DNA from: a virus
IMG/VR virus record: IMGVR_UViG_3300045742_000024
Span: 1 to 33,107 of that record
Reading direction: 5' to 3' (one strand)
Length of the DNA: 33,107 nucleotides
Shown in pieces: positions 1 through 33,107 of this stretch. A program made the translations under genes and the position numbers. A model generated the notes under the pieces. That model saw only the letters and a program-made list of their open reading frames with translations, did not search any database and was not told the DNA's origin. Numbering within the stretch: position 1 is the first letter of the stretch; every line of letters begins with the position of its first letter.

Positions 1-75
1 TTTTTTAGCGCAACTACTTCATAATGAAATTGAGGATTATATAGTAAGACTAAACAAAAAAGAATGGAGAACAAA

Positions 76-363
76 ATGAATAACACTCTAGAAATCTTTA
101 GCAACCCAATACCACCAAAAATCGGAGGTATTGTTAAAAACTTCGGAAAATACAACAAAGATTATATTGTAACAATGACCAGCCCTAAAAAGCTAAGATT
201 GACCCAAATTTCTAAAAATAAATGTAAGAAAACGGGCGAACACACATTATTAGCTAACTATATTAATGTCAATGTAGGAACGTTTTTGTATTCATTAGAA
301 TATCGCAGAAATTCTGGTGATAATAAATGGATTAAAAGACAAACAATAACAGAGGTAAATTAA
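76..363 (+). CDS. Early hypothetical protein, 95 aa
   Basis: Not recognised. It is the first complete gene in the window and lies in the early region ahead of the integrase and RNA polymerase, where T7-like phages keep host-takeover genes. The protein is basic and lysine/asparagine rich, with no membrane segment and no clear motif. An in-frame ATG at 64 would add four residues, but the GGAGA at 66-70 sits 5 bases before the ATG at 76, so I chose 76. The next gene follows after 12 bases, so they are probably co-transcribed. A role in host takeover is inferred from position only. Confidence 0.7.
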   Translation: MNNTLEIFSNPIPPKIGGIVKNFGKYNKDYIVTMTSPKKLRLTQISKNKCKKTGEHTLLANYINVNVGTFLYSLEYRRNSGDNKWIKRQTITEVN

Positions 364-375
364 CGGGGAAACAAA

Positions 376-705
376 ATGAATATTGAAGAGCGGTTAGAAG
401 AAATTAGAGTTGAATTAAGAGCTGAACGAATCAGTTACTCTGAACTACACGAACTACAAGAGTTAAGAGAGTTTATTGATTGTAATGATATTGAACTATT
501 AGAAGCATTAGGAGAAGAAGAAATGCGAACTTATATAACAGAAGATGGACATACAAATGCTGATTGTCCTAAATGTGAAGGCTCAGAACATATAGACATA
601 TTAGAAGAAGACGGTCAATGCTTACTCTGTTCTGTAGAAGAATATAGAGCAGAAAATGATAAGTTTTCTGTAGAGTGGGAAGACAATCATGGAGAAACCA
701 AATGA
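376..705 (+). CDS. Early hypothetical protein with CxxC pairs (zinc-ribbon-like), 109 aa
   Basis: Not recognised as a named family. The N-terminal half is a strongly charged, predicted helical stretch (many E, R and L). The second half carries CPKC and, about 20 residues later, CLLC; this spacing is typical of a small zinc ribbon. The protein is acidic overall. GGGGAAAC precedes the ATG as ribosome-binding site. Its stop overlaps the start of the next gene (ATGA), indicating translational coupling. Zinc binding is inferred from the four cysteines; binding to nucleic acid or to a host protein is possible but unproven. Confidence 0.75.
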   Translation: MNIEERLEEIRVELRAERISYSELHELQELREFIDCNDIELLEALGEEEMRTYITEDGHTNADCPKCEGSEHIDILEEDGQCLLCSVEEYRAENDKFSVEWEDNHGETK

Positions 706-1136
706 GAACTATAGAAACAAAAGTATATTTTATTGATGAGCATCCGAATCCTGAAGTTTGTTATGAGAACTTCAGAAATAATGGTTATGATTTGAATGAG
801 TATGATATAGAAGAGTTAATTGAAAGTTTAAAACAACTTGCAAAGATAACAGGGGGAACTTTAGATTATACTATAAGTTTAACTTCAGATCCTTCAGACT
901 ATATAACAATCTCGAATTATGATAAAGATATTTTATATAGATTATCAGTAGATGACTACCCCTTAACAGGTGTTTATTGGGATTTCTATGTAATAAAAGC
1001 ATTAAGGAATAGAAATTTTAATGAAGTATTGAAAACACTATACGAAAATACAGATTATGCGTATTCAGACGAGGGTTTATTTGAACATTTTACTTGTAAT
1101 GAATATGAGTTTACAGAAGAAGGGGAATTGATATGA
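702..1136 (+). CDS. Early hypothetical protein, 144 aa
   Basis: Not recognised. The reading frame is open from an earlier ATG at 675, but GGAG at 691-694 lies just upstream of the ATG at 702, which overlaps the preceding stop as ATGA, so 702 is the likely start. The protein is acidic and rich in tyrosine, aspartate and glutamate, with no membrane segment. Such small acidic proteins are frequent in phage early regions, and some are DNA mimics or inhibitors, but nothing here shows that directly. Its end overlaps the next gene by four bases. Confidence 0.7.
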   Translation: MRTIETKVYFIDEHPNPEVCYENFRNNGYDLNEYDIEELIESLKQLAKITGGTLDYTISLTSDPSDYITISNYDKDILYRLSVDDYPLTGVYWDFYVIKALRNRNFNEVLKTLYENTDYAYSDEGLFEHFTCNEYEFTEEGELI

Positions 1137-1363
1137 AAGAATACACTTTAGAAGAAACAAGAGAATTAGCATTAATAACTTCAATAATTTTAAATGAAAT
1201 AACGACAAATTGTATTATTGATATATTCGATAAGGCTTATTTTATAGCACAAGATTTTCTAGGCTTATATGGAATCATTGAAGGTGATAGTAGATGGTTA
1301 TTAGAACGTGGTTATGATTATGAATCTTTTATAATAGACTTTTTTCATAAGTATAAAACTTAA
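1133..1363 (+). CDS. Early hypothetical protein, 76 aa
   Basis: Not recognised. It starts at an ATG overlapping the upstream stop (ATGA), with GAAGAAGGGG nearby as ribosome-binding site. The protein is mostly predicted helix, with aliphatic stretches around residues 10-25 and 30-45, but charged residues interrupt them, so it does not look like an integral membrane protein. It is the last gene of the early cluster; its stop is immediately followed by the inverted repeats at 1364-1485. Confidence 0.65.
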   Translation: MKEYTLEETRELALITSIILNEITTNCIIDIFDKAYFIAQDFLGLYGIIEGDSRWLLERGYDYESFIIDFFHKYKT

Positions 1364-1435
1364 GGTTCTCAATGCGGCGATAAGTGCCGCAACTGGTAAT
1401 TAAAAAGGTTTGAAATTCTCACTAAATGAGAACCA
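1364..1435 (+). other. Structured, tRNA-sized non-coding element
   Basis: GGTTCTCA at 1364-1371 is perfectly complementary to TGAGAACC at 1427-1434, enclosing about 55 bases. Inside is a GC-rich hairpin, TGCGGC (1373-1378) with GCCGCA (1386-1391) and a 7-base loop, which stands out in this AT-rich sequence. The 3' strand of the outer stem can instead pair with TTCTCA at 1416-1421 to form a compact 6-bp hairpin with loop CTAAA, so two folds compete. The outer length equals a tRNA with a 7-bp acceptor, but I can make no proper anticodon or T arm. It could be a small RNA, a processing or termination signal after the early genes, or part of the attachment region near the integrase. Confidence 0.45.
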
Positions 1436-1447
1436 AGTATGAATAAT

Positions 1448-1485
1448 ACAGTCGAATATCTTTAATTCTCTATGTATTCGACTGT
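1448..1485 (+). repeat. 11-bp perfect inverted repeat
   Basis: ACAGTCGAATA at 1448-1458 is the reverse complement of TATTCGACTGT at 1475-1485, separated by 16 bases. It lies between the tRNA-sized element and the promoter at 1492. The next T-rich run is not directly adjacent, so a simple intrinsic terminator is unlikely. An operator for control of the integrase promoter, or an arm site for recombination, are alternatives inferred from position. Confidence 0.55.
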
Positions 1486-1491
1486 CTACAC

Positions 1492-1521
1492 TTGATAACT
1501 ATTAACAAAATAATTTATAAT
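1492..1521 (+). promoter_or_regulatory. Putative host sigma-70-type promoter before the integrase operon
   Basis: TTGATA at 1492-1497 (one mismatch to the -35 consensus) and a perfect TATAAT at 1516-1521 are separated by 18 bases in AT-rich DNA. It faces the small ORF at 1623 and the integrase. A host-type promoter here would let the integrase be expressed before or without the phage polymerase, as expected for a lysogeny gene. The 11-bp inverted repeat at 1448-1485 ends just upstream of the -35. Confidence 0.55.
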
Positions 1522-1622
1522 CACAAGTAATTCAAACTCTTGGTATTTATTCGTAAGTACCTAGACTTTGTATTATTTAATACAAACACGACCGAACATA
1601 ACAATTTAATAGGAGAAATATC

Positions 1623-1844
1623 ATGTATTATGCAGAGACATACGGGCAGTCAATCGAAGAAGATGTTTATGAAGGAGGTTTCCTTCGTTACGAAAAAGAC
1701 TCAGAACCATATTGTGATTTATTTAGATTTGAGACAAAAAAGGAAAGAGACACTTTTGTTGAAGAATCTAATGCTAAGACTATAACAGCAAAAGAAGCAA
1801 AAATAAAACACCGTGAACAGTTCCTATATTGGAATAACTTATAG
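1623..1844 (+). CDS. Hypothetical protein upstream of integrase, 73 aa
   Basis: Not recognised. It has a clear ribosome-binding site (AGGAG at 1611-1615) before the ATG and ends 18 bases before the integrase start, so the two are probably one operon read from the promoter at 1492. It is small and charged, with E/K-rich helical character in its second half. Small proteins beside phage integrases are often excisionases or directionality factors, but I see no typical winged-helix or MerR-like excisionase motif, so that role is only a positional guess. Confidence 0.65.
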   Translation: MYYAETYGQSIEEDVYEGGFLRYEKDSEPYCDLFRFETKKERDTFVEESNAKTITAKEAKIKHREQFLYWNNL

Positions 1845-1862
1845 ATTTAACAGGAGAAAACA

Positions 1863-2870
1863 ATGGGTAGACCCGCAAAAACTCCCTGGATAGTCACTTG
1901 GAAGCATGAGAAAACAGGCTACAGAGCCTTATTCAATGACTCAAGTGGTAAACCAAGGCGATACAAAACTAACACTCATGATATGCTTGAAGCTGCTACT
2001 AAGATAGATGCTGTAATCAAAGACATGAGAACCACTCTAGGAACTACAGAAACCCCTTCTAAGACGATAACTCTTAAGGAGGCAATACAACGTATCACTT
2101 TAGAAAAATGGCAGTACCAAAAGGATTGGAGAACACGGCAGAATCAAGCAGAGAATATCTTGAGATTCTTTGGAGATTCTTTGTGTTTGAATAGTCTACA
2201 AGAGGACACTATTAACAAGTATGAAAAACACTTACTTGCTAAAGGGAATAAAGGGGCAACCATTAATCGAAAGATGTCAATTCTGAAAGGTTTGTGTAAT
2301 AGAGCTTATAAGCACTGGCGAATTCTAGATAGAGTTCCTGTGTTTCCACATCACAAAGAGAAAACAGGAGGACATAAGAGAAAGATAACTAATCAAGAGT
2401 TTGAACTTCTATTAGATTATGTAGACAGAGATACAGGGCTTCTAATAGAGCTAATGAAGCTTACTGGACTTAGACCCTCAGAAGCCTATAGTTTGACCTT
2501 AGAATCGTTTGATTACGATAATAGAGCTATCATATTGAAAGATACTAAAGCTGGTAATGATAGATTAGTTCCAGTACCCTCCGAAATCTTCTTCAGGTTC
2601 ACAGAGTACCTAAAATATGGTGGTGTTATTTCTTATGGTCACATTAGAAAACAATGGGATAATGCAAAGAAGAAAATGGGTTTACAAGATGATAAGAAGT
2701 TCACTATTGGAGCTTTGAGACATACTTTTGCACATCAACTAATAGAAGAAAAGTATCCAGCACCAGTAGTCCAGGCTTACCTAGGTCACAGTAGTATCAC
2801 TACTACACAATCATACTTTACTCAAGCAAGTAAAGATTTATTAAGAATTAGAGATGAGAGAGAAATTTGA
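1863..2870 (+). CDS. int: Tyrosine recombinase / phage integrase
   Basis: 335 aa, the usual length for the family. Residues about 60-150 form a SAM-like core-binding domain and about 170-325 the catalytic domain. Visible catalytic residues are Arg204 (in TGLRPSEA), Lys229 (KDTKAGND), Arg286 (ALRHTFAHQ), His309 (LGHSS) and the nucleophile Tyr318 (TTQSYF). The first box II position, usually His in H-x-x-R, is Gly283 here. The protein should insert phage DNA site-specifically into the host chromosome, often at a tRNA gene. It has a strong AGGAG ribosome-binding site and sits between the early genes and the RNA polymerase, the position integrases occupy in several marine T7-like phages. I could not identify attP. 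Confidence 0.93.
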   Translation: MGRPAKTPWIVTWKHEKTGYRALFNDSSGKPRRYKTNTHDMLEAATKIDAVIKDMRTTLGTTETPSKTITLKEAIQRITLEKWQYQKDWRTRQNQAENILRFFGDSLCLNSLQEDTINKYEKHLLAKGNKGATINRKMSILKGLCNRAYKHWRILDRVPVFPHHKEKTGGHKRKITNQEFELLLDYVDRDTGLLIELMKLTGLRPSEAYSLTLESFDYDNRAIILKDTKAGNDRLVPVPSEIFFRFTEYLKYGGVISYGHIRKQWDNAKKKMGLQDDKKFTIGALRHTFAHQLIEEKYPAPVVQAYLGHSSITTTQSYFTQASKDLLRIRDEREI

Positions 2871-2890
2871 GTACTAAACAATTTATAATC

Positions 2891-2912
2891 TTAATGAACC
2901 ACTCTAAGGGTG
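2891..2912 (+). promoter_or_regulatory. Putative phage RNA polymerase promoter, copy A
   Basis: This is one of three copies of TTAAYGAACCWCWCTAAG in the window, each in an intergenic gap ahead of a gene block. Copy A lies 21 bases after the integrase stop and ahead of the RNA polymerase gene. Here the core reads AACCACTCTAAGGG, close to the T3 promoter core CCTCACTAAAGGG. The 10 bases upstream (ATAATCTTAA) are also shared with copy B. A promoter recognised by the phage's own polymerase is the best explanation; an RNA hairpin (CTTA/TAAG closing an 11-base loop) is an alternative. Confidence 0.6.
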
Positions 2913-2925
2913 AGCTTGACTCACC
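2909..2925 (+). repeat. 6-bp hairpin after promoter copy A
   Basis: GGTGAG (2909-2914) pairs perfectly with CTCACC (2920-2925) around the loop CTTGA. It begins at the presumed transcription start of promoter copy A, so it would form at the very 5' end of that transcript and could stabilise it, as 5' hairpins do on T7 mRNAs. This is inference from position. Confidence 0.45.
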
Positions 2926-2929
2926 TACT

Positions 2930-2971
2930 AGGGTATTCTCTAGTATACATTAAGTATACTAGAGATACCTT
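2930..2971 (+). repeat. Long inverted repeat between integrase and RNA polymerase
   Basis: GGTAT plus CTCTAGTATAC (2932-2936 and 2938-2948) pairs with GTATACTAGAG plus ATACC (2954-2964 and 2965-2969) around the loop ATTAA, with one bulged T at 2937; two weaker pairs can extend it outward. That gives 16 Watson-Crick pairs. It is followed by a short TTTGG rather than a U-run, so a standard intrinsic terminator is doubtful. It could be an operator, an RNase III processing site of the kind that cuts T7 early mRNA, or part of an attachment site. Confidence 0.6.
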
Positions 2972-3054
2972 TGGTTGTACGGTTGACACTTGTTAACTAC
3001 TAAGGGTTTTCTTAAGAATATCTTATTTTAAATCACCAATGGAGAAACCATTAA

Positions 3055-5592
3055 ATGAATAACTTAGAAAGAGAAATAGAGTTACTAGAGAAATCTATAG
3101 ATACTACAGATACTATAGATATTAAGATACAAAGACAATTACAGTTAGAAGAACAATCTGTAAAAGCTGGAGAGATTAAATATTATAAATCATTAGATAA
3201 ACTAAAGAAATCTGGAGTAGAGACTAACTCTAAACCAACTCAACAATTCATTAAAAGAAATATTAATTTAGTAGCAAAAGCAATTGATATAAGAATCGAG
3301 GAGTCTCTAAAGAAAGTTCGAGGTAAGAGAGTTACACAGAAAGCCTTAAGAAGAGTTAAACTAACTGAGAATGTAAGTAGTTATACTTTAGCTTATCATT
3401 CTTTGAGAGTTTGTCTTAATAGAGTCTCTACTTTTAATATCACTTTAGCGAACTTTGCTATTAAGATTAGTCAAGCGATTATCTCTGAGATAAACTTTAA
3501 TAAATTTAAAGTAGAAGATGAAAAGACTTATAGAATAACTCAAGAACACATAAAGAAAACTTCAGCTCCAGCGAGAAAACAAGACATTATGAGAAATATG
3601 TTTGTTAAGACAGGTGTTGAAAAAACTAGTTGGACTAAAGCAGAACAGCTTGAAATTGGTTGCTTTCTAATTGATATTATTATTGATGTAACTAAGATAT
3701 TTGAAGTGGGTATGATTCGTAGAGGCGTAAAGACGGTTACTGTATTAAATACAACGAAGGATTTTCTAAATTGGCTAGAAGAAGCACATACTCTTAATAG
3801 TTGTTTCTTTCCTAATAAGTTACCTATGATTATACCTCCGATTCGCTGGACTTCACCGAAAGGTGGTGGGTATCTCAGCTTGTTCGAGGGTTCACAATCA
3901 TTGATAAATGTTAAGAGAAGCAATAAAGCTATCTTACATGATTTAGATTCTCTAGATTTATCTAATGTGTATGATGCTATCAATGCGATTCAAGAGACTC
4001 CCTGGGTGATCAATAAGAAAATCCTGAAGGTTGCTCAAGAGTGCTGGAAAAAAGGGATACCTATTGGTAAACCAGGGAAAGAAGTATTACCTACTAAAGA
4101 GTTGCTAACGATTCCTGAGTACCCTGAAGAGTGGACAGGGAAATCTAAAGAGTGGAGAGAGACTGATTATGAGGGCTATAAGAAATGGTCTTCTCTAGCA
4201 GCTTCCGTGCATGACCAAAATAATAACAATGTATCTAAGAGAATTAATATAAGTACTAGATTCACTATTGCTAACATGCTTATAGATGAGGAAGAAATCT
4301 TCTTTCCAGAGGTCTTAGACTTCAGAGGTAGAGTTTATCCTATTCCAACTTCTCTAACTCCTCAAGGTGATGATTTATCTAAGAGTTTACTAAAGTTTGC
4401 GGAAGGAAAGCCTCTAGGTTCTACAGGTCTTCGTTGGATGTACATTCACACTGCTAATTGCTTCGGAATAGATAAAGTATCTTTTGATGATAGAGTAAAG
4501 TGGACTGAAGACCACTTAGATGCTTTATTAGAGATAGCTATGAATCCAATGGTCAATACTCTATGGATGGAGGCAGATGCTCCATTTTCAGCACTAGCTG
4601 TATGTTTTGAGTTACTAGAGTTTTCTTTTAATCCCGAGACATTCAAAAGCTATCTCCCTTGTCCTCAAGATGGCTCTTGTAATGGACTTCAGAACTTCTC
4701 AGCTTTACTAAGAGACCCAATAGGTGCGAATGCTACTAATCTAATACCGTCTGAAGAACCGCAAGACATATACTCTGAAGTGTTAGAATTAGTTATTAAG
4801 AGAGTTCATGAAGAGGCTTTAGAAGGAAATACTAATGCTTTATTAGTTGATGGATTTCTCTCTAGACCTATCGTTAAAACCCCTGTGATGACCCTTCCAT
4901 ACGGGGCAACTAAAAGAGGCATGGCTAAACAGATAGAAGAAGCACTAAAGAAACATAATCCAGGATTATTAACTAATTCAGATTCTTGGGGAGTCTCTTA
5001 CTATCTTGCTGAGATTACATATTCATGTATTAGTAAAGTAGTAGTAGCAGCTGTAGTTGCTATGGATTATCTTCGAGAATGTGCAAGAGTAATTGCTTCT
5101 GAAGATTTACCAATACGATGGACTACTCCTATTGGGCTTCCCGTGACTCAGTGTTATGTAGATAGTGCAGAACAGAGAATTAAAGTACATCTTAATGGAG
5201 TGCAGACTAGAGTTAGTATTAAAACTGATGAAATTAAAAATGTATCTAAAGTTAATCGCAGAAAGCAATCAGCAGGAATAGCACCAAATTTCATACATAG
5301 CCTAGATAGTTCTCATTTAATGTGGACTGTCTTAATAGCACTAGAACAAGGTCTAACTAATTTTTCGATGATTCATGATAGCTATGGCGTTCACTTTTGT
5401 GATACTGACATTTTAAATTCCTGTATTAGAACTGCGTTCTTCGAGATGTACTCTAGGGATGTACTAAAGGAATGGACTGAAGAAATTAAAAGTCAAATTA
5501 GTCCTGAGTTGCAGGAGTTACTACCGACTCTTCCTGAGATGGGTAACTTAGATTTATCTCAAGTCTTAGACTCTAAGTACTTCTTTGCATAA
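3055..5592 (+). CDS. Single-subunit, T7-type DNA-directed RNA polymerase
   Basis: 845 aa against 883 in T7. It transcribes the middle and late phage genes from phage-specific promoters. Landmarks: DFRGRVYP and TPQGDD after residue 420; motif A DGSCNGLQNFSALLRD with catalytic Asp539 (T7 D537); motif B KTPVMTLPYG with Lys608 and Tyr616 (T7 K631 and Y639); motif C IHDSYG with catalytic Asp775 (T7 D812). The C-terminus ends YFFA, like the FAFA end of T7 polymerase, which contributes to the active site. The specificity-loop region before SAGIAPNFIHS differs from T7, as expected for a different promoter. GGAG precedes the ATG. The gene stands alone between two copies of the promoter-like motif. Confidence 0.97.
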   Translation: MNNLEREIELLEKSIDTTDTIDIKIQRQLQLEEQSVKAGEIKYYKSLDKLKKSGVETNSKPTQQFIKRNINLVAKAIDIRIEESLKKVRGKRVTQKALRRVKLTENVSSYTLAYHSLRVCLNRVSTFNITLANFAIKISQAIISEINFNKFKVEDEKTYRITQEHIKKTSAPARKQDIMRNMFVKTGVEKTSWTKAEQLEIGCFLIDIIIDVTKIFEVGMIRRGVKTVTVLNTTKDFLNWLEEAHTLNSCFFPNKLPMIIPPIRWTSPKGGGYLSLFEGSQSLINVKRSNKAILHDLDSLDLSNVYDAINAIQETPWVINKKILKVAQECWKKGIPIGKPGKEVLPTKELLTIPEYPEEWTGKSKEWRETDYEGYKKWSSLAASVHDQNNNNVSKRINISTRFTIANMLIDEEEIFFPEVLDFRGRVYPIPTSLTPQGDDLSKSLLKFAEGKPLGSTGLRWMYIHTANCFGIDKVSFDDRVKWTEDHLDALLEIAMNPMVNTLWMEADAPFSALAVCFELLEFSFNPETFKSYLPCPQDGSCNGLQNFSALLRDPIGANATNLIPSEEPQDIYSEVLELVIKRVHEEALEGNTNALLVDGFLSRPIVKTPVMTLPYGATKRGMAKQIEEALKKHNPGLLTNSDSWGVSYYLAEITYSCISKVVVAAVVAMDYLRECARVIASEDLPIRWTTPIGLPVTQCYVDSAEQRIKVHLNGVQTRVSIKTDEIKNVSKVNRRKQSAGIAPNFIHSLDSSHLMWTVLIALEQGLTNFSMIHDSYGVHFCDTDILNSCIRTAFFEMYSRDVLKEWTEEIKSQISPELQELLPTLPEMGNLDLSQVLDSKYFFA

Positions 5593-5620
5593 GTAGTTTT
5601 CAAGTGTCAATTGTATTCTA

Positions 5621-5656
5621 CTGATAATCTTAACGAACCTCACTAAGTATTATCAG
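5621..5656 (+). promoter_or_regulatory. Putative phage promoter copy B inside an inverted repeat
   Basis: Copy B of the repeated motif (5630-5651) has the core AACCTCACTAAG, sharing CCTCACTAA exactly with the T3 promoter. It is flanked by CTGATAAT (5621-5628) and ATTATCAG (5649-5656), a perfect 8-bp inverted repeat; with CTTA/TAAG inside, the stem reaches 12 bp with one bulge. It lies after the RNA polymerase stop and before the DNA-metabolism block, where T7 class II promoters lie. The added palindrome is not present at copy C and may be a separate regulator or processing site. Confidence 0.6.
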
Positions 5657-5685
5657 CAGATTTTGAAGATTATCAGGAGAAACAA

Positions 5686-5982
5686 ATGAAAAATTTTAGT
5701 ATAAATATTAGAAACATTAAAAGTGAAATATTAAGAGAAGCCTTAGAGAAACAACTAGATTTCTTAGGTTTAAAAGAATGGGGTGCTAATGCTTCTTTTG
5801 AACAAGCATTTTGTGTCTCAGTAGGCCTTGAATGCTGTAAAGATTGGTTCTATATGCAAACACCTAGTGGAAGACCTCAGATTACTTTAGAAGAATTCTT
5901 CAGTCTTAAACCCGAACTAAAGACAATAACTCTAGAACTAACTGAAGAACAAGAAGCTTTAGTTAGAGCAGCTCTAAGCTAA
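5686..5982 (+). CDS. Hypothetical protein, paralogue 1 of a small tandem family, 98 aa
   Basis: Function unknown. It is clearly paralogous to the protein at 6132-6437: both share QLDFLGLKEW near residue 25, DWFYM followed by PSGRPQITLEEFFSLKPE, and TITLELTEEQ near the end. A 57-base stretch is identical in the two genes. The C-terminal ITLELTEEQ pattern suggests a strand followed by a helix. A more distant relative lies at 13317-13571. It has an AGGAG ribosome-binding site and is the first gene after promoter copy B, so it is probably strongly expressed. Confidence 0.8.
   Translation: MKNFSINIRNIKSEILREALEKQLDFLGLKEWGANASFEQAFCVSVGLECCKDWFYMQTPSGRPQITLEEFFSLKPELKTITLELTEEQEALVRAALS
5861..5917 (+). 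repeat. 57-bp direct repeat, copy 1
   Basis: This stretch is identical base for base to 6307-6363. It lies within the two paralogous small genes and encodes the conserved PSGRPQITLEEFFSLKPE segment. Perfect identity over 57 bases, while the surrounding gene sequences have diverged, suggests recent gene conversion or a recombination hotspot rather than a recent whole-gene duplication. Confidence 0.9.
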
Positions 5983-6119
5983 TGAATAAAAGACAAGAGC
6001 AACTCCTAGAACTCGCAATTATCTATTGGGAATCTGGGAGACAAATACCTGTAGATTTGTTTATTCAAATGACTGAAGAAGGTTTGGATGCTAACACACT
6101 ACAAGAAGAGTATTTATAA
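5982..6119 (+). CDS. Small hypothetical protein between the paralogues, 45 aa
   Basis: Not recognised. The ATG overlaps the stop of the preceding gene (TAATG), a coupling arrangement, and the frame is open for 45 codons, ending 12 bases before the second paralogue. The protein is leucine- and glutamate-rich and probably helical, with no membrane segment. It sits between the two members of a duplicated gene pair. No strong independent ribosome-binding site is visible, so translation would depend on coupling. Confidence 0.55.
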   Translation: MNKRQEQLLELAIIYWESGRQIPVDLFIQMTEEGLDANTLQEEYL

Positions 6120-6131
6120 CAGGAGAATACT

Positions 6132-6437
6132 ATGAAAGAATTTAGTAAAAATATCGAAAACACCAAAAGTAAAATATTAAAAGAAGCTATAGAGAAACAA
6201 TTAGATTTCTTAGGTTTAAAAGAATGGAAGAGAGTAATTTCTTTTGAAGAAGCAACTTATGTCTCAGGAGACATTGAAGAGGATAAAGATTGGTTCTACA
6301 TGAAAGCACCTAGTGGAAGACCTCAGATTACTTTAGAAGAATTCTTCAGTCTTAAACCCGAACCTAAACTTAAGACAATAACTCTGGAATTAACTGAAGA
6401 ACAAGAAACTTTAGTACGCACAGTACTTAATAACTAA
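6132..6437 (+). CDS. Hypothetical protein, paralogue 2 of a small tandem family, 101 aa
   Basis: Function unknown. It aligns along its length with the 98-aa protein at 5686-5982, with the middle (residues about 35-55) most diverged and the C-terminal third almost identical. It replaces the cysteine-containing segment of paralogue 1 (two cysteines in ECCKD) with an acidic one (EEDKD). ACAGGAG precedes the ATG. It ends 31 bases before the SSB gene. Tandem retention of two diverging copies suggests both are used. Confidence 0.8.
   Translation: MKEFSKNIENTKSKILKEAIEKQLDFLGLKEWKRVISFEEATYVSGDIEEDKDWFYMKAPSGRPQITLEEFFSLKPEPKLKTITLELTEEQETLVRTVLNN
6307..6363 (+). repeat. 57-bp direct repeat, copy 2
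   Basis: Identical to 5861-5917. The distance between the copies is 446 bases, so recombination between them would delete the 45-aa ORF and create one chimeric paralogue. Confidence 0.9.
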
Positions 6438-6468
6438 AGACTAACATAAATCAAGGAAAAATTAATAT

Positions 6469-7146
6469 ATGAAGAAATCAGATTTTTATGGGAAAGTAAT
6501 TCCCTCACCAGCAGTAACCGCGTTCTTCCCAGCTCTCACGATACCAGAGACATTCAAGGGTAAAACAAGATATAAAACAGGAGGTGTCTTAGATACTTCT
6601 GACCCGAAGCACAAAGCTTTCATGAAGAAAATTAACGACTTCTTACAAGAAAAATTAGCACTATGGTTAGCTGATGATTCTGCTGAAGGGGGTTTGGCTT
6701 TCAAAGACCATTACAAAGTAGTACCAGCATTTAAAGCAATGACTGATAAAGATAAGAAGCCAGTAGCAGGAAAAGCTTTGTTTAATTGTAAGACTAAAGA
6801 TGAACCGAAACTAATTGATGCTAAAGGAAATCCAATAACAGGAGTAAGACCTACGATTAATGGTGGTTCTCCTATTAGATTAGGATTACAGCCCATGCTT
6901 TATGTGATGCCTGGAGATGACGAGATTGACCCAGATACTGGAATAGGCATAAAAACTAGAAAAGTAGGAGTCACACTTTATATACAAGTGGTCAAGATTC
7001 TTAGTTTAGCTTCTTATGGAGACTCTGAAGTAGACTTCGGAGATGAAGATGAAGGAGATTATGAGTACGATGAATCTCAAATGTCAGAAGATGAATCTGA
7101 AGTTCCTTTCGATGCTTCTAGTAAATCTGAAGAAGAAGATTTCTGA
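6469..7146 (+). CDS. Single-stranded DNA-binding protein, T7 gp2.5-like
   Basis: 225 aa against 232 for T7 gp2.5. It coats single-stranded DNA at the fork and coordinates polymerase and primase-helicase. The central region has an OB-fold-like pattern; the last 45 residues are strongly acidic and end in EEEDF. A C-terminal phenylalanine after an acidic tail is the hallmark of gp2.5, needed for contact with the polymerase and helicase. Position between RNA polymerase and nuclease matches T7 gene 2.5. A weak AAGGA ribosome-binding site lies about 12 bases before the ATG. The upstream frame of the next gene may overlap its stop codon. Confidence 0.9.
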   Translation: MKKSDFYGKVIPSPAVTAFFPALTIPETFKGKTRYKTGGVLDTSDPKHKAFMKKINDFLQEKLALWLADDSAEGGLAFKDHYKVVPAFKAMTDKDKKPVAGKALFNCKTKDEPKLIDAKGNPITGVRPTINGGSPIRLGLQPMLYVMPGDDEIDPDTGIGIKTRKVGVTLYIQVVKILSLASYGDSEVDFGDEDEGDYEYDESQMSEDESEVPFDASSKSEEEDF

Positions 7147-7217
7147 TTACTGAGCTTCAGAAACTCATTGAGATTCTCTCAGGAGCGGAGTTACTAGGAG
7201 TAGTTCCGTTTCCTGAG

Positions 7218-7568
7218 GTGTCCCCTGTCCCAGCTTCTAGACCTAGAGTTACTAGGTGGGGAGTTTATTATGGAAAGAAATATACTACATGGAAGAAATT
7301 CATGGAAGAGAATTTACCGAGAGGGATACTTGATGCAGAGCAAGATCTATTAGTAGTAGTAACACACATAATACAGAAGCCTAGAACCTCTAAATTATCA
7401 ATCCCTAATGGTGATATAGATAATTATGATAAGGCAGCTCTGGATGCTGTTACACACGCTAAAGGATACTGGAAAGACGACAGACAAATAGAGATTTTAT
7501 TAGGATGGAAGAGATTCGCAGAATCTGATGAAATCCCGAGAACAATATTGGAGATTTACTCTCCGTAA
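7218..7568 (+). CDS. RusA-like Holliday junction resolvase
   Basis: 116 aa from the GTG at 7218. The family signature is clear: PVPASRPRVTRWG at the N-terminus, then the acidic metal-binding region GDIDNYDKAALDAV with conserved Asp residues, then WKDDRQIEIL. RusA-type enzymes cut four-way DNA junctions; here it would debranch replicating DNA before packaging, the job T7 gives to endonuclease I (gp3), which is absent. The start is uncertain: no ribosome-binding site is well placed for GTG 7218, while the frame is open back to 7131 and encodes GVVPFPEV, which fits the expected first strand. A CTG at 7143 overlapping the SSB stop (CTGA) is one possibility. Confidence 0.85.
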   Translation: MSPVPASRPRVTRWGVYYGKKYTTWKKFMEENLPRGILDAEQDLLVVVTHIIQKPRTSKLSIPNGDIDNYDKAALDAVTHAKGYWKDDRQIEILLGWKRFAESDEIPRTILEIYSP

Positions 7569-7583
7569 CAACAAACAAACTTA

Positions 7584-7599
7584 CGTAGTATCAACTACG
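7584..7599 (+). repeat. Short hairpin between resolvase and 107-aa gene
   Basis: CGTAGT (7584-7589) pairs with ACTACG (7594-7599) around the loop ATCA. It is not followed by a T-run and lies 20 bases before the start of the next gene, whose AGGAG is outside the stem. It may be an RNA processing or mRNA-stability hairpin; chance is also possible at this size. Confidence 0.35.
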
Positions 7600-7618
7600 A
7601 ATTCAACAGGAGAATAAC

Positions 7619-7942
7619 ATGTCAGACTTAGATAAATTATTTGCAGAATTTATGAATGATGTACCTAACCAAGGCTCACAAAAAGGTATCTACTCATTAG
7701 AAGATTACTCTGGAGAATACCCAGTAACAATGAGATGGGTTTATTTTGATAATCAGCTTACTGCGAAATTCAGTGACGAAAACACAGGAATATGCACAGT
7801 GGTAGGAGACTCTGGTTTTGAAATAGGAGAATCAGTCGACCAAGGCATTAACTTCGGAAAAGAGGACGAAGGTCAGTGGGGTCTTTGGGTTTCTCTAGCA
7901 GACTTTGAAGATTACACAGGAAAAGACCCCAGAGAACCGTAA
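7619..7942 (+). CDS. Hypothetical acidic protein, 107 aa
   Basis: Not recognised. A good ACAGGAG ribosome-binding site precedes the ATG. The protein is strongly acidic, with aromatic residues in a strand-rich middle (YPVTMRWVYFDNQ) and a C-terminal WGLWVSLADFEDY segment. It has no cysteine cluster, membrane segment or nucleotide-binding motif. It lies between the resolvase and amidase genes, where T7-like phages carry variable small genes. A DNA-mimic or inhibitory role would fit the charge but is not shown. Confidence 0.75.
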   Translation: MSDLDKLFAEFMNDVPNQGSQKGIYSLEDYSGEYPVTMRWVYFDNQLTAKFSDENTGICTVVGDSGFEIGESVDQGINFGKEDEGQWGLWVSLADFEDYTGKDPREP

Positions 7943-7994
7943 GAATCTCTAAACTTACAAGGAATGTATTATCAAATATAAAAAAATAAAATCA

Positions 7995-8414
7995 ATGGAC
8001 TACATTGTAGTTCATTGCTCTGCAACGAAACCTTCCCAGAACATTGGTAGATACGAAATTGACAGATGGCATAGACAAAATGGTTGGTTAGAAATTGGCT
8101 ATCATTATGTAATTAGAAGAGATGGAACGCTAGAAACTGGTAGAGAACTTTATTCTATCGGAAGTCATGCTAAAGGATTCAATGATGTCTCTGTAGGTAT
8201 CTGCTTAGTTGGAGGAATCTCTGAAACTGGAGAATCTGAAGACAACTTCACTCAAGAACAACTTAATACTCTAGAAGACTTAATTGTCACTATAGCTCAT
8301 ACGGTATCCACAGAAACCCCAGAAATCTTAGGTCATAGAGACTTACCTGGGGTTTCTAAAGATTGTCCTTGTTTTGACGTACGGAGCTGGTGGGATTCCC
8401 TGCCAATAGTTTAA
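7995..8414 (+). CDS. N-acetylmuramoyl-L-alanine amidase, T7 lysozyme (gp3.5)-like
   Basis: 139 aa against 151 in T7. It cuts the amide bond between muramic acid and the peptide stem of peptidoglycan; in T7 the same protein also binds and inhibits the phage RNA polymerase. It begins with YIVVHCSATKPSQNIG, nearly the T7 sequence. Zinc ligands are His7, His114 and Cys124; Tyr36 and Lys122 match the T7 catalytic Tyr46 and Lys128. SHAKGFND and GICLVGG are also conserved. The T7 N-terminal tail involved in polymerase inhibition is about ten residues shorter here, so regulation may differ. The ribosome-binding site is weak, suggesting low expression. It has no signal peptide, so release needs the holin. 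Confidence 0.93.
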   Translation: MDYIVVHCSATKPSQNIGRYEIDRWHRQNGWLEIGYHYVIRRDGTLETGRELYSIGSHAKGFNDVSVGICLVGGISETGESEDNFTQEQLNTLEDLIVTIAHTVSTETPEILGHRDLPGVSKDCPCFDVRSWWDSLPIV

Positions 8415-8435
8415 CCTTAATAAACAGGAGAACAA

Positions 8436-8705
8436 ATGATGCAAGTGTATGCAAACTCACCTTATTCTAATTTAACACCTCAACTCAAGACACTCTTAGA
8501 CCACTTCCATATCAAGGGTACTATCACAAATTCTCAAGCAAATGATGTACACAAGATACGCTCAGTGGCTAAAAGAATCTCTGAGTTACGTGAATTAGGT
8601 TACAGAATAAATAAGACATTTCATAAGGATGTCACAGGACAGAGATATATGAAGTATCACTATGATGGCTGGGAGAATCCAGCGTTAACTGAGGGAGTCA
8701 ATTGA
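8436..8705 (+). CDS. Winged-helix/HTH protein, HTH_39-like
   Basis: 89 aa. Residues about 15-75 have the pattern of the small phage winged-helix family: a helix (LKTLLDHFHIKG), the segment ITNSQANDVHKIRSVAKRIS, the recognition-helix-like ELRELGYRI, then a two-strand wing ending in YMKYHY. Proteins of this kind bind DNA and are presumed regulators, but targets are unknown. An ACAGGAG ribosome-binding site precedes ATGATG; either ATG may be used. The stop overlaps the next gene (ATTGATGA). It is the only clear DNA-binding regulator in the window apart from polymerase and integrase. Confidence 0.7.
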   Translation: MMQVYANSPYSNLTPQLKTLLDHFHIKGTITNSQANDVHKIRSVAKRISELRELGYRINKTFHKDVTGQRYMKYHYDGWENPALTEGVN

Positions 8706-8890
8706 TGATAATAGAAAGAACTGTCAATTTAGATAGAGGTTGTATCTCAACAGTAACAACTAAGAATTCTCAAGTAGCTTCCTTAATTACATCAAATGTA
8801 AACTTCACGTTATCTAGAGAAGAAGTCTTAGAACTTATACAGACATTACAGTACTTAACAGAGGACATGAGAGATGCAACAAAACTATGA
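8702..8890 (+). CDS. Small hypothetical protein, 62 aa
   Basis: Not recognised. The start overlaps the stop of the winged-helix gene, indicating coupling. The protein has a strand-rich N-terminal half and a helix at the C-terminus (SREEVLELIQTLQYLTEDM). It has no cysteine motif or membrane segment. It overlaps the next small ORF by 17 bases. Confidence 0.6.
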   Translation: MMIIERTVNLDRGCISTVTTKNSQVASLITSNVNFTLSREEVLELIQTLQYLTEDMRDATKL

Positions 8891-9044
8891 AGTTAAACTA
8901 AAGACTTCTATGAGAGAAGCCTTTGAAGCAGTGACTAAGTTTTCTAATACTACAATAACTAAGTTAGTTCTTAAAGGTCTCCAGACAAACAATGGAGTAA
9001 TCTTTAGGAAGAGAATGTGGTCAATTTCTAAAAGTGGGAGATAG
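8874..9044 (+). CDS. Small basic hypothetical protein, 56 aa
   Basis: A short frame starting at ATG 8874 (GAGAG nearby) and ending at TAG 9042-9044. The product is basic, with a C-terminal FRKRMWSISKSGR. It fills the gap between the 62-aa gene and the primase-helicase, overlapping both, which fits the tightly packed layout here. A minus-strand frame of 71 aa covers the same bases but runs against every other gene, so the plus frame is preferred. Function unknown. Confidence 0.5.
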   Translation: MQQNYEVKLKTSMREAFEAVTKFSNTTITKLVLKGLQTNNGVIFRKRMWSISKSGR

Positions 9045-10632
9045 TTCTGTAATAGGGTTTTCTTCATGTGAATCTTGTGGTTCGTCTGATGCAAATGCAA
9101 TGTATTCAGACGGTCACTCTTATTGTTTCTCTTGTGGAAAACCTACTAAAGCTAATAACGGAGAACTAGTAGTGATTGAAAAGAAATCTAAAGATTTAAT
9201 TGATACCACACCAATTACTAAAAGCACTAGAGGAATTACTCCAGATACTTTTAAATTCTGGAAGTATCATGAAGGTGAATTTTCAGGACAAAGAGTTCAT
9301 GTAGCTAATCACTATAGAAAAAACAAACTAGTTGGTCAGAAAATTCGCATGAGAGGTAAAGACTTTAGAGTACTAGGGAATCTAGAACCTCTTTACGGAA
9401 TGTGGTTATGGCCGAAAGGTTCAGCTAAAAAAATAGTGATTACTGAAGGTGAATTAGATGCTCTATCAGTATCTCAAGTTCAAGCGAATAAATGGCCTGT
9501 AGTAAGTGTACCAAATGGTGCTTCAGGTGCTTCTAGGTCTATTAAAGATGCTTTAGATTATCTTGAGTCATTCTCAGAGATTGTCTTATTATTTGATAAT
9601 GACACTCCAGGTATTAAAGCAGCAGAAGAATGTGCAAAACTATTCTCTCCTGGAAAATGCAAGATTGCTAGACTCCCTGAGAAAGATGCTAATGATATGT
9701 TGGTATCAGGAAAAGCAGCAGAACTCACAAGAGCAATCTGGAACGCTGAAGCTTATAAACCACATGGAATAGTCACATTAGCAGATGTCTATGATGATGT
9801 ACTGATTCCTGTAGAAATGGGATACTCTTATCCTTGGCAAGGTTTAACAGATTTAACTTTTGGTAGACGTCTTAATGAATCGTTGTTTATCGGGGCTGGT
9901 ACTGGAGTAGGTAAGACTACTTTTGTGTTAGAAATGCTAAACCACGATGCACATAACTTAAAACTCAAGACAGGAATAATTCCACTTGAGCAGACACCAA
10001 AGAAATTCTTTCAAAGACTTGCAGGAACTCTAGGTAACAAGAAATTCCATAAGCCTTCCGATGGTTCTTGGGATGCAGACACTTTAAGAGATACTTTAGC
10101 ACTTATGAATTCTGATAACATTTTTGTTTATGATTCTAAAGGTAGTAGGGATTGGGATGACATAAAAGTAATGATTAGATACTTAGCTCTAGGAGCTGGA
10201 TGTACTAGTATTTACTTAGATAACATCACAGGATTAAGAGGAGCTTCTGGGGAAAAGAATCAAGATTTTATTGATAGAGTTTCCTCTGATATAGCTTCTT
10301 TAGTTATCGAACTCCCTATCATGTTAACAGTAGTATCCCATTTAGCTACTCCTGAATCTGGTTCTCATGAAGAAGGGGCTAGAGTGAAACTTAGGGAATT
10401 TAAAGGTTCTAGGACTCTAGCTGCTGAAGCTCATAATGCTTTAGGTCTTGAGCGTAATCAACAAGACGAAACAAAGAAGAATGTAACAACAGTAAGAGTA
10501 CTTAAAGATAGAGAGATGGGTGAAGCTACAGGTCAAACTATCTTACTTAAGTATGACCATGAAATAGGTCGAATGATAGAAATAGAAGATATTAAAGAAG
10601 ATATTTTCGATTCTGAAGTAGATGAATTTTAA
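9034..10632 (+). CDS. Primase-helicase, T7 gp4-like
   Basis: 532 aa against 566 in T7 gp4A. It makes RNA primers and unwinds DNA as a hexamer. From the N-terminus: a zinc-binding domain, CESCGSSDANAMYSDGHSYC followed by FSC; a TOPRIM primase domain with ITEGELDALSV (Glu138) and VLLFDND; and a RecA-like helicase with Walker A GAGTGVGKTT (Lys294), IYLDNITGL as Walker B region and VVSHLATPE. The C-terminus is acidic and ends in aspartate, glutamate and phenylalanine, like the T7 tail that docks polymerase. The start is GTG: stops close the frame upstream and the next in-frame ATG would destroy the zinc domain. Only the full-length form is predicted; I see no gp4B-type internal start with a strong binding site. 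Confidence 0.96.
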   Translation: MGDSSVIGFSSCESCGSSDANAMYSDGHSYCFSCGKPTKANNGELVVIEKKSKDLIDTTPITKSTRGITPDTFKFWKYHEGEFSGQRVHVANHYRKNKLVGQKIRMRGKDFRVLGNLEPLYGMWLWPKGSAKKIVITEGELDALSVSQVQANKWPVVSVPNGASGASRSIKDALDYLESFSEIVLLFDNDTPGIKAAEECAKLFSPGKCKIARLPEKDANDMLVSGKAAELTRAIWNAEAYKPHGIVTLADVYDDVLIPVEMGYSYPWQGLTDLTFGRRLNESLFIGAGTGVGKTTFVLEMLNHDAHNLKLKTGIIPLEQTPKKFFQRLAGTLGNKKFHKPSDGSWDADTLRDTLALMNSDNIFVYDSKGSRDWDDIKVMIRYLALGAGCTSIYLDNITGLRGASGEKNQDFIDRVSSDIASLVIELPIMLTVVSHLATPESGSHEEGARVKLREFKGSRTLAAEAHNALGLERNQQDETKKNVTTVRVLKDREMGEATGQTILLKYDHEIGRMIEIEDIKEDIFDSEVDEF

Positions 10633-10648
10633 TTAATAGGAGAAAAAT

Positions 10649-10903
10649 ATGTCAGTAATAGTGAATGACTTAAACAGTGTAACAATAACAGATGAAGATT
10701 TGAGATTAATTTTCTCAGTGATTCTAAACATGAGACCTAGTGATGTGAAAGAGATGGGGTTAAAACCTGAAGTTTATTATGAGATTGCTAGAAGATTTTT
10801 TATTATCGCTGATACTAACCATGAAACTATGAAATGGGATGAACCATACCTTAGATTCGAAGGAATCAATGAAGTAGTACCTGAAGGAGTTACAGTTAAT
10901 TGA
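10649..10903 (+). CDS. Hypothetical protein, 84 aa
   Basis: Not recognised. TAGGAGAAAAAT precedes the ATG, a strong ribosome-binding site. The protein is acidic and mostly helical, with a long segment DEDLRLIFSVILNMRPSDVK and then YYEIARRFFI. It lies between primase-helicase and DNA polymerase, where T7 has genes 4.3, 4.5 and 4.7. It ends overlapping the next gene. Confidence 0.75.
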   Translation: MSVIVNDLNSVTITDEDLRLIFSVILNMRPSDVKEMGLKPEVYYEIARRFFIIADTNHETMKWDEPYLRFEGINEVVPEGVTVN

Positions 10904-11112
10904 GTAAAATAGTTAAAGTTAAACATCTAAATAGAGACTCTGTATCCCTAAGAATGCCTAAGAAATACGCAATATCTCTAAGGTACTTCTTAGGTATGAT
11001 GCGACCTAAGCATTTAGATGACTTATGTAAGGACGATGAAATGAAAAAAGATATGGAGAGCCTCTTCGTAGACTTAGCAAACTCAGAGATAGATATTCGT
11101 GACTCACTTTGA
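10900..11112 (+). CDS. Small basic hypothetical protein, 70 aa
   Basis: Not recognised. Translation appears to start at a TTG overlapping the preceding stop (TTGA), with GAAGGAG ten bases upstream; the first ATG would be about 17 codons later. The N-terminal half is basic (KIVKVKHLNRDSVSLRMPKKY), the C-terminal half acidic. No known motif is visible. It belongs to a run of three overlapping small genes before the DNA polymerase. Confidence 0.6.
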   Translation: MSKIVKVKHLNRDSVSLRMPKKYAISLRYFLGMMRPKHLDDLCKDDEMKKDMESLFVDLANSEIDIRDSL

Positions 11113-11311
11113 TTTAGTAAGTATGACTAAGGTTACTCTAGGACACCTGATTAATACATTAGGTCGAGAGCAACTCCGTGAAGACAGAATTATATCTGAT
11201 GAGCTATTGGTTAAACATGCTATTAAGTTAGCAGAAGAGACTTGTAGACAGTTAGATTTAAAGATTACTGAAGAAGAACCAGGAAAACAAAATGAGTTCA
11301 ATAATATTTGA
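11099..11311 (+). CDS. Small hypothetical protein, 70 aa (start uncertain)
   Basis: Not recognised. The frame starts at GTG 11099, overlapping the previous gene by 14 bases; an ATG at 11123 is an alternative, and neither has a strong ribosome-binding site. The protein is helical, with KVTLGHLINTLGREQLREDRI in the middle and a glutamate-rich end. It overlaps the start of DNA polymerase by 20 bases, so it may couple translation into that gene. Confidence 0.55.
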   Translation: MTHFDLVSMTKVTLGHLINTLGREQLREDRIISDELLVKHAIKLAEETCRQLDLKITEEEPGKQNEFNNI

Positions 11312-13115
11312 CTTAGAAACAAATGGACTCTTAGATTCACTTAACAAAATCCATTGTGCTTCTTTAATAGACTTAGAAACTGAAGAACTCTCAAGTTACA
11401 ACACAGATTTAAGAAATATTAAAGAAGCTATAGATACCCTATCAAATGCTGATGTTCTAATAGGACATAACATAATGGGATTTGATGTTAAAACCATAGA
11501 AAAGCTTTATCCAGACTTCAAGTTCAAAGGAAAACTAGTAGATACTTTAGTAATCTCTAGATTAATCTATACTAATCTCAAAGCATTAGACTTAGCTTCA
11601 ATTAAGAAAAGAATTAAACTTAAGAAACCACATTTACCTAAGAATCTAATTGGTTCTCATAGTTTAGAAGCTTGGGGGCATAGATTAAATCTACATAAAG
11701 GAGACTACAAATTAGAGTGTGAGCAAAAAGGTATAGACCCTTGGGAATCTTATAATGATTCTATGGGTTCATATTGTGACCAGGATGCTAGAGTAACTCT
11801 ATTATTATACAAGAAGTTACTATCTAAGAATTACAGTCAACAAGCGATTGATATAGAACATTACGTTCATTCTGTATGTCTTCAACAAACTGATAGAGGA
11901 GTTTATTTAGATAAACACGCAGCTGTTGAGCTGTACTCTAATCTATGCCAGATACGCGAGAAAACCTCTAGAGACTTAATTGAAATCTTTGGTTCTTGGA
12001 TTGCTCCTGTTAAAGAGTTTACTCCAAAACGGGATAATCAAACGCTAGGATATAAAGAAGGTTGTACTTTAACTAAAGTAAAAGTAGTTGAGTTCAATCC
12101 AGGCTCAAGACAACAGATAGCTGATAGATTAATTAAGACAAGAGGATGGAAACCTAAAGTGTTTACAGATGGTGGAAGCCCACAAGTTAACGAAAAAGTT
12201 CTTGAAGGATTACCTTATCCAGAAGTTCCTAAGTTACTAGAGTATCTATTAGTTAACAAGAGAATATCTCAGGTTGCTGAAGCTGATGGTGCATGGTTAA
12301 AACTAGAACAAGGTAGCAGATTGCATGGTCGAGTGAATCCTATGGGTACTGTGACAGGTAGAGCAGCACACTATTCTCCTAATTTAGGTCAAGTTCCTAA
12401 AGTAGGTAAGGAGTATGGTGAAGATTGTAGAAAGTGCTTCACGGCTACTCCAGGTATGACTTTAGTTGGTGCTGATGCCTCTGGATTACAGTTAAGAAAT
12501 CTAGCACATTACATGGCTAGATATGATGGTGGTGCTTACACAAAGTTAATCTTAGAAGGTGATATTCATACAGCTAATCAATTAGCAGCTGGGTTAGATA
12601 CTAGAGACCAAGCAAAAACCTTTATATACGCTCTATTATTTGGTGGTGGTGACTACAAAATAGGAACTATTGTAGGTAAAGGTTCTGCTGCTGGTAAACA
12701 GCTAAAAGCTCAGTTCTTCCACAATCTACCAGCGTTCGCTAAATTACAACAAGCGGTCGCTGATGCTGTGAGAAAACGTGGGTGGATTCAAGGTCTTGAT
12801 GGTCGTATTGTTTACATTAGGTCTCCCCATTCTGCATTGAATTTTCTTTTGATGTCTGCGGAAGGAGCAATAATGAAACAAGCCACTAAAAATTATCATG
12901 AGATTCTAAAGAGTAAGGGGTTAATTCATGGTATTCATTATCACCAGGTTCTTTGGGTTCATGACGAATGGCAAGTTGAATGCAAAGAAGAGTATTCGGT
13001 TACTGTAGGTGAATCTATGGTTGAAGGAATTCGCATGGTTACACAACAGTTTAACTTTAGATGCCCTTTAGATGGTGAGTATAAAATTGGAAAGAATTGG
13101 GCTGAAACCCATTAA
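11292..13115 (+). CDS. Family A DNA polymerase, T7 gp5-like
   Basis: 607 aa against 704 in T7. It replicates phage DNA together with the primase-helicase. The N-terminal 3'-5' exonuclease shows FDLETNG with Asp7 and Glu9. Polymerase motif A is GADASGLQLRNLAHYMARYD (Asp395); motif B is RDQAKTFIYALLFGGGD (Arg438, Lys442, Tyr446); motif C is VHDEWQVEC (Asp558). The stretch between FGSW and EFNPGSR, where T7 carries its thioredoxin-binding insertion, is about half as long, which explains part of the shorter length. Tyr446 corresponds to T7 Tyr526 (E. coli 762). CAGGAAAAC precedes the ATG. Confidence 0.97.
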   Translation: MSSIIFDLETNGLLDSLNKIHCASLIDLETEELSSYNTDLRNIKEAIDTLSNADVLIGHNIMGFDVKTIEKLYPDFKFKGKLVDTLVISRLIYTNLKALDLASIKKRIKLKKPHLPKNLIGSHSLEAWGHRLNLHKGDYKLECEQKGIDPWESYNDSMGSYCDQDARVTLLLYKKLLSKNYSQQAIDIEHYVHSVCLQQTDRGVYLDKHAAVELYSNLCQIREKTSRDLIEIFGSWIAPVKEFTPKRDNQTLGYKEGCTLTKVKVVEFNPGSRQQIADRLIKTRGWKPKVFTDGGSPQVNEKVLEGLPYPEVPKLLEYLLVNKRISQVAEADGAWLKLEQGSRLHGRVNPMGTVTGRAAHYSPNLGQVPKVGKEYGEDCRKCFTATPGMTLVGADASGLQLRNLAHYMARYDGGAYTKLILEGDIHTANQLAAGLDTRDQAKTFIYALLFGGGDYKIGTIVGKGSAAGKQLKAQFFHNLPAFAKLQQAVADAVRKRGWIQGLDGRIVYIRSPHSALNFLLMSAEGAIMKQATKNYHEILKSKGLIHGIHYHQVLWVHDEWQVECKEEYSVTVGESMVEGIRMVTQQFNFRCPLDGEYKIGKNWAETH

Positions 13116-13139
13116 CAACGTAGTAAGGAGAGTATCCTC

Positions 13140-13316
13140 ATGGACATAATTCTAACATTATTCCTATCAGTTCTTTGGAACATTCACATCAATAATAACA
13201 TATATCAATTTGAGGTTTTAGAGCCTATTGATATAAATTTAAGCAACAAAACAATAAAGATTACTATAGACGAAATCTACAGTGATTCTTTTGAACCTCA
13301 TTACAGGAGAAATTAA
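13140..13316 (+). CDS. Small hypothetical protein with hydrophobic N-terminus, 58 aa
   Basis: A short frame with AAGGAG 9 bases before the ATG, ending exactly where the next gene starts (TAA then ATG). The first 16 residues (DIILTLFLSVLWNI) are hydrophobic and could be a signal anchor, followed by a polar, isoleucine-rich domain that may be strand-rich. It could be a small membrane-anchored protein near the holin genes. Function unknown. Confidence 0.6.
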   Translation: MDIILTLFLSVLWNIHINNNIYQFEVLEPIDINLSNKTIKITIDEIYSDSFEPHYRRN

Positions 13317-13571
13317 ATGAAAATTTTAAAACAAATTTATTTACAGTTTGAAGATAAAGAAACAGCAACAAAGGCAGCAGAGAAAGCTGAGAGTCTTGGG
13401 TATAAACATTGGGGACGAACCTTAGAGCGTATGCCTAGTTTAGGAGGTATGAATTTGTATGGTGATGGAGATTATCAATTGTTATTTAGTAACCACGTAG
13501 CAATTACAGACCTTAGCTCACTAGAAGAATTCTTCAGTTTAACTAAAGAAGACGTTATAGTTCAGGAGTAA
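13317..13571 (+). CDS. Hypothetical protein, distant third member of the small paralogue family, 84 aa
   Basis: Function unknown. It shares with the pair at 5686 and 6132 a helix followed by LGYKHW (LGLKEW in the others) and a C-terminal SLEEFFSLTKE (TLEEFFSLKPE in the others); 17 bases around that segment are identical, including the palindrome GAAGAATTCTTC. It lacks the TITLELTEEQ tail. ACAGGAG precedes the ATG, which directly abuts the previous stop. The match is short, so shared ancestry is likely but not certain. Confidence 0.75.
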   Translation: MKILKQIYLQFEDKETATKAAEKAESLGYKHWGRTLERMPSLGGMNLYGDGDYQLLFSNHVAITDLSSLEEFFSLTKEDVIVQE

Positions 13572-13575
13572 TTTT

Positions 13576-13653
13576 ATGACACCATTAATATTTGTAGCAG
13601 GGTTCGCATTAGGTGTTCTTATTGCTACTATCATAGATGACTACCCTTTCTAA
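13576..13653 (+). CDS. Tiny single-pass membrane protein, 25 aa
   Basis: A 25-codon frame with CAGGAG 8 bases upstream. Nearly the whole peptide is one hydrophobic segment (PLIFVAGFALGVLIATII) ending DDYPF, with glycine spacing. Its stop overlaps the start of the holin-like gene (TAATG). A tiny membrane peptide coupled to a holin could be an antiholin or accessory lysis factor; this is inferred from position and hydrophobicity only. Confidence 0.55.
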   Translation: MTPLIFVAGFALGVLIATIIDDYPF

Positions 13654-14138
13654 TGGCTTTTAGTTGGTCATCCATACTCCCTGGAATCCTAGGGGGAATC
13701 AAAGATTATTTCTCAAGAAAACATGAGCTAAAAATGAAAACTTTGGATGTAAAGTTCAAGTTAACAGAAGCTAAAGTTAATGCAGAAATAAGATTACAAG
13801 AAAGAAGACAAGATGCAGACATTGATTGGGAGAAAATCTCAATTCAAAACTCAGGATGGAAAGATGAATACTTCACAATATTCTTATCTGCAATCATGTG
13901 TCTAGTCTTTATACCAAATACACAACCAGTAATGATAGAAGGGTTTCAAGCTTTAGAACTGTATACTCCCTGGTGGTTATCTACAGCGTTCTTAGGAGCT
14001 GTGGGTTCTGCTTTTGGAATTAGAGTTTGGACTAGCTTCTCTAATTTAGCTGGTAGTTCTGGAAGTAAAGCTCTTAAAGAGTCAAAAGAAATGAATCAAA
14101 AGTTACTTAATATAATCGAAGGTAAGGAGAAGAAATGA
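13653..14138 (+). CDS. Holin-like protein, GTA_holin_3TM type
   Basis: 161 aa. An N-terminal part (FSWSSILPGILGGIKDYF) is amphipathic, then a long charged helix (about residues 25-60, likely coiled coil), then SGWKDEYFTIFLSAIMCLVF and a second hydrophobic stretch (WWLSTAFLGAVGSAFGIRVW). The order coiled coil, SGWKDE and paired membrane helices matches the holin family first described for gene transfer agent release. A holin makes the membrane lesion that lets the amidase reach peptidoglycan. The gene overlaps tiny membrane ORFs at both ends, so this looks like a compact lysis cluster, separate from the amidase gene. Confidence 0.75.
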   Translation: MAFSWSSILPGILGGIKDYFSRKHELKMKTLDVKFKLTEAKVNAEIRLQERRQDADIDWEKISIQNSGWKDEYFTIFLSAIMCLVFIPNTQPVMIEGFQALELYTPWWLSTAFLGAVGSAFGIRVWTSFSNLAGSSGSKALKESKEMNQKLLNIIEGKEKK

Positions 14139-14197
14139 AAAAACAAACGATTAAGATATTAACAATAACAATTTTATTAATATGGGTATTGATATAA
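14135..14197 (+). CDS. Tiny membrane peptide after holin, 20 aa
   Basis: A 20-codon frame whose ATG overlaps the holin stop (ATGA), with AAGGAG upstream. The peptide has a basic start (MKKQTIK) followed by a short hydrophobic helix (ILTITILLIWVLI), and ends just before the next gene. It is close to the minimum size for a translated phage peptide, so it could be chance, but placement and ribosome-binding site favour translation. A lysis-timing role is speculative. Confidence 0.4.
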   Translation: MKKQTIKILTITILLIWVLI

Positions 14198-14198
14198 C

Positions 14199-14915
14199 AT
14201 GAGTAAAAAACAAAGCGAAAATTTAGCTAAATCATTAGCTGAGACCTTAACAACCTATGAGATAAAAAAATTGATTGAAAGTTTGAGAACAGCAAAAAGA
14301 TGCACGGGGTTTAATTACTTTTCACTTTCAATAGATGATATTCCTTATGTTTACGTAGAAACTCCAGAAGAACAAGATTCTCTCTATGATTCTAGGGGCA
14401 TCTCTTATGAAACCTCATTGTACGGAGGAGTCAGAATAAAATCTGTAGAAGATTTAGTTAACTCTTGGATTTCTCAAGGTGGTGACAAAGCTTTAGTAGC
14501 TAAGAAACAAGCTGAATGGTATTGTTTTCTAGAACCTGTAAAGGCTTACGGAGTAAATACAAGAAATCAAATTCAAGCGAATCAAGAGAGACTTTGGATG
14601 TCTTCAATACATGCTGGTAATTACATAGACCAGTTTTATGAAATGAGAGGACAATTTGTTCATAGGGATACTGGAGAAGAACTTTTTAGGAATCTAACTC
14701 CAGCTGAGTACTTCTCAGGTAAATACTCTAGAGTTCAAAGTAGACTCGTTAGACCTATTCCTGGTCATGTGGTGGTAGCTGAAGGAAACTCTTCCAGTAT
14801 CACTAATCCAAAGTGGGAAGAAGATTTCCTTAAGGATATTCCTAAGTTTGTCTTACGAAAAATGGAATATGAGTTAGAGCATCTAAACGACTTCAATCCA
14901 TATGGAAAAAAATAA
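14199..14915 (+). CDS. Hypothetical protein, 238 aa
   Basis: Not recognised. It has no membrane segment, cysteine cluster or nucleotide-binding loop. It begins with a helical stretch (NLAKSLAETLTTYEIKKLIE), and its middle is rich in aromatic and charged residues with segments such as GGVRIKSVEDLVNSW and ANQERLWMSSIHAGNYIDQF. It lies between the holin and the exonuclease and overlaps the exonuclease start by 14 bases. Its size and position in the DNA-metabolism block suggest a soluble enzyme or nucleic-acid protein, but no catalytic pattern is evident. Confidence 0.75.
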   Translation: MSKKQSENLAKSLAETLTTYEIKKLIESLRTAKRCTGFNYFSLSIDDIPYVYVETPEEQDSLYDSRGISYETSLYGGVRIKSVEDLVNSWISQGGDKALVAKKQAEWYCFLEPVKAYGVNTRNQIQANQERLWMSSIHAGNYIDQFYEMRGQFVHRDTGEELFRNLTPAEYFSGKYSRVQSRLVRPIPGHVVVAEGNSSSITNPKWEEDFLKDIPKFVLRKMEYELEHLNDFNPYGKK

Positions 14916-15693
14916 AATCCTATTATTAGATGCTGATGTGCCTTGTTATCAATTTGCATTTAAGAATCAACTTGATATAGATTGGGATAACAATGGTGAG
15001 ATTGACACGGTTTTACATGAAGACCGTGTTATCCCTCAGCTGACTAAGTTTATTGGAAGTCTTAAGAGTAAACTAAAGTGTTCTGAAGTAATAATTGCAC
15101 TTTCTGATAATAAAAGTAATTTTAGAAAAGAGATTCTACCTTCTTACAAAGAGAATAGAAAACAAGAAAAACCTAAATTATGGGAATTCATTAGAAATTA
15201 TTTTGAGTCTACAGAACATGGACATAGAGTTGAATTCAGACAGAATCTAGAAGGCGATGACATCTTAGGAATTCTAGCGACACATCCAAAATACAAAGGT
15301 AAAACTGTAATAGCAACTATTGATAAGGATATGAATACCATTCCTGGAAAATTATTTCTATTCAATAAACCAGAACTAGGAGTTGTTAATGTTCAGCCAC
15401 TAGATTCAATCAGGTATCACATGAAACAAGTGTTAACTGGAGATACCGTAGATAACTACAAAGGACTAAAAGGTGTTGGTCAGAAAACAGCAGATAAACT
15501 TTTAGATTCTGTAGATGACATTGTTGAGATGTGGGGCGAAGTAGTGAGACTTTATGAATCTAGAGGTCAAACTCTAGATGATGCCTATGTTCAAGCTAGA
15601 TGTGCTTACATTTTACAATATAACGATTATATCAAAGGAGAAATAAAACCTTGGACACTTCAAACAGCACTAAGGAACTTCAAGAGAAGTTAA
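14902..15693 (+). CDS. 5'-3' exonuclease, T7 gp6-like (FEN family)
   Basis: 263 aa against about 300 in T7 gp6. It removes RNA primers and degrades host DNA to supply nucleotides. Metal-binding acidic residues appear in LLLDADVP (Asp10, Asp12), EGDDILGI and ATIDKDMN; the helical-arch segment has SYKENRKQ; the helix-hairpin-helix DNA-binding motif is GLKGVGQKTADKLLD preceded by GDTVDNYKG. The ATG lies inside the end of the upstream gene. Its 3' end overlaps the DUF3310 gene by 43 bases. Confidence 0.93.
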   Translation: MEKNKILLLDADVPCYQFAFKNQLDIDWDNNGEIDTVLHEDRVIPQLTKFIGSLKSKLKCSEVIIALSDNKSNFRKEILPSYKENRKQEKPKLWEFIRNYFESTEHGHRVEFRQNLEGDDILGILATHPKYKGKTVIATIDKDMNTIPGKLFLFNKPELGVVNVQPLDSIRYHMKQVLTGDTVDNYKGLKGVGQKTADKLLDSVDDIVEMWGEVVRLYESRGQTLDDAYVQARCAYILQYNDYIKGEIKPWTLQTALRNFKRS

Positions 15694-15935
15694 GTAATCA
15701 ACCTCATTACACTCAATTCAAGATTCAACCTCTAGATTTTATTTTTCGAAATCAATTAGATTTCTGTACAGGTAATGTAATTAAATATGTTATGAGACAC
15801 TCAAGGAAGAACGGTAGAGAAGACCTGATTAAAGCTAGAGTTTATTTAGATAAGTTGATTAGTGAGTATGTTACAGATGAACCTGAAGCGGTGGTTAATG
15901 ATACTTTAATTGCATCTATCCCTAAATGTTATTAA
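15651..15935 (+). CDS. DUF3310 family protein
   Basis: 94 aa. The domain runs from about residue 16: QPHYTQFKIQPLDFI, then FCTGNVIKYVMRH, then GREDLIKARVYLDKLI, the standard DUF3310 pattern of many phages, sometimes annotated as a nucleotide kinase without good evidence. A small helical, possibly nucleotide-related role is inferred from the family. The start appears to be TTG 15651 with AAAGGAG ten bases upstream, inside the exonuclease gene; no ATG precedes the domain in this frame. It is the last gene before promoter copy C. Confidence 0.88.
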   Translation: MDTSNSTKELQEKLSNQPHYTQFKIQPLDFIFRNQLDFCTGNVIKYVMRHSRKNGREDLIKARVYLDKLISEYVTDEPEAVVNDTLIASIPKCY

Positions 15936-15957
15936 AAGTATCACTATTAAGCACCTT

Positions 15958-15979
15958 TTAATGAACCACTCTAAGTATT
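15958..15979 (+). promoter_or_regulatory. Putative phage RNA polymerase promoter, copy C
   Basis: Copy C of the repeated motif. Over the 22 bases it differs from copy A only in the last few positions, reading AACCACTCTAAG then TATT. It occupies the gap between DUF3310 and the first small gene of the structural block, where T7 class III promoters lie. The transcript would start around 15973-15976 and run into the portal and scaffold genes. It is not flanked by the palindrome seen at copy B. Confidence 0.6.
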
Positions 15980-16024
15980 AATTTAGAAATTACCAGCACT
16001 TTTTATCAGAATAGAGGAGTTCTC

Positions 16025-16213
16025 ATGGAAGAATTACCTGTGTTAAGCACAGATTTAGTCACGGATTTAGACGTTATATTCAAGGAAGAGAACTCAACTG
16101 ATTTATTAAAGAGGCTGAAGAGTGGTACAATGGAACACTATCTTGGACAGAGAAGTGTAATAGAATTTCTTTTAATTAAGAAGAAACAATTAGAGAATAA
16201 GGATATTACTTAA
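16025..16213 (+). CDS. Small hypothetical protein, 62 aa
   Basis: Not recognised as a named family. GAGGAG lies 6 bases before the ATG, a strong ribosome-binding site, and it is the first gene after promoter copy C. The protein is helical and charged; HYLGQRSVIEFLLIKKKQLE near the end resembles segments in small phage proteins encoded just before the portal. The stop and next start overlap by one base (TAATG). Confidence 0.7.
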   Translation: MEELPVLSTDLVTDLDVIFKEENSTDLLKRLKSGTMEHYLGQRSVIEFLLIKKKQLENKDIT

Positions 16214-16434
16214 TGTGTACATCTACACCAAAAGCACCACAACCAACAGCAGTTAAAGACCCAAGAATTCTCTTAAGCAGAAAAGCTTTTGATGAACTAG
16301 GGATGTATATACCTGGAGGTTCAAGAAGAACAGGAAACGGAGGAGGTAATGGTGGAAATCAATCCCCAGCTAACAGCATGTTTGACCCCTTAGCTATCCC
16401 AAAATTAAACAGTGGTTTACAAACTCCAGGCTAA
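16213..16434 (+). CDS. Small proline/glycine-rich virion-associated protein candidate, 73 aa
   Basis: The N-terminus MCTSTPKAPQPTAVKDP resembles the MC..P.AP..P start of small proteins encoded beside the portal in many podoviruses. The middle is a glycine- and asparagine-rich linker (GGSRRTGNGGGNGGN), so the protein is probably largely disordered. Position corresponds to T7 gene 7.3, a tail-assembly component, but sequence similarity to it is not evident. It overlaps the portal frame by about 20 bases. Confidence 0.65.
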   Translation: MCTSTPKAPQPTAVKDPRILLSRKAFDELGMYIPGGSRRTGNGGGNGGNQSPANSMFDPLAIPKLNSGLQTPG

Positions 16435-17971
16435 CTTGGAAGATGTAAATACACTAAAAAGTATGTTCGAGTCTATGGATATTAAGAGACAAGAACGACT
16501 TCGTGTAGGAAGAGAAGCAGCTGCTTTAACAATACCAAGTTTGTTACCTCCAGAAGGTCACTCACAGAATCAAGTATTAGTTAGACCTAAGCAATCATTA
16601 GGTGCTGCATTAGTTAACAGCTTATCTTCTAAGATGATATTAGCTCTATTTCCTACAAACACTCCATTCTTTAAGTTTCAACTAACTAGAGAAACTAAAG
16701 ATGAAATTGGAGAACAACAAACAGAAGCTCAAGAGATATTAGCTAGAGTAGAATCAGAGATAGTTTCTAATTTAGAGAAATCAAATTATAGAGCTGCAAT
16801 GGTATTAGTATTTGCTTACTTGATTATCATTGGTGACTCTTGTGTAAGAATTGACAAAGAGGGAAACTTTAGGTCATATCGTCTCGATTCCTATGTAGTT
16901 GAAAGAGACTCAATAGGAACTGTTATTGATGTAATAGTTAAGGAAAAAATATCTCCTTTAACATTACCTAAAGAAACTTTAGAATCTCATTTCTTACCTG
17001 AAGAGATTGTAGAATTCAGTAAATCTAGAGAAAAGGAAGTCTCTTTATTTACTAGAATGTATCTTGAAGATAAGAAGTACAAAGTTATTCAAGAGTTAAA
17101 TGGTAAACCTGTAGAAGGTTCTGAAGGTTCTTATCCTTTAGATGAACCAGAGTTCATAGTATCACGTTGGAAGTACATTCCTGGTGAAGACTATGGTAGA
17201 GGTATGATTGAAGATTATATCTCAGATTTAACAGCCTTTGATGACTACTCTAGAGACTTAAGTTTAGCCTCTTCAGCAGCAGCTAAAGTAATATTTGCTT
17301 TAAAATATGGCTCTACAATTACTAAGAGACAACTAGCTACAGCTGAGTCTGGAGATATACTAGAAGGAAACGCGGAAGATGTCGGAACTATTGGTTTAGA
17401 CAAATTACAAGACTTCAGTATCACTAAGGAAGCTCGAGAAGAAATCAAAAGAGATTTATCTAGAATATTCTTAATGAACTCCTCAGTACAAAGGAATGGT
17501 GAAAGAGTTACAGCAGAAGAAATTCGTTACTTAGCGCAAGAATTAGAAGATGCTTTAGGTGGTGTTTACTCTGTATTATCTCAAGAACTACAAAGACCTT
17601 TCCTAAAGAGATACATTTCTGTTCTAAACAAAATGAAGAAAATCCCTAAGTTACCTAAAGATGGTGTAGACCAGCAAATAACTACAGGACTTGAAGCATT
17701 AGGAAGAGGACATGAAGTTAATAAGTTATTGACATTCTTACAACAACTTGGTGCTACTATTGGTGAACAACAGTTAGCACAACGGATTAACTCAGGAGAA
17801 GTTGCTAAACAATTAGCACTAGGAATGGGAGTAGATGCTACTAACTTAATCAAGACTGAAGAACAAGTTCAACAAGACATCCAACAACAAATGACACAGC
17901 AAATGGCTCAGGATACTGTACCAGGTGCTATCAATGAATCAATTAAACAACAAGGAGCTATAAATGGCTAA
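16412..17971 (+). CDS. Portal protein (head-tail connector), T7 gp8-like
   Basis: 519 aa against 536 in T7. It forms the 12-subunit ring at the capsid vertex through which DNA is packaged and ejected. Diagnostic segments are AAALTIPSLLPPEG and the LVNSLSSKMILALFPTNTPFF stretch near residues 65-90, GDSCVRID in the middle, VSRWKYIPGEDYGRGMIEDY near residue 250, and the glutamine-rich end that is common in these portals. The start is uncertain: GTG 16412 is the longest, but TTG 16436 and ATG 16463 are in frame, and T7 alignment begins near the latter two. Confidence 0.95.
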   Translation: MVYKLQANLEDVNTLKSMFESMDIKRQERLRVGREAAALTIPSLLPPEGHSQNQVLVRPKQSLGAALVNSLSSKMILALFPTNTPFFKFQLTRETKDEIGEQQTEAQEILARVESEIVSNLEKSNYRAAMVLVFAYLIIIGDSCVRIDKEGNFRSYRLDSYVVERDSIGTVIDVIVKEKISPLTLPKETLESHFLPEEIVEFSKSREKEVSLFTRMYLEDKKYKVIQELNGKPVEGSEGSYPLDEPEFIVSRWKYIPGEDYGRGMIEDYISDLTAFDDYSRDLSLASSAAAKVIFALKYGSTITKRQLATAESGDILEGNAEDVGTIGLDKLQDFSITKEAREEIKRDLSRIFLMNSSVQRNGERVTAEEIRYLAQELEDALGGVYSVLSQELQRPFLKRYISVLNKMKKIPKLPKDGVDQQITTGLEALGRGHEVNKLLTFLQQLGATIGEQQLAQRINSGEVAKQLALGMGVDATNLIKTEEQVQQDIQQQMTQQMAQDTVPGAINESIKQQGAING

Positions 17972-18104
17972 TGCAAACGTAGGTAATACACCTAATACTA
18001 AACAACCGAAAGCAAAACCTACCGAACCTGTTAAAAGGGATTCAGTAGTACCTGACGGTAAAGGTGGAAATAAGGTAGTTCAGATGACAGTAACTAAGCG
18101 ATAA
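17964..18104 (+). CDS. Small basic hypothetical protein between portal and scaffold, 46 aa
   Basis: A 46-codon frame whose ATG lies inside the last codons of the portal gene (CAAGGAGC upstream), ending 3 bases before the scaffold start. The product is asparagine-, lysine- and proline-rich, basic, and likely disordered, with GKGGNKVVQMTVTKR at the end. Coding is supported by the ribosome-binding site and tight packing. Function unknown; a minor virion or assembly peptide is possible. Confidence 0.55.
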   Translation: MANANVGNTPNTKQPKAKPTEPVKRDSVVPDGKGGNKVVQMTVTKR

Positions 18105-18107
18105 CTC

Positions 18108-18857
18108 ATGGTTGATGTGGTTACAGTTAATGCTGAGGAGAAACCAGACCCATCCTTAGTACAAGAAGAAAAACAAGAAGAAACTCTTTATGCTGGAAAG
18201 TATAAGAGTGTAGAAGAACTTGAAAAGGGATATTTAGAATCCCAAAAACTAATTGGAGCTAAAGGATTGTCTCAAGAAGGCTCTCCTACTTCTGAGGATT
18301 CTACCTCTAGCTCCTCTACTACAGAAGAATCTCAGTCTCTAGAGATTCCAGAGAAACCTGAAGAAGTCTCTCAACAGAACTTTGATAAGTATTCAGAAGA
18401 GTTACAGAAAGATGGAAGTCTATCTGAAGCCTCTTACAGTGAACTAGAGAAACAAGGATTCTCTAAATCAATGGTTGATACTTACATCAAAGGACAACAA
18501 GCTTCTTTCAATGAGAAGCAACAACAAGTGTTCGATTCAGTAGGTGGTAAGGAAGCATATTCAGATATGGTTACTTGGGCTTCTGGAGAATTCTCTGTTG
18601 AAGAAATTGATAATTTTAATGAAGCCTTAAATGGCACAGACTATCAAAGGAAAACAGCATTAGCTGATTTATCTCTAAGGTATTCTAGTGCTAATCACAG
18701 GTCTCCTAATCTTATTGATGGTAAGACATCTTCTGGTTCTACTTTTGGATTCTCAAGCTTACAAGCACAAGCTAAAGCTCAAGCAGACCCAAGATACAAA
18801 ACTGATAGAGACTATAGAAATGAAGTTGAACAAAGGATACTCGCTTCAAAGTATTAG
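18108..18857 (+). CDS. Capsid assembly scaffolding protein, T7 gp9-like
   Basis: 249 aa against 307 in T7. Scaffold guides capsid protein into the prohead and then leaves. It is strongly acidic and low-complexity in the first 90 residues (runs of E, S and T), contains YKSVEELEKGYLESQKLIG, a pattern typical of podovirus scaffolds, and ends with a basic helical C-terminus (YRNEVEQRILASKY) of the kind that contacts capsid protein. It lies directly between portal and capsid, as expected. No strong ribosome-binding site precedes the ATG, so translation may be coupled to the gene before. Confidence 0.9.
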   Translation: MVDVVTVNAEEKPDPSLVQEEKQEETLYAGKYKSVEELEKGYLESQKLIGAKGLSQEGSPTSEDSTSSSSTTEESQSLEIPEKPEEVSQQNFDKYSEELQKDGSLSEASYSELEKQGFSKSMVDTYIKGQQASFNEKQQQVFDSVGGKEAYSDMVTWASGEFSVEEIDNFNEALNGTDYQRKTALADLSLRYSSANHRSPNLIDGKTSSGSTFGFSSLQAQAKAQADPRYKTDRDYRNEVEQRILASKY

Positions 18858-18928
18858 AATTTTAACATAACCGTCACGCTTAGTACTCGAAAGAGCAACG
18901 CGCAACCTTGGCGGTTTTTAAATACCCC

Positions 18929-18948
18929 CTCTTGAGAAAACTCAAGAG
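18929..18948 (+). repeat. Perfect 8-bp hairpin before the capsid gene
   Basis: CTCTTGAG (18929-18936) pairs with CTCAAGAG (18941-18948) around the loop AAAA. It lies just ahead of the terminator at 18952. GCGG at 18911-18914 and CCGC at 18948-18951 can add an outer stem around it. An RNase III-type cleavage site is plausible, as in T7 late mRNAs. Confidence 0.6.
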
Positions 18949-18951
18949 CCG

Positions 18952-18976
18952 CAGATAGCTAAGGTTATCTGTTTTT
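18952..18976 (+). terminator. Rho-independent terminator upstream of the capsid gene
   Basis: CAGATAGC (18952-18959) pairs with GTTATCTG (18964-18971), with one G-U pair and the loop TAAG, followed directly by TTTTT (18972-18976). It follows the scaffold gene and precedes the capsid gene, so it could lower readthrough from upstream transcription. Confidence 0.65.
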
Positions 18977-19071
18977 CAATGTCATAAAAAGGATTTTATA
19001 GACCCAATTGGATACTCTTAAAAATTAAAGTAATGACTATTATATTAAATCTAAAGAACTAATGTAATAGC

Positions 19072-19087
19072 CTTCTATTATTAGAAG
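19072..19087 (+). repeat. Hairpin near the capsid ribosome-binding site
   Basis: CTTCTA (19072-19077) pairs with TAGAAG (19082-19087) around the loop TTAT. The overlapping TAATAG/CTATTA can form an alternative stem. It ends about 45 bases before the capsid start and may mark an RNA processing site or stabilise the capsid message. Confidence 0.4.
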
Positions 19088-19130
19088 ATACCTATTAATA
19101 AGAAGTTCGACAAACATACAGGAAGTATAA

Positions 19131-20120
19131 ATGTCAAACGCAACTCCCTCCTATTTAGGAGCAATTAACGGATTAACAACTACTGAAGCTGACAAAGTAG
19201 CTCTGTTCCAAAAGTTATTCACTGGTGAAGTCTTAACAGCCTTTAATGAAGCTAATAAGATGGAAGCCCATCACAGAGTTCGTAATATCTCGAATTCTCG
19301 TTCTGCAAGTTTCGCTAATACAGGGAAAGCGGTAGGTCGCTACCACACTCCTGGTACTGAGATTCTTGGTCAGAATATGTTACACAATGAGACTGTTATC
19401 ACAGTTGATGCTAAATTAATATCTGATGTATTTATTGCAGATATTTATGAAGCAATGAATCACTATGAAGTTCGTGGTGAATACTCAACTCAGCTCGGTC
19501 AAGCCTTAGCTAGAATCTATGACAAGTCTGTATTCCGTGTTGCTTTAACAGCCGCTCGTTCTCCAAACAAAATCACTGGATTACCTGGTGGAACTGAGAT
19601 TGCCTTATCTGCTGGTTATGCTGCTGCTACTGATGCCGCTAAAGCTATTGAAATGGCTGATGCTTTATTCGCTGCTGCTGAACAGTTTGATACTGATGAA
19701 ACTCCTACAGAAGGTAGAGTATGTTTTATTAGACCTGAGACTTACTACCAGTTGGTTCGTAACAAGGATTTGTTAAACCAAGATTGGGGTGGACTAGGTA
19801 GCTACTCTAATGCAGAGTTACCACAAGTTGCTGGTATTCCTTTGATTATGACTAATCATTTACCAAACCAACTTGACGTTCCAGCTTCAGGCGTAGCACC
19901 AGATGGTATTGATATTGTCTCTGATAAATACACTGGAGACTTCAGTAAAACTAAGGCATTAATTATGACCCCACATGCTTGTGGTACAGTTAAGTTAATG
20001 GACTTAAGAATGGAATCAGAATATGACATTCGTAGACAAGGTACTTTGATGGTTGCTTCAATGGCAATCGGTCATGGTGTACTTCGTCCAGAATGTGCTA
20101 TCGAGATTGTGATACCATAA
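19131..20120 (+). CDS. Major capsid protein, T7 gp10-like
   Basis: 329 aa against 345 for T7 gp10A. It builds the icosahedral head in the HK97 fold. Recognisable segments are LFQKLFTGEVLTAFNEAN near residue 25, VRNISNSRSASFANTGKAVGRYHTPG (about 45-70), ISDVFIADIYEAMNHYEVR and VCFIRPETYYQLV in the centre, and a C-terminal MRMESEYDIRRQG-like stretch (here LRMESEYDIRRQ). AGGAAG precedes the ATG. Codon use is richer in C-ending codons such as CGC/GCC than in neighbouring genes, fitting high expression. A strong terminator follows 8 bases after the stop. I see no frameshift extension like gp10B. Confidence 0.97.
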   Translation: MSNATPSYLGAINGLTTTEADKVALFQKLFTGEVLTAFNEANKMEAHHRVRNISNSRSASFANTGKAVGRYHTPGTEILGQNMLHNETVITVDAKLISDVFIADIYEAMNHYEVRGEYSTQLGQALARIYDKSVFRVALTAARSPNKITGLPGGTEIALSAGYAAATDAAKAIEMADALFAAAEQFDTDETPTEGRVCFIRPETYYQLVRNKDLLNQDWGGLGSYSNAELPQVAGIPLIMTNHLPNQLDVPASGVAPDGIDIVSDKYTGDFSKTKALIMTPHACGTVKLMDLRMESEYDIRRQGTLMVASMAIGHGVLRPECAIEIVIP

Positions 20121-20128
20121 TCTAACTC

Positions 20129-20167
20129 AAGGAGTTATCTATAGAAATGTAGGTAACTCCTTTTTTT
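20129..20167 (+). terminator. Strong rho-independent terminator after the capsid gene
   Basis: AAGGAGTTATCTATA (20129-20143) pairs along its whole length with 20148-20162 (two G-U pairs) around a GAAA tetraloop; the T-run at 20161-20167 follows. This is the position of the T7 late terminator Tphi after gene 10. Partial termination here would make capsid mRNA more abundant than tail-gene mRNA. Confidence 0.9.
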
Positions 20168-20186
20168 GTTTAAGGAAAAACGAATA

Positions 20187-20849
20187 ATGGCAATTTATAT
20201 AACACCAACAACAGAACTTAATGCAGTAAATGAGATACTAACTGCTTTAGGTACAACTCCAGTAAACTCTATAACTGACCTTTCGTATTTCTCAGATGCT
20301 AGTATTGCTTTATTTACTCTTAGAAATGTTACTCGAGAAGTGCAAGATAAAGGATTATGGTTCAACTCAGATTACAACGTCACTCTAACTCCTAATGGAA
20401 GCAATGAGATAGTTATAGGGGATACAATCCTAAAAGCTAGACCCTCTATGGGAACTTTAAGTGACCCTGGAGAATCAGTGTCTTTTGTAGTAAGACAGAA
20501 TAAACTATTTAATAAATCTACAAATTCTTTTACGTTTGGTTCTGCGGTATCTGCGGACATTGTTTACTTATTTGACTTTGAAGAATTACCTCAAACTGTT
20601 CGTCATTATGTGACAATTCGAGCTGCTAAGATAGTTCAAACTAAAATTCTAGGTGCAGACTCATTGAACGTCTTTAATGAGACTCATGAACAAGATGCTT
20701 GGGATTCTGTAGAAGCAGATATAGTCACTCAAAATCCTCACTCTACTTTATATATGCAAAGAGCTAAGGTTAGACATAAGCAACTTATTACAGACCCGAA
20801 TACTAGAGTAACAAGCAACCAACAAAGAGGAAACTATGCAGTCTCCTAG
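20187..20849 (+). CDS. Tail tubular protein A-like, first copy (gp11 family)
   Basis: 220 aa from the ATG at 20187, which follows TAAGGAAAA; an upstream in-frame ATG at 20166 lies inside the terminator T-run region and is unlikely. The protein begins TTELNAVNEILTALGTTPVNS and continues with VTREVQDKGLWFNSDY, the typical gp11 start, and has the PQTVRHYVTIRAAKI segment in the second half. Gp11 is a 12-subunit adaptor ring joining portal to nozzle. A second gp11-family gene follows directly. This copy differs more from T7 gp11, so the two may form different rings or hetero-rings. Confidence 0.82.
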   Translation: MAIYITPTTELNAVNEILTALGTTPVNSITDLSYFSDASIALFTLRNVTREVQDKGLWFNSDYNVTLTPNGSNEIVIGDTILKARPSMGTLSDPGESVSFVVRQNKLFNKSTNSFTFGSAVSADIVYLFDFEELPQTVRHYVTIRAAKIVQTKILGADSLNVFNETHEQDAWDSVEADIVTQNPHSTLYMQRAKVRHKQLITDPNTRVTSNQQRGNYAVS

Positions 20850-21435
20850 TCCTTCAGTAAAAAGTGATTTACTAGAGATTATCAATAGAGTCTTAATTCT
20901 ATTAGGACTTCCTCTAGTCTCTTATTCAACCACTTCAATACCAGTTCAATCTGATGCTGGAATGGTTAATTATTTACTTCAAGCTCAAACTAGAGAAGTT
21001 CTAGCTAGAGGCTGGTGGTTTAATACTTGGGAACGCTATCTTGTACCAGCTGGTACATTAGTTGTTGATACAAATGGATTCACTCCTCTAAGTGTTCGCC
21101 CTAGTCCTCTTAGTGACCTAGAGTGTCCTGGAGACCACTATGAACTTTATGATAACAATATAATTTCTTATGAAGATGCTGCTAATGGAAACATAGACAT
21201 CCCTACTCTAGATACTTATTTAGATGTTGTGGTAGCTATGGATTTAGTTAAATGCCCTACTTCTTTTGTCGATTATGTTGTGTATAAAACTGCTAGGTTA
21301 TTTGGAAGGTCTCTTGGTCTCAAGTTAGGTCTTGAAGACGAACAACAAGCTTTAACAGCTCTACAACTAGATAATAGTAGAAGCAGTAGAAAGCATAACT
21401 GGTTTAAAGAATCAACAATTAGTAGAAGGTATTAA
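20836..21435 (+). CDS. Tail tubular protein A-like, second copy (gp11 family)
   Basis: 199 aa, close to T7 gp11 (196). It has the same plan as the preceding gene: LLEIINRVLILLGLPLVSY at the start, QTREVLARGWWFNTWERY near residue 55, PTSFVDYVVYKTARLF in the second half, and a helical C-terminus. It overlaps the first copy by 14 bases and has GAGGAAAC before its ATG. It ends 3 bases before tail tubular protein B. Two adjacent full-length members suggest tandem duplication followed by divergence. The GWWFN motif makes this the closer match to canonical gp11. Confidence 0.85.
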   Translation: MQSPSPSVKSDLLEIINRVLILLGLPLVSYSTTSIPVQSDAGMVNYLLQAQTREVLARGWWFNTWERYLVPAGTLVVDTNGFTPLSVRPSPLSDLECPGDHYELYDNNIISYEDAANGNIDIPTLDTYLDVVVAMDLVKCPTSFVDYVVYKTARLFGRSLGLKLGLEDEQQALTALQLDNSRSSRKHNWFKESTISRRY

Positions 21436-21438
21436 TTA

Positions 21439-23577
21439 ATGGCATTAGTCACTCAAACAATCCCAGCGTTATACGGTGGTGTATCTCAACAATCTCCAGT
21501 TCAACGGAGTCCAGCACAGTGTCAGGAAGCTGTTAACTGTAGTTTCTCCGTATCTGATGGAGTATCCAAGAGACCACCTTTAGAAGTGATTAATGAACTA
21601 ACTACTTCAGATTTATCAGGAGCTTTCTTTCATTGGATAACTGATAGAAACAATGATAAGTACTTAGCTATTATTTATGCAGACGGTGACTTAGATGTCT
21701 ATAGATTATCTGATGGTCAAAAACTAGTTGTACTCAATGATACTGCTAATCCTTATTTGATTTGTACGAACCCTGTTAATGAGATAAAAGCTTATACAGT
21801 TGAAGAGAATACTTATTTTGTTAATTCTACAATAACTGTAGATGCTGCTGCTGCTGTAACTCCAGGCTCTATAGCTGGTACAGTTCAAACTCTTCAAGAT
21901 ACTTTATTAGATAGTGCCTCCGAAGGAGATATTTATAAAATCATTGGGGATACAGATAACAAATTTGATAGCTATTATGTTAAAAAAGTTAGTGGTAAAT
22001 GGTTCGAATGGGTATCACCAGGAATCCAGTATCAACTTGATAATACTACTATGCCTCATAGACTCGAATTAATCTTTGATGTCATTGACCCTAATGGTGT
22101 TAGATTTGAGTTTCTTCCTGTAACTTGGGGAGAACGTACAGTAGGTGATGATGGTTCTAATAAATTCCCTAGCTTCGTAGGTAACTTAATAACTGGAATA
22201 TTCTTTACTAGTGATAGATTAAGCTTCCTTAGTTCTTCTTCAATTGTAATGAGTGAAACTGATGAACACCATAATTTCTTTAGAACTACAATTACAGACG
22301 TATTAGCTACAGCTAGAATTGATATTAAAGAAACTTCTGATGATGCAACAGCTTTCTTCTATGCTAAACCTCTTGGTGATAACATCATGTTATTCTCAGA
22401 GAATAGACAGTCAGCTTTATCTGGAGACCCTTTCATTAGTCCTCAAACAGTTGGAATAACCTTAGCTACTAACTATAGGTCTTCATCTATTTGTGAACCT
22501 CAGAACTCTGGAAGTAACTTATATTTTCCACTGAATTCTGGAGTATCTACAGAACTTAGAGAACTCTATGTTCGTGATGATACTTTAATGACTTCTGCTG
22601 AAAATGTTAGTTCTCATGTACCCTCATACGTACCTAAAGATGTTCGCTTATTAGCAGTTCAGAACAACTTAGATTTCATAGCGATGTATTCTGATGATAC
22701 TCCAGATAAACTTTGGATTAATCAATACAAATATCAAGGACAACAAAAGGTTCAATCCTCTTGGTCTCACTGGTTATTTGATGAAGGTATTAGAATATTA
22801 GATATAGAAACTATCGAACATTATTTATATGTTGTTTATACATATACTAAAATTGATATTGGTCTTACTGAAACTACTTCAACTTATATTGGAAGGATTA
22901 ATCTAAAGACACAAGACCCAGGGATAGCCACTGGTTTCTCTCACCAAATTAATTTAGATTTACTACAGAAAATCACTGGTTCTTATGATGGTGGTTCTGA
23001 TACTACTTCATTCTCTACAGTATCCCCATATCTTGTTGAGTCTCTTAAAAACAAACTTGTGTTACTCAAAGGAGACGGCTGGGCTGATAAAGGTAGATAT
23101 GTTACTAATGGTACTCCTGACCCTTTTGTTAGACTTGCCTCAGATAATCAATTCTCGATAACTGGAGATTGGACTACTGGTGATGTATGGATAGGAATAC
23201 CTTATAATCAAGAGTTCACATTTTCAGAACTTCAATACAGAGATAACCAAGGTGTTAACATTGCAGTTAGAAACCAGGTTAGAGAAATGTCTGTGTCATT
23301 TACAGATACTCCTTATTTTAAAACCGAAGTAGATAGGATAGGTAGAGACCCAGATATAGCTGAAGTAATACCAGATATGTTCTCTAGTTATACTTCACGT
23401 TCTCTAGGTAACGAGTATTTCACACTTAATAATCCTGTCTTAGCTACTGCTACTTATACATTCCCTATCTTAGGAAATTCTAAGGAAGTAGTTATTAAGA
23501 TTAGTAATGATAGCTATATGCCTTGTAATATTCAATCCGCTTCTTATAAAACCCTAATTTCAACGAGGTTACGATGA
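21439..23577 (+). CDS. Tail tubular protein B (nozzle), T7 gp12-like
   Basis: 712 aa against 794 in T7. Six copies form the tail nozzle. The start ALVTQTIPALYGGVSQQSPVQR is diagnostic, followed by CQEAVNCSFSVSDGVSKRPPLEV. Further markers are FVGNLITGIFFTSDRLSFLS and MSETDEHHNFFRTTITDVL near residues 245-290, and DKLWINQYKYQGQQKVQSSW in the centre. It is strand-rich throughout, as a beta-propeller protein should be. Its end overlaps the next gene (ATGA). Confidence 0.96.
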   Translation: MALVTQTIPALYGGVSQQSPVQRSPAQCQEAVNCSFSVSDGVSKRPPLEVINELTTSDLSGAFFHWITDRNNDKYLAIIYADGDLDVYRLSDGQKLVVLNDTANPYLICTNPVNEIKAYTVEENTYFVNSTITVDAAAAVTPGSIAGTVQTLQDTLLDSASEGDIYKIIGDTDNKFDSYYVKKVSGKWFEWVSPGIQYQLDNTTMPHRLELIFDVIDPNGVRFEFLPVTWGERTVGDDGSNKFPSFVGNLITGIFFTSDRLSFLSSSSIVMSETDEHHNFFRTTITDVLATARIDIKETSDDATAFFYAKPLGDNIMLFSENRQSALSGDPFISPQTVGITLATNYRSSSICEPQNSGSNLYFPLNSGVSTELRELYVRDDTLMTSAENVSSHVPSYVPKDVRLLAVQNNLDFIAMYSDDTPDKLWINQYKYQGQQKVQSSWSHWLFDEGIRILDIETIEHYLYVVYTYTKIDIGLTETTSTYIGRINLKTQDPGIATGFSHQINLDLLQKITGSYDGGSDTTSFSTVSPYLVESLKNKLVLLKGDGWADKGRYVTNGTPDPFVRLASDNQFSITGDWTTGDVWIGIPYNQEFTFSELQYRDNQGVNIAVRNQVREMSVSFTDTPYFKTEVDRIGRDPDIAEVIPDMFSSYTSRSLGNEYFTLNNPVLATATYTFPILGNSKEVVIKISNDSYMPCNIQSASYKTLISTRLR

Positions 23578-24032
23578 CTTTAATTTATTTACCACCATGT
23601 GAAATGGATGTTGATTATCTAGCTAAACACATGAGTGAAGCAGATAAAGCTGAAGTATTAGCTTCAGGACAACATAGTCCAAGAGAAGCTATTTCATTTT
23701 CTCTTGATAGAAGTTGGTTTTCTAGAGTAGCTGTTTTTGATAACAAACCTATTGCTGTTTTTGGCTGTGCAACTGCGGATTACGAAGGAAATATTGGAAG
23801 TCCTTGGTTACTCAGTACTGGAGAGTTCTTTCGATTACCTGTGAGTTTCTTCAGAGATTCTAAGGAGTATATTCAATATTTCCTAGAGATGTACTCTAGT
23901 TTAATTGTGAATGTTCATGCTAAAAACGCTAAAAGCATTCATTGGTTGAAAACTAATAACTTTAAATCACTACGAGAAATCGAAGTTAATGATGAAAAGT
24001 TCTTAACTATGGAACTGAAGTATGACAATTAG
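23574..24032 (+). CDS. gp13-like / DUF2833 protein with GNAT-like pattern
   Basis: 152 aa against 138 for T7 gp13. It follows tail tubular B, as gene 13 does in T7, and has the DUF2833 layout: an N-terminal CEMDVDYLAKHMSEADKAEVLASG, then FSRVAVFDNKPIAVFGCA, and a C-terminal VHAKNAKSIHWLKTNNFKS. That last segment resembles the acetyltransferase pattern of N-x3-I-x-WL-x3-GF, suggesting an acetyltransferase fold, catalytic or not. T7 gp13 is needed for virion assembly. The start overlaps the upstream stop. Confidence 0.75.
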   Translation: MTLIYLPPCEMDVDYLAKHMSEADKAEVLASGQHSPREAISFSLDRSWFSRVAVFDNKPIAVFGCATADYEGNIGSPWLLSTGEFFRLPVSFFRDSKEYIQYFLEMYSSLIVNVHAKNAKSIHWLKTNNFKSLREIEVNDEKFLTMELKYDN

Positions 24033-24423
24033 ATATTTTAAATCAAGAAAACAAGATGCTTATGGAGACTTACAACTAGGAAGTATATTTCTACAGCAAG
24101 TCTCTAGACCTTTAGGAATAAACACTAATGATGTCACGACTTCAAGGTATCCTATTATTTCACACCCTACTAAGGATGAACACGCTCTTGTAGTAACAGG
24201 AGCAATCCCTATTCATCCTGGAGTTCGTCAAGCAGCTCAAGGTACTGGAAACTTCCCAACTCAAGAAGCTTTCATTAATAATCAAGGAGAGTCTGCGAGA
24301 ATCAAAGGATTACTCAGAAACAATAATGAAGTTGATGGTTTCTTATTAATCCCTAGAAGATGGGATGAAAAGACGTATGAACAGTTAGAAATAGAAGGAT
24401 TCTTTCAGGAGTTAGAAATATGA
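24022..24423 (+). CDS. Hypothetical protein between gp13-like and lectin-like genes, 133 aa
   Basis: Not recognised. It overlaps the gp13-like gene by 11 bases and the following gene by 4 (ATGA), so all three are translationally linked. It has no membrane segment. Segments RYPIISHPTKDEHALVV, PIHPGVRQAAQGTG and VDGFLLIPRRWDEKTYEQLE suggest a mixed alpha/beta fold. It has no counterpart in T7 at this position. Its place in the tail region suggests a virion or assembly role. Confidence 0.75.
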   Translation: MTIRYFKSRKQDAYGDLQLGSIFLQQVSRPLGINTNDVTTSRYPIISHPTKDEHALVVTGAIPIHPGVRQAAQGTGNFPTQEAFINNQGESARIKGLLRNNNEVDGFLLIPRRWDEKTYEQLEIEGFFQELEI

Positions 24424-25643
24424 TTGGAATTAATTTAGGGAATACAATGGGAAAGACAAAAATGTTCTCCTTTACTCCTTCTCAATCCCTCTTCATAACA
24501 GGAACTACACCAATACTTGATTCATTTCCAGGAGCGCAAACCGCTTATAGCATAGCTAGAAAACTAAGAACGGATTATAGTGGCTCAGCTATTAGGGTTA
24601 GAACTGATGCCCCAGACCCACTAATTAATGGAGATTTTACAACAGACACTACAGGCTGGAACATGGTTGGCTCAGGTTCAATTGCAGCAACAGGTGGGCA
24701 ACTTGTAAACACAAACGGGAATTATAATTACGCATATCAAGACATACCGGTAGAAATCGGTAGGACTTATACCATATCAATAGATTTTGAATATGTTGAT
24801 GTCAATGGATTGATACGTTTAGGTTCTACTAGTCAAGGGTTAGATTATTTTAGTGATACTGTCACCAGCACAAATACATATACATACCAAGTTACAGCAA
24901 CCACAACCACATTAAGCATCTCTTTATGGTGTTTGAGTGCAACTGGTGGGCTGGTCACGAAATGGGATAATATAACCATACAACAATATGAGGCGGATAT
25001 AGGTTTTGATGCCAACGGTGATTTAGATGAAGCTGCTTTATTAGCTCATACAGGTTCTAATAACGGTTATGTGGTTAAGACATACGACCAAAGTGGGAAT
25101 GGTAATGATTGGGTTCAACCTACAGCCAACCTACAGCCTAAAATAGTAAACGCTGGAGCGGTCGAAAAGGTTAATGGTAAACCTGCAATTTTTAGTGATG
25201 AAGTTGGAGCTAGTCATGATTTCATTGAATCTACACTTACAGGAGGTGCTGTATCAACTATTTTTTCAGTTGTAAAAGGTTCATCCTCAGGAGCAATGAT
25301 ATTATTAAACGACAAGGCGCAATTGGCTGGATTTATCGGAGCAGGGGAATTGTCACAAGGAAGTGCAAGTTATAACAGTGTAGGGACTCCGACAATATAC
25401 GCTAATGGTTCAACGATAGGAACAACAAGGGACGATATGTATGATGCAATTTTATCCACTCATACTATAATAACTCATACAAATGTAGATTGTAGTGGGT
25501 TTACTGGTTTTAGAACTAACTATGATGGAACTATATATCCTGCTGTTGATTATACTCAAGAAACCATAATTTACGACAGTGATAAATCCAGCGACCGCGC
25601 AACTATTGAAGCAAACATCAACGAATATTATACAATCTATTAA
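24420..25643 (+). CDS. Lectin-like virion protein: split concanavalin/AbfB-like domain with an inserted carbohydrate-binding-like domain
   Basis: 407 aa. Residues about 34-66 (SFPGAQTAYSIARKLRTDYSGSAIRVR) are the start of a phage lectin-like domain related to arabinofuranosidase-B-type sequences. That domain resumes at about 191 with EADIGFDANGDLDEAALLAH and YVVKTYDQSGNGNDWVQP, then QPKIVNAG. Between them, about 68-190, lies a complete jelly-roll-like module: LINGDFTTDTTGW, YAYQDIPVEIGRTYTISIDF and KWDNITIQQY, the plan of CBM_4_9-type carbohydrate-binding domains. The insert and surroundings use more GC-rich and less AGA/TCT-biased codons than neighbours. Surface polysaccharide binding is inferred. 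An in-frame ATG at 24447 is an alternative start. Confidence 0.72.
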   Translation: MIGINLGNTMGKTKMFSFTPSQSLFITGTTPILDSFPGAQTAYSIARKLRTDYSGSAIRVRTDAPDPLINGDFTTDTTGWNMVGSGSIAATGGQLVNTNGNYNYAYQDIPVEIGRTYTISIDFEYVDVNGLIRLGSTSQGLDYFSDTVTSTNTYTYQVTATTTTLSISLWCLSATGGLVTKWDNITIQQYEADIGFDANGDLDEAALLAHTGSNNGYVVKTYDQSGNGNDWVQPTANLQPKIVNAGAVEKVNGKPAIFSDEVGASHDFIESTLTGGAVSTIFSVVKGSSSGAMILLNDKAQLAGFIGAGELSQGSASYNSVGTPTIYANGSTIGTTRDDMYDAILSTHTIITHTNVDCSGFTGFRTNYDGTIYPAVDYTQETIIYDSDKSSDRATIEANINEYYTIY

Positions 25644-25654
25644 AGGAATAATTA

Positions 25655-25888
25655 ATGAGTAATGAACAACAGAATCCTGGGAGTAATTTCTCTAAGGTAT
25701 TACTAGCGGAACTTCCAGTATATGGCGCACGTAGAATATATGTACCAGCTGGAGATGTGACTGTAGTAAATGATAAGGGAGTGTCAGTAACAGTAGTAGA
25801 AGCTGAAATTGATGCAGTACAAAATCAAGGAACTTTCTACAATGAAATCACTAGTATCACAGGTACTCACTTGTATGTGAGCTACTAA
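25655..25888 (+). CDS. Small hypothetical protein, 77 aa
   Basis: Not recognised. It lies 11 bases after the lectin-like gene with a moderate ribosome-binding site (AAAGGAAT). It is strand-rich (ARRIYVPAGDVTVVNDKGVSVTVVEAEID, then THLYVSY), with no charged helix, and reads like a small beta-barrel or capping domain. Its position between lectin-like and internal virion genes suggests a small structural protein. Confidence 0.7.
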   Translation: MSNEQQNPGSNFSKVLLAELPVYGARRIYVPAGDVTVVNDKGVSVTVVEAEIDAVQNQGTFYNEITSITGTHLYVSY

Positions 25889-25903
25889 TTAAGGAGCATA
25901 TGT

Positions 25904-26332
25904 ATGTGTGAACCTACTTCAATAATCATGGGTATATCTGCGGTAGCTGGAGCTTTTCAGACTCGTAAGAACGCTAAGAGCCAAGAGAAAGCTACTAAGG
26001 CTGCCTCCCTAGAACGAGCGAAACAATTGAGTACTTCAGCATCTATAAAAGCTAATGATAGAATAAGAGCAGCTCGTAGAGCTAGGGCTAAACTTAAAGC
26101 TTCTGCCGCTGAATCTGGTGTAGAAGGTACTTCAATTAATTCTTTATTAAACAATGAGGACTTTCAAGCAGGAATGGATGTTTCTCATATTCGACTAGAT
26201 AATAATTATGCTATTGATGCAAACACTTCAGCAACACAATCTAACTTAAATAGTATTCAACAACCTAATTATTTAGCCACAGGTCTACAGTTAGCTGGGA
26301 TTGTTGCTAGAAGTAAAGAGGATAAACCATAA
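25904..26332 (+). CDS. Internal virion protein, T7 gp14-like
   Basis: 142 aa against 196 in T7. Gp14 is part of the internal core and is ejected to form the outer-membrane pore of the DNA channel. It starts MCEPTSIIMGISAVAGAF, a glycine/alanine-rich membrane-active helix like T7 gp14, followed by a long positively charged helix (QTRKNAKSQEKATKAASLERAKQ), RAARRARAKLKASAAESGVEGTS, and LDNNYAIDANTSATQSN. AAGGAG precedes the ATG. It is first in the set gp14-gp15-gp16. Confidence 0.88.
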   Translation: MCEPTSIIMGISAVAGAFQTRKNAKSQEKATKAASLERAKQLSTSASIKANDRIRAARRARAKLKASAAESGVEGTSINSLLNNEDFQAGMDVSHIRLDNNYAIDANTSATQSNLNSIQQPNYLATGLQLAGIVARSKEDKP

Positions 26333-26344
26333 CAAGGAAATTTA

Positions 26345-28630
26345 ATGCCAAGAGAGAATCCAATACGTAAGAACTCAGGTACAGGGTTCAATACTGATAA
26401 TAACTCTATTAATACTGGAGTTCATCAATCTTTAAATGTACAAGCAGAAAGAACTGATTTATCGGGGATTCAAAAAGGTCTTGGCTTAATGCACGATTTC
26501 TATGAAAGAAAGAAAGTTAAACAAGAAAAAGATGATGAAGAGATTAGAGGCTATCTAAAGACTCAAGGAGAACTTGCTGCAAGTACTGGAGATATAGACC
26601 CAGAGCTAGAGCAAAACTCCCAGATATTTAGAACGTCTCTTAATAAAAAGAAGGGTGAACTAGAAGGACATGAGTTACTTTTAACATTACCTCAAGAAGC
26701 AGAAGAAGCATTTAAAGCTGACCCTGAGAACTTCGATGTTGACTCTTTTATTCAAAATAGAATTAAAGAAGTATCTAAAGATTCTGGAGACCCAGACTTT
26801 CAAGAAGGTTTTATAAAATCTGCTTCTCAATTATCCTTTAATACAAAGAAAAAGGTTCTTCAAGCTAAAGCAAAAGCTGAACACGATGAAGCTCTGTATG
26901 TTGGTATTGGAAGAACCAGGGCTGAGTTTAAAGCTCTCGGTGATTCTATAGGAACTAACAATGTTAAAGCTGTTTATGAAGATATAAAAGAACTAGGTTT
27001 TGAAAATGATGAAGCCTTAGATGTAATGGTGTCTTCTGCCCAAGAGTTAGCAGGACAAGGAAATTTTAAAGCTGCTGAAAGTATTCTAGAGTTTATCTCT
27101 AAGAATGAAAAGAACATGGGTAGGTTTGGTTCTGATTTAGAAACTGCTGTTGCACTAGGTAAAAAGCATAGACAAGCAATTGAGAATGAAAAGTCTTTAG
27201 CTACAAATGAACAAAAGATAAACGCTTTTTTTGAACAAAAAGATAAAGCAAGAAAAGGTTCATTTAATTTAGATGAAGGTAAACAACTCTTCAGACTTGG
27301 ACTTATAGATGAAGGAGAACTAAAAGCTCTTGAACAACTTGCGTTTACTCAAAAAGATAATCAAATTGCTAAACAAAACTTAGAAGCTGTTCACGATAGA
27401 ATCACTAAGAACCCTAGAGAATACTTCAAACTATCTAAGGATGAAAAGAAAGACTATGATGAACACTTTGAGAACACTGAAGGTAAAAGATTTGCTGATG
27501 GTGCTGTAGGTATTCTATCAAAGATGGTTAATGCTGACCCTCAGACTAAATTAGATTTAACTGAGGAGTTAGGACAGCTCCTAACAGTTAATAAAGGGAT
27601 GCTAGACACCTCTCAAGAAATCGGTAGATTCCCTGATGTTATTAAATCTGTTCTTAATACTGGAGATTTGAACTCAAGTAATTTTGAGGTTGCTGCTACT
27701 ATGTATCAGTCTCTTCAGAAATCTTTAGGCTCTAATGCTTTCTTAGGAATATCTGCTGAACGAGCAGCTAAACTAAGTGAGTATACTAAGCTTACAGAGC
27801 GTTTTGGTATGGACTCTACTCAAGCTAAGGAACTACTTAATGAAGCGGTAGGACAACCACTACCAGAGGCTAGAGCAGCTCTTAAAAGGGAACTAGGAAC
27901 TAACTGGAGAGAAAAGGTTGCTAAAGTGTTTGAAGGTCAGGATGTCCTAAGTAGAATCAAGAATATTGAACTAAGTGACCAGGAAGGTACTAGTTTATTC
28001 ACTAATGATATAGAAACAGATGTTATTGTGACTCCTAGAATGCAAGAGGAAATGCTTGATTACTTGAGTATGGGGTATCGGTTATCTCAAGATGTATCAG
28101 AAGCTAAGAAGTTTGCTGAAGAACAATTCTTTGCTAATAATATTGTTATTCGTGGTGGAATGATTCCACGTAACAAGATGCCTAAAGGATTACCTAGAGC
28201 TTGGGAAGCATATCAAGGTAGAAATAATAATATCACAGGTTCTTATAATAAAGACAAAGACATTATAAGTTTAGCTCTTTCTAATAATCAAATTTCTTAT
28301 ACAGGAGATTTAGATTTAGAACAGATACAGGAAGATGGATTTACGTTAATTCCTCACCCACAATCTGACTTAGATGGAACTATGCTTGTATCTCCTGTTG
28401 GGGATTTATCTACTCCTTTAAGAACTAAGGATGGTGTTCTATTAGTAATCAATCCTGAGCAAGTAATGGAAGTTGCTAGAATCAGAGATGAAGATGAACA
28501 AAGAGAATCTAAGATTCAACAAGAAAAAGATGATGAAGAAAGTTTTGATGAAGGTCGTGAGAACTTACTAGATGAACTTAAGTTACGAGAGGATAGAAAA
28601 CAAAATCCTTGGAGTTATAGAACTAATTAA
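26345..28630 (+). CDS. Internal virion protein, T7 gp15-like
   Basis: 761 aa against 747 in T7. It is assigned mainly by size and by position between gp14- and gp16-like genes. The protein is long, highly charged, and almost all helical, with coiled-coil stretches such as FYERKKVKQEKDDEEIRGYLKTQGE near residue 55 and an acidic, glutamine-rich C-terminus (EDEQRESKIQQEKDDEES). Gp15 forms the periplasmic part of the DNA ejection tube. CAAGGAAATTTA precedes the ATG. Sequence motifs are weak, as is normal for the family. Confidence 0.85.
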   Translation: MPRENPIRKNSGTGFNTDNNSINTGVHQSLNVQAERTDLSGIQKGLGLMHDFYERKKVKQEKDDEEIRGYLKTQGELAASTGDIDPELEQNSQIFRTSLNKKKGELEGHELLLTLPQEAEEAFKADPENFDVDSFIQNRIKEVSKDSGDPDFQEGFIKSASQLSFNTKKKVLQAKAKAEHDEALYVGIGRTRAEFKALGDSIGTNNVKAVYEDIKELGFENDEALDVMVSSAQELAGQGNFKAAESILEFISKNEKNMGRFGSDLETAVALGKKHRQAIENEKSLATNEQKINAFFEQKDKARKGSFNLDEGKQLFRLGLIDEGELKALEQLAFTQKDNQIAKQNLEAVHDRITKNPREYFKLSKDEKKDYDEHFENTEGKRFADGAVGILSKMVNADPQTKLDLTEELGQLLTVNKGMLDTSQEIGRFPDVIKSVLNTGDLNSSNFEVAATMYQSLQKSLGSNAFLGISAERAAKLSEYTKLTERFGMDSTQAKELLNEAVGQPLPEARAALKRELGTNWREKVAKVFEGQDVLSRIKNIELSDQEGTSLFTNDIETDVIVTPRMQEEMLDYLSMGYRLSQDVSEAKKFAEEQFFANNIVIRGGMIPRNKMPKGLPRAWEAYQGRNNNITGSYNKDKDIISLALSNNQISYTGDLDLEQIQEDGFTLIPHPQSDLDGTMLVSPVGDLSTPLRTKDGVLLVINPEQVMEVARIRDEDEQRESKIQQEKDDEESFDEGRENLLDELKLREDRKQNPWSYRTN

Positions 28631-28645
28631 TAATAGAGAGAATTA

Positions 28646-31600
28646 ATGGAAGAAAATCAACTACCTTTTGGTATGAGTACTATAGATACTCAATCTACAA
28701 GGATTCATAACAGAAGTTTAGCTGATACTCAAGAACAACAGCAAGTACCTATAGATACTGAAGAAGACTCCCCTGGAGCATTAGATGCCTTTACTAATCA
28801 AATTGATGAAAATTGGATTATTCCTAATGTTGTCAGGGGCTTCCAGAATGTTAATAGTAGATATAATGCTGATGAAGAATTTCTCTCTGCTTTTAGTTAT
28901 GAAGCTTTAGATAAAGATTTAAAAGAATTAGGTTTGGATAACATCCCTGAGAATTGGAAAGAAGACTATCAAGATGTGACTAATGCACAGAGCTATCAGG
29001 ATTTAAAACAAAGACATCTAGAGTTATGGCAAGATAGACAAGAACTAGAGAAACTCGGAGGTTTAACTCAAGGTGCTGTTATAGTTGGAAGCTATGTTAC
29101 TGACCCTCTAGCGTTTGCTGCTGAAGCTAAAGTTGCATTAGGAACTACAGGTTCTCTAATGAAACGAATTTTAACTGGTGGTGGTAGAGCTGTAGGGGTA
29201 GAGACAGGACTTGAGTTACTTAGAAGTGCTGATGATACTATTGATGTAACTGACTTTGCTATAGGTATGTCTACTGCTTTCGTTTTAGGTGGAGGTATTG
29301 GTGCTTTAACTGGTGATGCTCTGAAGGCTCAAGATATTCTTAAGAATACTTTAAAGGAATCTAGACCAGGCTCAGAGTTAACTAATGGTACTGGTGGTGC
29401 TGCTAGAAATCTAGACTTACCAGATTATGACTCTAACATCCCTATTAATAAATCTTCTATTATTAATAAGATTAATGATGATATAGATGCTGAAGGTTTA
29501 ATTGAAAATACAGCCTTCAGCAAACTTGAGGTTAGTCCTAGAGCTTTTCTCCAGAAAAGTGAATCTCCTGTCGTGCGGAAACTTGGAGAGAAGCTCTTAG
29601 GATATAATGTTCAAAAAGATAAGAACGCTGTTAGAAAGTTAGATGCTTTACAACGTAAGCAAATAATTGATGGTAAACATGACGGATTACTTAAGGCTAC
29701 TCTAGAACCTGAGTATAACTCTTGGGCTAAAGAATTTAGAAAGAAAGGTAAAATAAGAGCTGACTACGATTATGAAGGAATAGAGTTATTCAATCATGAA
29801 GTAGGAAAGGTGGTGATGACAGGGAAGACTGATGGAGTTCCTCCTCAGATTCTCAAGAGTGCTGCTGCTACTAAAAAGTTCTTCTCCAGTTACATAGATG
29901 AATTCGAAAGAACTGGAGTTCTAAAGAAAGGACAAGTACCTAAGAATGATGACTACTTACCTAGAATCCCTAGTTACGAAAAGATACAAAAGATTCGTAG
30001 AGAAGTAGGACATGGCTTCGAGAACTCTTTAGTTAAACTTGCTAAGAAAGCATTGATAGCTGGTAGACAGCAAGAAGGCTTAGAGATAAGTGAAGAGATT
30101 TCTGAGAAGGTTGCTAAGGCTGTTGTTAAGATGTGGACTAAACCTAAGAGTGGTGGGTTTCAGAGAGTTGATGATATTTCAAGATTGAACTTAGATGATA
30201 AAGAAGTTTTAGAAGAATTAGCCTCTAAATTAGACCCTGAAGATTTTGCAGATTTCAAAGAAGCTCTAGATGCTATTAAGAGACCTGAAGTTAAAAAAGG
30301 TTCTCCTAGATTAGAACATAGATTACCTATGGATATGAATACTAGTGTTACTCTAAATAACGGTAGACAACTTCATTTACATGATGTATTAGAAACTGAT
30401 GTAGAAAAGTTAACTAGAAATTATGGTAAGTGGGCTTCAGCTGAAACTGCTTTACATGAGCAAGGGTTATCTGTTAAGAAACTAAAAGATGGTATCGAAG
30501 AACTTAGAGTTCATGCAGATTCTAATATTAATGGTGACTTACATGGTGTTCCAACTCCTAAAGACATTTCGTACTTAGAACACGCTAGAGATTCTTTATT
30601 AGATATTTCTCCTGATGTTGATAATAAATTATTTAAACCAGGAACAGCGATGCACTCTTTAGGTTTAATTGCTGGTGGTCTTACTTATGCAACTAAGATG
30701 GGGCTATCTGGAGCTAATGCAATTATAGAAGCTGGTACTTTATTAGCTACTGGACAAGCTAAAGCTGCATTTAAAACCTTTCCTTTACTTAGAAGATTTA
30801 CTAAAGATGTAATTGATGGTAAAGCAGATGGTGAATTAGTTAAACAGCTTCACATGTTAAATGGTGGTGTTGCTAGAACTTGGTTAAGGAACTCACAAAG
30901 CCTAAAGCAAACAGCAGAAATACTTGAGCATAGTAAAGGTAAACTTGGGAAAGTTGAAGCCTTCACTGAGAGTTTCAAAAGAACAGCTACTAGATTCAAT
31001 GGTCTTTCAGCTATCACTGATAAGACTAGAGAAATGGCTACTAATCAAGGATTAAACCTTTTAGATGAAATAGCTCATGGAAAGAAGATGCCAAAATGGT
31101 GGAATAAACGCTCTAAAGATTGGACTCTATCTGATGAAAGAGCTGAATTAGTTTCTAACTTTTTAAGAACTTCTCCCCTAGTTAAACGTGGGAAAGCTGG
31201 AGAAATTTCAGACTTAGGTTATTACAATATGCCTAATGATGTAAGGACTGCTTTTGAAGACTTCTTATACAGCTTTACTACTAGCATGATTCAAGAGACT
31301 TCTAGAGGTGTAACTCCAAGATGGATGCAAAGATTAGGTGGTAGATTAGTTGGACAATTCAGAGGTTTCACTTCTAATGCTTGGGAAAATCATGTTATCA
31401 AAGATTTACATTTTAGAGACAGACTTGGTTCTCAAAAGTTAGTAGCGACTGCTGCGTTAGGAATGTTAGTTGAAGCAGCTAAAGTATATGTTGAGCATCC
31501 TTTCGAACCAGAGAAACGTGAAGAATTACTTTCGTTATCTAGGTTAGCTAGGGATGGTGCTACTTATGCTGTCAATATTGCTTTATTACCTGACTTAATA

Positions 31601-31909
31601 GATACTGTTGCAAGTCCTTTCTTAGGAGATAATGTAATAGGAAGACAAAGGACTTCTGGTTTAGATTCAAACCTAATTGGTGGAGTTCCTGCGATGTCTT
31701 TAGCCACTGATGCTGAGAGTCTCTCTAGATTACTTGGAGACCTCTTAAGAGGTGGAGAGATAGATAGGTCTCAAGTCAAAGCGTTATCCGTTCTAAGCCT
31801 CCTAGATTCCTTCTGGTTCACTAGAGGAGTTAGAAATTATCTAATGTCAGAAGCACCTAGTTCTAGAAGTGCTGAGAAGAATGTATTTAACCCTTTTTCA
31901 GAGGAATGA
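28646..31909 (+). CDS. Internal virion protein, T7 gp16-like, without a visible transglycosylase domain
   Basis: 1087 aa against 1318 in T7. It is the largest core protein, expected to cross the inner membrane and help pull in DNA. It is mostly helical, with glycine/alanine-rich membrane-active stretches around residues 140-230 (GAVIVGSYVTDPLAFAAEA and ATAFVLGGGIGALTG-like) and about 670-710 (SLGLIAGGLTYATKMGLSGANAI). The C-terminal part (FEDFLYSFTTSMIQ, RLVGQFRGFTSNAWENH) is recognisable in related podovirus proteins. The T7 N-terminal lytic transglycosylase domain is not visible: there is no ES-type catalytic motif in the first 150 residues, explaining most of the missing length. Confidence 0.88.
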   Translation: MEENQLPFGMSTIDTQSTRIHNRSLADTQEQQQVPIDTEEDSPGALDAFTNQIDENWIIPNVVRGFQNVNSRYNADEEFLSAFSYEALDKDLKELGLDNIPENWKEDYQDVTNAQSYQDLKQRHLELWQDRQELEKLGGLTQGAVIVGSYVTDPLAFAAEAKVALGTTGSLMKRILTGGGRAVGVETGLELLRSADDTIDVTDFAIGMSTAFVLGGGIGALTGDALKAQDILKNTLKESRPGSELTNGTGGAARNLDLPDYDSNIPINKSSIINKINDDIDAEGLIENTAFSKLEVSPRAFLQKSESPVVRKLGEKLLGYNVQKDKNAVRKLDALQRKQIIDGKHDGLLKATLEPEYNSWAKEFRKKGKIRADYDYEGIELFNHEVGKVVMTGKTDGVPPQILKSAAATKKFFSSYIDEFERTGVLKKGQVPKNDDYLPRIPSYEKIQKIRREVGHGFENSLVKLAKKALIAGRQQEGLEISEEISEKVAKAVVKMWTKPKSGGFQRVDDISRLNLDDKEVLEELASKLDPEDFADFKEALDAIKRPEVKKGSPRLEHRLPMDMNTSVTLNNGRQLHLHDVLETDVEKLTRNYGKWASAETALHEQGLSVKKLKDGIEELRVHADSNINGDLHGVPTPKDISYLEHARDSLLDISPDVDNKLFKPGTAMHSLGLIAGGLTYATKMGLSGANAIIEAGTLLATGQAKAAFKTFPLLRRFTKDVIDGKADGELVKQLHMLNGGVARTWLRNSQSLKQTAEILEHSKGKLGKVEAFTESFKRTATRFNGLSAITDKTREMATNQGLNLLDEIAHGKKMPKWWNKRSKDWTLSDERAELVSNFLRTSPLVKRGKAGEISDLGYYNMPNDVRTAFEDFLYSFTTSMIQETSRGVTPRWMQRLGGRLVGQFRGFTSNAWENHVIKDLHFRDRLGSQKLVATAALGMLVEAAKVYVEHPFEPEKREELLSLSRLARDGATYAVNIALLPDLIDTVASPFLGDNVIGRQRTSGLDSNLIGGVPAMSLATDAESLSRLLGDLLRGGEIDRSQVKALSVLSLLDSFWFTRGVRNYLMSEAPSSRSAEKNVFNPFSEE

Positions 31910-31915
31910 AAATGA

Positions 31916-33107
31916 ATGCCTAGTATTAATTATTACTCAATAGCAGCTTGGATTGCTGTTAATCAGGATGCAACTTATGTACTCCCCTTCCCTTATATCT
32001 CTAAAGCTAATGTCGTATTCTATGTAAATGGAGTTCAGACAGCAGACTCAGATATTGATTGGGTAACAAGTTCTACCTTTAAGATTAAAAACACATTTCC
32101 AGTTGTTACTAATGATGATATTGTTGCTAGGCGTTTTACTAGAGCAGACCAGAGATTAGCTGATTTTCACAACAGCTCTACTTTAGGAGAAGAAGAACTC
32201 AACATAGTAACTAAACAGTTATTATATTTAATTCAAGAACAGATTGATAGAAGGAACGCAGGGTTAGACCCTACACCTCCTCCAGGTGGTACTGGAGACC
32301 CTGGGAATGACCCTGATTTAGTTGATGATATAATTGCTCAGATTACATCCTCTCAAACCTGGTTAAACTTAATAGAACTGATTACTCTTAATGACATAAA
32401 TGCAGAAGCAATTATGCAGAACTCATTAAGTATTCATGAAGGATGGTCAGTTAATAGGATCTTAGATGATGTAGTTGCTCAGAACACAATTGATTTATCT
32501 GATTTTGGTATTGAACTTGATACTATAGATGCACAGATAATTGACATTAACTCTACAATCATAACTAATGAATCTGCTACTGCTACTGCCTTAGCTGGTA
32601 TCGCTGTTAGATTCGATGATGCAGAAGCTAATATACTTACATTATCTAATGCTGTAGCAACCCTAGATTCTGCAACAGCTACACAGATAACTCAAATACA
32701 AGCTGAGTTAGATGCTGCTGAAGCTTTGATATTAACTGTGGAAACTGCAAGTGTCACTAGAGACAACGCAATGACATCTAGAGTTGACATCATGGAATCT
32801 GGTTTTATATCTGATTTCTCAACAGTTAATGCAAGAATAGGTACTATCGAAAGTACTTATGTGGATGCTGCTGGAGCTTCTGCTTTATTCACTACAGAAA
32901 TAACAACATGGTATGCAAGTAATAATTGGGAAGGTTTATTCTCAACTAGTTCTTATATATCTGGTGTTGCTCTTTCATCTAGTGAGAATGAAGCGAGTAT
33001 CTCTGGAATAACCTCATTTCTAATTGGGAACAACGCTGATTTCAATGACCCTAATACTTGGGTAGATGGAACATTCGGTGTTCAAATGGCTAATGTGCAG
33101 ACTACTG
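31916..33107 (+). CDS. Tail fibre protein, T7 gp17-like N-terminus (cut by window end)
   Basis: About 397 codons are present and the frame is still open at 33107, so the C-terminal receptor-binding part is missing. The first 110 residues match the T7 tail fibre attachment domain: YYSIAAWIAVNQDATYVLPFPYISKANVVFYVNG, VTSSTFKIKN, and VVTNDDIVARRFTRADQRLADFH with ELNIVTKQLLYLIQEQIDR. This domain docks on the tail. A proline/glycine linker (DPTPPPGGTGDPGNDP) follows, then repeated coiled-coil segments (ITQIQAELDAAEALILTVETA) like those in lambda J-type tail proteins. The start is ATG 31916; the closer ATG 31912 is out of frame and stops after three codons. Confidence 0.9.
   Translation, partial: MPSINYYSIAAWIAVNQDATYVLPFPYISKANVVFYVNGVQTADSDIDWVTSSTFKIKNTFPVVTNDDIVARRFTRADQRLADFHNSSTLGEEELNIVTKQLLYLIQEQIDRRNAGLDPTPPPGGTGDPGNDPDLVDDIIAQITSSQTWLNLIELITLNDINAEAIMQNSLSIHEGWSVNRILDDVVAQNTIDLSDFGIELDTIDAQIIDINSTIITNESATATALAGIAVRFDDAEANILTLSNAVATLDSATATQITQIQAELDAAEALILTVETASVTRDNAMTSRVDIMESGFISDFSTVNARIGTIESTYVDAAGASALFTTEITTWYASNNWEGLFSTSSYISGVALSSSENEASISGITSFLIGNNADFNDPNTWVDGTFGVQMANVQTT

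Follow-up and report, generated by a model that had tools for sequence, protein, structure and literature searches.

The window analysed here, a virus record of 33,107 bases, encodes a T7-like phage that carries an integrase (phrog_1) alongside genes of the gp11, gp12, gp13, gp14 and gp16 types. Its gene for a gp13-like internal virion protein (23574..24032; phrog_308, E 2e-22) and that for a gp14-like internal virion protein (25904..26332; phrog_805, E 6e-11) form the left and right flanks of a cassette, and between them, on the same plus strand, lie three open reading frames: ORF133 (24022..24423), recovered as a family by iterative search (alignment A11), whose stop overlaps the start of the next gene in an ATGA; ORF407 (24420..25643), which encodes a nested lectin-like protein of 407 residues; and the small ORF77 (25655..25888). 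The phage's own gp17-type tail fibre (31916..33106, plus strand; PF03906 Phage_T7_tail, E 4e-13) runs off the contig, and its presence makes ORF407 an additional adhesin, if it is one. Elsewhere in the window, consecutive paralogues of tail-tube A (gp11, phrog_446; E 3.5e-45 and 1.4e-13) occupy 20166-20849 and 20836-21435. A second gp11 copy is also found in the related locus L310 (6381-6998), and a gene-sized gap precedes gp12 in L311 and L312. Two neighbouring small ORFs at 5686-5982 and 6132-6437 are likewise paralogous to each other.

In its full length, ORF407 matched no Pfam family (E<=1). Once residues 68-190 were removed, the remainder matched PF09206 (ArabFuran-catal) at E 1.2e-4, with aligned residues crossing the junction, at a score of 21.8 bits that falls short of the family's gathering score of 25. 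The same excision improved the tblastn match to gp059 of Synechococcus phage S-CBS4 from 3e-9 to 2e-16, in a collinear alignment over 100% of the query. A profile built from seven uninterrupted phage homologues aligned in two blocks, positions 1-35 with residues 32-67 (24513..24620) and positions 36-276 with residues 191-407 (24990..25640, to the end of which the gp059 match also extends), leaving a gap of exactly 123 residues. When a grid of cut pairs was scored, 67|191 was the best among those tried (206.6 bits, against 178.9 uncut), and a MAFFT alignment with 44 homologues placed a single gap at this same position. Folded alone with AlphaFold2, residues 68-190 (24621..24989) gave a closed beta-sandwich at pLDDT 94.1; in the full-length model (pLDDT 73.5), residues 64-191 again formed a CBM-like domain (Z 14.4), with a strand at 58-70 leading from the first carrier piece into the insert and one at 180-194 leading out of it. 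The CBM-like module is thus modelled at the tip of a beta-hairpin of the carrier. The original prediction had proposed a module lodged between two normally contiguous pieces, and named homologues continuous over the whole length as the observation that would speak against it; those we recovered were continuous only without residues 68-190, and the Pfam, tblastn, profile, cut-grid, MAFFT and AlphaFold2 results agree on the nesting. We regard the nested protein as real with near certainty.

The structural matches of the insert were mostly carbohydrate-binding modules, among them CBM4, CBM16, CBM61 and a porphyran-binding CBM at Z 12.7-16.2, from the CBM4 structure 1gui at the lower end to the porphyran-binding CBM 8xmz as the best, values that indicate a beta-sandwich of the CBM4 type. 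At the sequence level, the insert profile matched the CBM4 structure 1gui at E 4e-5 and also 1gu3 and 1ulo, and CBM_4_9 (PF02018) was matched by 13 of 35 insert relatives at E<=0.01, one of which (L149) scores above the gathering threshold of that family. The window insert itself matched no Pfam family at E<=0.01 and no NCBIfam model. On these models and profiles, the insert has a predicted CBM4/16/22-type fold, a fold that is shared with domains not necessarily sugar-binding and so does not in itself prove that sugar is bound.

The carrier, residues 32-67 together with 191-407, is a GH54/concanavalin-like lectin fold. Its profile matched alpha-L-arabinofuranosidase B (AkAbfB, 1wd3) at E 2e-9; the carrier relatives L217 and L242 exceed the PF09206 gathering score, and one close relative gave a weak match to Laminin_G_3. 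The likeness to GH54 lies in the first strands of the N-terminal part of the catalytic domain, including the YDQSGNGN motif, and ends after about 75 residues; GH54 has no insert. Since a Foldseek search with the full model was dominated by the insert, the assignment draws on sequence profiles and on an AlphaFold2 model that is weak in parts (pLDDT <50 at residues 1-27, 297-321 and 349-360). The S-CBS4 protein gp059, annotated in RefSeq as a virion structural protein, is an uninterrupted full-length homologue of the carrier at 30% identity; it has no insert, and S-CBS4, which has been grouped as a cyanosiphovirus (PMC6157547), is not T7-like, unlike the phage in the window. Genes with the carrier fold are usually annotated as hypothetical proteins or arabinofuranosidases, and in the closest relatives (e.g. 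L013-L018) the domain forms the C-terminus of long, tail-fibre-like proteins.

We sampled 344 carrier copies in the fetched loci, and 308 of them run uninterrupted through the site at which the window carries its insert; interruption at that site was seen in the window only. A further 27 sequences nonetheless have this carrier interrupted by an insert, in loops other than the one used in the window, which brings the nested set to 28 with the window, a number that is not a frequency because resemblance to a nested query (L019) was the basis of retrieval, and several of its members are near-identical. Numbered along the carrier profile, the insertion points fall at 34/35 in the window, at 44 in L302, at 46-56 in L411 and at 57-62 in 25 sequences. 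NF048003, the domain of the RcGTA head-spike fibre, covers the insert above cut-off in 10 of the 12 other nested proteins tested; within NCBIfam, neither L391 nor L302 matched this model, and ORF407 matched none at all, NF048003 included. The window insert and the NF048003 inserts are treated as different families, as hhalign gave a probability of only 8.8 for their relationship. Different loops of one fold therefore carry different sandwiches. The L302 carrier (3149-7066; Bacteroidetes bacterium UKL13-3) is chromosomal, with a 187-residue insert in a third loop that matches no family. A search for the pattern FDN[VI]...DIGF in the DNA of viral contigs gave 31 matches and no relatives, P0001 and the nozzle, each scanned by itself, gave no matches, and the apparent insert-plus-carrier matches of another nested query, A4, proved to be chance alignments to ordinary contiguous carriers.

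The site of the cassette is empty in related phages. In 74 related loci gp13 abuts gp14, with a spacing of -16 to 155 nt, against 1871 nt in the window, and neither the carrier nor the insert domain occurs in the fetched stretches of these relatives. Among 35 genes, ORF407 departs furthest from the norm in synonymous codon use, compared within amino acids (z -5.1), with the insert alone at z -4.6 and the C-terminal part at z -2.3; ORF133 is native-like (z +0.7). The tyrosine integrase (1863-2870) ranks second in atypicality (z -3.7). The empty site in all 74 relatives and the foreign codon use lend weight to the earlier suggestion that the gene was acquired. Its position, described earlier as between tail and core genes and here placed between gp13 and gp14, is confirmed, as is its unusual codon usage. 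The accompanying claim of a lower AT bias did not hold, and GC content was rejected as a sign of acquisition: ORF407 stands at 0.382 where genes average 0.359 +/- 0.022, third of 23 genes, with GC3 at z 0.8. The repeat offered as an example of foreign composition does exist, as a CAACCTACAGC pair of two tandem 11-mers at 25116-25137, but it encodes the conserved Q-x-T-A-x-x-QP motif of the family, is therefore uninformative on composition, and was discarded as evidence of that kind. No clear pair of direct repeats was found flanking the insert at its two junctions. Because the closest carriers and GH54 are uninterrupted, the insert would be the derived state, on parsimony rather than a tree.

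Iterative search recovered 84 members of the ORF133 family in the fetched loci, of which 82 adjoin an ORF with the carrier fold; as these loci were picked by carrier, adjacency and not presence is the informative quantity. The family member lies downstream of the carrier in 81 cases, so the gene order in the window, with ORF133 upstream of ORF407, is reversed. No match to ORF133 was found in Pfam, PHROG, NCBIfam or the PDB, and its family, which is undescribed, has the consensus ...ISRELYNI..RP...HPD...VHP...LFPEL...IIPSTSTV...GWFP (e.g. L067 3783-4190 and L449 1135-1551). Other carriers have a different partner, an upstream spike-base gene of the NF048002 type (L088, E 1.9e-24), and 11 of the 13 such hits in carrier loci are adjacent to the carrier. 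A second small family, of about 88 residues (L454 2673-2936, L401 2639-2920, L048 2648-2920 and others), lies mostly directly upstream of carriers, with most of its 19 hits adjacent, and several of the carriers downstream of it start MIGYGNSMFLATHGIL; it matched neither NCBIfam nor Pfam and is possibly another type of spike base. Neighbours of the ORF133 type and of the base type were found together at none of 322 carrier ORFs. In the window, neither ORF133 nor ORF77 matched the NCBIfam spike-base model NF048002, though a diverged base may have gone unrecognised. ORF77, for which no relative was found, is a candidate base or accessory protein of the cassette; a spike-base role gains no support from sequence, as its score against spike-base-like profiles was no better than that of shuffled sequence.

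The N-terminus of ORF407 points in the direction of a head spike. The peptide MIGINLGNTMG (residues 1-11; 24420..24452) has alternating hydrophobics, like residues 2-10 (IALGLGLGL) by which the RcGTA head fibre is anchored as a star within the base pentamer (PMC7296036). On a position-weight matrix it scored 8.5 and was beaten by only two of 2335 background N-termini, both from carrier-fold proteins, with the next-best ORF of the window at -0.84; 13 N-termini picked by hand served to train the matrix, with base-adjacent proteins bearing other N-termini excluded, so the score expresses resemblance and is not proof of anchoring. An alternation score of at least 3 was reached by 3 of 16 base-adjacent carriers, 3 of 9 ORF133-adjacent ones (the window included) and 0 of 114 others. 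Base-adjacent carriers often begin MLGLGLSL-like: the carrier of L088, directly downstream of an NF048002 spike base, starts MLGIGITP, and that of L397, whose upstream neighbour is an RcGTA-type spike-base-like gene (matching the base of L088 at E 3.5e-30), starts MLSLSLSL and combines the carrier fold with a nested NF048003 domain (E 2.4e-23).

The RcGTA head spike, with base Rcc01079 and fibre Rcc01080, is a close parallel: both fibre and ORF407 join an alternating-hydrophobic N-terminus to a lectin-like bulk, the RcGTA fibre domain NF048003 is nested in carrier relatives of ORF407, and some of these adjoin NF048002 spike-base genes. The window differs in that its insert is CBM4-like rather than NF048003, that it has no recognisable base gene and that the neighbour is of the ORF133 type. 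RcGTA head fibres bind capsular polysaccharide and attach reversibly (PMC7296036, PMC10218006), and by analogy ORF407 is probably an adhesin with two potential glycan sites, besides gp17.

That ORF407 would be displayed on the virion as a glycan adhesin is, in our assessment, likely. The fuller reading that we favour, with somewhat less assurance, is of an accessory virion adhesin acquired together with ORF133 and anchored most probably at a capsid-vertex spike base; for a head-vertex spike specifically, we hold the case to be evenly balanced. Under this proposal, a temperate T7-like phage would have gained ORF407 together with its partner ORF133 where gp13 meets gp14, the N-terminal peptide would anchor the ORF407 protein, most likely on the spike base in the manner of the RcGTA head fibre, and ORF133 would act as an assembly partner. 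The CBM4-like sandwich grafted into the carrier hairpin tip would provide a second glycan-binding surface and so, we propose, a reversible hold on surface polysaccharide before gp17 engages. The head-vertex location is favoured, not secure, since no base gene was recognised and the closest carriers tip long tail-fibre-like proteins. The earlier description of the protein as a capsid or tail decoration gains from the resemblance of the anchor peptide and the neighbours to those of head-spike fibres, which would place it on the virion. For CL131, 23 virion proteins have been detected by LC-MS/MS (PMC6293099).

The same observations can be read, with a rather low probability, as an accessory tail or baseplate adhesin, that is, a side fibre on the nozzle or adaptor with ORF133 as a chaperone of the tail-fibre-assembly type. 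The nearest carriers are indeed C-terminal domains of long proteins adjoining an ORF133-type gene, the nozzle gene and gp13 both lie upstream of ORF407, and the label minor tail protein is attached to several SEA-PHAGES homologues. ORF407, however, has neither a long fibre nor a tail-docking region, as only about 31 residues precede the lectin, and its N-terminus resembles the head-fibre anchor. Far less probable is a glycan-degrading enzyme, in which an active GH54-like arabinofuranosidase carrier with a CBM insert would make a depolymerase. The annotation alpha-L-arabinofuranosidase given to some phage homologues and the 1wd3 profile match would agree, but that match is confined to chain residues 15-87 of 482, after which the chain is not alignable to the carrier profile, and to positions 13-87 of 315 in PF09206; with the rest of the GH54 catalytic domain unaligned, catalytic residues are unsupported. 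About as improbable, or marginally more so, is a non-virion moron, secreted or expressed in lysogeny, with a role in biofilm or as a coat on the host cell: the phage has an integrase and some carriers paired with ORF133-type genes start with signal-peptide-like N-termini, but ORF407 shares its strand with the late virion genes around it, with ATGA overlaps, the cassette has no surplus of promoter-like sites (7 found, 10.2 expected) and the N-terminus of ORF407 itself is not signal-peptide-like. An assembly or sequencing artefact is scarcely credible, for while the nested form comes from a single contig with no second copy of this insert at this site, the insert is in frame, its limits are exact domain ends within one hairpin, and many independent contigs show inserts nested in this carrier fold.

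The virion adhesin that we favour has a precedent in the evolved Dits, Tals and MTPs, in which CBMs are inserted in loops of phage lectin-like domains, and the BppA CBM resembles 1GUI and 1GU3 (PMC7291167), structures that the ORF407 insert profile also matches. In evolved Dit and ORF407 alike, a loop of a lectin-like beta-sandwich holds the CBM, within a phage protein that is structural or, for ORF407, probably so. The carrier differs, being the galectin domain of Dit in a siphophage baseplate as opposed to a GH54/concanavalin-like fold encoded by a separate accessory gene in a T7-like podovirus, and the ORF407 carrier profile matches GH54, not Dit. Among the open-access papers searched, none describing nesting within this carrier fold was found. 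As a tentative generalisation, which may well prove too broad, we suggest that the lectin fold is a graft acceptor in unrelated phages and prophages, that at least three of its loops have independently taken different sugar-binding sandwiches to give capsid-vertex spikes of the RcGTA kind, and that, with a cassette of two or three genes separating gp13 from gp14, the phage of the window is the first of the T7-like kind to bear such a spike. The nesting of sugar-binding domains extends beyond Dit galectin domains and recurs at several loops of a lectin fold widespread in environmental phages, a fold here linked both with head spikes of the RcGTA type and with an undescribed family of neighbour genes. 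Many genes of environmental phages thereby acquire functions that can be tested, and the nesting offers a natural example of how glycan specificity could change through a domain graft while the anchor is left untouched.
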